In this document: positions 1 to 64,000 of the stretch, in pieces
How the letters are laid out: each line of letters opens with the position of its first letter
How positions within the stretch are numbered: position 1 is the first letter of the stretch
Assembly: GCF_000425165.1 (NCBI RefSeq)
Contig: NZ_KE384321.1
Coordinates: 316,235 to 380,234, forward strand
Source: Photobacterium halotolerans DSM 18316
Lineage (GTDB): Bacteria > Pseudomonadota > Gammaproteobacteria > Enterobacterales > Vibrionaceae
Direction of reading: 5' to 3'
Length of the DNA stretch: 64,000 bases
Made by a program: the position numbers and the translations under genes
Notes under the pieces: generated by a model
What the model was told of the DNA's origin: nothing
What the model saw: only the letters and a program-made list of their open reading frames with translations
Databases searched by the model: none

Positions 1-72
1 CCTTGTCATTGTTATATATGAACTATCCAACAGCTCCGACCACTATATTCAGTTAACAATGAATTAACAAAG

Positions 73-99
73 AAAAAAGCAGCACAAGGCTGCTTTTTT
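73..99. terminator. Bidirectional intrinsic terminator downstream of ruvC
   Basis: An 11-bp perfect stem (AAAAAAGCAGC / GCTGCTTTTTT) closes a 5-nt loop, with A and T runs on either side, so it can terminate on both strands. It lies about 60 bases past the ruvC stop. It implies that ruvC is not simply co-transcribed with a closely following ruvA. Confidence 0.85.
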
Positions 100-162
100 T
101 GATCCGTCCAACAGAACGCATGCCTGACAGGGATATTGGCAGTGCGACTTAACAGCGCGTGA

Positions 163-684
163 CTATCTGTATCGTCCCCGTTTAGAGCCAGAAGCCTGAC
201 CCGCCATCGCCACCAGGGTTTTGTGGGTATGGGCATGACAGATAGCCACCGCCAAAGCATCGGCCGCATCTGCCTGAGGCTTACCCGGTAATTTCAGCAT
301 ATGGCAGACCATATGTTGAACCTGTACCTTATCGGCACTGCCTTTGCCAACCACCGCCTGTTTAATCAATCTGGCCGCATATTCGCTGACAGGGATATGG
401 GCGTTGACGGCTGCGACAATCGCACTGCCGCGAGCCTGCCCGAGTTTCAGTGCAGAATTGGCATTTTTACCCATGAAGACTTCTTCGATGGCAAAGTCAT
501 CGGGACGAAACTGAGTGATCACCTCGGTGACCCCGGCATAAATCTGATGCAGCCGGCCCGGAATATCATCACAGCTGGTGCGGATACACCCACTGCCCAG
601 ATATTCAAGTTGCCTGCCCACCTGACGGATAACACCGTATCCCGTGATTCTGGAGCCTGGGTCTATCCCTAAAATAATGGCCAT
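163..684 (-). CDS. ruvC: Holliday junction resolvase RuvC
   Basis: This 173-residue endonuclease resolves Holliday junctions made by RecA and branch-migrated by RuvAB, nicking two strands symmetrically. The N-terminal [12 protein letters not shown] carries the first catalytic Asp (D7). [10 protein letters not shown] near residue 66 supplies the catalytic Glu, and the C-terminal [10 protein letters not shown] supplies the two Asp of the RNase H-like metal site. Length matches the E. coli protein. It starts 5 bases after the yebC stop, the usual yebC-ruvC order. A strong terminator follows and no ruvA begins in the remaining 160 bases, so ruvAB must have its own promoter or lie elsewhere. Confidence 0.97.
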
Positions 685-689
685 TAATA

Positions 690-1433
690 TTACAACTGTT
701 CCGCCACTTCGTCAGAGATATCCCCGTTATGGTATACCTCCTGCACATCATCAAGATCATCCAGCGCATCAATCAGACGCAGCAGTTTTGGTGCAGTGTC
801 CGCGTCCAGCTCGGCCTTGGTTGATGGCACCAGAGTCACTTCCGCGTTCTGGGCTTCGAACCCGGCACTGTCCAGCGCGTCTCTCACCGGGCCAAAATCC
901 GCCGGTGTGGTGTAGACATCGATAGAACCGTCATCATTGGTTTCAACATCATCGGCCCCCCCTTCCAGTGCCGCCTCCATGACGGCGTCTTCATCCAGCC
1001 CAGGCGCGTAGGAAATCACCCCTTTTTTCTCGAACAGGTAATTAACGCTACCGTCTGTGCCCAGATTACCGCCTGCTTTGCTGAACGCATGGCGCACACC
1101 GGATACCGTGCGATTGCGGTTGTCTGTCATGCATTCAACCATCACAGCGGTACCGCCAGGGCCGTATCCTTCGTAAATCACGGTTTCCATGTTGTCGTCA
1201 CCTTCACCGCCGGCACCACGGCTGATGGCACGGTTGATGGTGTCACGCGTCATGTTGTTGGACAGCGCTTTATCAACAGCAGCCCGCAGACGCGGGTTGC
1301 TTTCCGTTTCAGGGCCGCCTTCTTTGGTCGACACCACGATTTCTCGGATTAGCTTGGTGAAAATTTTGCCACGCTTGGCGTCTTGCGCCGCTTTACGGTG
1401 TTTGATGTTGGCCCACTTACTATGACCTGCCAT
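690..1433 (-). CDS. yebC: YebC/PmpR family (TACO1-like) regulatory protein
   Basis: A 247-residue member of the YebC/TACO1 family, opening with the hallmark [18 protein letters not shown]. Family members are described as DNA-binding regulators and, more recently, as factors relieving ribosome stalling; which role applies here cannot be read from sequence. The acidic middle and C-terminal domains ([15 protein letters not shown] near the end) are typical and complete. GGAG lies 8 bases before the ATG. It sits between aspS and ruvC, a common gammaproteobacterial order, so it is likely expressed with translation and repair genes. Confidence 0.96.
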
Positions 1434-1566
1434 AACAATGCTCCGGATTTATAGAGGGTGTTGTCCCAGCTCTGCGTCACTGGGAGGCGCTGATCACTGT
1501 TCAGAACACGGCGAGAGATCGTACATCAGATGGTATGAAGCATACTGCAATGTCTTGAAGAGTGAT

Positions 1567-1590
1567 CGGGCTGGCAGAGCTGCCAGCCCG
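1567..1590. repeat. Perfect inverted repeat between aspS and yebC
   Basis: CGGGCTGGCAG, two bases, then CTGCCAGCCCG: an 11-bp perfect inverted repeat 16 bases past the aspS stop. No T-run follows on either strand, so it is more likely a weak terminator or a hairpin protecting the aspS 3' end than a full intrinsic terminator. Confidence 0.6.
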
Positions 1591-1605
1591 GATAAACCTG
1601 ATTAA

Positions 1606-3393
1606 TCAGGCTTCGGTATTTTGTTCGTCTTTTGCAGCCAGTTTCACCGCAATTGCCAGCTCCTCAAGAGCGGCAGGATTAGCCAGGCTTGGCGCATCTG
1701 TCATCAGACATGCTGCCGCCGTGGTTTTCGGGAAGGCAATCACGTCACGGATATTCTCAGTGCCGCACAGCAGCATTACCAGACGATCCAGACCAAACGC
1801 CAGACCCGCATGCGGCGGCGTACCGAATTTCAGTGCGTCCAGCAGGAAGCCGAATTTCAGTTGCTGCTCTTGCGCGTCAATACCCAGAATGTTGAACACA
1901 GCCGCCTGCATGTCTGCGTTGTGAATACGCACAGAACCCCCGCCCACTTCGTAGCCATTCAGTACCATATCGTAGGCATTGGAGACTGCTGTTGCAGGAT
2001 TGGCCGCCAGCTCTTCCGCGGTCATATTCAGCGGCGAGGTGAACGGGTGGTGCATCGCATGCAGATTACCTTCTTCGTCTTCTTCGAACATCGGGAAGTC
2101 AACCACCCACAGAGGTGCCCATGCCGAATCGTCAGTCAGTTTCAGGTCTTTACCCAGCTTCAGACGCAGAGCGCCCATCGCTTCGTCGACCACATTCTTG
2201 CGATCAGCACCAAAGAGCAGAATATCGCCGGATTCAGCCTGAGTGCGCTCCAGCAGCTGGGCCACTATGTCTTGGTTCAGGAATTTCGCCACAGGTGACT
2301 GCACGCCGTCAAAACCGGCTGCGCGGTCATTGACCTTCATCCATGCCAGGCCTTTTGCACCGTAAATACCGACAAAGCTGGTGTATTCGTCAATTTGCTT
2401 ACGAGACAGCTCAGCACCGCCCGGTACACGCAGAACAGCCACACGGCCTTTAGGATCATTGGCAGGGCCGGCAAAGACTTTGAAGTCGACATCTTTCAGG
2501 ATATCACCAGCGTCTACCAGCTCCAGCGGGTTACGCAGATCAGGCTTGTCCGATCCGTAACGGCGCATCGCTTCTTCGTACTTCATGACAGGGAAAGTAC
2601 CCAGATCCACGTTCAGCAGCTCTTTCCACATCTCGGTGACCATGCGCTCAGTCACGGCACGCACCTGATCGGCGGTCATGAACGAGGTTTCAATATCGAT
2701 CTGGGTAAATTCAGGCTGACGGTCAGCACGCAGATCTTCGTCGCGGAAACATTTGACGATTTGATAGTAACGGTCAAAACCAGACATCATCAGCAGCTGC
2801 TTAAAGAGCTGTGGTGACTGAGGCAATGCGTAGAAACTGCCTTTGTGCACTCGGCTCGGCACCAGATAGTCACGGGCACCTTCCGGTGTTGCTTTGGTCA
2901 GGACAGGTGTTTCAATATCCAGGAAGCCGTTTTCATCCAGGAAACGGCGCACGAAGCTGGATGCTTTCGCACGCAGTTTGATACGGTCGCTCATTTCCGG
3001 ACGACGCAGGTCCAGATAGCGGAATTTCAGGCGCTGCTCTTCGGTGTTCTTCTGGTTGAAGTCCAGCGGCAGCACATCGGAGCGGTTGATGATTTCCAGG
3101 CCTTTGGCAATCACTTCCACTTCACCGGTCGCCATGTCTTTGTTGACCTGGCTGTCCGGACGCTGACGCACTTCACCGGTCAGACGGATACAGAATTCAT
3201 TGCGCAGTTGGTTCGCTACCTCGAAAATATCTTTCATATCCGGGTCAACCACTACCTGAACGATACCTTCACGATCTCGCATATCAATGAAAATAAGACC
3301 GCCTAAATCACGACGGCGGTTTACCCAGCCGCAAAGCTCAACGGTTTGTCCCGCATGGGACTTGTTCAGGTGACCACAATATTGGGTGCGCAT
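1606..3393 (-). CDS. aspS: Aspartate--tRNA ligase
   Basis: A 595-residue class II aminoacyl-tRNA synthetase that charges tRNA-Asp in the cytoplasm. The N-terminal OB-fold anticodon-binding domain ([22 protein letters not shown]) is followed by motif 2 ([18 protein letters not shown]) and motif 3 ([13 protein letters not shown]) near the C terminus. A GAD-type insertion domain lies between motifs 2 and 3, as in other bacterial AspRS. Length agrees with E. coli AspS. The ATG is followed directly by RTQYCGHL, the usual start of the family. It heads the aspS-yebC-ruvC cluster. Confidence 0.98.
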
Positions 3394-3691
3394 AAGAATT
3401 TCCCGATCTGTTTACTTACAATCCTGTGTGTCCGCCCAAAATGGTATGACAGACACCAACTGTGCCAGTTTCGGCCATCTTCAGTGTCCGGCTGCAGCCC
3501 GACTGACGTCCGAAATAAAAATAACGCGGTATTATAAATGAAAAACACCACTGTAGGAAAAACCTCTGGCGTAAATCAAGCAAAATAGCCTGATTCCAGT
3601 CGCGAATGTTGACCAGATGGCGGGATATTCTCCACAATGTCAGCTAAGCCCCTTATCCAGACGGATAAAAAGTATTCACTAAGGTTTTTCA
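3394..3691. other. Divergent intergenic region between aspS and the DUF72 gene
   Basis: About 300 bases with no supported gene. It must carry the minus-strand promoter of aspS and the plus-strand promoter of the DUF72 gene. Short frames here lack a Shine-Dalgarno and look spurious. The only clear promoter element I see is a TATAAT on the minus strand. Confidence 0.6.
3531..3559 (-). promoter_or_regulatory. Candidate sigma-70 promoter of aspS
   Basis: A perfect minus-strand -10 hexamer TATAAT, with TTCCTA (3 of 6 to TTGACA) 17 bases upstream. It would give a leader of roughly 130 bases before aspS. The -35 is weak, so this rests mainly on the -10. Confidence 0.4.
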
Positions 3692-4567
3692 ATGCCCTTT
3701 TCTTCCCCCCTTAAGATTGGCATGGCAATGTGGTCACATGCGCCCTGGCAACGTAGCCTCTACGGCCGCGGCTGTCCTACCACAGAAAGGTTGAGCCGGT
3801 ACGCAGAAACCTTCTCCACTGTCGAAGGTAATACCACCTTCTATGCCACACCCAGGCCGGCCACAGTACAGAACTGGGCTGATGCCACACCGGACGATTT
3901 TTTATTCACCTTCAAGCTGCCAAAAACCATTACCCATCAATATAAGCTGATGCACTGCCAGGGCCAGTTGGGTGAATTTTTCCATGTCATGGCCCCTGTG
4001 GCGGAAAAAACCGGCATCTGGAAAATTCAACTGCCCGCCAGCTTCGGACCGGCAGAGCTGCCTGCGCTCTCCGCTTTTCTTAAACAGCTGCCGTCAGATC
4101 TGACGGTTGGGGTTGAGGTCCGTCATCCGGCCTTTTTCAGCAAAGGCGCAGAAGAAAAAGCGCTAAACCGGTTGCTTATCGAGCACCAGGCCAACCGTAT
4201 TATCATGGACACTCGCCCGGTTTTTTCGGCCCCCGCCACCAGCGAGGCGGTTATTGATGCCCACCAGAAAAAACCCAGAGTGCCGGTTCACGCCATTGCA
4301 ACCGCCATGCACCCTGTGGTGCGTTTCATTGGTCATCCGGATCTTGATGCCAACGATCCCTTTTTTGCCAACTGGTTACAACGTCTACCCTTATGGCTGA
4401 GTGAAGGCCGCCAGCCTTATCTGTTCATTCATACGCCCGACAACGACTTTGCCCCGGAACTGGCCGTCCGGCTTCATCACCAGCTGGCACAACAACTGGC
4501 TGACACTGCGTGGCACCTGCCCGAGCTGAAATTGCCGCAAGGTGGCGACCAGGTGTCACTGCTCTGA
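3692..4567 (+). CDS. DUF72 family protein (YecE-like)
   Basis: A 291-residue protein of the DUF72 / YecE family, predicted TIM-barrel-like proteins of unknown function. It begins with IGMAMWSHAPWQ, matching the family start IGLPQWSHPKW, and keeps the conserved stretches FSTVEGNTTFYA and FLFTFKLPKTITHQ and the later VEVRHPAFF. An AAGG-containing Shine-Dalgarno lies about 8 bases upstream. It precedes cmoAB; YecE is also encoded near cmoAB in enterics. No enzymatic activity is claimed. Confidence 0.9.
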   Translation: MPFSSPLKIGMAMWSHAPWQRSLYGRGCPTTERLSRYAETFSTVEGNTTFYATPRPATVQNWADATPDDFLFTFKLPKTITHQYKLMHCQGQLGEFFHVMAPVAEKTGIWKIQLPASFGPAELPALSAFLKQLPSDLTVGVEVRHPAFFSKGAEEKALNRLLIEHQANRIIMDTRPVFSAPATSEAVIDAHQKKPRVPVHAIATAMHPVVRFIGHPDLDANDPFFANWLQRLPLWLSEGRQPYLFIHTPDNDFAPELAVRLHHQLAQQLADTAWHLPELKLPQGGDQVSLL

Positions 4568-4596
4568 ACCCTGCCTGACCTGCCCTGTAAATCCAC

Positions 4597-4625
4597 AAGA
4601 CAACTGGCGTTATTTTATCTACAAT
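4597..4625 (+). promoter_or_regulatory. Candidate sigma-70 promoter of cmoAB
   Basis: AAGACA (4 of 6 to the -35 consensus), a 17-base spacer, then TACAAT (5 of 6 to the -10). It lies just after the DUF72 stop and about 110 bases before the cmoA start. Confidence 0.5.
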
Positions 4626-4666
4626 ACGCGCCTTTTCAGCGGGAGAAGGACTCCCCATAGCCATAA

Positions 4667-5464
<798 letters not shown>

Positions 5465-5494
5465 TTAACGAATTTAAGGTAACTTTGACGCTCC

Positions 5495-6469
5495 ATGTTT
5501 AGCTTTTCAGAATTCTATCGCTTATTAGCCAATGACGAGCAACTGCGTCCCTGGCTTAACATTTTGCCGCAGCAATTATCCGACTGGGAAACGGCCCAGC
5601 ACGGCGACATGGCCCGCTGGGTTCGGGCGCTGAAAAAGTTTCCTGCCGATAAGCCGGACTTTATCGACCTGAAAACCCAAGTCAGTGTCATGAATGAAGT
5701 ACCGGTTGCCGATGGCGAGCAAAAACGCCTGGAAAGCTTACTGCGTCTGCTGCATCCCTGGCGCAAAGGCCCGTACCATATCCACGGTATTCACATCGAC
5801 ACCGAATGGCGTTCCGACTGGAAATGGGATCGCGTTCTGCCGCACATCTCTCCGCTCAGGCACCGGAAAGTGCTGGATGTCGGATGCGGCAACGGCTATC
5901 ACATGTGGCGTATGCTGGGTGAAGGGGCCGCACTGACGGTCGGGATCGATCCTTCGAACCTGTTCCTGATCCAGTTCGAGGCAATCCGTCGCCTGATGGG
6001 CCAGGATGAGCGTGCCTACCTGCTACCGCTGGGCATCGAACAACTGCCGGAACTGAAAGCGTTTGATACCGTCTTCAGTATGGGTGTGCTCTATCACCGC
6101 CGCTCGCCGCTTGATCACTTATTGCAACTGAAAAACCAGCTGCGCAAAGGCGGTGAACTGGTGTTAGAAACCTTAGTGATTGAAGGCGATGAAAATGCGG
6201 TGCTGGTGCCGGGTCACCGTTATGCTCAGATGCATAACGTCTACTTTTTCCCCTCCGCCAAAGCCCTGAAAGTCTGGCTGGAGAAAAGCGGCTTTGTCGA
6301 TGTACGGATTGTTGATGAAAGTGTCACCACCACCGATGAGCAACGTTCTACCGACTGGATGACAAATAATTCACTGCCGGAATATCTCGATCCGCAAGAC
6401 CCGTCAAAGACGATAGAAGGCTACCCGGCCCCCCGGCGCGCTGTGCTGGTCGCCGTAAATCCTGACTAA
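5495..6469 (+). CDS. cmoB: tRNA U34 carboxymethyltransferase CmoB
   Basis: CmoB transfers the carboxymethyl group of carboxy-SAM to 5-hydroxyuridine-34 of tRNA. The protein has 324 residues, the family length. An N-terminal extension ([19 protein letters not shown]) precedes a Rossmann-type methyltransferase domain with the nucleotide loop [16 protein letters not shown] near residue 125-140 and the conserved [11 protein letters not shown] Shine-Dalgarno TAAGGT lies about 13 bases before the ATG. It forms an operon with cmoA, and a terminator follows its stop. Confidence 0.97.
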
Positions 6470-6477
6470 GTGTTAAC

Positions 6478-6504
6478 AAAAGGGTGCTACCCGCATCCTT
6501 TTTT
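6478..6504 (+). terminator. Intrinsic terminator after cmoB
   Basis: The stem AAAAGGGTGC / GCATCCTTTT (one G.U pair) has a 5-nt loop and runs into a T tract, directly after the cmoB stop. It separates cmoAB from the lipoprotein gene. Confidence 0.75.
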
Positions 6505-6571
6505 GTACGCTAAACTACGGCCCCCTAAAGAAAAACTAAGAATTACACTATATCCACTTTTGGGAGTGAGC

Positions 6572-7327
6572 ATGCTTGGCCGCAGCGTAACCTTTATTGC
6601 ATTGACATTTATTTCCGGCTGCTCAATGCTGAAAACCGAACCCAGCCCGCAGCGGGAAACGAATACACTGACTGCGATTGAAATGATGGAAACCAATGTT
6701 CATTTTCGTCTTAATCGTATGTCGCAACAAATAAACGAACAAAATGAAAACATTGCTAAGTTAGAAAAAGAGCTATCATCAATGTCAGAAGAACTGAATA
6801 AAGTTGCTTCTGTTTCATCGCCTAAACCTGAAGTCATTGTTGAGAAAAAAATAGTGCCGGTACCACAAAAAACTATTGATATCGATCCTAAAACTGCCCA
6901 TGGCAAAGTTATCCTGGGTGAAGAAGAATGGATATGGCTGGACTCAGTGCAATCCTTTTTTAAAGCACGGGTTGACACGGGTGCGACAACGTCTTCGATC
7001 AACGCACTGGATGTCCAGATCTTTGAACGGGATGGCAAACAGTGGGCCAAATTCAATCTCAGCCACAGCGGAGAAGAGAATCAGCCAGCCGACCAGATCG
7101 TGGAAGCCCCGATTGTCCGCTGGGTGAAAATCCGCCAGTCTTCCGCCGATGATACCGAACGACGCCCGGTGGTTGAGATGTGGCTTAAACTTGGCAAACT
7201 GCATGAGAAAGCACAGTTTACCCTGGCAGACCGAACGCAAATGACATACCCGGTGTTGCTTGGGCGGGAGTTCTTTAAAGACGTCGCACTGGTTGATGTC
7301 GGTAAACAATTTATCCAAGGGCGATAA
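6572..7327 (+). CDS. Retropepsin-like (DUF785 / RimB-type) lipoprotein
   Basis: A 251-residue protein starting at an ATG with a strong GGGAGTGAG Shine-Dalgarno; a longer frame begins 34 codons upstream without one. The N terminus is a lipoprotein signal (lipobox ISGC, lipidated Cys17). A polar, likely coiled-coil segment follows at about residues 37-80. The C-terminal domain, about 108-250, belongs to the putative ATP-dependent zinc protease family (DUF785, PF05618), related in fold to retropepsins: RVDTGATTSSI holds the Asp-Thr-Gly-Ala signature at 135-138, and PVLLGREF closes the domain. The family includes RimB, partner of the glutamate ligase RimK. A terminator, then a membrane transglutaminase-like gene and an ATP-grasp gene, follow. 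Protease activity is inferred only. Confidence 0.85.
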   Translation: MLGRSVTFIALTFISGCSMLKTEPSPQRETNTLTAIEMMETNVHFRLNRMSQQINEQNENIAKLEKELSSMSEELNKVASVSSPKPEVIVEKKIVPVPQKTIDIDPKTAHGKVILGEEEWIWLDSVQSFFKARVDTGATTSSINALDVQIFERDGKQWAKFNLSHSGEENQPADQIVEAPIVRWVKIRQSSADDTERRPVVEMWLKLGKLHEKAQFTLADRTQMTYPVLLGREFFKDVALVDVGKQFIQGR

Positions 7328-7340
7328 CCGTTTTCAGCTT

Positions 7341-7377
7341 GGGGCATGACTGCTTGTCATTGCCCCATTTTCGTTTT
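7341..7377 (+). terminator. Terminator or attenuator between the lipoprotein and 7TM genes
   Basis: GGGGCATGAC / GTCATTGCCCC forms a 10-bp stem with a one-base bulge and a TGCTT loop, followed by ATTTTCGTTTTC. It probably makes the lipoprotein transcript partly separate from the two downstream genes. Confidence 0.7.
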
Positions 7378-7424
7378 CATCGTTTCGTTTGCTTCAACCA
7401 ATAAAGGAAAAATTAGAGGTTGTC

Positions 7425-8930
7425 ATGACGTCAAGAATTCCGTTTTATTTTCTCATCACCTTGCTCGTCATTGCCGGGACAGCGCTCAGTCTCTATCGCC
7501 ATGATATTTACGGTGTGCCTTGGACACCAGGCGAAGAGCGCGCCTTGTGGGAACTGGAAGCCAGAGTGGAGTTTGATGCCATCGGCAAACCGGTTAAAGT
7601 ATCAATGGCCGCACCGGAATCACAGCAGGGCTTCACCCAAATCGACGAAAGTACCTCATCACCTGGCTATGGAGTCGCCCTGATTGATACCGATCAGGGA
7701 CGCCGGGCGGAATGGTCAATTCGTCAGGCATCCGGCAAACAGGTGCTGTATTACAAAACCCAGATGCTTGTCGATCCACTGGCCAGCTTTTCGACGGATA
7801 AACCCAGAGGTAAGCCTGAAGCCCCCAGCCTGGATAGCCCTCAGGAAACGGCAGCCAAAGCCATGCTGGCTCAGGCCAGAACCCTGTCGGCGGACAATCT
7901 GACGCTGACCCGGGAAATTCTGAAACAGCTCAATGACAGAAATAACCAAAATGCCTCCTTGCTGCTCAATGCGTTTCCGCGGGAAAATGTGGTGGTTTTT
8001 CTACTCTCGATGGAAGGAATAAATTCCCGCATCGTTGGTGGCTTGCAGCTCGAAGATGGCCGCCGCCGCCAAAGCATCAGCCCTATGGTGGAAGTCTGGG
8101 GCGGCGAGAAATGGCACTTATTTGACCCGCAGACGGGACAGGAAGGTAAACCTAACGATGTGCTGGTCTGGAATCAGCAAGGTCACTCCCTGCTGGATGT
8201 CATAGGTGGCCGTAACTCCAATATCAGCTTCTCAATTATTTCGCAGGATATTACTCCGCAGCAGGCAACCCGTGAAAAAGTCCAGGCTGAAGATCTGCTG
8301 AACTTCTCAATACACAGTCTGCCTATTGAAGAGCAGGCGATGTTCAAAACGATCATGCTGGTACCGATAGGCGCGTTGATCGTGGTCTTCCTCAGGGTCA
8401 TTGTAGGCCTGAAAACTTCAGGGACTTTCATGCCGGTACTGATTGCAGTGGCTTTTGTGCAGACTCAGCTGATCACCGGTGTGCTGGGTTTTCTGCTGAT
8501 CGTTGGTACAGGTTTAATCATACGCAGTTACTTATCACGGCTGAACTTGCTGCTTGTGGCCCGAATATCCGCCGTTATAGTGACGGTGATACTCATTATT
8601 TCGATCTTCACTGTGGTGGCCTTCAAGATTGGCCTGGTGGAAGGCCTGACTATCACCTTCTTCCCGATGATCATCCTGTCCTGGACGATTGAGCGTATGT
8701 CGATCCTGTGGGAAGAAGAAGGGGCAAAAGAAGTCTTTATTCAGGGTGGCGGCTCGCTGTTAACGGCCATTATAGTGTATCTGGTCATGACCAATGATCT
8801 GGTTCGTCACTTAACCTTTAACTTCATCGGACTGCAACTGATTATCATGGCAATGATCCTGATGCTGGGTAACTACACAGGCTACCGCCTGAGTGAGCTA
8901 AAACGCTTTAAGCCGTTAGCGGAGGATTAA
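7425..8930 (+). CDS. Inactive transglutaminase fused to seven transmembrane helices
   Basis: A 501-residue inner-membrane protein. One N-terminal helix (about 6-24) anchors a soluble, probably periplasmic domain (about 25-305); a block of hydrophobic helices follows at about 308-485. This is the architecture of the inactive-transglutaminase plus 7TM families (PF14400, PF14402). There is no cysteine in the whole protein, so the transglutaminase nucleophile is absent. The strand expected to carry the catalytic His reads SPMVEVWG (219-226), while the FDP Asp (234) remains. The ATG has AGAGG 5 bases upstream; an in-frame TTG 12 codons earlier is less likely. It is translated just ahead of the ATP-grasp gene. 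The domain probably binds a peptide or an acyl substrate, which is inference. Confidence 0.85.
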   Translation: MTSRIPFYFLITLLVIAGTALSLYRHDIYGVPWTPGEERALWELEARVEFDAIGKPVKVSMAAPESQQGFTQIDESTSSPGYGVALIDTDQGRRAEWSIRQASGKQVLYYKTQMLVDPLASFSTDKPRGKPEAPSLDSPQETAAKAMLAQARTLSADNLTLTREILKQLNDRNNQNASLLLNAFPRENVVVFLLSMEGINSRIVGGLQLEDGRRRQSISPMVEVWGGEKWHLFDPQTGQEGKPNDVLVWNQQGHSLLDVIGGRNSNISFSIISQDITPQQATREKVQAEDLLNFSIHSLPIEEQAMFKTIMLVPIGALIVVFLRVIVGLKTSGTFMPVLIAVAFVQTQLITGVLGFLLIVGTGLIIRSYLSRLNLLLVARISAVIVTVILIISIFTVVAFKIGLVEGLTITFFPMIILSWTIERMSILWEEEGAKEVFIQGGGSLLTAIIVYLVMTNDLVRHLTFNFIGLQLIIMAMILMLGNYTGYRLSELKRFKPLAED

Positions 8931-8933
8931 GCC

Positions 8934-9905
8934 ATGTTTTTATCGCGTTATACCACGCCATGGCGTCTGCGCGAACGCGGCATTATGGGCATGAATAAGC
9001 GCAATCACAGCTATATCGGCCGCTACAACGACCGCAGTCTGTATCCGCTTGTCGATGATAAGCTGAAAACCAAGATCATCGCCCAGCGTGCGGGAGCCAC
9101 CGTACCTGAGCTGATCGGCGTGATAAGAAGCCAGGTGCATGTCAAAGAGATTCACGACATGGTGCGAGACTGGCCGGGCTTTGTTATCAAACCGGCCCAG
9201 GGCTCTGGCGGGAAAGGCATTCTTGTCATTATCAAGCATGAAAACGGTTTATACACTAAACCGTCAGGGGCTGTGATTAATAAACAAGATGTTGAAAGAC
9301 ACATCACCAATACCCTGGCCGGACTGTTTTCGCTCGGCGGCAAAAATGATGTTGCCATGGTTGAAAACCTGATCCAGTTTGATAATGTCTTCGACGGGTT
9401 CAGCTTTGAAGGTGTACCGGATATACGCGTCATCGTGTTTAAAGGTTACCCTGTCATGGCCATGATGCGTTGTTCTACCGCTGCCTCTGACGGCAAAGCG
9501 AACCTTCACCAGGGAGCCGTCGGAGTCGGTATTGATATCGCTTCAGGCAAAGCCGTTCGTGCAGTGCAGTTTAACCTGCCGGTCGAACGCCACCCGGACA
9601 CGGAACGCTTACTCAGCGAGCTGTCCGTTCCCAACTGGCCTAAACTGCTGGAACTGGCAGCCAGTGCCTGGGAAATGACCGGACTGGGCTATCTGGGTAC
9701 TGACATGGTGCTGGATAAAATCAAAGGCCCTATGGTACTGGAGCTGAATGCCCGTCCGGGTCTTGCCATTCAGACCGCCAATGGCTGCGGATTGCTGCCG
9801 CGCCTTCATCACATCGAAAGTCTGGGCACACCATCCAAGATGCCAACTCCGGCTGAACGCGTCGCGTATGCCGCCGAGCAGTTTGGTGCTAAACCACAGT
9901 TCTGA
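8934..9905 (+). CDS. RimK-related ATP-grasp ligase (alpha-L-glutamate ligase-like)
   Basis: A 323-residue ATP-grasp enzyme of the alpha-L-glutamate ligase-related family. Visible elements are FVIKPAQGSGGKGI (Lys86 plus the glycine-rich ATP loop 88-95), DIRVIVFKG at 163-171, and the metal-binding end LGTDMVL plus LELNARPGL (Asp257, Glu270, Asn272). It should form an amide or peptide bond using ATP in the cytoplasm; the acceptor is unknown. GGAGG precedes the ATG, and only 3 bases separate it from the 7TM gene, so the two are almost certainly co-translated. A strong terminator closes the unit. Confidence 0.87.
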   Translation: MFLSRYTTPWRLRERGIMGMNKRNHSYIGRYNDRSLYPLVDDKLKTKIIAQRAGATVPELIGVIRSQVHVKEIHDMVRDWPGFVIKPAQGSGGKGILVIIKHENGLYTKPSGAVINKQDVERHITNTLAGLFSLGGKNDVAMVENLIQFDNVFDGFSFEGVPDIRVIVFKGYPVMAMMRCSTAASDGKANLHQGAVGVGIDIASGKAVRAVQFNLPVERHPDTERLLSELSVPNWPKLLELAASAWEMTGLGYLGTDMVLDKIKGPMVLELNARPGLAIQTANGCGLLPRLHHIESLGTPSKMPTPAERVAYAAEQFGAKPQF

Positions 9906-9917
9906 TCATCACAGGCA

Positions 9918-9947
9918 CCCCGGCTTCAGGCCGGGGCTTTCTTCTTC
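9918..9947 (+). terminator. Intrinsic terminator of the ATP-grasp unit
   Basis: The perfect 7-bp GC stem CCCCGGC / GCCGGGG has a TTCAG loop and is followed by CTTTCTTCTT, 12 bases past the stop. Confidence 0.8.
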
Positions 9948-10014
9948 AGGCCAATTAGGCGCATAATAGCTCAGTCATCATATTCATTGATTTCAACTGG
10001 TTATTGGAGAGCCT

Positions 10015-11163
10015 ATGTCAGAGATCCTGCGTTTATTTGACCAGCCGGTGGATCGCACCAAGAGCAACAGTACAAAATGGCTGAAGTATCAGGGACAGGA
10101 TGTCCTGCCAATGTGGGTGGCAGACAGTGACTTCAGAGTACCGGATGCGATTACACACGCCCTCCACCAGCATGTCGATCACGGCGTCTTTGGTTATGGT
10201 TCTGTGCCTGCATCGCTCAGCGAATTGCTCGTTGAGCGCATGGCGACCCTCTATAACTGGCAGATCAAACCGGAATGGATTGTTTATCTACCCGGTCTGG
10301 TCTGTGGTCTCAATCTGGCGGTTCGCGCCTGTACCGAGCAACATCAGGCGGTCGTCAGTCCAAAGCCGGTATACCCGAAATTTTTCAGCGCGGCAAAATA
10401 CGCTTCACGACCTCTGGCCTACTCCCCCGTGACATTGCAGCAAGGGCGCTGGCTGCTGGATTTAGCGGCGACAGAGATCCCGGCCGACAGCAAGCTGTTA
10501 CTGTTCTGTAACCCTTTAAATCCCGGCGGTACCGTCTACACACGTCAGGAGCTGGAGGCGCTGCACAGCTTTGCCAAAAAGCATGACCTGTATGTCTGTT
10601 CCGATGAAATCCACTGCGATTTGATCCTCAATGAGAACGCCCGCCATATTCCCTATGCCAGTCTGGATGACGATGCCGCACAGCGCTCCATCACCCTGAT
10701 AGCACCGAGCAAGACCTTTAACATTGCCGGCCTTGGCGCATCAATGGCCATCATTCCGAGTTTCGAGTTACGACGCCGTTTCAACCGTACACGGGCCGGT
10801 ATAGTACCTGAGGTCAATGTGCTGGCCTATACGGCCGCCGAGGCCGCGTACCGTGATTGCCAGCCGTGGCTCGACAGTCAGCTCCACTATCTGCGTCAGC
10901 ACAGAGACAGACTGATGACAGCCGTTAACAGCATGCCGGGGCTCACACTGCATCCGATTGAAGCAACCTATCTGGCCTGGATTGATGCCTCCGGCCTGCC
11001 TGTAGCAAACCCGCATGCCTTCTTCGAAGCTGCCGGTGTTGGCTTCTCGCCTGGTGCTGATTTTGGCGATGCCGGATTTGTCAGGATGAATTTTGGCTGT
11101 ACCCGCCAGACTTTAGAGCTGGCGCTATCGCGCATGAAGAACGCCATTGAATCAATCGGTTAA
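10015..11163 (+). CDS. PLP-dependent aminotransferase, MalY/PatB (C-S lyase) type
   Basis: A 382-residue class I/II fold-type I PLP enzyme. The N-terminal KWLKYQGQDVLPMWVADSDF is typical of MalY/PatB cystathionine beta-lyase-like proteins, where MWVADMDF is the hallmark. The cofactor site is complete: NPLNPGGTVY, then CSDEIHCDLI (Asp binding the pyridine nitrogen), then APSKTFNIAGL with the Schiff-base lysine. Such enzymes release thiol, pyruvate and ammonia from cystathionine or cysteine conjugates; the substrate here is not determined. GGAG precedes the ATG. It stands alone between a terminator and the VC2046-like gene. Confidence 0.88.
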   Translation: MSEILRLFDQPVDRTKSNSTKWLKYQGQDVLPMWVADSDFRVPDAITHALHQHVDHGVFGYGSVPASLSELLVERMATLYNWQIKPEWIVYLPGLVCGLNLAVRACTEQHQAVVSPKPVYPKFFSAAKYASRPLAYSPVTLQQGRWLLDLAATEIPADSKLLLFCNPLNPGGTVYTRQELEALHSFAKKHDLYVCSDEIHCDLILNENARHIPYASLDDDAAQRSITLIAPSKTFNIAGLGASMAIIPSFELRRRFNRTRAGIVPEVNVLAYTAAEAAYRDCQPWLDSQLHYLRQHRDRLMTAVNSMPGLTLHPIEATYLAWIDASGLPVANPHAFFEAAGVGFSPGADFGDAGFVRMNFGCTRQTLELALSRMKNAIESIG

Positions 11164-11251
11164 TAATTAGCCATCTGATAGCCAATCCCGCTAAAGATTT
11201 TCACTGACTGTCCGATAGAGATAACACTGGTTTTAATTTCTGTCGGACTCC

Positions 11252-11773
11252 ATGCAAATCCATACCATAGACAAAGCACAGCTTATCAATGAAGTGCAGC
11301 TTGGTAACCAGCTCAACCGCGCGGTTGAGCAGGGACGCCGATCTGACTTCGCACTGATGCTGGCTATGTTATCGCCGGATTATCTGGAAACCACACCGAC
11401 CGAAAAACCCCTGCCGCCTGCGACCACGGAAGAGCAACTGCGCTCCTATTTCGAGTTGCAAGACCCGCCGCCGCTGTCGACATCCGAGTTCTGCTATCCT
11501 CGCGGGGCGGAGCAGTCACGAGCATTCCATTATGGCGGGCTTTCCGCGACCCGCTTACTCAGCTCGCTGCAACCCATCGCGATGACGTTTCCTCCTCAGG
11601 ACACTAAAGGTTTGCCTGAAGAGCTGTACCATAACTTGTCTGGGCATGAGCGCCGCCGCCTGCCGCCCACCCAGCCGGAGCCCATTAAAGGGTCCCCGCA
11701 GGATCTCTACCTGAATCTTATCCGGGCCAAACGTTCCGCTGAAATGTATGGCGCCGTTGCTAAGGTCTGCTGA
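11252..11773 (+). CDS. VC2046/SO_2500 family protein, function unknown
   Basis: A 173-residue soluble protein resembling the uncharacterised VC2046/SO_2500 family of vibrios and shewanellas, judged from memory of its opening (LINEVQLGNQLNRAVEQGRRSDF-type sequence near residues 11-33). I see no catalytic motif, signal peptide or membrane segment. The C-terminal third holds two imperfect copies of G-x-P-x-(E/D)-L-Y-x-N-L with a basic tail, at about 120-136 and 147-163, joined by a proline-rich linker. It has no obvious functional link to its neighbours. Confidence 0.65.
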   Translation: MQIHTIDKAQLINEVQLGNQLNRAVEQGRRSDFALMLAMLSPDYLETTPTEKPLPPATTEEQLRSYFELQDPPPLSTSEFCYPRGAEQSRAFHYGGLSATRLLSSLQPIAMTFPPQDTKGLPEELYHNLSGHERRRLPPTQPEPIKGSPQDLYLNLIRAKRSAEMYGAVAKVC

Positions 11774-11851
11774 TCACCATCACCTTTTCTTTTCGTTATT
11801 TTTCAGTCAATTAAGAAATTTTTTCGCGACATCTCACAAAGTACTAAATTT

Positions 11852-11867
11852 CGTGACAAGTGTCATA
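11852..11867 (+). promoter_or_regulatory. Candidate CRP-type site upstream of the SDR gene
   Basis: CGTGA-CAAGTG-TCATA matches TGTGA-N6-TCACA at 8 of 10 half-site bases and is flanked by A/T-rich sequence. It is about 150 bases upstream of the SDR start. The inner TGACAAGTGTCA is also an inverted repeat, so another regulator is possible. Confidence 0.4.
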
Positions 11868-12020
11868 TGCCAAACAATTCAATGCCGCTTTACCTGCGGA
11901 CTTAACTAAGATTTAACACTAATGGAGTGTTATTCGTTTATTGAATAGTTAGGGTGAAGTTGGTTAAAACCGTCATTGCTGTTACGACTTCTAGGTATCC
12001 ACATATAGGAAGATTGCGCT

Positions 12021-12710
12021 ATGAATATTGCAGACTCAGTTATTCTTATTACTGCTGCAGGCTGCCCATTAGGAAAAGCTGCATCGTTCCATTTCTCCTC
12101 ATTAGGCGCACGGATTGCCCTGGTAGATACAGACAGTGAACGATTACACATTAACCATCAGGAATGCTTAGCCAAAGGCAGTGAGTGCTATGCCCTTTGT
12201 CTTTCCGATAATAAAGAAGCCACTATCGCCAGTGCCATTAATGCGGTTCACGAGCAATACGGAAAAATCGATGTACTGATTAACTGCTGGCTGGGTATTG
12301 ATATCCCCATGCTCTTAACCCAGACTTCGGTTGAAGAATTCTGCCAGCTCATGACAGAAGGCACATCGGCATTTCTTTCCTTTGGCAAACAAACCGCAAG
12401 CTACATGCGCGAACATCATCAGTCCGGTGTGATTATCAATTTAGCCGCTTGCCGGCCGGATAACCCCGTACCTTTGAGCAGTAGCTCCAAAGCCATGCTG
12501 GCGGGCTTTACTCAAAGCTGGTCCAAAGAGCTGGCGCAATACAAGATTCGTGTCGGTGGCGTGTTCCCGCTGATTTTTGATGAGCGGCATGATCTGCCAC
12601 CCAGTACCCTGCTCAGCCTGCCAATGCAGTATGAAATTGCCCGTAGCGCTGAGTACATAGTCTCGAATGACTATTTCAACGGCAGAATGATTGAAGCGGA
12701 AGTGGTCTGA
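12021..12710 (+). CDS. Degenerate short-chain dehydrogenase (probable pseudo-enzyme)
   Basis: A 229-residue protein of the classical SDR fold. The N-terminal beta-alpha-beta is recognisable (ILITAAGCPLG for TGxxxGxG), and LVDTD follows strand 2. Three of the four catalytic-tetrad positions are changed by my alignment: Asn to Glu113, Ser to Ala142/143 (NLAAC), and Tyr to Ser153 in SSSSK; only Lys157 is kept. The NNAG motif reads NCWL. The frame is intact and well formed, with AGGAAG 8 bases before the ATG, so this looks like a selected non-catalytic protein rather than a decaying one. A binding or regulatory role is inference. It converges on adhE. Confidence 0.8.
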   Translation: MNIADSVILITAAGCPLGKAASFHFSSLGARIALVDTDSERLHINHQECLAKGSECYALCLSDNKEATIASAINAVHEQYGKIDVLINCWLGIDIPMLLTQTSVEEFCQLMTEGTSAFLSFGKQTASYMREHHQSGVIINLAACRPDNPVPLSSSSKAMLAGFTQSWSKELAQYKIRVGGVFPLIFDERHDLPPSTLLSLPMQYEIARSAEYIVSNDYFNGRMIEAEVV

Positions 12711-12787
12711 TCCCCCTGTCGCATCAGCGAGTCCGGTCAGTGCCCTCGCAATCACTCACGCCGCAGGCAGTGATGTATCAGACGGCA

Positions 12788-12819
12788 TAAAAAAACCCGC
12801 CAGATGGCGGGTTTTTGTT
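12788..12819. terminator. Bidirectional terminator between the SDR gene and adhE
   Basis: The 11-bp perfect stem AAAAACCCGCC / GGCGGGTTTTT with an AGAT loop lies between convergent genes and carries A and T runs serving both strands. Confidence 0.9.
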
Positions 12820-12838
12820 TCACTCAATTGATTGGTTA

Positions 12839-15553
12839 TCAAGCCTTAGCAGCAACCTTTTTGCTTTTTGCCGCCGGTACTACCCGAATGACCTCTGCAG
12901 GTTTTTGATCTGCATTTTTCTTAATGACAGTCGTGCCTTCAAAGGTGTCACCTTCGACATACGCCTTTCCGTAATAAGAAGCCAGCAGTACCTCTTTCAG
13001 CTCTGCAATCAGCGGATAACGCGGGTTCGCGCCGGTACACTGATCATCAAAGGCTTCAACAGCCAGTTCATCCAGTTTCGCCAGGAAGTCAGATTCTGAC
13101 ACCCCTGCTGCCTGAATGGACTTAGGAATATCCAAATCGTCTTTCAGTTCATCCAGCCAGCTCAGCAGGCGCTCAATTTTCTGTGCGGTACGGTCGCCGG
13201 GCTGAGAAAGGCCCAGGTGATCGGCCACTTCGGCATAGCGACGACGAGCTTGCGGGCGGTCGTACTGAGAGAAAGCCGTCTGCTTGGTTGGATTGTCGTT
13301 CGCGTTATAACGCACCACATTCGCGATCAACAAGGCATTTGCCAGACCATGCGGAATATGGAACTCGGCACCAATCTTGTGCGCCATGGAGTGACACACC
13401 CCCAGAAACGCATTGGCAAATGCAATACCGGCGATGGTTGCCGCGTTATGGACTTTCTCGCGGGCAACCGGGTCTTTCGCCCCGTTGGCATAGCTGGAAG
13501 GCAGGTATTGCTTGAGCAGTTGCAGTGCCTGCAATGCCTGACCATCAGAATACTCGTTTGCCAGCACAGAGACATAGGCTTCCAACGCATGGGTCACTGC
13601 GTCATAACCACCAAACGCAGTCAGTGATTTTGGCATGTTCATCACCAGATTGGCATCGACAATTGCCATCTGAGGTGTCAGCTCATAATCAGCCAGCGGG
13701 TATTTTGCGCCTGTCTCATCATCGGTGACAACCGCAAACGGCGTCACTTCAGAACCCGTCCCTGAAGTGGTTGTAATACAGACCAACTCTGCTTTTTTGC
13801 CCATTTTCGGGAATTTGTAGATACGTTTACGGATATCCATAAAGCGCATCGCCAGCTCTTCGAAGTGGGTTTCCGGATGCTCATACATCACCCACATGAT
13901 TTTCGCGGCGTCCATCGGTGAACCGCCGCCCAGTGCGATAATCACATCAGGCTGGAAGCTCTTCATGGCTTCTGCACCTTTCTTGACGACGCTCAGCGTT
14001 GGGTCGGCTTCCACATCGTAGAAAGCATGGACATCGATGCCCTGTGCTTTGAGTAACGTCATCACTTCATCGGCATAGCCGTTGTTGAACAGGAAACGGT
14101 CGGTCACCAGAAAGGCACGTTTCTTATCTTCCAGATCCGTCAGCGCCACAGGCAGGCTGCCACGGCGGAAATAGATCGACTTAGGCAGTTTGTGCCACAG
14201 CATATTTTCAGCTCGCTTCGCCACTGTTTTTTTGTTAATCAAATGCTTAGGCCCGACGTTTTCAGAGATAGAGTTCCCCCCCCATGAACCGCAGCCCAAG
14301 GTCAATGATGGCGCTATGTTGAAGTTGTACAGATCACCGATACCGCCATGAGTAGTCGGGATATTGACCAGAATTCGCGCGGTTTTCAGCTTATCGCCAA
14401 AATATTTAATGCGATCTTCATTGATATCCTGGTTGGTGTACAAGCCCGAGGTATGACCAATACCGCCAAGATCAACCATCTTGCAGGCCATATCTACCGC
14501 ATCTTCGAAGGTTTTGGCACGGAACATCCCCAGGGTTGGCGACAGTTTCTCGTGGGCAAACTCTTCATCGATCGTGATGGCCTCACCTTCACCAATCAGC
14601 ACCTTAGTATCCGAGGGCACTGACACCCCTGCCATTTCAGCAATTTTTGTCGCTGGCTGGCCGACGATGTCGGCATTCAGGCTGCCTTCAATCAAAATCA
14701 CTTTGCGGACTTTATCGGCCTCTTCTTTGCTCAGTACATACCCTTTATGGCTGGCAAAACGCGCTTTCACCTCGTCATAAATTTCATCCATTACGATCAC
14801 GGCCTGCTCTGAGGCACACACCACGCCGTTATCAAATGTCTTAGACATCAGCACAGATGCCACCGCGCGTTTTACATCGGCCGTTTCATCAATCACCACA
14901 GGCACATTACCTGCGCCGACGCCAATGGCCGGTTTGCCTGATGAGTATGCGGCTTTCACCATGCCCGGACCACCAGTGGCCAGGATCAGATTAAGATCCG
15001 GGTGCTTCATCAGGGCATTGGACAATTCCACCGAAGGCTGATCGATCCAGCCAATGATATCTTTCGGTGCACCAGCCGCGACGGCGGCATCCAACACCAG
15101 TTTTGCCGCAGCGTTGGTCGATTCTTTCGCCCGTGGGTGCGGAGAGAAAATAATACCGTTACGGGTTTTGAGTGAAATCAGGGATTTGAAGATAGCGGTT
15201 GAGGTTGGGTTTGTCGTCGGCACAATGCCGCAGATAATACCGACAGGCTCTGCAATAGTGATGGTGCCGAACTCGTCATTCTCTTCCAGAATGCCGCAAG
15301 TCTTTTCGTCTTTGTATTTGTTGTAAATAAATTCAGAGGCAAAGTGGTTTTTGATCACCTTGTCTTCAACGATCCCCATACCGGACTCTTGTACGGCTTG
15401 CTGGGCCAGAGGAATACGGGCATTGTTTGCCGCCAGAGAGGCGGCACGGAAAATCTTGTCTACTTGCTCCTGCGAGTAGGTGGCAAAAATCTTCTGTGCG
15501 GCTTTTACACGGGCAACCATTGCATCGAGTTCTGCCAAATTCGTTACAGGCAT
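12839..15553 (-). CDS. adhE: Bifunctional acetaldehyde-CoA / alcohol dehydrogenase AdhE
   Basis: A 904-residue fusion that reduces acetyl-CoA to acetaldehyde and then ethanol, re-oxidising NADH in fermentation. The N-terminal aldehyde dehydrogenase half carries the catalytic Cys246 in NGVVCASEQ. The C-terminal iron-dependent alcohol dehydrogenase half shows [13 protein letters not shown] and the metal-binding histidines in [20 protein letters not shown]. Family members assemble into spirosomes. An in-frame TTG lies 2 codons upstream, but the ATG used has GGAG 8 bases before it and starts MPVTNLAEL, as in E. coli. A Lys/Ala-rich tail makes it about a dozen residues longer than E. coli AdhE. 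An FNR-like box lies upstream. Confidence 0.98.
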
Positions 15554-16200
15554 AGTCAAACTCCTAACTTTAAGATTGAAAACTTTTTAGTAAGGATACG
15601 TCTCTGATTCCTTGCCATGAGAGCGCTTATCACCGATTGAGCACACTTAGTAAATTGCTTTCAAAACTGATTTTATGACTTCATTGTCAGGTGAGGCTTG
15701 ATCTGGATCATGCTAAGCGCACACGACACCAGGATACAACCATCAACAAAAAAGAAATTAAATCAATTATTTAAAAGGCAATTCAATTAAAACCATTCAC
15801 AAAACAAATAGTTAAACATCAGACAACATGAATATAAATTTCATATTAGTAATTTTATTTCATGATGAGGCAACAGATTGACTTCCCAAACGGCTACTGG
15901 CAAATACCCCGTTATGGGTAGAATTCACGCAACATAAAGCCTAATCCAGTAAGGTTCAGAACGACAATGTCATTGTATGACTTTTTTACCACCAATAAGC
16001 AACAAAGCGCATTTATTTGGTGGGAAAAATCATAATAACAAAGAGAAACAGTGAGATAGGAGCAATCAACCTGACCCTGCCCTGCTGCTGCAAGCCAGAT
16101 CAACTCTTACCGGCAGCAAGTGCACACAGCGCGGAAATGGCTCTGGCAAAGGTTGCGACTCTTAAGTATGCTTTATTTTTCAATCACTCAGATGTTATTT
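15554..16200. other. Long divergent regulatory region, adhE / potassium channel
   Basis: About 650 AT-rich bases with no supported gene. It should hold the anaerobically regulated adhE promoter and leader on the minus strand and the channel promoter on the plus strand. An FNR-type box is the one convincing element. A 63-codon minus-strand frame near 16.0 kb has no Shine-Dalgarno and looks spurious. Several A/T tracts could bind H-NS. Confidence 0.55.
15698..15711 (-). promoter_or_regulatory. FNR-type box upstream of adhE
   Basis: TTGAT-CTGG-ATCAT matches the FNR consensus TTGAT-N4-ATCAA at 9 of 10 specified bases. It is about 145 bases from the adhE start, which fits activation of a fermentative gene at low oxygen. 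Confidence 0.6.
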
Positions 16201-17049
16201 ATGTCCCACTCAACACTAAAAGAAAGACTTTATATCATTATTTTTGGCACCCACACCCCGGCGGGCAAAGCATTTGATATTGCATTAATTCTGACCATAC
16301 TGGCATCGATCATTGTGCTGATGCTCGGGTCTGTCAGCCCGATAAGCCAGGAGTGGGGACAGGTGTTCTACCTGATGGAATGGGGATTTACACTGATCTT
16401 TACGCTTGAATATCTGCTCAGGCTGTACTGCTCTCCCAAGCCAACTGCGTATGCCCGAAGTTTTTACGGCCTGGTCGATTTTCTGGCTATTTTACCCACC
16501 TATCTGGTGTTTTTTTTCCCGGCCGCGCACTACCTGATGGTCATCCGGCTACTGAGGGTAATGCGCATATTTCGGGTATTAAAGCTGGTGCGCTATCTGC
16601 AGGATTCTAATTTGCTGCTGAGGTCATTATTACAATCCAGCCGCAAGATTTTTATCTTTTTCACCACAGTCGCGATACTGGTCACTGTGTTTGGCTCGCT
16701 TATGTTTGTGATTGAAGGACCAGAACATGGTTTTACCAGCATTCCTTACAGTATTTACTGGGCCATAGTGACCTTAACAACTGTAGGTTATGGTGACCTG
16801 GTGCCTCAGACGGATCTCGGCAAAACACTCGCCTCTTTCACTATGCTGCTGGGTTACTCCATCATTGCCATCCCCACCGGCATTATCACCGCTGAAATTG
16901 GCCATCAGAGTCAGTTGCACCGAACCCTGGTGAAATGCATGAACTGCTCCCGTTCGGGTCATGAGCCCGATGCCATCTTCTGTAAACACTGCGGCAGCGA
17001 ACTCGCACACCCCGATGACAGGGTAGTCACAGCGCCTGCCACCCAATGA
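16201..17049 (+). CDS. Voltage-gated potassium channel with C-terminal zinc ribbon
   Basis: A 282-residue six-helix channel of the inner membrane. The S4 sensor has Arg/Lys spaced every three or four residues (RLLRVMRIFRVLKLVRYL, about 116-133). A pore loop carries the potassium filter TVGYGD at 194-199. After S6 the cytoplasmic tail contains two CxxC pairs (Cys246, Cys249, Cys261, Cys264), a small zinc ribbon. The start is uncertain: this ATG matches the family start LKERLYIIIFG, but in-frame ATGs lie 3 and 11 codons upstream and a GTG 27 codons upstream, none with a strong Shine-Dalgarno. The ribbon could sense metal or redox or bind a partner; that is inference. Confidence 0.85.
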   Translation: MSHSTLKERLYIIIFGTHTPAGKAFDIALILTILASIIVLMLGSVSPISQEWGQVFYLMEWGFTLIFTLEYLLRLYCSPKPTAYARSFYGLVDFLAILPTYLVFFFPAAHYLMVIRLLRVMRIFRVLKLVRYLQDSNLLLRSLLQSSRKIFIFFTTVAILVTVFGSLMFVIEGPEHGFTSIPYSIYWAIVTLTTVGYGDLVPQTDLGKTLASFTMLLGYSIIAIPTGIITAEIGHQSQLHRTLVKCMNCSRSGHEPDAIFCKHCGSELAHPDDRVVTAPATQ

Positions 17050-17080
17050 TCTCAGAATAACGAATACGATCAGCACGCAC

Positions 17081-17107
17081 AAAAAAGCCCTCGCAAGAGG
17101 GCTTTTT
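17081..17107. terminator. Bidirectional terminator between the channel gene and cysS
   Basis: AAAAAAGCCCTC / GAGGGCTTTTT with a GCAA tetraloop lies between two convergent genes. Confidence 0.9.
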
Positions 17108-17137
17108 CACTCAGCTGTCCAATGATCCGATAAACGG

Positions 17138-18517
17138 TTATTTACGACGCCAGGTCGTGCCTTGCGGGCCATCCTCAAGAATAATCCCCATGGCGGTCAG
17201 CGTATCGCGGGCGGCATCTGCTGCTGCCCAGTCCTTCGCCGCACGGGCATCCAGACGTTGCTGGATCAGTGATTCAATCTCAGCCACATCGTCTGCCTTT
17301 GCACTGCTTTGCAGGAAGGTTTCAGGATCCTGCGCCAGCAGTCCCAGCACTTCAGCCAGTGCGCGCAGTTGAGCACCGAGCGCTGACGCCGCCTTCAGAT
17401 CTTCACCTTTCAGGCGGTTAATCTCACGCGCCATATCAAACATCACAGAGTAAGCTTCAGGCGTATTGAAGTCATCATCCATCGCCGTGGTAAAGCGCTC
17501 AATGAAGGCTTCACCACCCTGTACGGCAACATCCGTATCCAGACCACGCAGTGCCGTATACAGACGCTCCAGCGCGGAACGTGCTTGCTTCAGGTTCTCT
17601 TCGCTGTAATTGAGCTGGCTGCGATAATGGCCAGACATCAGGAAATAACGAACCGTTTCAGCATCGTAATGCCCCAGCACGTCACGGATGGTGAAGAAGT
17701 TACCCAGTGATTTGGACATCTTCTCACGATCAACCATCACCATACCGCTGTGCATCCAGGTATTCACATACTGGGTATCATGGGCGCAGCAGGATTGCGC
17801 AATTTCATTTTCGTGATGCGGGAACTGAAGATCAGAGCCGCCGCCGTGAATGTCAAAATGATCACCCAGAATGGCAGAGTTCATCGCAGAACATTCAATG
17901 TGCCAACCCGGACGGCCAGGTCCCCATGGCGATTCCCAGGTCGGTTCGCCCGGCTTGGACATTTTCCACAGCACGAAATCCAGCGGGCTGCGTTTTGCCG
18001 TTTCAATGTCAACACGCGCACCGGCCTGCAACTGTTCCAGATCCTGGCCAGACAGCTTGCCGTATTCGTCAAACTTACTGACTTCAAACATCACGTCGCC
18101 ATTGTCTGCCACGTACGCGAAACCGCGTTCAATCAGGCGTTCACACAGCGCAATAATTTCCGGAATGAATTTGGTTGCACGAGGCTCAATATCCGGACGC
18201 GCCATACCCAGGGCATCAAAATCGGCGTACATTTCGCCAATCAGACGCTCGGTCAGAGAATCACAGCTTTCACCGTTTTCTGCTGCGCGTTTAATAATTT
18301 TATCGTCAATATCTGTGATATTACGGACAAATGTCAGATCATAGCCGCTGTAACGTAAGTAGCGTGATACCACATCGAATGCAACAAAAGTGCGGCCGTG
18401 GCCGATGTGACATAAATCGTAAATAGTAACCCCGCAGACGTACATGCCTATTTTGCCAGGCACTATGGGTTTAAATTCCTCTTTTTGTCTAGTCAGTGAG
18501 TTATAGATCTTTAACAT
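17138..18517 (-). CDS. cysS: Cysteine--tRNA ligase
   Basis: A 459-residue class I synthetase charging tRNA-Cys. The HIGH-type signature is [13 protein letters not shown] near residue 35, and the KMSKS loop is [10 protein letters not shown] near 270. [13 protein letters not shown] supplies the first zinc ligand, and HIECSAMN and [10 protein letters not shown] supply later zinc or active-site residues. The C-terminal helical anticodon-binding part is complete. Length equals the usual approximately 460. The ATG has only a weak Shine-Dalgarno. It is divergent from ppiB, as in many gammaproteobacteria. Confidence 0.98.
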
Positions 18518-18560
18518 GTCTGATAATTACTCATTTCGGGGGTTACGATTCAAAGGGCTG

Positions 18561-18566
18561 ATTATA
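18561..18566 (-). promoter_or_regulatory. Candidate -10 element of cysS
   Basis: A perfect TATAAT on the minus strand about 45 bases before the cysS ATG. The -35 position 17 bases away matches poorly (CTAGCA), so an activator or a leader hairpin may contribute. Confidence 0.4.
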
Positions 18567-18692
18567 CCCAAGTCGCCTCAAGATGCTAGGTTCAGCGCGA
18601 TTGGTATGGTTGACTGGCACAGTATCGGTTTTCCCAATCCCAACCCTCTTCTATAGTTATAGAATTAACCTGGTTCACCTGTATAAACTGTA

Positions 18693-18720
18693 TTGACGCT
18701 TTGCCTTAGTTCGTTAGAAT
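18693..18720 (+). promoter_or_regulatory. Sigma-70 promoter of ppiB
   Basis: TTGACG (5 of 6), a 16-base spacer and TAGAAT (5 of 6) end 40 bases before the ppiB ATG. Confidence 0.65.
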
Positions 18721-18760
18721 TCAGGGTTTAAAGCAATACACTCCAGTTAAGGATAAGCTC

Positions 18761-19258
18761 ATGGTAACGCTTCACACCACTTTTGGTGATATTAAAATCC
18801 AGCTCAACACAGAAAAAGCCCCGGAAACCAGTGCGAACTTCCTGCAGTACTGCCGTGACGGTTTCTACAATGGTACGCTGTTTCACCGTGTGATTGACGG
18901 CTTCATGGTTCAGGGCGGCGGTATGGCGTCCGGCATGGTTGAAAAAGAAACCCGTGCGCCAATCAAGAATGAAGCTAACAATGGTCTGAGCAACAAAACT
19001 GGCAGCATTGCGATGGCCCGTACCATGGAGCCGCATTCCGCAAGCTCTCAATTCTTCATCAACGTGAATGATAACAACTTCCTGGATTTCAAATCTGAAA
19101 CACCGGATGGTTGGGGATACTGCGTATTTGGTGAAGTGGTTGAAGGTATGGATATCGTCAACAAGATCAAAGCGGTTGCGACAGGTAACTGGGGCTATGT
19201 CCATCAGGACGTGCCGGTTGACGAAGTTGTCATCAATTCTGTTACCATCGAAGAATAA
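18761..19258 (+). CDS. ppiB: Peptidyl-prolyl cis-trans isomerase B (cytoplasmic cyclophilin)
   Basis: A 165-residue single-domain cyclophilin that accelerates proline isomerisation during folding. There is no signal peptide, so it is the cytoplasmic PpiB rather than PpiA. The catalytic loop [13 protein letters not shown] (active-site Arg) and [10 protein letters not shown] with the downstream [13 protein letters not shown] are conserved. AAGGAT precedes the ATG. It is divergent from cysS and followed after 47 bases by lpxH, the same cysS / ppiB-lpxH arrangement as in E. coli. Confidence 0.97.
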
Positions 19259-19268
19259 TTTCCTGCCA

Positions 19269-19293
19269 AGGTGGCCGTTCATACCGGCCACCT
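19269..19293 (+). repeat. Hairpin between ppiB and lpxH
   Basis: The perfect 9-bp stem AGGTGGCCG / CGGCCACCT encloses a 7-nt loop, 12 bases before the lpxH start. There is no T-run. It may stabilise the ppiB 3' end or dampen read-through into lpxH. Confidence 0.55.
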
Positions 19294-19305
19294 GTCTCAA
19301 TACTT

Positions 19306-20088
19306 ATGACCATATGTTTTATAGCTGATTTGCACCTGAGTGCGAATCGCCCTGATATTACCGATTGTTTTCTGCACTTTATGTCATCAGAGGCAACCCA
19401 ATGCGACGCACTCTATGTGTTGGGCGATCTGTTTGAAATGTGGATTGGTGATGATGACGACAATACTTTTCACCGCCAGATCAAAAGTGCATTCAAAGCA
19501 TTAACGGATTCCGGTGTGCCCTGCTTTTTCATCCACGGCAACCGTGATTTCCTGATCGGCAAGCAATTCAGCCGTGAAACGGGCGTCATGTTATTACCAG
19601 AGCACACTGTGATTGACCTGTTCGGTACACCTACACTGATTTTGCATGGCGACACTTTGTGTACTCTGGATGAAAGCTATCAGCGTTACCGGAAAAAAGT
19701 CCATAACCCATTTATTCAATGGCTATTTTTGCGCTTACCACTGGCATGGCGCCAGGCTGTTGGCCGCAAAATGCGCTCTGGCAGCAGCAGCAGTAATCAG
19801 ATGAAGTCCTATGACATCATGGATGTGACGCCACAAGCTGTGATTGACTTGATGTCCGAACACCGGGTGAACCATATGATTCACGGCCATACCCATCGTC
19901 CGGACGTTCACGATTTAACCATTGATGGTCAGCATGCCACCCGGACCGTGCTGGGTGACTGGTATGATCAAGGTTCCGTTCTGCTCTGCACACCAGCAGG
20001 CTGCCAACTTCAAACACGCAGCTTCAGGGCTGCTGAGCAAAATCAGCCACTACAAACTCAACCTCACACATATCCCGGTGATTCATAA
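19306..20088 (+). CDS. lpxH: UDP-2,3-diacylglucosamine diphosphatase LpxH
   Basis: A 260-residue metallophosphoesterase performing the fourth step of lipid A synthesis, cleaving UDP-2,3-diacylglucosamine to lipid X and UMP at the inner membrane face. The metal motifs are in order: FIADLHL (DxH), VLGDLFEMWIGDD (GDxxD), IHGNRDF (GNHD-type), LHGDTLC and HGHTHRP. The C-terminal tail (QLQTRSFRAAEQNQP onward) is about 20 residues longer than in E. coli and polar. The start MTICFIADLHL aligns with the family, though its Shine-Dalgarno is weak. Confidence 0.97.
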   Translation: MTICFIADLHLSANRPDITDCFLHFMSSEATQCDALYVLGDLFEMWIGDDDDNTFHRQIKSAFKALTDSGVPCFFIHGNRDFLIGKQFSRETGVMLLPEHTVIDLFGTPTLILHGDTLCTLDESYQRYRKKVHNPFIQWLFLRLPLAWRQAVGRKMRSGSSSSNQMKSYDIMDVTPQAVIDLMSEHRVNHMIHGHTHRPDVHDLTIDGQHATRTVLGDWYDQGSVLLCTPAGCQLQTRSFRAAEQNQPLQTQPHTYPGDS

Positions 20089-20298
20089 CCAGAAGCATAA
20101 TTCGGGTCAGCACCGGGCATTACTTTTACTTATCAACCTTATCTTTTGGGCTGAACATCACAAGCCGCGCAATTTCTCAGCGAAAGGTCACAACCAGTGG
20201 AAAATTCTACTGCTAATGTTACGCAACGGTGATAATTATTAGTAATATACTGGTTCACTCCTGTCATGCGGACTATTCACCAAAGAGAATCACTGGCA

Positions 20299-21561
20299 AT
20301 GCAAGCCCTCGCCAACACAACGATAACCATAAACAGTGCTGATATCATGTATTCTTATCTTGCCCGGCAGCCCGTTTTAGATCGCGAAAAAACGACTATT
20401 GGCTACGAATTGCTCTTTCGCGACGGGCCCAAAAATTGTTTCCCGGATGTGCCGCCCGAAGAGGCAACAAATCGTTTGTTACTGAACAATTTCTTCTCCA
20501 ACGGTTCAAACGATGTATGCAGTGGCAAGCTCGCCTTTGTCAATTTTCCTGAAAAAAGCCTGCTGAAAGGTACACCTCTTCTTTTTCCGTCTCATACTTT
20601 TGTTATTGAAGTGCTGGAAGACTGCACCCCCTCAGACACACTGCTGGAAACCGTCAGAGACCTTTATCAGCGTGGCTACCAGATAGCACTGGACGATTTT
20701 AACCCGAGCGTAGAATGGAACCGGTTTCTGCCTTTCGTCCACATCATTAAATTTGATTTACAGCTGACGCCTATTGATAAAGCGCGGTTCTTTATTCGCC
20801 GCCACAAAGACAAGCCCATTCAGTTTCTGGCTGAAAAAGTGGAAACCTACGCCGAGTTCCAAGAAGCCAAAGCGGCAGGTTTCCATCTGTTTCAGGGGTA
20901 TTTCTTCAGCAAACCCGAAATGATGCAGCAAAAAACCCTCAGCCCTTCGGCGCTGACGACGCTGCGGCTCTACCAGCAGATCTGCCAGGATGTAGTGAAC
21001 TTTGATGAAGCGGAAGAAATCATTGCGACCGATTTGTCCTTGTCGTACAAGTTATTACGCCATGTGAATGCCATCACCTCAAACCGCGCTGTGCCCATTT
21101 CTTCCTTCAAGCAGGCGCTTATCTATCTGGGGGAAGAAAGGCTTCGTCGTTTTATCAGTTTTGTGGCGACTTCACACGTTACCCGTGACAAACCGGCATC
21201 ACTTTACTGCCTGTCTTTGCAGCGGGCTCATCTGTGCGAGCTGCTGGCTGCCGATATTTCCCCGAAATTAAATGGTAATCGTGCTTTTCTGACGGGACTT
21301 TTCTCGATGCTGGATTCACTGCTTGATCAGCCGCTCGATGTGTTGATCCCTATGTTGCCGCTCGATATCACCATTCAGGACGCCTTGATTCACCGTAAAG
21401 GTAAACTGGGATATCTGCTGTCACTGGTGTGCGCCTATGATCATGCCGACTGGGATCAGGTAGATACCATGTGCTCTAAACTGGGCCTGGAGAGTGAACA
21501 TGTTGCGAACCGCTACCTGGAATCTTTAGAATGGGTGACCAGCATAGAAGAACTGCAATAG
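20299..21561 (+). CDS. EAL-HDOD protein (CdgJ/YuxH-like)
   Basis: About 420 residues with an N-terminal EAL-like domain (GYELLFRDG, then LDDFN, IKFDL, AEKVET and FQGYFFSKPE) and a C-terminal HDOD domain (LSYKLLRHVNA, PISSFKQALIYLGEERLRRF). EAL domains hydrolyse cyclic di-GMP; the motif here is ELL and the metal-binding set is only partly conserved, so the protein may instead bind the nucleotide. Vibrio relatives affect motility, which is known for the family. The start is ambiguous: this ATG has AAAGAGAA upstream, while domain homology alone would favour an ATG 16 codons further in (MYSYLARQPVLD). ychJ follows directly after its stop. Confidence 0.82.
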   Translation: MQALANTTITINSADIMYSYLARQPVLDREKTTIGYELLFRDGPKNCFPDVPPEEATNRLLLNNFFSNGSNDVCSGKLAFVNFPEKSLLKGTPLLFPSHTFVIEVLEDCTPSDTLLETVRDLYQRGYQIALDDFNPSVEWNRFLPFVHIIKFDLQLTPIDKARFFIRRHKDKPIQFLAEKVETYAEFQEAKAAGFHLFQGYFFSKPEMMQQKTLSPSALTTLRLYQQICQDVVNFDEAEEIIATDLSLSYKLLRHVNAITSNRAVPISSFKQALIYLGEERLRRFISFVATSHVTRDKPASLYCLSLQRAHLCELLAADISPKLNGNRAFLTGLFSMLDSLLDQPLDVLIPMLPLDITIQDALIHRKGKLGYLLSLVCAYDHADWDQVDTMCSKLGLESEHVANRYLESLEWVTSIEELQ

Positions 21562-22050
21562 ATGATGACGGACACACAATTATGTCCTTGCGGCAGCCAG
21601 CAACCTTTATCCGGCTGCTGCCAGCTTGTCCACCAGAATCCATCAATGGCCCGGCACCCTGAGCAGCTTATGCGCGCCCGATACAGCGCGCATGTTCTGG
21701 GACTGGTCGATTTTGTCGTAGCCACCTACCACCCCAGTTGCCAGGCAGAGCAATACCGGGATGCCATCGCAGATTCGATTGAGAGCGAATGGCTTGGGCT
21801 TGAGATCATCAGTAGTCAGATCGCCAGTGATACCGAAGGCTATGTCGAATTCAAAGCCTTTTACCGTGACGATAACCAGGAGTGTTGCCTGCACGAAAAA
21901 TCACGATTTTTACGTGAAATAGTCGGAAACAGCCCGCAATGGTTCTATATCGACGGCGCGTATCCGGAAGCAACCGAACCGTTGAAAGCGGGCCGGAATG
22001 ACCCCTGTCCGTGCGGTAGCGGCAAAAAGTTTAAAAAGTGCTGTCTGTGA
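21562..22050 (+). CDS. YchJ family protein with two SEC-C motifs
   Basis: A 162-residue protein of the YchJ / UPF0225 family. It has a cysteine-rich SEC-C-type motif at each end: CPCGSQQPLSGCC at about 6-18 and CPCGSGKKFKKCC at the C terminus, both probable zinc-binding sites, around an NTF2-like core (DFVVATYHPS, FYRDDNQECCLHEKSRF). The biochemical role is unknown. The ATG abuts the preceding stop, suggesting translational coupling with the EAL-HDOD gene. The his leader region follows. Confidence 0.88.
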   Translation: MMTDTQLCPCGSQQPLSGCCQLVHQNPSMARHPEQLMRARYSAHVLGLVDFVVATYHPSCQAEQYRDAIADSIESEWLGLEIISSQIASDTEGYVEFKAFYRDDNQECCLHEKSRFLREIVGNSPQWFYIDGAYPEATEPLKAGRNDPCPCGSGKKFKKCCL

Positions 22051-22107
22051 ACCAATCTCGGTGCGGCATGCAGCACGAAGAAATTTCCAAAATGTACTAA
22101 TTAACTA

Positions 22108-22136
22108 TTGCAAATCCGCTGTAGCTTGGTTAGTGT
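22108..22136 (+). promoter_or_regulatory. Candidate promoter of the histidine operon
   Basis: TTGCAA (4 of 6), a 17-base spacer and TAGTGT (3 of 6) lie about 50 bases before the leader peptide. The -10 is weak, but the position is right for the attenuated his transcript. Confidence 0.4.
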
Positions 22137-22183
22137 GAATAGCAAGTCCACAGTCAATAATGATTTAGACAGAGTACATAATT

Positions 22184-22231
22184 ATGCGTATCCAAATGGT
22201 AAACCTACACCACCATCATCATCCTGATTAG
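22184..22231 (+). CDS. hisL: his operon leader peptide HisL
   Basis: A 15-codon frame encoding MRIQMVNLHHHHHPD, with five consecutive histidine codons and the same HHPD end as enteric HisL. Ribosome progress over these codons reports charged tRNA-His. When it is scarce, stalling frees the downstream antiterminator. It lies just ahead of the attenuator and 163 bases before hisG. Confidence 0.93.
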   Translation: MRIQMVNLHHHHHPD

Positions 22232-22345
22232 TCTTTCAGGAGGATACGCCTCGCTCTGGAAGACGACAAATCGCCTCTTCCAGCGGTCGCTACATATAAG
22301 CAGCATTCAGACCCCCGGAAGAGAAATCTTCCGGGGGTTTTTCGT
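22232..22345 (+). promoter_or_regulatory. his attenuator with alternative pairing segments
   Basis: Segments visible in order: A TCTTTCAG at 22232-22239, B CTGGAAGA at 22256-22263, C TCTTCCAG at 22276-22283, D CCGGAAGA at 22315-22322 and E TCTTCCGG at 22327-22334. A pairs with B (one G.U pair), B with C (8 bp perfect), C with D (6-bp core), and D with E inside the terminator. This is the classical set of mutually exclusive his structures. Confidence 0.85.
22312..22345 (+). terminator. his attenuator terminator
   Basis: An 11-bp perfect stem, CCCCCGGAAGA / TCTTCCGGGGG, with a GAAA tetraloop is followed by TTTTTCGTTTT. It ends about 50 bases before hisG. Confidence 0.92.
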
Positions 22346-22393
22346 TTTAGCACTGAATTTAAAAGATAAATCAAGCATATAGGGAATGTCATC

Positions 22394-23290
22394 ATGCAAA
22401 CACAACGACTACGCATTGCTATCCAGAAGAAAGGACGACTGAGCACTGAATGTAAAGATCTCCTGAAGCGCTGCGGTGTAAAATTCAATCTGATCGGTGA
22501 GCGCCTGGTGGTTCACTGCGAAAATATGCCCATCGACCTGCTGCTGGTTCGTGATGATGACATTCCCGGTCTGATCATGGATGGTGTCGTTGATTTGGGT
22601 TTCATTGGTGAAAATGAACTGGAAGAAGTCGGGCTTGAGCGTGCCGCGCGGGGTGAACCGAGCCACTATGAGATGCTGCGCCGCCTGGATTTCGGTGGCT
22701 GCCGTCTGTCTATTGCGATTGATAAAGACGAGGAATACCAAGGCCCGCAAGATCTGCAAGGTAAACGCATTGCCACTACCTATCCACAACTGGTAAAGCG
22801 CTACATGACAGAGCAGGGTGTGACATTCAGCACCTGCATGCTCAATGGCTCTGTCGAAGTTGCACCGCGTGCCGGTCTGGCCGATGCCATCTGTGACCTG
22901 GTTTCCACCGGTGCGACTCTCGAAGCCAACGGCCTGAAAGAAGTTGAAGTGATCCTGCAGTCTAAAGCGGTACTGATCCAGCGCTCTGGTGATTTCAGCG
23001 CCGACAAACAAGCGCTGATCGAGCGCCTGTTAACCCGTATGCAAGGTGTGATTCAGGCCAAAGAGTCAAAATACATCATGCTGCACGCACCGACTGAATG
23101 CCTGGAACAAGTGACAGCCTTACTGCCTGGCGCGGAAGACCCTACCGTGCTGCCGCTGTCTCACGACAAAAGCCGGGTGGCCGTTCACCTTGTCAGCTCA
23201 GAAAATCTGTTCTGGGAAACCATGGAACAACTCAAAGCGCTGGGCGCCAGCTCAATCCTGGTTCTGCCAATTGAGAAAATGATGGAGTAA
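22394..23290 (+). CDS. hisG: ATP phosphoribosyltransferase HisG
   Basis: First enzyme of histidine synthesis: condenses ATP with PRPP to give phosphoribosyl-ATP, with feedback inhibition by histidine. This is the 298-residue long form, with the C-terminal ACT-like regulatory domain (about 225-298, ending [13 protein letters not shown]). The opening [13 protein letters not shown] and the PRPP-binding stretch [16 protein letters not shown] near residue 170 are conserved. AGGGAA precedes the ATG. It is the first structural gene after the attenuator. Confidence 0.98.
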
Positions 23291-23295
23291 GCACC

Positions 23296-24612
23296 ATGAA
23301 GACGGTTGTATGGCAATCTCTGAGTGAACAGCAGCGTGAATCGTTACTGCAACGTCCGGCCATCACGGCAGGCGAGAATGTGACGGCAATTGTCAAAGAC
23401 ATCATTACCGGTGTTCGCGAACGCGGTGATGAGGCCTTGCTGGATCTGGCAGAAAAATTCGATAAAGTCCGCCCGGAATCGCTCAAAGTCAGCCAGGAAG
23501 AGATTCAGGCTGCCGCTGACAGACTGTCAGAGGACATGAAGCAGGCACTGCAACAGGCCTATGCCAACATCGCCAAGTTCCATAAAGCGCAAAAAGCCAA
23601 GCCGCTGCAGGTTGAAACACAACCCGGTGTTATCTGTGAGCAGGTTACCCGGCCCATTAATGCCGTGGGGCTGTACATTCCGGGCGGCAGCGCTCCCTTG
23701 CCGTCGACTGTGTTGATGCTGGGCGTACCGGCACAAATTGCCGGATGCCGGCGCGTGGTGCTTTGCTCGCCTCCGCCTATCGCCGATGAGATTCTGTATG
23801 TCGCCCAACTGTGCGGTATTACCGATGTCTACAATGCCGGCGGTGCGCAGGCTGTCGCCGCCATGGCATACGGCACCGAATCCGTGTCCAGAGTCGACAA
23901 AATTTTCGGCCCCGGTAATGCGTTTGTTACCGAAGCCAAACGTCAGGTAAGCAATGATTTTAATGGCGCCGCCATTGACATGCCTGCCGGCCCGTCTGAA
24001 GTCATGGTCATTGCCGACAGTGGCGCTGATCCGGATTTTATCGCGGCTGATTTACTCAGTCAGGCAGAGCACGGACCAGACTCGCAGGTTGTGCTGGTCA
24101 CGCCTGAGCCAAGTATTGCCGACCGCGTTGCTGACGCCATCGCAAAACAGCTCAGCAGTCTGTCCCGCGCCGATATTGCCCGCCAGGCACTCGGTTCGAG
24201 CCTGATGATCATTGCCGACAGCATCACGCAGTGCGTATCTATCTCTAATCACTACGGACCTGAACACCTGATTGTCCAGACCCGCAACCCACGCGATTTA
24301 GTGCCCCTGCTTGATAACGCCGGCTCGATTTTCCTCGGGCACTGGTCGCCGGAATCCGTGGGCGATTACGCTTCCGGCACCAACCACGTATTGCCGACTT
24401 ATGGTTATACCAAAACTTACTCCAGCCTGGGTCTGGCCGATTTTACCAAGCGAATGACAGTACAGGAACTCAGTGCCGATGGCCTGCTGGAACTGGCACC
24501 GACGGTGGAAACCATGGCAACCGCAGAAGGTCTGGACGCACACCGCCGTGCCGTCAGCATCCGGGTAGAAAAAATCAAACAATCACGCTCATCGACGTTG
24601 AAAGAGGCTTAA
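23296..24612 (+). CDS. hisD: Histidinol dehydrogenase HisD
   Basis: Catalyses the last two steps, oxidising L-histidinol to L-histidine through the aldehyde with two NAD. It has 438 residues. Conserved blocks include [54 protein letters not shown] (zinc ligands Gln and His), the catalytic Glu-His in YGPEHL, and [23 protein letters not shown]. The start is 5 bases after hisG, with GGAG overlapping the hisG end. Confidence 0.98.
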
Positions 24613-24613
24613 G

Positions 24614-25669
24614 ATGAACCCTGAATTACTGGCTCGTAAAACCGTTCGCGAACTCACGCCATACCAGTCTGCCCGCCGCCTTGGTGGCAGTGGTGACATC
24701 TGGCTGAATGCCAACGAGTCGCCGTTCGTCAATGAATACAAGATTCAGTGTGATCGCCTGAACCGCTACAGCTCCTGCCAGCCAGAAGCGCTGATTCAGG
24801 CCTATGCCGATTATGCGCGTGTCGATAAATCCCAGGTACTGACTTCCCGCGGAGCTGATGAAGGCATTGAGTTGCTGGTCCGCACTTTCTGTGAGCCCAA
24901 GCAAGACAGCATTCTTTACTGCCCGCCGACTTACGGCATGTACAGCATCAGCGCCGAAACCTTTGATGTGGGCGTCAAGCAGGTACCGCTGACCACTGAC
25001 TGGCAGCTGGATTTACCTGCGATTGCCGATAACCTGGACGGCGTCAAACTGGTGTTTGTCTGCAGCCCTAACAACCCGACCGGCAACCTCATTCGCCGTG
25101 ATGACATTATTGCGCTGCTGAACATGACGCAAGACAAAGCCCTGGTGGTGATGGACGAAGCCTATATCGATTTCTGTCCGGAAGCTTCCACGGTTGATTT
25201 GCTGGCGCAGTTCCCGAATCTGGTGATCCTGCGTACCCTGTCCAAAGCCTTCGCCCTGGCTGGCCTGCGCTGCGGTTTCACACTGGCTAACTCAGTGGTG
25301 ATTGATTTGCTGCTGAAAGTCATTGCACCTTACCCGGTACCTGTCCCTGTGGCGGATATTGCGGTTCAGGCACTGTCGCCTGCCGGTCTGGCCAGAACCA
25401 AATTTCAGGTGCTCGACCTGAGCGCCAACCGGGCTTACCTGCAGGCTGGGCTGGGTATGTTACCCGGTGTGACGGTATACGACGGCTATGGTAACTATCT
25501 GCTGGTACGTTTTCCGGACGGTGATGCCTTGTTCAAAGCCTTGTGGGATAACGGCATTATTCTGCGCCGCTCTCCGATCGAGAACTGCATCCGTATCAGT
25601 ATTGGCAGCCGGGATGAGTGCGAGAAGACTCTGGCCTTCATCCGCACTCAGCTGGAAAAGATTTCGTAA
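24614..25669 (+). CDS. hisC: Histidinol-phosphate aminotransferase HisC
   Basis: A 351-residue PLP aminotransferase that transfers an amino group from glutamate to imidazole acetol phosphate. LNANESPF opens the substrate site, SPNNPTGN and VMDEAYIDF hold the PLP contacts, and [13 protein letters not shown] carries the Schiff-base lysine. C-terminal [18 protein letters not shown] binds the phosphate end. One base separates it from hisD. Confidence 0.98.
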
Positions 25670-25686
25670 TTTGGAAGGATTCTATT

Positions 25687-26756
25687 GTGAGCAAGGAAAA
25701 AATTCTCTTTATTGATCGCGACGGCACTCTGATTGCCGAGCCGCCGGTAGACTTCCAGGTCGATCGGCTGGACAAACTTGAGCTGGAGCCCTTCGTCATC
25801 CCTGCCCTGCTGAAACTGCAGGATGCTGGCTATAAACTGGTCATGGTGACCAATCAGGACGGACTGGGCACAGACAGCTACCCGCAGGCTGACTTTGATG
25901 CCCCGCACAATATGATGATGGCCATTTTCGAGTCTCAGGGGGTTCGCTTTGATGAGGTGCTGATCTGCCCGCACTTTGAACACGACAACTGCAGTTGCCG
26001 CAAGCCCAAGCTCGGCCTGGTCAAAGATTACCTGCAGCAGGGCCGTGTCGATTTTGCCACCTCGGCGGTTATCGGCGATCGTCAGACCGATCTGCAGCTG
26101 GCCAGCAACATGGCTATCCGGGGTATCCAGTACCAGCGCGAAAACCTGGACTGGCAGCAGATTGTGGCCGATCTCACCACCCGTCCCCGCATTGCCGAAG
26201 TGGTCCGCAAGACCAAAGAAACCGACATCAGAGTGAAGGTCAATCTGGATCAGTCCGGCGGCAACGTGATTCAGACCGGTCTGGGCTTTTTCGATCACAT
26301 GCTGGATCAGATTGCGACGCACGGCGGCTTCCAGCTCACCCTGACCGTCGATGGCGACCTGCACATTGATGATCACCACAGTGTGGAAGACACCGCACTG
26401 GCTCTGGGCCAGGCGCTGAAAGAAGCGCTGGGCGACAAACGCGGCATCGGCCGCTTTGGTTTCAGCCTGCCAATGGACGAATGCCTGGCTCAGTGTGCGC
26501 TGGACTTGTCCGGCCGCCCCTATCTGAAATTCGATGCCAAGTTCAGCCGTGAAAATGTCGGTGATCTGTCAACGGAAATGGTCCCGCACTTCTTCCGCTC
26601 CCTGACCGATACGCTGGCTTGCACCCTGCACCTTTCTTCCGATGGCAACAACGATCACCACATCGTTGAAAGCCTGTTTAAAGCCTTTGGCCGTACCTTG
26701 CGCCAGGCCATTAAAGTGGAAGGCAACGAGCTGCCGAGCAGTAAAGGGGTGCTGTA

Positions 26757-26757
<1 letters not shown>
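25687..26757 (+). CDS. hisB: Bifunctional histidinol-phosphatase / IGP dehydratase HisB
   Basis: A 356-residue fusion. The N-terminal HAD phosphatase ([13 protein letters not shown]; zinc-loop cysteines in [15 protein letters not shown]) dephosphorylates histidinol phosphate. The C-terminal IGP dehydratase ([23 protein letters not shown], later NDHHIVES) binds manganese through its histidines. A longer frame overlaps hisC, but the GTG chosen has GGAAGG 8 bases upstream and gives [15 protein letters not shown] and the E. coli length. The fusion is typical of enteric-type his operons. Confidence 0.97.
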
Positions 26758-28141
<1,384 letters not shown>

Positions 28142-28154
28142 CAAGGAGCCTGAC

Positions 28155-28928
28155 ATGTTAGCAAAACGCATTATTCCCTGCCTGGATGTCCGTGACGGCC
28201 AGGTCGTTAAGGGCGTCCAGTTCCGAAATCACGAAATCATCGGTGACATCGTTCCGCTGGCAAAACGCTATGCGGAAGAAGGGGCCGATGAGTTAGTTTT
28301 CTACGATATCACAGCGTCCAGCGACGGCCGTGTCGTTGACAAAAGCTGGGTCGAACGTGTCGCTGAAGTCATCGATATTCCGTTCTGTGTTGCGGGCGGG
28401 ATTAAATCAGCCGACGATGCCCAGCAAATACTACAATTTGGCGCGGATAAAATTTCTATCAATTCGCCGGCATTAGCCAACCCTGCGCTGATCACTGAGC
28501 TGGCCGATAAATTCGGTGTGCAGTGTATTGTGGTGGGGATCGATTCTTACTTTGATGCCAAAACCGGTCAGTATCAGGTGTACCAGTTCACCGGTGATGA
28601 AAGCCGTACCCAGGTTACCCAGTGGCAAACCGCTGACTGGATTGAGGAAGTGCAGCGCCGCGGGGCGGGTGAAATCGTGCTGAACATGATGAACCAGGAT
28701 GGTGTTCGCCAGGGTTATGATCTGACTCAGCTGAATCTGGTGCGCGACCTTTGCAAAGTGCCGCTTATTGCCTCCGGCGGTGCCGGTGAAATGGCGCATT
28801 TTGCCGATGCCTTTACTATCGCCAAAGTTGACGGCGCCCTCGCCGCTTCGGTTTTCCACAAGCAAATCATTAACATTGGCGAACTCAAGCAATACCTCAA
28901 ACAACAACAGGTGGAGATCCGACTATGA
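28155..28928 (+). CDS. hisF: Imidazole glycerol phosphate synthase, cyclase subunit HisF
   Basis: A 257-residue TIM barrel which uses ammonia channelled from HisH to cyclise PRFAR into imidazole glycerol phosphate and AICAR. Catalytic Asp11 is in [18 protein letters not shown] and Asp130 in [13 protein letters not shown]. The start is the ATG after AAGGAG; the frame extends 27 codons further upstream into hisA without support. Confidence 0.98.
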
Positions 28929-29557
28929 GCCTGAGCAGTGAAATTAATTGGGACAAGGTCGACGGTCTGGTTCCCGCCGTGGTACAGGACAGCCGCAGTG
29001 GCCAGGTACTGATGCTGGGCTACATGAATGATGAAGCCCTCAGCAAAACGCTGGATACCCGGCAGGTGACCTTCTGGTCACGCAGCAAACAACGTCTTTG
29101 GACCAAAGGCGAGACATCCGGCAATGTGCTGCAACTCAAACAGATTCAGCTCGACTGTGATCAAGACACCCTGCTGGTCAGCGCCGAACCTGTTGGTCCC
29201 ACCTGCCATCTCGGCACGACCACCTGCTTCGACAAGGGCAGCACAGACAGCGGAGACACAGCCACCGCCCCCGACCTGGTGTTTCTTCACCGACTGGAGC
29301 AAGTGCTGGCAGCCCGCAAAGGCGCCGATCCTGAGTCCTCTTACACCGCCAGCCTTTACGCTCGTGGCACCAAGCGGATTTCGCAGAAGGTGGGCGAAGA
29401 AGGCGTTGAAGTCGCGCTTGCGGCAACGGCGGGTGACAAAGAGGAGGTGATTTCCGAATCGGCCGATCTGATGTATCACCTGATAGTGTTGCTTCAGGAT
29501 CAGGGTCTGAGCCTGTCTGATGTGATTGCCAAACTGCAGGAAAGGCACAAAGGCTAA
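28925..29557 (+). CDS. hisI: Bifunctional PRA-CH / PRA-PH HisI (HisIE)
   Basis: A 210-residue fusion catalysing steps two and three. The N-terminal phosphoribosyl-AMP cyclohydrolase has metal ligands in [10 protein letters not shown] and GPTCH plus the [19 protein letters not shown] signature. The C-terminal phosphoribosyl-ATP pyrophosphatase has [10 protein letters not shown] and [13 protein letters not shown]. The ATG overlaps the hisF stop by four bases (ATGA). It ends the operon before a strong terminator. Confidence 0.98.
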
Positions 29558-29577
29558 AGACCTCGACAAGCCTCATT

Positions 29578-29608
29578 AAAAAAGGAAGCTTCAGCAGCTT
29601 CCTTTTTT
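29578..29608. terminator. Bidirectional terminator between hisI and tdk
   Basis: A 13-bp perfect stem, AAAAAAGGAAGCT / AGCTTCCTTTTTT, with a TCAGC loop lies between convergent genes. Confidence 0.92.
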
Positions 29609-29641
29609 ATTTTGTTTTCATTAATTATTACGTTGGCTTTA

Positions 29642-30244
29642 TCAGGCGCTTTTCGCCGCCTGACGAGCTTGATCCATCGCTTCTTTATAATGCTTCCGGC
29701 AAACCGATACGTATCTGTCGTTACCACCGATTTCGACCTGATCGCCATCCGCAATGGCTTTACCTGAGGCATCATGGCGAATCACCATGTTCGCTTTTCG
29801 GCCACAATGACAAACAGTTTTCAGCTCGACTAGTTTATCGGCCCAGGCCAGCAGATACTGACTACCTTCAAACAGATCACCACGAAAATCGGTACGCAGA
29901 CCATAGCAAAGCACAGGAATATCCAGTTTATCGACCACTTCAGTCAACTGGTGAACCTGAGCTTTCGTCAGGAACTGGCATTCATCCATTAACACGCAAT
30001 CCACCCGTGACAGGCTGTTCATCTGAGACAGCTTTTCCCACAGATTATCTTCCGGGCTATAGAGTTCGGCCTCTTCAGACAGGCCAATTCTGGAACTGAC
30101 CTTGCCCTGACCAAACCGGTTATCAATGGCTGCGGTAAAAATTACCGGCGACATACCGCGTTCACGATAGTTGAAAGACGACTGCAGCAGCGTCGTCGAC
30201 TTCCCGGCATTCATCGCCGAGTAATAAAAATACATTTGCGCCAT
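29642..30244 (-). CDS. tdk: Thymidine kinase
   Basis: A 200-residue type II thymidine kinase of the nucleotide salvage pathway. The P-loop is [14 protein letters not shown] near residue 8-20, the Walker B-like DECQFL is near 90, and four zinc-binding cysteine/histidine positions lie in [14 protein letters not shown] and [17 protein letters not shown] precedes the ATG. It converges on the his operon. Confidence 0.97.
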
Positions 30245-30365
30245 CAGGCTTTCCGCATCACTCTGAATGTCGCAAGATGCTACCGAAGAAGCATGCGAAT
30301 TGGAAGTCTGGCTCTCCGCTTCATGCGCTGAGTCAGCTTTAACGTCACATCGTATACGCAGGGAT

Positions 30366-30396
30366 AAAAAACCGGCTCAGTGCATACTAAGCCGGT
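30366..30396 (-). terminator. Intrinsic terminator of the NhaC-family transporter gene
   Basis: Read on the minus strand, ACCGGCT / AGCCGGT closes a 12-nt loop and is followed by TTTTT. It lies about 35 bases past the transporter stop. Confidence 0.75.
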
Positions 30397-30430
30397 CATT
30401 TTTACTGCAAGGGTATTGTTAAAGCTGCGA

Positions 30431-32017
30431 TTACGCGCCTTTGAACGGGCGTTTAGCAATCCAGCCAAGGCAGACACAAACCAGTAAGAAAGCGACCGTC
30501 GCTGCCACGAAAGACACCGCCAGAGAACTTGTCATCCCTAGTACGCTAAAGCCGACCGCAGAAACGAGTGCAACGGACAGTGCATAAGGCAACTGAGTCG
30601 ACACATGGTCGATGTGATTACAACGCGCTCCCGTTGAAGACAATATGGTGGTGTCTGAAATAGGCGAACAATGATCGCCAAAGACAGAACCAGCCAGTAC
30701 CGCACTGAGCATAGGCAGGATCAGGCTGATGTCAGTTGCTGCCGCCAGATCACCGGCAATCGGCAGCATAATACCAAACGTCCCCCAGGACGTACCGGTC
30801 GAAAACGCCATAATACCGGCCAGCAAAAACAGAATCACAGGCAACCAGACAGGGTTAATATTACCCTGAACCAAAGTCGACAGGAATTTACCTGTTGCCA
30901 TATCGCTGATGATACTGCCGATTGTCCAGGCGAAAAACAGAATAAGAATGGCACCGAACATGGATTTCGCACCAATCCATAAAGCATGCACAATGTGCTT
31001 TACCGGAATGGCCTGGCGTCCGACAGCAACCAGTGCCGATAATAATCCCAGCAGGCCGCCGTAACACAAAGAGGCCCCGACATCGGTAGACTCAAAGGCG
31101 CCGAGAATTGAAAACGGTTTTCCGTCAGCCTGCAAACTCTGATTACCGGTGAAAATCATGAAGAATAATGTGGCTGCCACCAGCACCAGAATAGGAATAA
31201 TGAGATCGCCCACTTTTCCATTTTCACTTTCTTCTATTTCAAGTTCGTCATTCAAATCTTTGGCTTCGGCGTGAATTTCATCCTTGTCAAACCCGCGAGC
31301 GTGGCTGGCCTGAACTTCATGCTTCTTCATCAGACCAACATCTAATTGGAACCAGGCAACAACAAATACCATCAGCAGCGCGAACACAGCGTAAAAATTC
31401 ATGGGTGCCAATTGCATAAAGGCACTTAACGCAGAATATTCAGTCACACCATGTGAAACCAGAATACCACCCACCACTGTAATGATATATGCCCCCCAAC
31501 TGGATGCCGGCATCAGTACACACATAGGTGCGGCAGTGGAGTCCAGAATATAAGCCAGTTTTGAGCGGGAGACATAAAAGCGGTCGGTAACAGGCCGGGA
31601 AATCGAACCAACCGCCAGGCTGTTGAAATAATCATCGACAAAAATAAACACACCAAGAAAAGCCGCTAACAGTTTTGCACCGCGTTTACTTTTAATCTTA
31701 GTTTGCGCCCATTGTGCAAAGGCGCGCGTACCGCCAGAGAGCGTCAGTAATGCTGTGGTCATGCCTAATAAAAGCAAGAAAGCAACAATACTCATATTCC
31801 AGGTATTGATGCTATCGCCATCTATAAACAGCCCTTCAATTTTGTTTCTTAAATAAGAAACAGTATTGAACATGCTGAAATCAGTCAGCAAAAACGCACC
31901 GATCAAAATGCCAATACCCAGCGAGAGAAGCACTCGTCGAGTGAGAATAGCAAGGCTTAACGCCACAAGTGGCGGTAAAACGGAAATGGAAGATTGGGAA
32001 AAATCTACTAGGTTCAT
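30431..32017 (-). CDS. NhaC-family antiporter, likely lysine transporter
   Basis: A 528-residue polytopic inner-membrane protein of the NhaC Na+/H+ antiporter superfamily (COG1757). Conserved stretches include FVDDYFNSLAVGSISRPVTD and the C-terminal GSVFGDHCSPISDTTILSSTG. Family annotation says sodium/proton antiport, but the gene lies directly behind a lysine riboswitch, and riboswitch-linked NhaC-like proteins have been proposed as lysine transporters. An importer repressed by lysine is therefore the better guess. The start is the ATG preceded by AGAG inside a sequestering hairpin; a 37-codon upstream extension would run through the riboswitch platform and is rejected. Confidence 0.88.
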   Translation of the reverse strand: MNLVDFSQSSISVLPPLVALSLAILTRRVLLSLGIGILIGAFLLTDFSMFNTVSYLRNKIEGLFIDGDSINTWNMSIVAFLLLLGMTTALLTLSGGTRAFAQWAQTKIKSKRGAKLLAAFLGVFIFVDDYFNSLAVGSISRPVTDRFYVSRSKLAYILDSTAAPMCVLMPASSWGAYIITVVGGILVSHGVTEYSALSAFMQLAPMNFYAVFALLMVFVVAWFQLDVGLMKKHEVQASHARGFDKDEIHAEAKDLNDELEIEESENGKVGDLIIPILVLVAATLFFMIFTGNQSLQADGKPFSILGAFESTDVGASLCYGGLLGLLSALVAVGRQAIPVKHIVHALWIGAKSMFGAILILFFAWTIGSIISDMATGKFLSTLVQGNINPVWLPVILFLLAGIMAFSTGTSWGTFGIMLPIAGDLAAATDISLILPMLSAVLAGSVFGDHCSPISDTTILSSTGARCNHIDHVSTQLPYALSVALVSAVGFSVLGMTSSLAVSFVAATVAFLLVCVCLGWIAKRPFKGA

Positions 32018-32050
32018 GATCTCTACTACAACCGATCGTGGTTGGAGATC
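32018..32050 (-). promoter_or_regulatory. Ribosome-binding-site sequestering hairpin (riboswitch platform)
   Basis: Immediately before the transporter ATG the minus strand reads GATCTC-CAACC, a 6-nt loop, then GGTTG, five bases and GAGATC. The 6-bp and 5-bp helices bury the GTAGAGATC ribosome-binding region against the start codon. This suggests the lysine aptamer acts on translation initiation rather than by a terminator. Confidence 0.75.
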
Positions 32051-32125
32051 TACTGTTAAACACGGTACCGATATCAACCGTGATGGGAAGCGATATAGGA
32101 AAGAGACTGTTGCCCCTCCCGACCC

Positions 32126-32298
32126 CACAGTAGCGCTCCATAGTTAATTGTAAGTTACTATGGCAGTGTTGTCCCTTTCGGTGACAACCCCAGCAAGGTG
32201 ATTTGACGGACCAGCCTTACTTCGGCATTAGCTCCTTTCACTGACGTTCCTCGGGGTCACCTCCCGCCAGTTACTGATAGATAATGCACCTCTACCCT
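32126..32298 (-). ncRNA. Lysine riboswitch (L box) aptamer
   Basis: Read on the minus strand, conserved L-box segments occur in order: GTAGAGGTGC, AGTAACTGG, GGGAGGTGACCCCGAGG, GTGAAAGGAGCTAATGCCGAAG, GCTGGGGTTGTCACCGAAAGGGACAAC, and a closing GGAGCGCTACTG. The GCCGAAG and paired GTC/GAC arms are characteristic, and GTAG can pair with CTAC at the base. Length (about 170 nt) and position ahead of an NhaC-like transporter agree with known lysine elements of gammaproteobacteria. Boundaries are approximate. Confidence 0.9.
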
Positions 32299-32315
32299 TA
32301 GTCAAGGAATCGCGT

Positions 32316-32343
32316 ATTCTACTTTTTGTTATCTGATTTGCAA
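32316..32343 (-). promoter_or_regulatory. Promoter of the lysine riboswitch transcript
   Basis: On the minus strand TTGCAA, a 16-base spacer and TAGAAT. The predicted start falls about 10 bases before the aptamer, where it should be. Confidence 0.65.
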
Positions 32344-32676
32344 CTACAGAAAGCCAATATCTGCTACTTTGAGTTAATACTACTGCACAAATCTTCTGTA
32401 TTTACTTACATTTACGTTCAAAATACACTGCAAATTAATATGAAATTATTAGCATTACCACAAGTTAAAATATTCGTACTTTCCCATTTTATTAACAAGC
32501 AGAAAAACGAAGGGAGCCTCCATTCATTGATTCAAGATAAAGTTCAAGTATAAAAAACCACCTGATTAATAATGTAAATTAACAATTTTATTTGGCAGTT
32601 GGGTTTAAAAAGTATTACTATTGCAGATATAAAGTGATTCACTAATAATTAGTATAACGCCAACAGGAAATTTGAA
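32344..32676. other. AT-rich hns upstream region
   Basis: Very A/T-rich sequence with repeated A and T tracts and no supported gene. It must hold the hns promoter; TTGGCA followed 17 bases later by TTACTA is one possibility, but I cannot choose. The composition would suit autoregulation by H-NS. A 75-codon plus-strand frame overlapping the riboswitch promoter has no Shine-Dalgarno and is ignored. Confidence 0.5.
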
Positions 32677-33069
32677 ATGTCTGATGCAATGAAAGCGCTA
32701 TTAAACCTTCGTAGTCTTCGTGCACTTGCTCGCGAATATTCACTGGAGCAACTGAAAGAAGCCCTGGAAAAACTTCAGACCGTGGTTGATGAACGTGAAG
32801 AATCAGAAGCGGAAGAAATCGCGAAAGAAAAAGAGCGCGAAGAGAAACTGAAGCAATACCGAGATATGCTACTGGCTGATGGTATTGATCCTGAAGAACT
32901 GATGGCAAACATTGGTAAAGCAAAAACCAAGCGTGCAGCTCGCCCGCCTAAATACAAGTTCATCGATGAAAACGGTGAAGAGAAAACCTGGACCGGCCAG
33001 GGCCGTACGCCAAGCGCTCTTAAAAAAGCACTGGATGAAGGTAAATCTCTGGACGACTTCAAACTGTGA
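32677..33069 (+). CDS. hns: H-NS family nucleoid protein
   Basis: A 130-residue H-NS (VicH-type) protein. Residues 1-60 form the helical, highly charged oligomerisation region ([17 protein letters not shown], then an EE/K-rich coiled coil). The C-terminal DNA-binding domain holds TWTGQGRTP at 104-112, with the AT-hook-like QGR core at 108-110 that inserts into the minor groove of AT-rich DNA. It silences horizontally acquired and AT-rich genes. CAGGAA precedes the ATG, and a strong terminator follows. Confidence 0.96.
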
Positions 33070-33096
33070 TCAAACAAGATTGAGCACAGCATGATC

Positions 33097-33126
33097 AAAA
33101 AGCCCGGCAGCAATGCCGGGCTTTTT
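33097..33126. terminator. Bidirectional terminator between hns and mltB
   Basis: A 13-bp perfect stem, AAAAAGCCCGGCA / TGCCGGGCTTTTT, with a GCAA tetraloop lies between convergent genes. Confidence 0.93.
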
Positions 33127-33178
33127 ATTATTCGCAATCAATAGTGCATGTCGTTTTTTTGTTCAGCTAAAACCGTAG

Positions 33179-34150
33179 CTACCGAATACTGTCGGCCAGC
33201 GTACTGACGGCTAACGCAAAATAATGCGATCGGTTCCATTTTAATAATGTCTGATAATTACCGTACACTAAGTAAGCTCTGCCATGATTATCGTCTGGTT
33301 GCACCAGCCATGCATTGACATTCACTTTGGGTAGCGCGGTGCCATTCAAACGACGCACACCCAGTTGCTCCCACTCAGACAGCGTTTTCATCTTTTGGGA
33401 TTCCACACCTTTCAGGCTGTCACTCAACCCCTCAGGAATACGCACCTGGCGTCCCCATGTGTATTTGTCATCCCAACCTGATTTACTCAGGTAATTGGCC
33501 GCAGAAGCAAACACATCAGCTTCCGTTTTCCAGATATCGGCTTTACCGTCGTCATTTCCGTCAACAGCAAAGGTCAGGTATGAGGTCGGCATAAACTGAG
33601 GCTGCCCCATGGCACCGGCCCAGGAACCTTTCATATCTGCTGCGGTGATATGGCCTTGCTGTAAAATAGTTAACGCCGCCATAACCTGCTCACGGAAGAA
33701 GGCTTCACGGCGACCTTCATAGGCGAGCGTCGTCAACGCCTCAATGACATTATACGAGCCGGTTAAGCGACCAAAATTACTTTCCACTCCCCACAGCGCC
33801 ACGATGAACCTGGGCTGAACACCATACTGACGCCCGATTCGCTCCAGTGCCGGTTTATGCTGTTGATAATACTTGTTCGCCTGGTCAATTTTCCACTGGG
33901 GAACGGCTTTGGGTAAATATTCATCCAGTGTTAATTTCTTTTCCGGCTGATTTTTATCAGCCTTAACTGCACGTTCAATGAATGTCACATCAGCGAAGGC
34001 GGATTCAAGAATCGAATCATCTATCCCCTTCTCACGTGCTTCTTGTTTTAGCCCGGAGACATAATTATCAAAACTTTCATCAGCCGATACTATCGGTGAT
34101 GCAAGGCCTAGTCCTAAGGACACAAAGACAGCTACCCATTGCTTACGCAT
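33179..34150 (-). CDS. mltB: Lytic murein transglycosylase B family
   Basis: A 323-residue secreted peptidoglycan-cleaving enzyme. A signal peptide (MRKQWVAVFVSLGLGLASPIVSA) ends near residue 24 without a lipobox, so the protein is probably soluble in the periplasm, unlike lipidated E. coli MltB. ALWGVESNFGRLTGSYN holds the catalytic Glu, and GSWAGAMGQPQFMPTSY is the family signature. An in-frame GTG lies 2 codons upstream, but this ATG has AAAGG about 6 bases before it. It follows ycgL by 16 bases, so the two are one transcript. Confidence 0.93.
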   Translation of the reverse strand: MRKQWVAVFVSLGLGLASPIVSADESFDNYVSGLKQEAREKGIDDSILESAFADVTFIERAVKADKNQPEKKLTLDEYLPKAVPQWKIDQANKYYQQHKPALERIGRQYGVQPRFIVALWGVESNFGRLTGSYNVIEALTTLAYEGRREAFFREQVMAALTILQQGHITAADMKGSWAGAMGQPQFMPTSYLTFAVDGNDDGKADIWKTEADVFASAANYLSKSGWDDKYTWGRQVRIPEGLSDSLKGVESQKMKTLSEWEQLGVRRLNGTALPKVNVNAWLVQPDDNHGRAYLVYGNYQTLLKWNRSHYFALAVSTLADSIR

Positions 34151-34166
34151 ATCCACCCTTTCATCG

Positions 34167-34448
34167 TCATGTATTATTTTCTGACTTTTTTGCTTTGTAT
34201 TCGTCTAGAAGGTTAGTCACAGGTGGCGGGATTTGCAGGTAATACCCCTGGGTAGAGAGCAACTCCCGTACCTTATTGATATCCGCCAATGCTAACTTCC
34301 TCTCATTACTCAGTTTTAGCACCATTACAAACTGAGGTGTACCAAAAGTGCTCAATAAGGCTTCAGGTACATCTGAAAAATCATCTTTGGTCTTGATATA
34401 TAAATAGGTGTTTTCTTTTCTAGAGCTTTTATAAATTGCACAAAACAT
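34167..34448 (-). CDS. ycgL: YcgL domain protein
   Basis: A 93-residue protein matching E. coli YcgL (DUF709) throughout: MFCAIYKSSRKENTYLYIKTKDDFS at the start and STQGYYLQIPPP near the end. The structure of the family is known as a small alpha/beta fold, but its function is not. It is divergent from minC, as in enterics and vibrios, and co-directional with mltB. Confidence 0.93.
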   Translation of the reverse strand: MFCAIYKSSRKENTYLYIKTKDDFSDVPEALLSTFGTPQFVMVLKLSNERKLALADINKVRELLSTQGYYLQIPPPVTNLLDEYKAKKSENNT

Positions 34449-34686
34449 GAGCTGACCTGCAGGTTACCAATCACCATTATCTGACCACAAAAAGCAGAAA
34501 ACATTCCAACCCGAATCAGGATCAGGGCTCCTCTGCGTTCTGCGTTCACTATTGTGGCTATCATTTAAACTTTATACCGAACTCTGACAAGGAGAACTTG
34601 CTGAGACCTGCCTGGGAATATAACATGCTATAACCTATGTGATAACGTACCTGAGCGCGAAATTGTCCGCGTAAGATGAATAAGCC

Positions 34687-35349
34687 ATGACAAAAACGGC
34701 AGAATTAAAAGGGGGCAGTTACACGCTCTCATCTTTACACTTGGCTGACGGCGGCTTAGAACAGGCAATCAGTTTCCTGAAGGACAAAGTGGAGCAAGCT
34801 CCGGCATTCTTTGCCCATGCACCTCTGGTGATTGATGTCAGCCAGGCTGGCAGAGCTCTTGATTTCCAACAACTTCGACAAGGCATTCAGGATGCGGGTA
34901 TGATCCCCGTCGGGATCAGTGGCTGCAAGCCCTCTCACCTGCAAGCGCAGGCGAAATCGGCCGGTTTTGCCATCATGAATGCGGCCAAGCAGGCCCGGGC
35001 CACCAGCCCGGTAATGGAGCCGGCAAAAGTGATTCGCACCCCGGTGAGATCGGGGCAACAGATTTATGCAAAAAATTGCGATCTCGTCGTATTGAATCAT
35101 GTCAGCGCAGGTGCTGAAATTATTGCTGATGGATGTATCCATATTTACGGGTGTTTGCGTGGCCGGGCAATTGCCGGCGCCAGCGGCCAAACTCATGCTC
35201 AGATTTTCTGCCATAATTTACAGTCAGAGTTGATATCTATTGCTGGTAATTATTGGCTAAGTGACAAAATTCAAGACGCTTTTTGGGGAAAAAGTGTCGC
35301 TATCTCTCTGACTGACAACAATTTAAATATAGAGCATCTGGCTGTATAA
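34687..35349 (+). CDS. minC: Septum site-determining protein MinC
   Basis: A 220-residue inhibitor of FtsZ ring assembly that is carried to the poles by MinD. The N-terminal FtsZ-interacting domain (about 1-100) is followed by a flexible linker and the C-terminal beta-helix (GAEIIADGCIHIYGCLRGRAIAG), which dimerises and binds MinD. Length is within the family range. The Shine-Dalgarno is modest. It forms the minCDE operon. Confidence 0.97.
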   Translation: MTKTAELKGGSYTLSSLHLADGGLEQAISFLKDKVEQAPAFFAHAPLVIDVSQAGRALDFQQLRQGIQDAGMIPVGISGCKPSHLQAQAKSAGFAIMNAAKQARATSPVMEPAKVIRTPVRSGQQIYAKNCDLVVLNHVSAGAEIIADGCIHIYGCLRGRAIAGASGQTHAQIFCHNLQSELISIAGNYWLSDKIQDAFWGKSVAISLTDNNLNIEHLAV

Positions 35350-35370
35350 CTTTGAAAAGGAATAATACAG

Positions 35371-36183
35371 ATGGCACGAATTATCGTGGTGACCTCAGGT
35401 AAAGGTGGGGTAGGTAAAACGACCTCCAGTGCGGCCATTGCGTCCGGCCTGGCCTTAAAAGGTAAAAAAACGGCCGTCATTGATTTTGATATCGGCCTGC
35501 GGAATCTGGACCTGATTATGGGCTGTGAACGCCGCGTTGTTTATGATTTCGTCAATGTTATCAATGGCGAGGCAAAACTTAATCAGGCGCTGATTAAAGA
35601 CAAGCGTGTAGAGAACCTGTTCGTGTTACCGGCTTCACAAACCCGCGATAAAGATGCCCTGAGTAAAGAAGGGGTCGAAAAAGTCTTGTCTGAATTAGAT
35701 GCACTGGGTTTCGACTTTATCATCTGCGACTCACCGGCAGGCATAGAAACAGGCGCGCTGATGGCGCTATACTTTGCCGATGAAGCGATAGTCACCACCA
35801 ACCCTGAAGTAGCCTCTGTGCGTGATTCAGACCGTATCCTTGGTATTCTCGACTCTAAATCCCGTCGAGCCGAGAACAGCGAAACACCGGTTAAGCAACA
35901 CTTATTGCTCACCCGCTATAACCCTTCCCGTGTGGTTCATGGCGATATGCTCAGCGTTGCGGATGTTGAAGAAATTCTGCACATTCCACTGTTAGGTGTA
36001 ATACCTGAGAGCCAGTCTGTTCTCAATGCATCTAACAAAGGTGAACCTGTTATCCTGGATGCCGATTCAGATGCAGGTCAGGCCTATCAGGACACAGTTG
36101 CACGCTTACTGGGTGAAGACCGCCCGTTCCGATTCTTAGAGGAAGAGAAAAAAGGCTTCCTGAAACGCATATTTGGAGGCTAA
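35371..36183 (+). CDS. minD: Septum site-determining ATPase MinD
   Basis: A 270-residue ParA-type ATPase that oscillates on the membrane. The deviant Walker [14 protein letters not shown] begins at residue 9, Walker B-like [11 protein letters not shown] lies near 118-128, and the C-terminal amphipathic membrane-targeting helix ([10 protein letters not shown]) is intact. AAAGGAA precedes the ATG. It recruits MinC and is stimulated by MinE. Confidence 0.98.
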
Positions 36184-36190
36184 CCACACT

Positions 36191-36451
36191 ATGGCTTTGC
36201 TAGAGTTCTTCCGCCCCAAAAAACAGTCGACCGCGAGTGTGGCGAAAGAAAGGCTGCAGATCATTGTTGCTGAACGTCGCTCCGCGAGTATGGGTAATCC
36301 GAGTTACCTGCCCCAACTCAAGCAGGATATTCTGGAGGTCATTCGCCGTTACGTTGATGTATCGCCGGAACATGTCACGGTACACCTCGATCAGAAAGAA
36401 GAAGACCTGTCGGTACTGGAACTCAATGTTACCCTGCCCGATGAAAAATAA
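36191..36451 (+). CDS. minE: Cell division topological specificity factor MinE
   Basis: An 86-residue protein that stimulates the MinD ATPase and drives pole-to-pole oscillation. It starts [30 protein letters not shown], including the MinD-binding region, followed by the dimeric topology domain. The ATG has GGAGG 11 bases upstream, overlapping the minD stop; an in-frame earlier start inside minD is not needed. Confidence 0.97.
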
Positions 36452-36478
36452 AAAATCCCCGGTCAGCCGGGGATTTTT
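36451..36478. terminator. Bidirectional terminator between minE and rnd
   Basis: A perfect 12-bp stem, AAAAATCCCCGG / CCGGGGATTTTT, with a TCAG loop starts at the minE stop and serves both convergent genes. Confidence 0.92.
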
Positions 36479-36509
36479 CATATGTTAACTTTGTCGTTGC
36501 GTACAAACT

Positions 36510-37631
36510 TTAAGCCTGCACCAGAGGCAAGACCCGATGAGCAAACAGCGCTCTTCGCCAGCCAGACAACATTTCAGGCAGCTGATCTTCAGGACAACCC
36601 TTTTTCCATGCCCAGCTCAGCAACTGATTAATTTGCTTCTTCGAGGCAAGAAACTCAGTCGCCAGTCCTGTTTCTTTTGCCACAGCATTCACTTCATCTT
36701 TGATACGTTTGACCATTTGTTTATAACCCGGCATTTCCATCAGACGAAATAATGGCTGCGGATAATCTAACTGGCTCATATTTTCAACGTCTTTGACCAT
36801 GGAAATCAAACGGTTACCATGCCTTTGAATCTCACGTTCATCAAAGCCTTCCTGAGCCATAACCGCTTTTGAAGTGATCTCATAACGGGCGATTTTCCAA
36901 AGATGCAGCTCTTTTAGCACAAAGTTAAGTGCCAGATCGCGCTTTCTCGCTTCCTGAAGACGCCAGGAAGCCAGCTTCTGTAAGATAGCCAATTGCTTAG
37001 GGGATAGCTGCCAGGCATTCTTTATGTCGGTGTAAACTTGCTCCGGGTCAGGAATACGGCTGCGTTTCACCAGCATGGTTTCGCATTCCTGACGCAGGGC
37101 ATCCATCCACCCTTTCGCTTCCACTTTTGCCAGTAACTGCTGATACAGAGGCAACAGATAAAAGACATCTGCGGCAGCATAATCAAGTTGCTTGTCACTC
37201 AGAGGACGAGCAAGCCAGTTCGTTCTGGCTTCGCCTTTTTCCAGCTCAATCCCCAGATACTCCTGCACTAAGGCGCCAAAGCCCGTCGACAGGCCATGAC
37301 CTGTGAAGGCCGCCATGATCTGAGTATCCAGCATAGGCGCTGGCATGCAGCCGGCAACAGACTGGAACACTTCCAGATCTTCACCACAGGCATGCAGCAC
37401 TTTCACAACATCAGGATCTTTCATTAATGCCCATAACGGTGTCATGTCTGTCAGCTTAAGGGGGTCAATCAAAGACAGAAGTGTGCCGTCATAAAGCTGG
37501 ATCAGCCCCAACTGAGCAAACAGAGTTCGGGTACGGACAAATTCGGTATCCAACATTACCGCCTGTTGTTGGCTTGCCTGCTGGCAAACCTCAGCCAGTC
37601 TGTCATTCGTGGTTATAATCTCAAATTTCAA
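36510..37631 (-). CDS. rnd: Ribonuclease D
   Basis: A 373-residue 3'-5' exoribonuclease that trims tRNA and other small RNA precursors. The DEDD exonuclease domain shows MLDTEFVRT (Asp-x-Glu), ACGEDLEVF and YAAADVFYLLPLY; two HRDC domains fill the C-terminal half (RKRDLALNFVLKELHLWKIA). The start codon is TTG, preceded by AGGTGAG three bases away; E. coli rnd also uses UUG, a known and unusual feature. It is followed in the minus direction by the min terminator and preceded by fadD. Confidence 0.95.
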   Translation of the reverse strand: MKFEIITTNDRLAEVCQQASQQQAVMLDTEFVRTRTLFAQLGLIQLYDGTLLSLIDPLKLTDMTPLWALMKDPDVVKVLHACGEDLEVFQSVAGCMPAPMLDTQIMAAFTGHGLSTGFGALVQEYLGIELEKGEARTNWLARPLSDKQLDYAAADVFYLLPLYQQLLAKVEAKGWMDALRQECETMLVKRSRIPDPEQVYTDIKNAWQLSPKQLAILQKLASWRLQEARKRDLALNFVLKELHLWKIARYEITSKAVMAQEGFDEREIQRHGNRLISMVKDVENMSQLDYPQPLFRLMEMPGYKQMVKRIKDEVNAVAKETGLATEFLASKKQINQLLSWAWKKGCPEDQLPEMLSGWRRALFAHRVLPLVQA

Positions 37632-37720
37632 AACTCACCTTTTTCAACATAACAAGCAGATACCAGCCTGTTTTTCTTTGTGTCTTAACGCCATGCTCTG
37701 ATGAATACTGACAACTGGCA

Positions 37721-37753
37721 CAAAACAAAGTGCCGGCTATGTAAGCCGGCACT
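37721..37753 (-). terminator. Intrinsic terminator of fadD
   Basis: On the minus strand the perfect 10-bp stem AGTGCCGGCT / AGCCGGCACT with a 5-nt loop is followed by TTGTTTTG, about 35 bases past the fadD stop. Confidence 0.8.
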
Positions 37754-37786
37754 GAACTTGAAACAAGTTTATCCTAAATTTCAGGA

Positions 37787-39487
37787 TTATGCTTGCGCTG
37801 TCTCTTTTGGTGTTGCCTTATCTGATTCTTCACGCAATGCCCGGCGCAGAATTTTGCCGACATTGGTTTTCGGCAGTTCATCCCTGAACTCCACCACTTT
37901 AGGCACTTTATAACCGGTCAGGTATTGACGGCAATGCGACAGCAATTCTTCGCGGGTCAGGCTGGGGTCGCGTTTCACAACACAAACCTTCACCACCTCA
38001 CCCGAGGCTTCATCCGGCTGACCGATTGCCGCCACTTCCAGCACCTTGTTGTGCAGAGCAACGACATCTTCAACTTCATTGGGATACACATTGAAACCGG
38101 AGACCAGGATCATGTCTTTCTTGCGGTCAACGATATGTAAGAAACCGTCTTCATCAAAGCGCACAACATCGCCTGTCGATAACCAGCCATCTTCGGTCAG
38201 TACCTCACGCGTTGCTTCAGGGCGCTGCCAGTAACCTTTCATCACCTGGGGACCATTGACCTGCAGCTCGCCGGTTTGATCCATAGCCAGAACCTTACCT
38301 TCTTCATCCACAATACGAATATCTGTCGAAGACACCGGCAGGCCGATTGAGCCATTGTACTCAGTCAGATTATGCGGATAAGCGGCCACCAGCGGCGAAC
38401 ATTCTGTCAGGCCATAACCTTCCAGCAAATAGCTCTTGGTGGTCGCTAACCATTTCTCCGCAACGGCACGCTGTACGGCCATACCGCCACCCACAGACAG
38501 GTGCAGACGACTGAAGTCCAGTTCCAGAAAATCTTCATTATTGAGCAGTGCATTGAACAGTGTGTTGACGCCAGTCAGCGCAGTGAACGGGTAACGCTTC
38601 AGCTCTTTGACAAAAGCAGGAATATCCCTGGGGTTGGTAATCAGCAGGTTCTGGCCACCCATTTCAATGAACAGCAGACAGTTCACGGTAAGGGCAAAAA
38701 CGTGATACAGCGGGAGCGCTGTGACCACCAGCTCACGGCCATCATGCAAAATGGGCCCGTAGGCTGCTTTAGCCTGCAGCACATTGGCAATCATATTTCT
38801 GTGCGTCAGCACTGCGCCTTTCGCTACGCCGGTTGTCCCTCCGGTGTATTGCAGAAATGCGATATCCTCTCCTGAAATGAAAGGTTTCACGTATTGCATT
38901 CTGCGCCCGCGCTTCAACGCATGATTCAGTGACGTGGCATGTGGCAGGTGGTATTTAGGAACCATCTTTTTAATGTACTTCACCACAAAATTAACCAGAG
39001 TGCCTTTTGGCCGGGAAAGCTGATCACCCAGACTGGTTAAAATGACATGCTCAACACTGGTTTTGTCGACGATTTTCTCCAGCGTATGGGCGAAATTCGA
39101 CACAATCACAATGGCTTTTGCACCAGAGTCATTCAGTTGATGCTCCAGTTCGCGAGGTGTGTAGAGCGGGTTAACATTCACCACCACACAACCCGCGCGG
39201 AGAATACCAAACAGCGCGATAGGATACTGAAGCAGGTTTGGCATCATGACAGCCACCCGATCACCCTTTTCGAGCTTCAGGTCATTTTGCAGATAGGCCG
39301 CAAATGCACGACTGCGTTCTTCCAGTTTTCTGAAAGTCATCACCTGGCCCATATTGATATAGGCCGTTTGATCGGAATATTTCTGGACGGACTGTTCAAA
39401 CAGTTCAACCAATGACGTGTAAGTATCAGGGTTGATTTCAGCCGGTACATCATCCGGATAGCGGTTAAGCCAAACCTTATCCACCAT
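37787..39487 (-). CDS. fadD: Long-chain-fatty-acid--CoA ligase FadD
   Basis: A 566-residue acyl-CoA synthetase that activates imported long-chain fatty acids for beta-oxidation. The AMP-binding signature [23 protein letters not shown] and [32 protein letters not shown] blocks of the adenylate-forming family are in place, and the C-terminal lysine region ([14 protein letters not shown]) is intact. AAGGAG precedes the ATG. The rnd-fadD-slp-tsaB-yoaA order matches enterics, with two extra genes between fadD and tsaB. Confidence 0.96.
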
Positions 39488-39603
39488 GCACTCTCCTTAT
39501 ATTTATTAGGGCTTCAAGCGCCAAAAATGGCTGTAGCGGGACATTCAAACACTTGTTCTATACAAGCATTACAGCACAATTAACATTGAATTAACACAAC
39601 TGA

Positions 39604-40521
39604 TTAGACCAGCTTATTGATTTTTGAACTGAGCAGCAAAATCTGGTCACAAATAAGCTGAGGGCTCTCAAGATGACAGTGATGACCACCGGGTATCACT
39701 ATTTGTCCGGCCTGTTTCAGCCATGACAAACCAGCGTCCGGTTCTCTGAGATAGGAAAAACCTTTATCACCGATCACTGACAATACCGGGCACTCAATAT
39801 GCTGCATCAGCGCCTTAGCCTGTTCTTTTGTCATCCTGAACAGTGAGTCGCAGCGCAACTTATCGTCATGACGCCAGTACCAGTGTTTACCATCGGTATA
39901 GGTTGCGCGCTGTACCAATGGCCTGAGCTGTTCGGGTGTTAACCCGTTTACCCGGCAACGCACAGATAATGCGGCCTGAAACGAATCCAGTTTAAATTCT
40001 GCACCCTGACGCTGCCTGCGCCGCATCCGGCTTTCAATCCCCTGACGCAACCTTTCAGGCGCCAGCTCAGCGCTTTCATGGAGTGGCGCAAGCCCTTCGA
40101 TCAGCACCAGTCCGGTGACCGATTCAGGAAAGGCCCCAGCAAAAGCAGCCGCCACCAGGGCCCCCAAAGAATGGCCAACCAGCATAAGGTTCTGAGAGGA
40201 CAGGGACTGTACGATCTGAGCCAGATCATCGACATAGTCCATGAAATAGTAATAATTATCCGTCTGGCGATGCGCAGACAGACCATGTCCGGGCCAGTCC
40301 ACTGCAACCAGATTGAAGCTTGCGGCCAGCGGCTCAAACAACACAGCAAAGCTGGCTGCATTATCGTGCCAGCCGTGCAGAAACAAAAGCGTCGGACGAC
40401 GCCTTTCGGCATCGCTTATCGGGATGAGCTTGCCTTGCTGCATGCTTTCCCGGCAAGGAGAAAAAGACGTGATCACCGCCAGCTCAGTGTCGGCAAGCGG
40501 TAAGCGGCTTTCATACATCAT
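39604..40521 (-). CDS. Alpha/beta hydrolase
   Basis: A 305-residue alpha/beta hydrolase. LLFLHGWHDNAASF forms the oxyanion region, LVGHSLGALVAA the nucleophile elbow (Ser), SVIGDKGFSY the probable acid, and IPGGHHCHLE the catalytic His. The substrate is unknown. It sits between slp and fadD, where the E. coli cluster has nothing, so a lipid or thioester substrate is a guess from context. It begins MMYESRLPL with a weak Shine-Dalgarno. Confidence 0.85.
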   Translation of the reverse strand: MMYESRLPLADTELAVITSFSPCRESMQQGKLIPISDAERRRPTLLFLHGWHDNAASFAVLFEPLAASFNLVAVDWPGHGLSAHRQTDNYYYFMDYVDDLAQIVQSLSSQNLMLVGHSLGALVAAAFAGAFPESVTGLVLIEGLAPLHESAELAPERLRQGIESRMRRRQRQGAEFKLDSFQAALSVRCRVNGLTPEQLRPLVQRATYTDGKHWYWRHDDKLRCDSLFRMTKEQAKALMQHIECPVLSVIGDKGFSYLREPDAGLSWLKQAGQIVIPGGHHCHLESPQLICDQILLLSSKINKLV

Positions 40522-40558
40522 AGTAAGTTTCGCTGTTCAATCAGGTAGGCAGTCTTAA

Positions 40559-41110
40559 CTAAGGGGTAACGCGGTAGTGGACATCCAGATTATCCGGCCG
40601 CAAACCATAGTGGATATACTGGCAGCGGATACCAAGACAACGGTAGTAGGCACTCACATCATCAACACGGATCTGCTCTTTGATTTGCCAGATCTGCTGG
40701 CCTTTCGCAAACACCACAGGATAGGTGTAGTCAAAATCTCCAATCTTACCCGCCTCGCTGCCACGCAGCTGACCGGCAACGGTCACCAGTTTACCCTGAG
40801 CGTATTCGATAGGATCGGCAAAACCATCAATATAAGCAATAAACCGCCCCTGAGGCGACGCATTCCGTTCAGGCTTGCCTGATTGGTCTATCGGCAGGCT
40901 GGCTATTTCCAGCCGCGTACGTGACGCCTCGTTGGTCACTGAAGCAATCACGCCGCCCAGACGTACCTCTTTACCCTGTACGCCCTGAGGGTCTTCAATC
41001 ACCAGGGTTAAGTCGGTTACGGGTGTCTCGGTCGATGTCTGCAGACTGTCTGGCAACTGGCTGCAACCACTTAATGTCATCAAGGCAAGTGCCAATATAG
41101 ATTTTTTCAC
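40559..41110 (-). CDS. Slp family outer-membrane lipoprotein
   Basis: A 183-residue lipoprotein of the Slp / YeaY family. The signal VKKSILALALMTLSGC ends in a clear lipobox (LSGC). The mature part shows the Slp domain pattern (GKEVRLGGVIASVTN, then VTVAGQLRGSEAG, then YTYPVV). The start is taken as the second of two consecutive GTG codons, giving 7 bases to AAGGA; a longer frame to an upstream ATG would hide the signal peptide. It corresponds to yeaY of the enteric rnd-fadD-yeaY-tsaB-yoaA cluster. Confidence 0.88.
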   Translation of the reverse strand: MKKSILALALMTLSGCSQLPDSLQTSTETPVTDLTLVIEDPQGVQGKEVRLGGVIASVTNEASRTRLEIASLPIDQSGKPERNASPQGRFIAYIDGFADPIEYAQGKLVTVAGQLRGSEAGKIGDFDYTYPVVFAKGQQIWQIKEQIRVDDVSAYYRCLGIRCQYIHYGLRPDNLDVHYRVTP

Positions 41111-41167
41111 CACAGGATCCTTGTCAAAAAGAGAAATTCGCGTCTGATGCTCTGCCGGCATCGAAGC

Positions 41168-41464
41168 TCAAACGTAGAAATCCACGCCTAACAGATGAGA
41201 GTATTCTTCCCGCCTGGCCTGATGCAGCACATCGAGATAAGCCGACAATGCCTGCTTATTTTTCCCCTGCGGGCTGTCGTACTGCACCCTGGCCTGAACT
41301 TCTTCGATAAAAGCCGGATCCTTGATCGTTTCCGCCACCGCTTTCGCCACCACAGTCGGCTGAGAAACAGGCGCAGCTGTCTGCTCAGCCTTGCGCTGTT
41401 TATCGGTTCGCTTCGGCCGTTGCGGCGCCTGCGTTGCTGTCGGTAAACGGGGTATGTTGACCAT
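41168..41464 (-). CDS. Conserved small protein of unknown function
   Basis: A 98-residue protein I do not recognise. Residues 1-40 are basic and rich in Pro, Gln, Thr and Ala, likely disordered. Residues 45-98 are predicted helical (DPAFIEEVQARVQYDSP, then LSAYLDVLHQARREEY). There is no signal peptide, cysteine or membrane segment. It lies 35 bases after tsaB and 57 before slp, in the same direction, so it is probably expressed with them. Confidence 0.65.
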   Translation of the reverse strand: MVNIPRLPTATQAPQRPKRTDKQRKAEQTAAPVSQPTVVAKAVAETIKDPAFIEEVQARVQYDSPQGKNKQALSAYLDVLHQARREEYSHLLGVDFYV

Positions 41465-41499
41465 ATTGACCTGTGTGTCTTGTTAGCTGTGAATACCCA

Positions 41500-42204
41500 T
41501 TATTCACGGCCGGGCAATTTTTTCCATGTCACTTCATCACGCAGATAGACAGGGCTGGCATGTTCAGCATCGACGACTTCACCACGCTGCAGAGCAAATT
41601 GAGCCAGCCATGCCATATCCTGGGCTTCAGGGTAAAGCACTGTGCCGGCTTGCTTTTCGACAGCCAAAGCCTGTAATTGTTCCTGATAGGTTTGCCAGCC
41701 GGTTCCAGCGGTAAACCAGCGGGTATCCGGTACACAAATCAAGCGCTCTGAGACTTGTTCAGGGTGCAGTACGGCTTCTTCACCCAGCACTTGCCAGTCG
41801 CCATCTTGCTGGCGCTGATATTGTCCCCAGTAAATTTCGCCCATTCGTGCATCAATGGCCGCCAGGGTATGGCTGGCCTGATGCAAACGGTAGCTTCCCT
41901 GAGCCATCGCGGCCAGTGTCGACACACCCACCATAGGTAAACCGGCACCAAATGCCAGTCCCTGAGCGATGCCTATGCCAATCCGCACACCGGTGAAGCT
42001 TCCCGGGCCACGACCGAACGCCAGCGCATCTAACTGAGTTAAACGCAAATCCGCTTCGGCGAGGACTTCATCAACCATAGGCAAAATTTTGGTGGTATGT
42101 TCCCGCGGCGCAAATTCGCAACGCGCAATCACTTCACTGCCCACTAAAAGCGCAACAGAACAATTTTCAGTCGCGGTATCAACCGCTAAAATCTTACTGC
42201 TCAT
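41500..42204 (-). CDS. tsaB: tRNA threonylcarbamoyladenosine biosynthesis protein TsaB
   Basis: A 234-residue ASKHA-fold protein that partners TsaD (with TsaE) in transferring threonylcarbamoyl to A37 of ANN-decoding tRNAs. The opening [17 protein letters not shown] and the conserved [23 protein letters not shown] (about 68-90) identify it. The ATG immediately follows the yoaA stop (TGAATG), with GAGG inside yoaA acting as Shine-Dalgarno, so translation is coupled. Confidence 0.97.
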
Positions 42205-44157
42205 TCAAGCCTCTGAATGCTGACTGTCGGCTGCTTGCTGCTCGGCGTGCAGTCCAGACAGAAATTGTCCGACACCGTCAACATCCCGCGTACGGGGGAT
42301 CGGCGGCAGACTTCTTAAAAATACAGCGCCGTAGGGGCGCGTGACCAAACGATTATCGCAGATAACCAGCACACCTTTATCCTGCTGGTCACGAATTAAC
42401 CGGCCTACCCCCTGCTTGAGGGTAATCACCGCATCCGGTATCTGCACCTGCGCGAAGGGATCCCCGCCACGCAGACGACAATCTTCTATCCGCGCCTTCA
42501 ATAATGGGTCATCCGGCGCGGTAAAGGGAAGTTTGTCGATAATAACACAGCTCAGCGCCTGCCCTCTAACATCAATACCTTCCCAGAACGCACCTGTTGC
42601 AATAAGCAGCGCATTTCCCAATTCCAGATATTCTGAAAGCAGTTTTTGCTTACTGGTTTCTCCCTGAACCAGCACAGGCAAATCCAGACAGGCGCGAAAA
42701 CCTTCGGCAAGATCCCGTACCATCTGGTGCGAGGTACAAAGGAAAAAACACCGCCCCTGGTTGGCCTCAATCACAGGTGCCATCAGAGTCACCAGTTTGG
42801 CCGCCAGTCCGTGACTGTTGGGTTCAGGTAAAAAACGGGGAACACACAGCAACGCCTGCTGCTGATAATCAAACGGGCTGGTCAGCGACATCTGCTCCGC
42901 AGGCTGCAGCCCTAAACGATGGCTGAAATGACTGAAATCTTCATCAACGGCCAGTGTCGCTGAGGTAAAGATCCAGGCGCCTTTTTGCTTTTCTATCTGC
43001 TCATGAAACTTCTCTGCGACCGACAGCGGCGTAATATGCAAAGTAAAATGGCGGGGGGTGCATTCATACCAGTAGGAATAGCCGGTGATCGAGGTATCAC
43101 ACAAGCGTGTCAGTCTGGCTTTCAGCAAGGTGGTTCGTTCAAATGCGGCATCCAGCAGTTCACTGCGGCCAAGTGCCAGTTTGAGCACGTCATGTGCCAG
43201 ATCCAGCGCATCATTAAGCCTCGTCAGCTCCCGTTGAATGGCAGGGCTGTTCACCGCCTCACGCCAGTTACCGCGATAACCGGGTTCGCCCATCACCAGT
43301 CGCATATCAGCAGCGGCCTGACTCAGCCGGTCTGCGGTTTTTTCCAGCTGACGCATATCACGTGCTTCAGTGCGATAACCGATAGTAATATCTTTCGCCA
43401 GATCCTGCAGTTGCCGGCTCGACAGGCTTTGACCGAAATACTGACTGGCGATATCGGGGATCTGATGGGCTTCATCAAAAATAAACACATCGGCTTCCGG
43501 GATCAGCTCGCCAAAGCCTGTTTCTTTAATGGCCAGATCCGCCATGAACAAATGGTGGTTAACCACCACCACATCCGCCTCCATGGCTTTTCGCCGGGCT
43601 TTCACGACAAAGCAGTCTTCAAAAGACGGGCACTCGCGCCCCAGGCAATTGTCGTTGGTTGAGGTAATCGTCGGGATCACCGGGCTGTCTTCGGCAATCG
43701 AATCACATTCGCTGATATCACCGGTTTTAGTCGCTGAAGACCAGCTGCGGATCGTCACCAGCTGGCTCAGCATGCCCGGATCGACAAATCCGCCATGGCT
43801 TTCGGTGATCTGACGGCTGAGCCTGTCGAGACAGAGATAATTTGAGCGCCCTTTCAGCAGCGCCACTTTCCCTGTATAGCCCAGCGCCTGGGTCATCAAA
43901 GGTAAATCCCGGTAGAAAAGCTGTTCCTGCAGGTTTTTCGAGCCTGTGCTGATAATGGTTTTATGGCCCTTGATCAACGCCGGCACCAGATACGCAAAGG
44001 TTTTGCCTGTGCCTGTACCCGCTTCTACCACCAGTTGCTGCTGGTGTTTAATTGCCCGCCCGACCGCTTCTGCCATATCAATCTGAGGCTGACGTGCCTG
44101 AAAACCAGGTATCGCCTTTTCCAATGCACCGCCGGGTTGAAAGAATTTTGCAATCAT
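42205..44157 (-). CDS. yoaA: DinG-family ATP-dependent DNA helicase YoaA
   Basis: A 650-residue iron-sulfur superfamily 2 helicase of the XPD/DinG group. Walker A is VVEAGTGTGKTFAYL near residue 47; the DEAH box is FIFDEAHQIPD. Four cysteines in SECDS and NCLGRECPSFEDC probably hold the 4Fe-4S cluster. VGRLIRDQQDKG is helicase motif VI. YoaA in E. coli works with HolC in repair at stalled forks. The ATG is chosen three codons inside a TTG-started frame. A LexA-like sequence lies 12 bases upstream, and tsaB follows without a gap. Confidence 0.95.
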   Translation of the reverse strand: MIAKFFQPGGALEKAIPGFQARQPQIDMAEAVGRAIKHQQQLVVEAGTGTGKTFAYLVPALIKGHKTIISTGSKNLQEQLFYRDLPLMTQALGYTGKVALLKGRSNYLCLDRLSRQITESHGGFVDPGMLSQLVTIRSWSSATKTGDISECDSIAEDSPVIPTITSTNDNCLGRECPSFEDCFVVKARRKAMEADVVVVNHHLFMADLAIKETGFGELIPEADVFIFDEAHQIPDIASQYFGQSLSSRQLQDLAKDITIGYRTEARDMRQLEKTADRLSQAAADMRLVMGEPGYRGNWREAVNSPAIQRELTRLNDALDLAHDVLKLALGRSELLDAAFERTTLLKARLTRLCDTSITGYSYWYECTPRHFTLHITPLSVAEKFHEQIEKQKGAWIFTSATLAVDEDFSHFSHRLGLQPAEQMSLTSPFDYQQQALLCVPRFLPEPNSHGLAAKLVTLMAPVIEANQGRCFFLCTSHQMVRDLAEGFRACLDLPVLVQGETSKQKLLSEYLELGNALLIATGAFWEGIDVRGQALSCVIIDKLPFTAPDDPLLKARIEDCRLRGGDPFAQVQIPDAVITLKQGVGRLIRDQQDKGVLVICDNRLVTRPYGAVFLRSLPPIPRTRDVDGVGQFLSGLHAEQQAADSQHSEA

Positions 44158-44168
44158 GAACGCCAATC

Positions 44169-44188
44169 TATTGGTTATTTATCCAGTA
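44169..44188 (-). promoter_or_regulatory. LexA-like box before yoaA
   Basis: On the minus strand TACTGGATAAATAACCAATA matches TACTGTATATATATACAGTA at 15 of 20 positions. The left CTG half is perfect, and the right half is CAA rather than CAG. Its place against the start codon suits repression of a DNA-repair helicase. Confidence 0.45.
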
Positions 44189-44271
44189 TCTTTCGCGATT
44201 ATGCCAAGATTGCCCCGCAACAGCCAGCGGCAGTTGCCAGGAAAAATTATTGAGTCAGATCACAAAATCTT

Positions 44272-44300
44272 TTGACGTCGAAATCAAAGCCATGTAAATA
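44272..44300 (+). promoter_or_regulatory. Candidate promoter of purU
   Basis: TTGACG, a 17-base spacer and TAAATA lie about 50 bases before the purU ATG. The -35 is good; the -10 is weak. Confidence 0.45.
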
Positions 44301-44346
44301 ATTAATGACACAACTAATACATATATGCACGCAACATAAGGACACC

Positions 44347-45180
44347 ATGGAAAAGAAAACCCTGCTCACCGATTGCCCGGATGCCATGGGATTGATTTCT
44401 AAGATCACCAACATCTGCTACAAACACCAGCTCAACATTATCCACAACAAAGAATTTGTCGATCACCGCCATCGGCAGTTCTTTATGCGTACTGAGCTGG
44501 AAGGGGTGTTCAACGATGAAACCTTTCTGTTCGATCTGGATCGCGCTCTGCCAGAAGGCAGCCACCGCCGTCTGGTGAGCTCTGCCCGCAAGAAAGTCGT
44601 GATTATGGTGACCAAAGAAGCCCACTGCCTGGGCGATATCCTGGTCAAAGCCTATGACGGTACACTGGATATTGAGATTGCGGCTGTCGTTGGCAACTAC
44701 GACAAACTGGCCGGCCTGGTGGAAAAGTTTGATATTCCCTTTCACCATGTCTGTCATGAAGGTTTAAGCCGTGAAGAGCATGAAGCCAAGTTACTGGACT
44801 GTGTAAACCAGTATTCTCCCGATTATGTGGTGCTGGCAAAGTACATGCGTATTCTGACCCCTGGTTTTGTCGCTCAGTTTCCGCACCGGATTATCAATAT
44901 TCATCACAGTTTCCTGCCGGCCTTTATTGGCGCGAAGCCTTACTTGCAAGCCTATGAGCGCGGGGTAAAAATCATTGGTGCCACCGCCCACTTCGTCACC
45001 AATGATTTGGATGAAGGCCCTATCATTACCCAGAACGTCATTCCGGTTGATCATAACTACAGTGCAGAAGACATGGCCCGATCAGGGCGTGATGTCGAAA
45101 AATCTGTCCTGAGCAAGGCACTCAGCCTGGTAGTCGAAGACAAGGTGTTCGTTTACGGCAATCGCACCGTGGTGCTGTAA
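44347..45180 (+). CDS. purU: Formyltetrahydrofolate deformylase PurU
   Basis: A 277-residue enzyme releasing formate from 10-formyl-THF, feeding PurT and balancing one-carbon units. The N-terminal ACT domain (LTDCPDAMGLISKITNICY) precedes a formyltransferase-type catalytic domain with YMRILTPGFV, IINIHHSFLPAFIGAKPY and the closing DEGPIITQNVIPVDH. AAGGA precedes the ATG; an upstream extension of 14 codons lacks a site. Confidence 0.96.
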   Translation: MEKKTLLTDCPDAMGLISKITNICYKHQLNIIHNKEFVDHRHRQFFMRTELEGVFNDETFLFDLDRALPEGSHRRLVSSARKKVVIMVTKEAHCLGDILVKAYDGTLDIEIAAVVGNYDKLAGLVEKFDIPFHHVCHEGLSREEHEAKLLDCVNQYSPDYVVLAKYMRILTPGFVAQFPHRIINIHHSFLPAFIGAKPYLQAYERGVKIIGATAHFVTNDLDEGPIITQNVIPVDHNYSAEDMARSGRDVEKSVLSKALSLVVEDKVFVYGNRTVVL

Positions 45181-45186
45181 CCCTGT

Positions 45187-45215
45187 GGCGGAAAAGTGTT
45201 CATCACTTCTCCGCC
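45187..45215. repeat. Hairpin between purU and yecM
   Basis: GGCGGA-A-AAGTG / CACTT-C-TCCGCC forms an 11-bp stem with one mismatch and a TTCAT loop between convergent genes. The T-run is poor, so termination is plausible but weak. Confidence 0.5.
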
Positions 45216-45233
45216 CTGGCTTTATGGCTCAGA

Positions 45234-45815
45234 TCAGCCTTCACTCTCAATCACAGCTTTCAGCGAACACGGATGCAGCTTAATGCACACCCCGTCTTTC
45301 TTAAACGCAAAGGTCGGGTTAGCCAGCCGTTCTTTCTCTCCTGCCGGTGAACTTGCTTTCACCGCGATGCCCGCTTTGTCCGCCTTATCCCAGTTCAATG
45401 CGGGAAAACGCGCCTCCAGAGCCGCTTGTAATTCCGCTGTGGTTGACGCCTGACAAGGCACCACAAACTCAACATGCTCCCACCCCTGAACCGGGTATAT
45501 TTTGTCGCCCGGGTAAGGCAGCTCCAGTGCTTCAATCTGCCATTGACCCGCCTGCAAGGGCTGATGAAAGCCAATCACCACAATAGGACGCCCATTGATC
45601 ACATTGGTTGACCATTCTTCACCGTATGCCAGCCACGCCTGATGCAGTGCCGTCGCTAACGCCCTACTGTTCACGCGCAGGGCAATGTGGTCTGCCTGGC
45701 AGGCTGAAAGATCCAACCCTAACTCTTCAGCAAGTCTCTCAATTTTCCCCATAAATTCAGGTAATTGTGCCAGCATCTGCTCCGGTTGCAGATTTGCCTG
45801 CTGTAAATCTTGCAT
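45234..45815 (-). CDS. yecM: YecM family VOC-fold protein
   Basis: A 193-residue protein of the YecM family, a vicinal-oxygen-chelate-like fold of unknown function. ADHIALRVNS, NVINGRPIVVIGFHQP, GWEHVEFVVP and KASSPAGEKERLANPT line up with E. coli YecM. The ATG with GAGGAG upstream is chosen over one 19 codons earlier. It is next to argS, as in E. coli, but here divergent from it. Confidence 0.9.
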   Translation of the reverse strand: MQDLQQANLQPEQMLAQLPEFMGKIERLAEELGLDLSACQADHIALRVNSRALATALHQAWLAYGEEWSTNVINGRPIVVIGFHQPLQAGQWQIEALELPYPGDKIYPVQGWEHVEFVVPCQASTTAELQAALEARFPALNWDKADKAGIAVKASSPAGEKERLANPTFAFKKDGVCIKLHPCSLKAVIESEG

Positions 45816-46208
45816 GTGATTTCTCCTCACTGATCTCAGGTCGCCCATTATCCACAGAATCTTTGCCAGCAAAAGCCTTGAACAACACGCCTTCAGCCAG
45901 TCATAGCCATGAGAAAAATTTCAGCTTCTATCGCCTTTTCACCTTGCCAACTGCCCTGTGTTTATGGGTATTATTACGGCTAACTATTTTTAGTATCCAT
46001 GCAGCCGCCTTTGCAGCCAGCAAGCTCCCGTCAGCACTACCCGGATGACCTTTTTAAAACCATCAGACAGGGTTGTTTTCACCTTTTCTGGTGTATTGCT
46101 GACCACGCTTCTGACCGGTTCAGGTGTAAGATATAACTGCATAGCTTATTGAATACCCAAGACTTTTGCCTGCCTGTCAGGCTACAGACCGATTTAAAGG
46201 ATAGACGT
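45816..46208. other. Intergenic region between yecM and argS
   Basis: About 390 bases without a supported gene. A plus-strand frame overlapping yecM ends in hydrophobic residues but has no start signal and is not called. The region contains the argS promoter candidate and must contain the yecM promoter on the other strand. Confidence 0.5.
46109..46137 (+). promoter_or_regulatory. Candidate promoter of argS
   Basis: TTCTGA (3 of 6), a 17-base spacer and TATAAC (5 of 6) end about 70 bases before the argS start. Confidence 0.45.
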
Positions 46209-47939
46209 GTGAACATTCAAGCACTCATTAACGATAAAGTTTCCCAGGCGCTCGAAGCGGCCGGTGCCCCGGCAGGCAGTCCGGCAGCGGTTCGTCAGTC
46301 AGCCAAAGCACAGTTCGGTGATTATCAGGCCAACGGTGTGATGGGTGTTGCGAAAAAACTGGGAGCTAACCCGCGCGAGTTTGCACAAAAAGTCATCGAT
46401 CAACTCGATCTGGGCGATATCGCAGAGAAAGTCGAGATCGCCGGTCCTGGTTTCATTAACATCTTTTTGAACAAAACCTGGCTGGCCGAGCGTGCAGAAG
46501 CGGCACTGACGGATGCCCGCCTGGGTGTGGCCACGCAGGAAAAACAAAATATCGTTGTCGACTATTCGGCACCCAATGTTGCCAAGGAAATGCACGTTGG
46601 CCACCTGCGCTCCACCATCATTGGTGATGCTGTAGTTCGTACACTGGAATTTCTGGGTCACAACGTTATTCGTGCCAACCACATCGGCGACTGGGGCACT
46701 CAGTTCGGCATGTTGATTGCCAACCTGGAACGTGTTCAGCAAGAGTCGGGTGAGATATCTATGGAGCTGGCCGATCTGGAAGCTTTTTATCGTGAGTCGA
46801 AAAAACTGTACGACGAAGATGAAGCCTTTGCAGAACGCGCCCGTAACTATGTAGTGAAACTGCAAAGTGGCGATCAGTACTGTGCCGATATGTGGAAAAA
46901 ACTGGTCGACGTGACCATGGAGCAAAACCAGCACAACTACGATCGTCTGAATGTGTCCCTGACCCGTGACAACGTGATGGGCGAGTCCATGTACAACGAC
47001 ATGCTGGCCGGTATCGTGGCCGATCTGAAAGCGAAGGGGCTGGCCGTAGAAGACGATGGCGCTCAGGTTGTTTTCCTGGATGAATTCAAGAACAAAGATG
47101 GTGAACCTATGGGGGTTATCATCCAGAAACGTGACGGCGGTTTCCTGTACACAACCACGGATATTGCCTGTGCAAAATACCGCTACGAGCATTTCAACGC
47201 CAACCGGGTACTTTACTTTATCGATTCACGCCAGCACCAACACCTGATGCAGGCATGGACGATTGTCCGCAAAGCAGGTTACATCCCTGACGATGTGTCG
47301 CTGGAGCACCACGCTTTCGGCATGATGCTGGGCAAAGACGGCCGTCCGTTCAAAACGCGCTCTGGCGGTACTGTTCGTCTGGCTGATCTGCTGGATGAAG
47401 CGGAAGCACGCGCTAAGGTACTGATCGAAGAGAAGAACCCTGAGCTGGATACGGCAGAGAAAACCAAGATTGCATCGACCGTCGCCATGGCCGCGGTTAA
47501 GTATGCTGATCTGTCCAAACACCGTACCACAGATTACGTGTTCGACTGGGACAACATGCTGGCCTTCGAAGGCAATACAGCGCCTTACATGCAATACGCC
47601 TACACCCGTGTCATTTCTGTGTTTAAACGCGCCGGTCTGAACGAAAGCGAACTGACACACCCAGTTGTGATCAATGACGAGAAAGAGCAAGTACTGCTTT
47701 CAAAACTGCTGCAATTTGAAGAAGCCGTGGAAACGGTGGCCCGTGAAGGTCATCCGCACGTTATGTGCAGCTACCTGTTTGAGCTGGCGGGTAATTTCTC
47801 CAGCTTCTATGAAGCCTGCCCGATTCTCAATGCTGATGAGCCAGTCAAGCACAGCCGCCTGAAACTGGCGCTGCTGACAGCGAAAACCATCAAACAAGGT
47901 CTGGATCTGCTGGGTATTGACACACTGGAACGTATGTAA
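46209..47939 (+). CDS. argS: Arginine--tRNA ligase
   Basis: A 576-residue class I synthetase that needs tRNA for amino-acid activation. The N-terminal Add-1 domain includes [19 protein letters not shown], the HIGH-type motif is [18 protein letters not shown] near residue 125-140, and the C-terminal DALR helical domain begins near 455. The start is a GTG with AAAGGA 7 bases upstream, giving [11 protein letters not shown], the E. coli N terminus. A frame extending 20 codons further upstream has no support. Confidence 0.97.
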
Positions 47940-47987
47940 TCTGGCAGAACATCACATTTATCTAATTAAGCAAAGCTAAACATACAC

Positions 47988-48019
47988 AGCCTTCTGGGGT
48001 ATCCTTAGAAGGCTTTTTT
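47988..48019 (+). terminator. Intrinsic terminator after argS
   Basis: AGCCTTCT / AGAAGGCT with an 11-nt loop runs into TTTTTT. Confidence 0.8.
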
Positions 48020-48068
48020 GACACAAATTTTTGGGTACTGGCCTTTCTCTGTTACATGGAATGTTGCA

Positions 48069-49118
48069 ATGAGCCTCAATGACTCACACGAAACCGACGG
48101 TATGGCTGACGAATTTCTCACGTCAACTCAGACCTTGCGTAAAGCCATTCCACTGATGATCAAGCATAAAGTCCCCACGACACCAGTCAATTACGCACTG
48201 TGGTACAGCTATACCTCGAATCAGAACCCTATTCTCACTCAGGCCATAGACCAGAGTTTAGCGCAATACGGGCATTGCCCGCCCAGCCTGAGCGATTCGC
48301 TTTACCGAACCCACCTGGCCCAGCACCCTGCCAGTGAACAAGGACAGATAAGCCATAACCTGCAGGCCATCATGGATGAGCTTTGCCACACCATGAGCGG
48401 CTCTCAGAAAGAAACGCAGACCTTTCATCAGGCGCTATCCCGGACCTGCCAGCGGCTGAGTCAGAAGGCCGATCAGGGTGTTAACGTGCACGAAGCCAAT
48501 GATTTGGTACAAGAATTACTGGATGAATCCAGACATATGCATCAATCCAGCACGCTTTTGAATCAGCAACTGGAAAACGCCAATAAAGAAATCGCGAACC
48601 TGAGAAAAGCCCTGAAAGACAGCCTCAAATGTGCCAATGAAGATCCCTTGACCGGACTGCTCAACCGACGCGCCTTTCAGCAAGATCTCAGCAGTTGTAT
48701 CCAGCACCGCACGCCTTTCAGTCTGGTCTTGCTGGATATTGATAATTTTAAAACCTTTAATGATGACTTTGGCCATTTAATGGGTGATAAAGTGCTCTGC
48801 TCTGTTGCCCGCCACCTTCAAGTCTGGTGTGAGCAAGGTATGCAGGCCTATCGCTACGGTGGTGAAGAGTTTGTCATTATCTTACCCGGCACTAACCTGC
48901 AGCAGAGCCGGGACAAAGCAGAAAAGTTACGTAAAACCCTCTCCGGCATTGCTGTGCAGGACAAACAGTCAGGCAATACTGTCAGCTCTATTACTGCATC
49001 ATTTGGCATTGCAGAACAAACAGGAAAAGAAAACGGTCTGGCAGTGCTGGCCAGAGCCGATAAGTACCTGCTTCAGGCAAAAAGCCTTGGCCGGAACCGG
49101 GTACTGCCTGTCTTATAA
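48069..49118 (+). CDS. Diguanylate cyclase (GGDEF domain)
   Basis: A 349-residue protein making cyclic di-GMP from two GTP. The first 150 residues are soluble, with no recognised domain (possibly a small sensory helical region, KHKVPTTPVNYALWYSYTS); a coiled coil at about 155-188 precedes the GGDEF domain. The active-site loop is RYGGEEF at 264-268, a functional variant; DPLTGLLNRRAF and LLDIDNFKTFND are intact. The RxxD inhibitory site is absent at the expected position (EQGMQ instead), so product inhibition through that site is unlikely. There are no membrane helices. DUF924 converges on it with 3 bases between. Confidence 0.9.
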   Translation: MSLNDSHETDGMADEFLTSTQTLRKAIPLMIKHKVPTTPVNYALWYSYTSNQNPILTQAIDQSLAQYGHCPPSLSDSLYRTHLAQHPASEQGQISHNLQAIMDELCHTMSGSQKETQTFHQALSRTCQRLSQKADQGVNVHEANDLVQELLDESRHMHQSSTLLNQQLENANKEIANLRKALKDSLKCANEDPLTGLLNRRAFQQDLSSCIQHRTPFSLVLLDIDNFKTFNDDFGHLMGDKVLCSVARHLQVWCEQGMQAYRYGGEEFVIILPGTNLQQSRDKAEKLRKTLSGIAVQDKQSGNTVSSITASFGIAEQTGKENGLAVLARADKYLLQAKSLGRNRVLPVL

Positions 49119-49121
49119 CCC

Positions 49122-49721
49122 TTACTGCCCGTATCTCGGGGCATGATGCAGATAACTGATCTCATCCTGTGTCGACAATCGGCCGCAAACGGCATTGCGG
49201 TGCGGAAAGCGGCCGAAATCTTTGATGACCCGGAAATGGCTGACAGCGTACTGATAGAAGTCGTCAAACTCCGATTTATGCTCTTTCGTGACCTCCTGGC
49301 GCAGTTGGTCAAAACGAAACACGCTCTCTTCCTGATCTTCCAGTGCTTCTGAGTGCTCTAACGGCAGATAAAAGAACACTCTCTCAATAGGGGCTAACGC
49401 GCGATCAAAATTCTTCGCCAAGCCACGTTTACATATGGCCTGCGCCAATGAATCATAGCGAAAAGCAGCAGCCAACCCCCGGTAGATGTTACGACTGAAC
49501 TGATCCAGCAAAATAATCAGCGCCAGCGTACCCTTAGGCGTTTCTGTCCACGCATTCAGCTCACCCTGGCCAGCACGACTGACCAGATCCCGAAAACGTT
49601 CCGTGATTTCACGGTCTACCGCATCCCCGCCTTTAAACCACAGTACCTGTTTATCCTGTTCGGTGACTTCCCCTTTGAGGTTTCCGAACCAATAGGTAAG
49701 CACTTCCTCACACTCTGCCAT
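49122..49721 (-). CDS. DUF924 family protein
   Basis: A 199-residue protein of the DUF924 (PF06041) helical family of unknown function. Typical blocks are VLTYWFGN at the start, LALIILLDQFSRNIYRG near 65-85, and FFYLPLEHSEALEDQE near 115-130. GGGGGAAACC precedes the ATG. It is divergent from the HIT gene and convergent with the diguanylate cyclase. Confidence 0.9.
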   Translation of the reverse strand: MAECEEVLTYWFGNLKGEVTEQDKQVLWFKGGDAVDREITERFRDLVSRAGQGELNAWTETPKGTLALIILLDQFSRNIYRGLAAAFRYDSLAQAICKRGLAKNFDRALAPIERVFFYLPLEHSEALEDQEESVFRFDQLRQEVTKEHKSEFDDFYQYAVSHFRVIKDFGRFPHRNAVCGRLSTQDEISYLHHAPRYGQ

Positions 49722-49886
49722 GGTTTCCCCCTGCCTGTGTCATAACTATGACTCTGAGATAGTTAAGCCGCTTTCGTGCTTATACGTTCTAGTTTATCCT
49801 AGGGCGAGCTTGCACGGTGCGATGGCTTTTTGTTGTAGCCTGATAGCTGACTTGTGAAGCACTTAATAGAAAGAAGGAATATTTCC

Positions 49887-50315
49887 ATGAGTTTCACCCT
49901 TCATCCGAGACTAAGCGCGGATACTCAGTGGGTTGGCGATTTACCGCTTTGCCGTGTGCTGCTGTCAAAAGAAGCCATTGGCCCCTGGTTGATTCTGGTC
50001 CCCAGATATGATGCATTGCGTGAGATTCACCATATGTCTGCCGCGGATCAACAGCAGTTGATGGTGGAATCCAGTTCAACCGCCCAACTGCTTGAGACTT
50101 ATTTCAGCCCCGATAAAATCAATATCGGCGCCTTAGGCAATTTAGTACCGCAGCTTCATGTCCATCATATCGCCCGGTTTACGACAGATATTGCCTGGCC
50201 AGGACCTGTCTGGGGAAATACCGACGGCAGCCAGCGCAGCGAAGATGAGCGACAACAACTGGTTGAACGATTGCAATTACTGTTCAGTCAGGTAAACGGC
50301 TTTACATCAGCATAG
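49887..50315 (+). CDS. HIT family protein
   Basis: A 142-residue histidine-triad-fold protein, probably a nucleotide hydrolase or transferase. The motif reads NLVPQLHVHHIARF: the first His of H-x-H-x-H is Gln, as is common in this subfamily, while the presumed nucleophilic middle His remains. CRVLLSKEAIGPWLILVPRYDALREIHHM forms the substrate strand. AAGGAA lies before the chosen ATG, 11 codons inside a longer frame. It is alone, with a terminator after it. Confidence 0.87.
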   Translation: MSFTLHPRLSADTQWVGDLPLCRVLLSKEAIGPWLILVPRYDALREIHHMSAADQQQLMVESSSTAQLLETYFSPDKINIGALGNLVPQLHVHHIARFTTDIAWPGPVWGNTDGSQRSEDERQQLVERLQLLFSQVNGFTSA

Positions 50316-50406
50316 ATAGCTCAGCAGACAGCGGCGAGACGTGAATAAATCCGGCGCTACACGCTCGGGGCTAAGCCCCATCGCTGTAACATAGAGACTA
50401 TAAAGC

Positions 50407-50436
50407 AAAAAAACGCATCGTTTGATGCGTTTTTTT
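50407..50436. terminator. Bidirectional terminator between the HIT gene and mepM
   Basis: A perfect 13-bp stem, AAAAAAACGCATC / GATGCGTTTTTTT, with a GTTT loop lies between convergent genes. Confidence 0.92.
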
Positions 50437-50440
50437 ATTG

Positions 50441-51802
50441 TTACCCCGGCATAACCGCCAGCAGGTTCTGCCGTTCCCGGTTCGCCAGTTTACGATAATC
50501 GGTCCGGATTTTATTGGGCACAGGTTCAGCCTGAGGCAGCGGTACCTTCATCGCGTTGACTGCGCGTCCGTATTTCAGCAGTTCATAATGCAGATGCGGA
50601 CCAGTGGAACGTCCGGTATTACCACTCAATGCGATTTTGTCACCCATACGGACTTTCTGCCCGACTTTTACCAGTATCTTACTCAGATGAAGATAACGGG
50701 TTGAGTATTCCCGGCCATGTTTGATCATGATGAAATTACCCGCCAAAGCATGTTTTTGCGCTTTAACTACCACGCCATCACCTGTCGCTAACACGGGTGT
50801 GCCGACAGGCGTTGCGAAATCAGTACCGTTATGTGGCGAGACTCTGTGTGTGATGGGATGCTTGCGATGGGGATCAAACGATGAACTGATCCGAAAACGT
50901 TTCTGGGTCGGATAGCGGTTCAGTGCCCGGTTCAGGCTTCGGCCGTCTTCGTCATAGAACTCACCATCGTCATGACGCATGGCAAACAGTTCCTGATTAC
51001 GGTTCATATAGTACAGGGCCTTCACTTCCCCCTGACCCACCGCTTTTCCATCAATAAACTCACGTTCAAGCGTAATAGCAAAACGATCGCCCTTGCGTGC
51101 TTCTTTACCTAAATCAAACCGCCACTGCAGCGCTTGGACCAGGGTCTGAATTTGCGTTGGTGACAGACCGGCAGAACGGGCCGACTGATAGAAACTGCCG
51201 GAAACACGCCCGGTTAAACGCACGGGTTTAAATTCGCCGGTACGCTCCACCTCTTTATGCTCATAACCCTTTGAGGTCAGTGTATAAGTATCTGTCAGTT
51301 TGGCACTGCGCTCGATAGACAGTTCGCCGATCCGGCCTTCTTCGTCCAGTGACCAGCCAATGCTTTGTCCGACACGTAAAAACTGGATAGATTTATCTGC
51401 CTCGATCAGTTTGTACATATCCGAAATAGGCAGCGCATACTGAGTAAAGATTTCACCTAAGGTTTCACCGGAAGACACTTTGTGGGCATGCGCAACATCA
51501 GTGGCCTGATCCAGCTGTTGTTCCAGCTCATCTTTGGGAACCTGGAAGTCCGGGTCTTCGGGATCAAGCACGATACCAAGCGGTTCACTATTTTGTTCAG
51601 ACAGTGACAAGATCTCCTCTGACAGCAGCGGGACTTCGCGCCGCTGTTCGGATTCGCTGCGCGAACCGTAAGAAGGAGAGTGGACGACAGAAGGCTGCCA
51701 CATAAGGGCAGCCGCAACGATAAGTGATGTAGAAGCAAGCGCAATTCGGTGTTGACGGGGGAGCTGATAAAACCGTCGGGCTGCAACCGTAAATATTTTC
51801 AT
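50441..51802 (-). CDS. mepM: Murein DD-endopeptidase MepM (M23 family)
   Basis: A 453-residue envelope zinc peptidase that cuts D-Ala-mDAP cross-links to allow wall growth. An N-terminal membrane anchor (about 20-35) is followed by a LysM-like / OapA-type region (VSSGETLGEIFTQYALP, about 108-124) and the C-terminal M23 domain with SPHNGTDFATP and GPHLHYELL zinc ligands. There is no Shine-Dalgarno before the ATG, which lies 6 bases after the znuA stop, so translation may depend on znuA. The mepM-znuA / znuCB arrangement equals that of E. coli. Confidence 0.95.
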   Translation of the reverse strand: MKIFTVAARRFYQLPRQHRIALASTSLIVAAALMWQPSVVHSPSYGSRSESEQRREVPLLSEEILSLSEQNSEPLGIVLDPEDPDFQVPKDELEQQLDQATDVAHAHKVSSGETLGEIFTQYALPISDMYKLIEADKSIQFLRVGQSIGWSLDEEGRIGELSIERSAKLTDTYTLTSKGYEHKEVERTGEFKPVRLTGRVSGSFYQSARSAGLSPTQIQTLVQALQWRFDLGKEARKGDRFAITLEREFIDGKAVGQGEVKALYYMNRNQELFAMRHDDGEFYDEDGRSLNRALNRYPTQKRFRISSSFDPHRKHPITHRVSPHNGTDFATPVGTPVLATGDGVVVKAQKHALAGNFIMIKHGREYSTRYLHLSKILVKVGQKVRMGDKIALSGNTGRSTGPHLHYELLKYGRAVNAMKVPLPQAEPVPNKIRTDYRKLANRERQNLLAVMPG

Positions 51803-51808
51803 TGTTAT

Positions 51809-52723
51809 TTATTTAAGACATTCGGTAAAACTTCGTCCGAGTTCTTGCAGGAATCGAACATAACCTCCCTGGCCAGAGGCAATATCCGTTGCCATGGGAT
51901 CCAGGGTTCCAATTTTGATGTCACTGCCATTTATGACACTGTTAATGACCGCGGGTGAGAACTGCGGTTCCCTGAAAATACACTTAACCTGTGATTTTTT
52001 TAGCGTATTGCGGATAGCGATCAAGGTTTTTGCGCCTGGGCGGCGATCCGGCGAAACCGTAAAGTGTCCCAGATTATGTAAACCAAACGTGTCTTCAAAA
52101 TAGCCATAGGCATCGTGAAAAACGTAATACCCTTTATCACGCACAGGCTGGAGCTGCTCTTTCAGGTTCTGTACAGTTTCATTAACACTGACAATGAACC
52201 GAGACAGGTTAGCCTCATATTGCGCACGATTCAACGGATCCAGTTCAATCAATGCAGCACTGATCACTTTTGCAGCCTGAATTGCCTGATCCGGGCCCAG
52301 CCAGAGGTGCGGATCGATGCCATCATGATGATGTTCGTGCCCTTCGTGGTCGCCATGGCTATCATGACCTTCATGACCTTCATGACCTTCAAAATCCCGG
52401 AAAGTAATTGTCTCTTGCGAAGTCAGTGAAAGCGTATTTTCCTGGCTACTGAGTATTTTGGTCAGAAAAGATTCCAGTTCCGGGCCGACCCAAACCACCA
52501 AATCCGCGGCTTTCAGCTTTTCCACATCAGATGGACGTAAAGCATAGTCATGAGGAGAGCTGCCAGCAGGTAGCAGGGTTTCGCTCTGGCCTGCTCCCTC
52601 AACCAGTTCCTGCACTATCAGATTCACCGGATGTACAGTGGTCACAACATGCACATTGTTTGCTGAAACCGCAAAGGGTGCCAATACCATTGCCGCAAAA
52701 TACCAGGCTCGAAAACGCAACAT
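51809..52723 (-). CDS. znuA: Zinc ABC transporter substrate-binding protein ZnuA
   Basis: A 304-residue periplasmic zinc receptor for ZnuBC. A signal peptide (about 1-21, ending VSA) leads to the cluster A-I fold. Zinc ligands are in TTVHPVNLI and GIDPHLWLGPDQ, with further sites in YYVFHDAYGYF. Between them is a His-, Glu- and Asp-rich loop, roughly residues 113-137, with repeated Glu-Gly-His, thought to help capture or sense zinc. GGTAGG precedes the ATG. It is divergent from znuCB across the Zur operator. Confidence 0.96.
   Translation of the reverse strand: MLRFRAWYFAAMVLAPFAVSANNVHVVTTVHPVNLIVQELVEGAGQSETLLPAGSSPHDYALRPSDVEKLKAADLVVWVGPELESFLTKILSSQENTLSLTSQETITFRDFEGHEGHEGHDSHGDHEGHEHHHDGIDPHLWLGPDQAIQAAKVISAALIELDPLNRAQYEANLSRFIVSVNETVQNLKEQLQPVRDKGYYVFHDAYGYFEDTFGLHNLGHFTVSPDRRPGAKTLIAIRNTLKKSQVKCIFREPQFSPAVINSVINGSDIKIGTLDPMATDIASGQGGYVRFLQELGRSFTECLK
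52363..52389 (-). repeat. Three tandem 9-bp repeats in the znuA His-rich loop
   Basis: CATGACCTT occurs three times in a row on the plus strand, encoding Glu-Gly-His units of the metal loop on the minus strand. Being in frame, slippage would change the number of histidines without breaking the gene. Confidence 0.9.
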
Positions 52724-52764
52724 CTACCTACCCTAAAAATATTCAATGAAAAGAAGTTTGATAA

Positions 52765-52779
52765 TGTTATAATATAACA
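52765..52779. promoter_or_regulatory. Zur operator in the znuA / znuC divergent region
   Basis: TGTTATAATATAACA is a perfect 15-base palindrome matching the core of the gammaproteobacterial Zur box (TGTTATANTATAACA). It lies midway between the two start codons and overlaps the znuA -10, so zinc-loaded Zur can shut both units. Confidence 0.92.
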
Positions 52780-52793
52780 CCAACCGATAGCAA
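52766..52793 (-). promoter_or_regulatory. Candidate znuA promoter
   Basis: On the minus strand TTGCTA, a 16-base spacer and TATAAC. The -10 lies inside the Zur palindrome. Confidence 0.55.
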
Positions 52794-52811
52794 CGAGATT
52801 CACACCCATTT

Positions 52812-53591
52812 ATGGCCAGTACAATGTCCACCAATCCTTTGGTCGAACTTCAGAATGTGACTGTAAACGCTTCAGGCCGCCACATCCTTGATCAGGTTTC
52901 ACTCCAGCTTGAACGAGGCCAGATCACGACGCTGATAGGTCCGAACGGGGCCGGCAAGTCCACGCTGGTGAAAGTCATTACCGGTTTGCGTAAGCCCACA
53001 TCTGGCCGAGTCATTCGCGCATCAGGGCTACGCATTGGCTACGTACCGCAAAAGCTGCAACTCAATGACACGCTGCCGCTTACCGTTGATCGTTTTATGG
53101 CACTTGGCGGGCGCTACAGCGCCCAGCAACGTCTGGATGCGCTGGCACTGGCAAGCAGTGCGCACCTGATACACAGTAATATGCACAGCCTGTCGGGAGG
53201 GGAAACGCAAAGAGTGCTGCTGTCTCGCGCCCTTTTGCAAAATCCGGACTTGCTGGTGCTTGATGAGCCCGTGCAAGGCGTCGATGTCAACGGTCAGCTC
53301 GAGCTCTACAGCTTAATTCAGTCGCTCAGAGACAAGCTGAACTGCGCGATAATGATGGTTTCTCATGATCTTCATCTGGTTATGGCTAAAACCGACCATG
53401 TTATCTGCCTGCAGCACCACGTCTGCTGTTCGGGTGAACCGGAGTCGATTACCTGTCACCCTTCTTATGTTGCGCTGTTTGGCACACAGCAAAGTGAGCA
53501 ACTTGCGCTGTATCACCATCACCATAATCACGAACACGATCTGGGCGGTAGCCTGGTAGGTCCATGCCAGCACGGAAAAAACAATGCTTGA
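52812..53591 (+). CDS. znuC: Zinc ABC transporter ATP-binding protein ZnuC
   Basis: A 259-residue ABC ATPase energising zinc uptake through ZnuB. Walker A is [13 protein letters not shown] near 45, the signature is [17 protein letters not shown] near 133, and Walker B is [12 protein letters not shown]. The C-terminal tail has a run of histidines ([11 protein letters not shown]), as in enteric ZnuC. A second in-frame ATG four codons in could also be the start; neither has a good Shine-Dalgarno. Confidence 0.95.
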
Positions 53592-54369
53592 ATTTATGCT
53601 ACCCGCCTTTGCCGCCGGCATTGGCATCGCTATGTTAGCCGGGCCTTTAGGCTCTTTTGTTGTCTGGCGTAAAATGGCCTATTTCGGCGATACGCTGTCC
53701 CATGCCTCATTACTGGGCATAGCACTGGGCTTCTTGTTTAATATCAACCTCAACCTTGCTTTGGTGATCTGCTGTCTGACCCTGGCGGTCATTCTGGTCA
53801 GTTTGCAAAAACAACGCTATATCGCCACGGACACCTTACTGGGCATTCTCGCTCACAGTGCGCTCTCGCTTGGCTTAGTCGCTATCAGTTTTATGGATCA
53901 TGTCCGCATTGATTTGATGGCTTACCTTTTTGGTGACTTGCTGGCGGTGACAAGCAATGATCTGATCTGGATTTACGGTGGCGGCGCGCTGGTCATGGCA
54001 GCGTTGATTGCATTATGGCGGCCGCTGCTGTCGATGACAGTCAACGAAGATCTGGCTCAGGTAGAAGGAGTTAATGTCGATCTGATGCGGCTATTACTGA
54101 TGTTGATGGTCGGTATGGTGATTGCCGTAGCCATGAAATTTGTCGGTGCCCTGATTATCACCTCTTTGCTTATCATACCGGCAGCTACAGCGCGCCGCTT
54201 TGCACAAAGCCCTGAAAGTATGGCAGTGATTGCCGCCATTCTGGGCTGCATTGCTGTGCTGCTCGGTCTGTTACTGTCATGGCATTATGACACCCCGGCG
54301 GGCCCGTCTGTGGTCGTCTCTGCCGCTTTGCTGTTTTTGCTCAGTCAGTCAAAACGCTCAGAGGCCTGA
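53584..54369 (+). CDS. znuB: Zinc ABC transporter permease ZnuB
   Basis: A 261-residue inner-membrane permease of the metal ABC-3 family with about eight hydrophobic helices. The segment [16 protein letters not shown] near residue 35 is the family signature. It overlaps znuC by 8 bases, so translation is coupled. The opening [31 protein letters not shown] matches E. coli ZnuB. Confidence 0.96.
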
Positions 54370-54687
54370 TCAGCGTAAGAAGGAGCGGTATTTGTCCTGA
54401 CAGGCCTGTTTGATACTCAATGTGGCTTCAAGCCTGCTCGACTTCGGCATGAATTCGAGCAGGCACTGGTAATATTGTTTGTCTTTGTCTGTCAGCAAAA
54501 TATTATCCAGATAAAGCTCACGGCAGGCATTGGTTAACCAGGTAATTGCCGCCGCGTCCTCGGCGGCAGAAACATGCTCCAGTATGCACTCATTGTATTG
54601 TTCGCGCTGTTCAGTAAAACCCACAGCCCATACAGAACTGCAACTGAGCCAGCAGGCCATGTATCCAACACTGATCAGATCATTCAT
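54370..54687 (-). CDS. Small secreted four-cysteine protein, function unknown
   Basis: A 105-residue protein with a probable signal peptide (about 1-22, GYMACWLSCSSVWAVG). The mature part has four cysteines, in NECILEH, NACREL, QCLLEFM and QACQDKY, spaced about 20 residues apart; two disulfides are likely in the periplasm. It resembles the VF_A0006-type four-cysteine proteins of vibrios, from memory. Its stop codon abuts the znuB stop on the other strand. The start has a weak Shine-Dalgarno. Confidence 0.65.
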   Translation of the reverse strand: MNDLISVGYMACWLSCSSVWAVGFTEQREQYNECILEHVSAAEDAAAITWLTNACRELYLDNILLTDKDKQYYQCLLEFMPKSSRLEATLSIKQACQDKYRSFLR

Positions 54688-54797
54688 TTCTCACATCTTC
54701 GCGGCAGTATCTGGTTAACCAACTCTTCTCTACTAAAGATAGATGACGCTGACAAGAATAAAGGCCCCGTCCTGCACCATTACTGTGCTGAAAATAA

Positions 54798-54830
54798 TAA
54801 ATCCGGGTGGTTTGCACACACCCGGATTTA
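54798..54830 (-). terminator. Terminator downstream of the tfoX-family gene
   Basis: The perfect 12-bp stem TAAATCCGGGTG / CACCCGGATTTA with a 9-nt loop is followed on the minus strand by TTATTATTTT, about 70 bases past the stop. Confidence 0.75.
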
Positions 54831-54901
54831 ATTTCTGCGAAAGACGTTACCGCTAGCCTAATGATTTAAGGCCAGAACAAGTACTTTCCTATCATTATCA
54901 A

Positions 54902-55549
54902 TCAGATAAGGTCACATGGCTGTTGTTCAACACCTCGCGGGGGCTTGTAGTGTTGTTGTTTCTGCTCAAGCTGCTGCAATAACACATTCTTATGTGATTC
55001 ATTCAGCAGTGTCCAGTGGCAACCTTCGATTGCCCCTGCAAACATCCACAACAATTTCTGATCAACATTTTTTCCCTGAGCCTGTTTTACCTGCAGATAC
55101 GCATCCACCGCCCCCATCTGATGAAAAGCCTCAACATCGTCGATACCGGATTTCTTCATCATCCTTTCGAGGGTCAAACGCAGGTTCGGCAGATCCCGCA
55201 ACCGCTTGTTACGGGATGCTCCCCTGACGGTTTTCTCCTGCAATGCTATCGCGATTGAACTTTCAATCAGCTCATTACAAAGCGATAACCGGGATGAATA
55301 CAGTGGTGAAATATCATAGTAGTTCACGACTGCCACCGTACTGCGCTTCACATGTTTGAACTTGTGACAGCCCAATTCGAGCAGTTGCTGATCCAGCATC
55401 TCTCCGCCACGAATATAAAGCTTTTCATTCGACAGCAGAGCGTACATGGCTCCCTGAACGAAGATACCTGTCCCGCCAAACATAGAACGCTGTTCATTCG
55501 GTACAAAGGTATCCAGGTAATTTATGAATGTTTCTTTTGTAATCGACAT
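54902..55549 (-). CDS. TfoX/Sxy family competence regulator
   Basis: A 215-residue protein with the two TfoX domains. The N-terminal domain is about 1-95 (RSMFGGTGIFVQGAMYALL, LYIRGG), and the C-terminal helix-hairpin domain is about 115-200 (RLRDLPNLRLTLERMMKKSGI, VDAYLQVKQAQG, LLWMFAGAIEG). In vibrios TfoX switches on the natural competence genes together with CRP, while the paralogue TfoY affects motility and type VI secretion; which one this is cannot be decided from sequence alone. The ATG has AGGAA 8 bases upstream; a 24-codon extension is rejected. No cyclic di-GMP riboswitch of the tfoY type is visible upstream. Confidence 0.87.
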   Translation of the reverse strand: MSITKETFINYLDTFVPNEQRSMFGGTGIFVQGAMYALLSNEKLYIRGGEMLDQQLLELGCHKFKHVKRSTVAVVNYYDISPLYSSRLSLCNELIESSIAIALQEKTVRGASRNKRLRDLPNLRLTLERMMKKSGIDDVEAFHQMGAVDAYLQVKQAQGKNVDQKLLWMFAGAIEGCHWTLLNESHKNVLLQQLEQKQQHYKPPRGVEQQPCDLI

Positions 55550-55837
55550 ACCATAATTCCTAAATTTATTCTTCTTTGTCGATCTAAAACCAACGCCAAC
55601 TATCATATGCAACGATGTCACACTGAAATTGCAAATTCCACATATGAAACAAAGTACAGATAAAAGTGAGATTCAGAGCAAATTATTAAGAAAATATGAA
55701 TGCAATTTCAGGCGATTGCGGGACCCTATCAATAAGAAAGAAGGGCGAATGCGATATCATTTTCACTGCGGCAGATCGTTTTACGCTCTGATAGCGACTA
55801 AGGTTAAGGGAGTAAAGGGAGAAAGGAATAAAGAAAT
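55550..55837. other. AT-rich divergent region, tfoX-family gene / LON-domain gene
   Basis: About 290 AT-rich bases with no supported gene. On the minus strand near 55.6 kb TGTGACATCGTTGCAT carries one perfect CRP half-site and one poor half, which is suggestive only. A frame running through it into the LON gene has no Shine-Dalgarno. Confidence 0.45.
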
Positions 55838-56440
55838 ATGCCTGAAATTGCCCTGTTTCCTTCTGCCAGTCATGTGTTACCTGAAGGCAAACTGGAAATT
55901 ACCATTGCTGAACATCGTTACCAGCGAATGCTGAAAGAGTCGATTGAAGGACAACGGGATTTTGCATTATGCATGCGCAGTGAAGAAGAGGACAACGACG
56001 AAACCATCACCCGCATTCCCGCTATCGCAACCAAAGTCCGGGTGGTGGACTTTAACGCGTTAACGAATGGCTTGCTCAGTATTATTGTTGAAGGGAAAAC
56101 GAAAATACGGATTTTATCGGTAAGACACGAGAGTGACCGCCTGCTGATCGCTGACTATCTGCCATTCAGAGCATGGCCGCCCACACCGTTAACAGACAAA
56201 CACCAGTGCTTGGTGGACAAACTGAAACTCTTTTTCGCCACTATGCCGGAAATCGGCGCCTTATATCCAATCAGTGAGTTCGACGACTTAAGCTGGGTGT
56301 GTCAGCGCTGGATTGAATCACTACCGCTCGAAGTTCACTATAAACAGCTATTAATTGCTCAGGATTCCCCTGCCCTCACTGCTCGTTTTTTACTCAAGCT
56401 ACTCGATAATAACCAGTTATTTGATGACGATATCAACTAA
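55838..56440 (+). CDS. LON substrate-binding domain protein
   Basis: A 200-residue stand-alone LON N-terminal-type domain (PF02190) without protease or ATPase parts. IALFPSASHVLPEGKLEITIAEHRYQRM, FALCMRS and GLLSIIVEGKTKIRIL follow the family pattern. It may bind unfolded or regulatory protein segments; its role is unknown. AAAGGAA precedes the ATG. An HDOD gene follows after about 95 bases in the same direction. Confidence 0.87.
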   Translation: MPEIALFPSASHVLPEGKLEITIAEHRYQRMLKESIEGQRDFALCMRSEEEDNDETITRIPAIATKVRVVDFNALTNGLLSIIVEGKTKIRILSVRHESDRLLIADYLPFRAWPPTPLTDKHQCLVDKLKLFFATMPEIGALYPISEFDDLSWVCQRWIESLPLEVHYKQLLIAQDSPALTARFLLKLLDNNQLFDDDIN

Positions 56441-56534
56441 CCCTTACATTGTTCTCAAAAATCACCTGGTCTGGTGTACTCCACTCATCTGACCAAGATA
56501 AAATAAGCAAAATCTCATAGGTTAACGTTCCCTC

Positions 56535-57458
56535 ATGCCGCATGTATCTTTTTTCTGGTTAAAACCTGAAAACGACAAAATTTTGACAGGCCTGCAATCA
56601 GAGTTTCACGCGTTAGTGAAGGACGCGATCAAAGAAAATCGTCTGAAGCTACCGCCTATTCCCGACGTCCTGACTGAACTGCAGACCTTGTGTAACAGAG
56701 ACGACTCCACCGTTCGTGATGCAGCCACCATACTGCTGAATGACCCGGGTATGGCCGCAACTGTGATAAAAACCTCCAATACCATGATGTTTAATCGCCG
56801 TAATATTGTCTGTCACGATATTCAAACCGCTGTCAGCCGGCTCGGTATTATCCGTGTCAGAGATATCATTACAGCCAAAACAGTCTTGGACATTAAACTG
56901 CACAGCAGCTTTGATATTGAATGTAAATCTCTGTTATTAAACAGCGCCACCCGCTCCAGACAGCTTGCAGGTTCAATGGCATTAATTACCCAGAACCTGC
57001 TGCAATACCGTCCCGAGCTGAAAATTGAGCCGGAGAAAGCCCTGCTGGCCGGGTTATTTGCGGACATTGGTTTATTCAGCCTGATACATGAATACCAAAG
57101 CTACCTTGATAGCGGGAATTTTCTGGATATCAATTTTGCCAAATACGTCTTTGAACACTGCTGTAATAAATCCAGCCTGGATATCCTGAAACACTGGGGC
57201 TTCGATGAAGATTATCTGGAAGTCGCCTGTAATAAGTGCTTTTTTCCTGATCACAAAAAAGAAGATGACATCAGCTATCTGGATGTCGCCCGCATGGCTA
57301 ACCATTTGTTACTGTTTAAAAACGATGATGACGCCATCGACGAACATGAGGTTGAACTGGATCTGGCCGGCGCAGAAGTTATGTTTACCCTGACCAATCT
57401 GCCCGATGACGAATTTAACAGCCAGATCAACCACGTGTTGCTCAGCAGTGGTTTTTAA
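56535..57458 (+). CDS. HDOD domain protein
   Basis: A 307-residue signalling protein with one HDOD domain at about 25-230. LPPIPDVLTELQTLC, LLNDPGMAATVIKTSN and IQTAVSRLGIIRVRDII are typical. The HD motif position reads GLFADIG (residues 174-179), so the catalytic His is Ala, as expected of HDOD proteins that bind rather than hydrolyse. The C-terminal 75 residues are acidic and unassigned. It is the second HDOD protein of the window. Confidence 0.85.
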   Translation: MPHVSFFWLKPENDKILTGLQSEFHALVKDAIKENRLKLPPIPDVLTELQTLCNRDDSTVRDAATILLNDPGMAATVIKTSNTMMFNRRNIVCHDIQTAVSRLGIIRVRDIITAKTVLDIKLHSSFDIECKSLLLNSATRSRQLAGSMALITQNLLQYRPELKIEPEKALLAGLFADIGLFSLIHEYQSYLDSGNFLDINFAKYVFEHCCNKSSLDILKHWGFDEDYLEVACNKCFFPDHKKEDDISYLDVARMANHLLLFKNDDDAIDEHEVELDLAGAEVMFTLTNLPDDEFNSQINHVLLSSGF

Positions 57459-57575
57459 TCTGTCAGTAACCCCATTCCAGCCTGATCTCCTCCACTTAAG
57501 CGCTGTAGACACACAGCGCTCTATTGACCCTGTCTTCAGCAGCCTGATAAGCTTCTGATTTCATTAACAGCCCAT

Positions 57576-57597
57576 TGACAAAAATAGTTCATTGTCA
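57576..57597 (+). promoter_or_regulatory. Inverted repeat upstream of lysO
   Basis: TGACAA and TTGTCA form a 6-bp inverted repeat with a 10-base spacer, about 70 bases before the lysO start and overlapping a TTGACA -35-like hexamer. It could be a regulator site; none is assigned. Confidence 0.35.
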
Positions 57598-57668
57598 GAA
57601 CTGCGCCAACCATGCAGGATCAGGGTGTTTTTCTTCGCCAGAACAGGCAACGTATTGTAAGGATACTC

Positions 57669-58568
57669 ATGTTTTCAGGAATGCTTTTTATTTTCCTGCC
57701 ACTTATCGTTGGCTACCTCATACCGGTCAGGAAAGACGCAGTACTTCAGTTTATTCACGCGCAGACATCACGCCTGGTGCTGGTGATTCTGTCACTGATG
57801 GGGCTGAGCCTGGCCGGTCTGGACAATCTGGGCGAGAATCTCAGTCAGATCCTGTTATACACAGTCACCTTCTTTCTCTGTATCAGCGCAGGTAATCTGC
57901 TGGTACTGCCGTTGCTTGATAAACGCTATCCACTGAAAACAGAGCATAGCCACCAGCAGCTTCCCAAGGCCAAGATGTTGCTGGAATCAGCCAAGCTGAT
58001 ATTAGTCGTCGCCGCCGGGCTCATTGTGGGTCTGTTGCTGAACATGGATTTGAGCTGGGTTGACCGGGCCAGTGAAATCATTCTGTTACTGCTGCTGTTT
58101 TTAATCGGCATCCAGCTACGTAACAGTGGCATGACGCTGCGACAGATCCTGCTCAACAAGCAAGGTATGCTGATCGCTTTAGTGATTATTGTAACCTCTT
58201 TACCTGGCGGGTTGCTCGCCGCCTGGCTGTTGGGCATTCCCCTGAACCACGGACTGGCGATGGCTTCCGGATTCGGCTGGTATTCACTGGCAGGCATTTT
58301 GATGGGAGATGGTCTTGGACCTGTATACGGTGGCGCATCATTCTTGAATGAGCTGCTGCGGGAGCTGGTTGCTTTAACCATGATACCCGCGGTAATTTCA
58401 CGCTTTCCCAACACAGCCATCGGCTATGCCGGCGCAACAGCAATGGACTTCACTTTACCGATTATCCAGAACTGCGGCGGTATTCGCTGCGTCCCGATTG
58501 CGATCGTCAGCGGATTCATTCTCAGCCTGTTGGTACCGGTACTGATGCTGTTCTTTCTGTCGCTTTAA
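57669..58568 (+). CDS. lysO: L-lysine exporter LysO (YbjE)
   Basis: A 299-residue inner-membrane exporter of lysine, with around eight hydrophobic helices; length equals E. coli LysO. LLLFLIGIQLRNSG and ASGFGWYSLAGILMGDGLGP are family hallmarks, with acidic residues such as GDGLGP lying in the membrane domain. The ATG has TAAGGA 5 bases upstream; the frame extends 19 codons further without a site. E. coli lysO is regulated by ArgR and lysine; nothing comparable is certain here. Confidence 0.93.
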   Translation: MFSGMLFIFLPLIVGYLIPVRKDAVLQFIHAQTSRLVLVILSLMGLSLAGLDNLGENLSQILLYTVTFFLCISAGNLLVLPLLDKRYPLKTEHSHQQLPKAKMLLESAKLILVVAAGLIVGLLLNMDLSWVDRASEIILLLLLFLIGIQLRNSGMTLRQILLNKQGMLIALVIIVTSLPGGLLAAWLLGIPLNHGLAMASGFGWYSLAGILMGDGLGPVYGGASFLNELLRELVALTMIPAVISRFPNTAIGYAGATAMDFTLPIIQNCGGIRCVPIAIVSGFILSLLVPVLMLFFLSL

Positions 58569-58616
58569 ACCATAGTAAAAATCCGCCGCCATCGGCGGTG
58601 GAAGAAGTGACAACAA

Positions 58617-58640
58617 AAAGCCTGGCAACTGCCAGGCTTT
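58617..58640. terminator. Bidirectional terminator between lysO and ptsG
   Basis: AAAGCCTGGCA / TGCCAGGCTTT forms a near-continuous 9-11 bp stem, with A-rich and TTTGTTT flanks, between convergent genes. Confidence 0.85.
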
Positions 58641-58672
58641 GTTTATGGTTAAAGGAAAACCGTCACCGCAAA

Positions 58673-60526
<1,854 letters not shown>

Positions 60527-60552
60527 AAAAAAGGAGCCTGAGCTCCTTTTTT
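60527..60552 (-). terminator. Terminator of the mltG-tmk-holB-tatD operon
   Basis: The perfect 11-bp stem AAAAAAGGAGC / GCTCCTTTTTT with a 4-nt loop lies 7 bases past the tatD stop. Confidence 0.92.
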
Positions 60553-60559
60553 ACCTGTT

Positions 60560-61336
60560 TTAGCGTTTTGCCTGCGAAAAAAGTCGGAAAAAGTTTTCAC
60601 TCGACACTCGGGCAACCTCAGCGCCAGAAACCCCTTTCAGCAGGCCTATATACTCTGCAACTTCTTTGACATAAGCAGGCTGATTTTCTTTACCGCGATA
60701 AGGTACAGGCGCCAGGTAAGGTGAATCGGTTTCCACCAACAGCCGCTCCAGAGGCAGACGGCTCACCACATCTTTCAGCTCAGCGGCTTTGTTAAAGGTC
60801 ACAATCCCAGAGATAGAGATGTAGAAGCCCAGCTCAATTGCCGCTTCGGCCATTTCCAGGCTTTCAGTGAAACAATGCAATACACCGCCGCAGCGCTCAG
60901 CGCCTTCTTCGCGCAAAATACGAATGGTATCTTCACGCGCCATGCGGGTGTGAATGATCAACGGCTTGTTCAGCTCAACCGCCAAACGGATATGCTGACG
61001 GAAAATATCCTGTTGCTGTTCGGCCAATTCAGGTTGGTAGTGGTAATCCAACCCGGTTTCACCAATAGCGACCACTTTATCATCACTGGCATATTGCCTC
61101 AGTTGGTCGTAATCAAAGCCAGCTTCAATATCCAGCGGATGCACCCCACAAGATGCAAACACATTATCGAAAGGGGCGATCATTTCCATCATGGCAGGGA
61201 AACTGTTCAGGGTGACACCGACAGACAGAAAATACTCTACCCCCCGAGCCTGTGCTTTTGCCAGTACGTCTGCGACATCAGTATGCAGTTCGTTGTAATT
61301 CAATTTATCAAGGTGGCAATGGGAATCTACTAGCAC
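60560..61336 (-). CDS. TatD family metal-dependent DNase YcfH
   Basis: A 258-residue TIM-barrel metallohydrolase of the YcfH/TatD family. LVDSHCHLD supplies the first metal ligands, GETGLDYHY the bridging Glu, IIHTRMA and LHCFTES the next His, and LVETDSPYLAP the catalytic Asp. The start is a GTG with AGAGGAT about 6 bases upstream, giving VLVDSHCHLD; a 13-codon longer frame overlaps holB. It is last of the pabC-mltG-tmk-holB-ycfH type operon. Confidence 0.94.
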   Translation of the reverse strand: MLVDSHCHLDKLNYNELHTDVADVLAKAQARGVEYFLSVGVTLNSFPAMMEMIAPFDNVFASCGVHPLDIEAGFDYDQLRQYASDDKVVAIGETGLDYHYQPELAEQQQDIFRQHIRLAVELNKPLIIHTRMAREDTIRILREEGAERCGGVLHCFTESLEMAEAAIELGFYISISGIVTFNKAAELKDVVSRLPLERLLVETDSPYLAPVPYRGKENQPAYVKEVAEYIGLLKGVSGAEVARVSSENFFRLFSQAKR

Positions 61337-61364
61337 CTGAATATCCTCTCGCGTTTCGGTGTAT

Positions 61365-62327
61365 TTATGTTGCACTGATAAAGCCTGACAACCAGTCAGA
61401 GATCAACAACTCATCATTCAGACCGGGATGGGTTTCCAGTTCCCGAATCAGGGCATTGAGCCCTTTTATCTGCGCCAGCAATGTAGCCGTGGTCAGTTGC
61501 CCCGCGACCTGCCTGACCAAAGGGGCTGATTCACAATGAATCAAGTGCTGCTCGGCACCTTGCTGCACTTTCAGACAGTCAACCAGAAAATAACTCAGCC
61601 ATTTCAGGCTTGAGTGACCATCTTTCATGCAGCTGTCCGCCACACTGAACAGGCCACTATAAGGCGGAGACAAAAATTGATGAAAGCCGGTCAGCAAATG
61701 CTGATGGCGGATATCCTGTCCCTGCTCAATAAACGCTAAGGCTGCCAGGGGCGCATTGCCGTTAAGCCGTACCGCCTCCAGTTTGATTGACTGCATCAGT
61801 TTATTTTCAACCCAGCGCTTCACATCCTGCTCAGGCGGCAGAGGCAGACGCCACTTGTTACAGCGGCTGTTAATCGTTGGCAGTAAGCGATCCAGCTCAG
61901 TGGCAGTTAAGATGAACTGGCAGTTTGCCGGCGGTTCTTCCAGTGTTTTCAGTAAAGCATTCGCCGCTGCCTCGCCCATATGCTCTGACTGCTCAATCAG
62001 TACCACACGCTTACCGCCGAGCTGGGAGGTTTCCCACGCCCAGTGATGACACTGACGAACCATATCAACGCCGATGGCTTTGCCATCCTGCGGACTGATA
62101 CTGTGGCAATCCGGGTGGGTACCGGCTTCAAACAGCTGGCAGCTGTGGCAGATCCCGCAGGGCTCTTTGACACCGTTCCGGCAGAGCACGGTTTTTGCCA
62201 GCTGCCGTATCAGCACGTCCCCGGCGCACCCGGCAGGTGAAATCAACAGCATGGCGTGATGCAGACGATCCTGACTCAAAAGCTGCTGCCATTGCTGCCA
62301 GACCGTTGTCAGCCAGGGATAACTCAT
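61365..62327 (-). CDS. holB: DNA polymerase III subunit delta prime HolB
   Basis: A 320-residue clamp-loader subunit. The AAA+ core lacks a functional Walker A, as expected ([11 protein letters not shown]). The zinc module [15 protein letters not shown] near 49-64 and the SRC motif in TINSRCNKW are conserved, with [12 protein letters not shown] nearby. The ATG overlaps the tmk stop by 4 bases. Confidence 0.95.
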
Positions 62328-62962
62328 GCTGACTCCTGCTGAGCCAGCCAGGCACTCAACTGCTGGCGGATATCCGACGTCACGGCTTCCAGCGATTGGG
62401 ACGCATCAATAATCACCACTTTGGGATTATTGCGTGACAGCGCTAAAAACCGCTCCCGGGTTCGCTCGAAGAAAGACAAGTCCATTTTTTCGATGCGATC
62501 CAAAGCCCCGCGCCCCCGAGCCCGCGACAGGCCCAGCTCAGGATCAATGTCCATATAAATGGTCAGATCCGGTTCGAAATCGCCAAGCACCATGGTTTTA
62601 ATCCCAGACATCAGCTCAGAGTCGAATCCCCTGCCGCCGCCCTGGTAAGCCTGCGACGACATATCATGGCGATCACCCACCACCCAATGACCAGCACGCA
62701 GGGCAGGTTTAATGACATTTTCAACCAGCTGGCTGCGCGCCGCATACAGTAACAGCAACTCAGCCATATCCGTCAATGGCTCTTCCGGGTGCCCTTCTTT
62801 CACCAGCGCCCGCATTTGTTCTGCCAGAGGAGTTCCGCCTGGTTCTCGGGTAGACTGAATGTCGGTGATCCCCCGTGCCGCGAGCGTGTCCAGCACTGTT
62901 GTTATCGCGGTACTTTTACCCGCCCCTTCCAGGCCTTCGATGACGATAAATTTTCCGTTCAT
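62324..62962 (-). CDS. tmk: Thymidylate kinase
   Basis: A 212-residue kinase converting dTMP to dTDP. The P-loop is [14 protein letters not shown] near residue 8-20, DRH with [14 protein letters not shown] binds the substrate, and the LID region contains [12 protein letters not shown]. It begins one base after the mltG stop and overlaps holB by 4 bases, so all three are coupled. Confidence 0.98.
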
Positions 62963-63973
62963 TTATTGTTTTAATATCTTTAGATAATGGCGAACAGCAC
63001 GATTATGCTCGCTTAATGTTGTTGAGAAAGTATGGCCACCTTTTCCGTCGGCCACAAAATAGTAGTAGCCGGTCCGGGCCGGTTTCACGGTGGCAATCAC
63101 TGAGGCCGCACTCGGCATGGCGATGGGTGTGGGTGGTAAACCGTCTATGGTATAGGTGTTATAGGGGGTCGGGGTCCGCAAATCTTTTCTGCGAATATTG
63201 CCGTCAAATTTTTCCCCTAAGCCATAAATCACCGTCGGATCCGTCTGAAGACGCATCCCTTTGTGCAGACGGTTCATAAAGACAGATGACACCTTAGCCC
63301 GCTCTTCATCAACCGCCGTTTCTTTCTCGATAATGGAAGCCATAATCAGGACTTCGTAAGGATTATTGAGCGGGATCGAGTCGTCCCTGTCTTTCCAGGC
63401 ATTATCAAGCAGCTCTGTCATATGCTTATAGGCGCGTTTAAGCAAAGCCAGATCAGAAGTACCTGCTGTATAGTGATAGGTTTCCGGTAACAAATACCCT
63501 TCCAGCTTATCAACATCGGCGCCGATAGCTTTGGCGATATCCCTTTCTGTCATCTGGGTCGTGTCGTTCTTCAGCATCGGAGCTTTTTCCAGCTCAGCCA
63601 GCCAATCTGAAAAACGGCCTCCCTCCAGTAAGGTGATCGAAAACTGGTGCTCTTTGCCCGAAGCGACGGTTCGCAGGATATCGCGCAGAGTACGCGCCTG
63701 CTCAATGGAATACGTGCCCGCTTTGATTTGAGCCAGTTGCGGTTCGATCCGTCCGATCCAGCGCGTCCAGGGAGAGTCGGCAATCAGCCCCATCTGAGTC
63801 AGCTGGTAAAGCAACCCTCGGAAGGTGGAGCCCTGTCTGACCGTCAGATATGGCTCAGTATTTTTTAACAACGGCTGATCAATACTTGCTTTTACCTGCA
63901 CATACGTCCAACCTGCACCGCCTGCCAGAATGGCCCCCAGCAATACAAACACCAATGCCAGTTTCTTTAGCAC
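62963..63973 (-). CDS. mltG: Endolytic murein transglycosylase MltG
   Basis: A 336-residue inner-membrane protein which cuts nascent glycan strands and sets their length. A single N-terminal helix (about 4-25) anchors a periplasmic YceG domain with a LysM-like subdomain (about 40-100). MASIIEKETAVDEERAKVSSVFMNRL holds the catalytic Glu, followed by LQTDPTVIYGL and TPYNTYTIDGLPPTPI. The start is a GTG with AGAGG 9 bases upstream. It heads the mltG-tmk-holB-tatD unit; pabC would lie beyond the window edge. Confidence 0.96.
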   Translation of the reverse strand: MLKKLALVFVLLGAILAGGAGWTYVQVKASIDQPLLKNTEPYLTVRQGSTFRGLLYQLTQMGLIADSPWTRWIGRIEPQLAQIKAGTYSIEQARTLRDILRTVASGKEHQFSITLLEGGRFSDWLAELEKAPMLKNDTTQMTERDIAKAIGADVDKLEGYLLPETYHYTAGTSDLALLKRAYKHMTELLDNAWKDRDDSIPLNNPYEVLIMASIIEKETAVDEERAKVSSVFMNRLHKGMRLQTDPTVIYGLGEKFDGNIRRKDLRTPTPYNTYTIDGLPPTPIAMPSAASVIATVKPARTGYYYFVADGKGGHTFSTTLSEHNRAVRHYLKILKQ

Positions 63974-64000
63974 GTGTACAACCTCTTCGTTATCGCTTTT

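Follow-up and report, generated by a model that had tools for sequence, protein, structure and literature searches.

The Rlo operon (rloABC) was described in Pseudomonas aeruginosa in mBio in June 2025 (PMC12239564). According to the available part of this article, the operon affects osmotic survival, cell shape, biofilm and ampicillin sensitivity, with a hypo-osmotic tolerance phenotype reported for rlo, and encodes a secreted retropepsin-like protein with a DTG motif (RloA), an inactive transglutaminase-7TM protein (RloB) and an ATP-grasp protein (RloC). In vitro, RloA of P. aeruginosa cuts stretches of 8 or 10 Glu. Its active site is required, as are the arginines R114 and R137 for poly-Glu cleavage and rescue, and the triple-rloA defect is suppressed by deletion of rloB or rloC. 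The same text suggests that an inactive transglutaminase joined a rim-derived locus, and mentions Vibrio cholerae rloABC orthologues controlled by VxrB. In the accessible main text of the VxrB paper (PMC4441509), the terms looked for were not found. RimK, the ligase which RloC resembles, makes poly-alpha-Glu (PMC11957791, portion available).

The window, a 64,000-nucleotide stretch of the Photobacterium halotolerans DSM 18316 genome, carries at positions 6572–9905 a three-gene trio which is the Vibrionaceae/Photobacterium-type form of the bacterial Rlo operon (Table 1). The coordinates and gene order given in an earlier note on this DNA were correct; its description of the trio as an undescribed system has to be dropped, as the trio matches P. 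aeruginosa rloABC as presented in the available text of PMC12239564. The three domains follow in the identical order: a PF05618 retropepsin-like protease with DTG, secreted as judged from its sequence, an adjoining inactive PF14400 and PF14402 protein and an adjoining RimK-like ATP-grasp protein. RloA of the window departs from the P. aeruginosa protein in being a lipoprotein, in its coiled-coil-like stalk and in the absence of the cysteines of the disulfide pair reported for Pseudomonas RloA. The window proteins scored far under the curated cut-offs of the NCBIfam RloB model (365 bits vs 900) and of the RloA3, RloA2 and RloA1 models (108 vs 210, 87 vs 250 and 76 vs 280 bits, respectively), three of these four models being marked 'exception', and the Rlo names used here denote operon orthology only.

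Table 1. Features of the Rlo-type locus in the window.
Feature	Position	Strand	Description
rloA-like gene	6572..7327	+	lipobox FISGC, coiled-coil-like stalk, retropepsin-like domain with DTGA, protease domain Cys-free
RNA hairpin in the rloA/rloB gap	7340..7367	+	dG -18.2 kcal/mol, z -3.5; equalled by 1/200 shuffles
rloB-like gene	7425..8930	+	PF14400, PF14402; N-terminal TM, transglutaminase-fold and 7TM
rloC-like gene	8934..9905	+	RimK-related ATP-grasp ligase; motifs FVIKPAQGSGGKGI, DIRV, KANLHQG, VLELNARPG
Terminator-like stem-loop at the operon end	9918..9936	+	8 pairs, 7 G-C, T-rich tail

The gap from the end of rloA to the rloB ATG is 97 bases long and holds a strong hairpin, an arrangement that may leave rloA in part uncoupled from rloBC. 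This hairpin is a possible attenuator or partial terminator and was not one of the five terminator-like sites found by a scan, which was weak (5 sites in the region vs 3.9 in shuffles). The rloC start is separated from the rloB stop by 3 bases, the spacing reported in the earlier note.

The first product had been described as a lipoprotein with a DTGA protease-like domain, and the lipobox, the motif and a PF05618 match (E = 2.6e-45) bear this out. Residues 26–93 gave weak matches to coiled-coil families in the profile search, and the nearest solved chains were 9g59 (E = 2.4e-16) and 9g58 (E = 3e-16). Mapping by residue spacing suggests that the equivalents of R114 and R137 are present, 23 residues apart as in P. 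aeruginosa, and that the K46 position is occupied by Arg. The lipobox Cys is the only one in 251 aa, the disulfide pair being absent from the protease domain, and two kinds of RloA were seen with respect to protease-domain cysteines. The genome has two more PF05618 genes besides rloA, one of which is likely a dead RloA paralogue; this probably inactive paralogue is conserved in Photobacterium-type genomes.

For RloB, the ATG at 7425 was favoured as the start, giving 501 aa, and most of the 120 listed homologues were 501 or 502 aa long. The profile matches were strong (PF14400, E = 7.5e-57; PF14402, E = 4.2e-109). The protein comprises an N-terminal TM helix (5–29), a beta-sandwich with a dead transglutaminase-fold domain (about 39–276) and the 7TM part (about 301–482), with the soluble domain probably facing the periplasm. 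As the earlier note had claimed, there is no Cys in the 501 aa; alignment to intact relatives showed that the Cys and His positions of the catalytic Cys-His-Asp triad were lost and the Asp alone was kept (HLFDPQTG). In the AlphaFold2 model (mean pLDDT 82.6), the best Foldseek match over the soluble part was 3isr, a putative cysteine protease (E = 2.6e-9). Intact relatives match PF01841 (6.5e-15 and 7.7e-17), whereas RloB of the window differs from such proteases in having neither the catalytic Cys nor the His. No convincing match came from searching the PDB with the RloB profile, and the Foldseek search of the model against the PDB revealed no recognised transporter fold in the 7TM domain.

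RloC matched PF14397 (E = 3.3e-97) and TIGR02291 (529 bits, cut-off 314), and when its sequence was searched against the PDB at E ≤ 0.01, the chains matched were all RimK-type glutamate ligases (5zct, 4iwx and 7qyr, E about 1e-3). The pairing of a PF05618 protease with a RimK-like ATP-grasp recalls the RimB-RimK system of ribosomal S6 glutamylation and poly-alpha-Glu, in which the protease is cytoplasmic and adjoins rimK, with no RloB. In the window, however, the protease carries a lipobox and its ligase neighbour scores above the cut-off of TIGR02291 and not above those of the RimK models. The likeness to RimK allows a reading in which RloC puts Glu tails on a specific protein, as RimK does on RpsF, RloB brings or retains this protein at the membrane and RloA strips the tails after export. 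In vitro, poly-Glu at the C-terminus of proteins was cleaved by RloA, and this option was named by the authors (available text of PMC12239564), but no conspicuous candidate substrate gene was linked in the locus gene lists examined, the polytopic RloB would be better suited to chain transport, and TPR and barrel-like proteins are linked to one clan of the family (see below). Tagging of a protein is thus considered rather unlikely.

The conservation of the trio was followed in a phylum sample of 299 genomes, of which 48 carried PF14402, the 7TM family of RloB. The earlier note had set lack of co-conservation beforehand as one of the findings that would refute its proposal; in all 48 of these genomes RloC lay directly downstream of RloB in the same orientation, so the pairing is not due to chance. 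Dead RloB of the window's clan is nearly always accompanied by an adjoining RloA; this neighbour was present in 35 of 36 dead rows examined and in 20 of 22 dead class-sample loci given. A third clan had dead RloB and no RloC, with RloA directly adjoining in just five of eight loci. The triad alignment was made without five dead-type genomes (G190, G298, G023, G173 and G109), for which RloA adjacency was taken from gene coordinates, and with L091–L093 omitted as repeats of L034, L032 and L022. In the later homologue set, the triad was inspected in the located matches L129–L158 and the eight third-clan matches, other dead-type matches being left out, and the dead-type L177 was inspected for its neighbours.

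What is new here is a separate RloB clan which keeps the full Cys-His-Asp triad and has no RloA at the locus. It was found at 16 distinct loci of Mariprofundaceae, Nitrosomonadales and other MAGs, and RloA was beside RloB in none of the 16 examined flanks. The neighbours were RloC, a TPR protein with a sub-cut-off likeness to the exopolymer export protein PrsT (E = 1.5e-59) and usually an outer-membrane-barrel-like protein, with EpsL matched under the cut-off in one of two barrels tested (E = 4.1e-6). Since a PF05618 gene was present elsewhere in 6 of 13 intact-triad genomes, absence of RloA from the locus does not mean its absence from the cell. On the RloB tree (52 chosen rows, L135 omitted and L136 trimmed to its RloB part), triad loss was one change, so the exchange of RloA for the triad is without replication, and the pattern, which amounts to one or two evolutionary events, is suggestive rather than a statistical proof. 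The RloC tree could not be rooted with a single RimK outgroup because the outgroup branch was very long, and the intact triad is therefore not claimed as the ancestral state.

The explanation we favour, with moderate confidence, is that RloC builds an acidic chain, RloB exports or presents it and RloA cuts it. In the cytoplasm, RloC would join glutamate, or else a different acidic residue, into a short alpha-linked chain, which would cross the inner membrane through the 7TM domain of RloB. The periplasmic transglutaminase-fold domain, dead here, may hold or present the chain for cleavage by RloA, a presumably dimeric retropepsin on a lipoprotein stalk, and when RloA is absent the RloBC product would damage the envelope. 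The periplasmic processing enzyme would be RloB's own triad in one clan and RloA in the other. This explanation draws on the RloB–RloC linkage, the RloA genes adjoining dead RloB, the closeness of RloC to RimK-type glutamate ligases, the retained equivalents of R114 and R137, the intact-triad loci with TPR and barrel-like neighbours and no adjoining RloA, and the P. aeruginosa results on epistasis and on cleavage of poly-Glu (PMC12239564, part available). Against it stand the single triad loss, the PF05618 genes elsewhere in intact-triad genomes, the third clan, the sub-cut-off NCBIfam scores and the 7TM part with no recognised transporter fold. The scheme of the earlier note, running from ligase through membrane protein to trimming, agrees in its logic with P. 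aeruginosa genetics and enzymology in the same source, with the RloC product itself staying presumptive.

A wider version, in which RloA took over a processing step formerly done by RloB's own domain, is put forward tentatively and is less than probable. RloBC would be a synthase-exporter of poly-glutamate or an acidic peptide, and intact RloB, whose locus lacks RloA, would process or attach the emerging chain and work with a TPR and outer-membrane-barrel export route; in the window's clan the site would have died and RloA taken over. The intact triad of one clan would also permit transfer, with RloC activating an amino acid or peptide, intact RloB passing it to a wall or lipoprotein acceptor and RloA trimming this peptidoglycan or envelope cross-bridge. 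The cell-shape, hypo-osmotic and ampicillin phenotypes (PMC12239564) and the increased vesiculation of Shewanella vesiculosa upon disruption of an inactive transglutaminase-7TM gene (PMC12096838), both sources being available in part, are in line with a cross-bridge. However, RloB of the window lacks a residue for transfer, so that any attachment would require a further enzyme, and the profile search detected no wall-binding domain in RloA or RloB, making a cross-bridge quite improbable.

The favoured chain synthesis and export also brings to mind PgsBCA/CapBCA, which shares the idea of a ligase, a small membrane protein and a hydrolase, PgsB being Mur-ligase-like and RloC an ATP-grasp. A distant kinship of RloBC with this poly-gamma-glutamate synthase (PgsBC/CapBC), in which the 7TM domain of RloB and PgsC would be homologues, is regarded as unlikely. 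In AlphaFold2 models of RloB and a CapC-family protein, full and broken helices follow one another in a similar order, and the motif G-x4-G-x3-P stands at the first broken helix of each. However, the HHalign probability was ≤2.6% with four CapC sequences, with 67 CapC matches added and with a deeper set (frame-broken L135 and fusion L136 excluded), and 0.1% in global mode. The observed score of 20.5 was reached by 7 of 120 column-shuffled decoys (mean 14.3, sd 2.9), reversed columns gave 14.0, and the best register differed from that suggested by the motif. PF14102 was matched by 0 of 16 RloB proteins at E ≤ 10 in hmmscan, and the PDB search did not assign a fold convincingly to CapC or to the membrane part of RloB. 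Homology was thus not established and the resemblance serves as a lead only. Double-CapC proteins of Mariprofundaceae did not provide a bridge, as a search of their loci L084–L087 detected neither RloA, RloB nor RloC. A lipocone link was set aside, as VanZ matched 3 of 16 RloB proteins too weakly (best E = 0.018); the accessible part of PMC12419801 does not mention the trio.

In Photobacterium-type genomes the system is extended by an RloA variant that is tethered and by a likely dead RloA paralogue that is conserved. The intact-triad clan offers an alternative to the published idea of an inactive transglutaminase added to a rim-derived locus and, if the proposed exchange is true, the two states would be alternative ways of handling one polymer. 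This clan also provides an enzymatic handle, a catalytic domain for purification and assay on poly-Glu and acidic chains, and so suggests a route to finding what the Rlo system makes.

An earlier note on this DNA, which comes from a member of the Vibrionaceae, had described three genes, and matches to PF05618, PF14400, PF14402 and the ATP-grasp family confirmed them; all three have the same orientation. The product of the first gene (RloA) is a lipoprotein whose PF05618 domain is retropepsin-like, that of the second (RloB, 501 aa) combines PF14400 with PF14402, and that of the third (RloC) is a 323-aa RimK-related ATP-grasp protein. The absence of cysteine from the transglutaminase-7TM protein, also claimed there, held over all 501 residues. 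The most suitable start codon for RloB is the ATG at 7425, and the closest named homologues of this protein, with at most 86% identity, come from Photobacterium. The hairpin between rloA and rloB suggests that the expression levels of rloA and rloBC may differ.

Features of the trio region in the window
Feature	Position	Strand	Remark
Three-gene trio, rloABC-like	6572-9905	+	Pfam/NCBIfam domains
Strong hairpin, rloA-rloB gap	7340-7367	+	z -3.5
Stem-loop	9918-9936	+	3' of RloC stop

The best NCBIfam models for two trio members are named RloA and RloB, with scores far below the cut-offs. A matching three-gene operon of P. aeruginosa bears the name rloABC in a recent paper (PMC12239564, mBio 2025), so the trio is not the undescribed system proposed earlier; it is almost certainly the Rlo operon. 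According to that paper, the triple rloA mutant of P. aeruginosa fails in hypo-osmotic medium, and the deletion of rloB or rloC suppresses this defect fully and other defects partially. RloA requires its catalytic Asp and cleaves reporters with 8 or 10 Glu, those with 6 or fewer remaining uncut, and poly-Glu cleavage depends on R114 and R137. VxrB control is stated there for the V. cholerae orthologues, and a related paper concerns RimB (PMC11957791).

The window RloA, whose solved relatives are 9g59, 9g58 and 2pma, has Arg at the R114 and R137 equivalents with the correct spacing, and also at the K46 position. It differs from Pseudomonas RloA in having a lipobox, a coiled-coil-like stretch and a protease domain without cysteine. 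RloA proteins adjoining a dead RloB (Cys and His of the triad lost, as in the window) differ between the two sides of the tree. On the side that includes the window, most are free of cysteine in the protease domain and carry a long spacer, often together with a lipobox; on the opposite side, most combine a signal peptide with two cysteines.

The genome carries two further genes of this kind. A second RloA-like protein, with a degenerate active site, is encoded on contig C9 (L004:1186-1869; relatives L105-L124). A search of 24 genomes of the genus found it in 21, and in most it is a lipoprotein. In all 21 proteins (L104-L124) the R137 equivalent was lost and the R114 position was occupied by a residue other than Arg, and the D-T/S-G motif was absent from 20, L111 retaining DSG. 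The protein is likely a pseudo-protease, perhaps with a poly-Glu-binding or decoy role. The third PF05618 gene (contig C11, L003:1408-1917) encodes an apparently secreted protein with DTGA and both Arg equivalents, and does not adjoin RloB.

The RloB model (mean pLDDT 82.6) comprised an N-terminal TM helix, a beta-sandwich, a transglutaminase-like domain and a membrane domain. Foldseek matched the soluble part to the putative cysteine protease 3isr (2.6e-9), whereas the membrane part had no match with an E value under 0.001. The model of a CapC-family protein (poly-gamma-glutamate synthase family; mean pLDDT 79.6) had a helix order similar to that of the membrane part, yet homology between the two was supported by no statistical test. 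Separately, Mariprofundaceae-family proteins of about 1080 aa (L084-L087) contain two CapC-like PF14102 domains; their neighbours look like a regulator of the CHASE2 type and a secreted protein resembling peptidases, the latter without a Pfam match.

Co-conservation, a check named in the earlier note, was examined in 299 evenly spread Pseudomonadota genomes, 48 of which contained PF14402 and 98 PF05618. By coordinates, all 48 genomes with PF14402 had a TIGR02291-family (RloC) gene directly 3' of RloB in the same orientation, the family cut-off being exceeded in 41. RloA adjoined RloB in 40 (35 by direct comparison, five by coordinates). The other eight were five Mariprofundaceae, G193, and G087 and G131, whose RloB lacks the transglutaminase domain; in G131 a PF05618 gene lay further upstream, adjoining a rimK-like gene. 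TM-domain-only RloB proteins (L079 and L080, 373-385 aa, no transglutaminase domain) are preceded by a barrel-like protein and followed by RloC, and L080 has an upstream rimB-like and rimK-like pair.

Of 43 aligned RloB rows, the window included, the five Mariprofundaceae kept Cys, His and Asp, two had no transglutaminase domain and 36, with the window, had lost Cys and His; RloA adjoined 35 of these 36. With a profile built from these five rows, 10 loci were recovered from named genomes (the same five Mariprofundaceae, and others labelled as Gammaproteobacteria, three, Proteobacteria, one, and Nitrosomonadales, one), and among 369 genomes of the window's class eight loci (L129-L136) were intact. 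Two pairs are identical (L132 with L099, L131 with L101), so that 16 distinct intact-triad loci are known; L100 is 95% identical to L132. PF01841 matched two intact proteins that were tested (6.5e-15 and 7.7e-17).

No RloA was found near RloB at any of the 16 loci, within flanks of differing length, that of L100 ending about 100 bases downstream. RloC was present at 15, each with a downstream TPR gene (L100 is cut off), and a barrel-like gene came next at 12 of the 13 with a long enough flank. It was missing at L136/L159, where a single 838-aa ORF (L159:6475-8991) is an RloB-RloC fusion with an intact triad, followed by the TPR gene. The downstream TPR gene resembled export proteins only below NCBIfam cut-offs, as did one of two barrel genes tested, the other showing no likeness; the TPR lipoprotein upstream in several loci was YbgF/BamD-like above the cut-off. 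In the literature searched, with most subscription journals outside it, no description of the intact-triad clan, its TPR/barrel neighbourhood or the dead RloA paralogue was recognised. A comparative-genomics paper of 2009 is said to have dealt with amidoligases.

That RloA took over a processing activity formerly belonging to RloB is possible but doubtful. A PF05618 gene occurred elsewhere in six of 13 intact-triad genomes tested and in none of the other seven; in two of the six (G362 and G618) one such gene adjoins another, dead RloB. A dead RloB without adjoining RloA was found in G193 (L034), G592 (L152) and G488 (L157), and the genome-wide search of G592 for PF05618 found none. A third RloB clan (L176, L178-L184) has the 7TM region, has lost Cys in all eight proteins and keeps His at the aligned position in two. 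No TIGR02291-type RloC adjoins RloB at these eight loci; a RimK-like ligase is nearby in two (L176 and L183), and RloA adjoins directly in opposite orientation in five (L176, L178, L181, L182 and L184). In the RloB tree (52 rows) the four kinds formed four clans and triad loss required a single change. The PF05618 genes elsewhere, the dead RloB without RloA, the third clan and the one-change loss all count against a clean swap. In the RloC tree (69 rows) the dead RloABC group formed one side of a branch (98/98); with the single change on the RloB tree, the association therefore amounts to one or two events, the root not being fixed.

For the trio itself, we slightly favour the reading that its product is an acidic chain, probably of glutamate, which the system also transports and cleaves. 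The RloA enzymology and the epistasis are published for P. aeruginosa (PMC12239564); the product and its transport are inferred.
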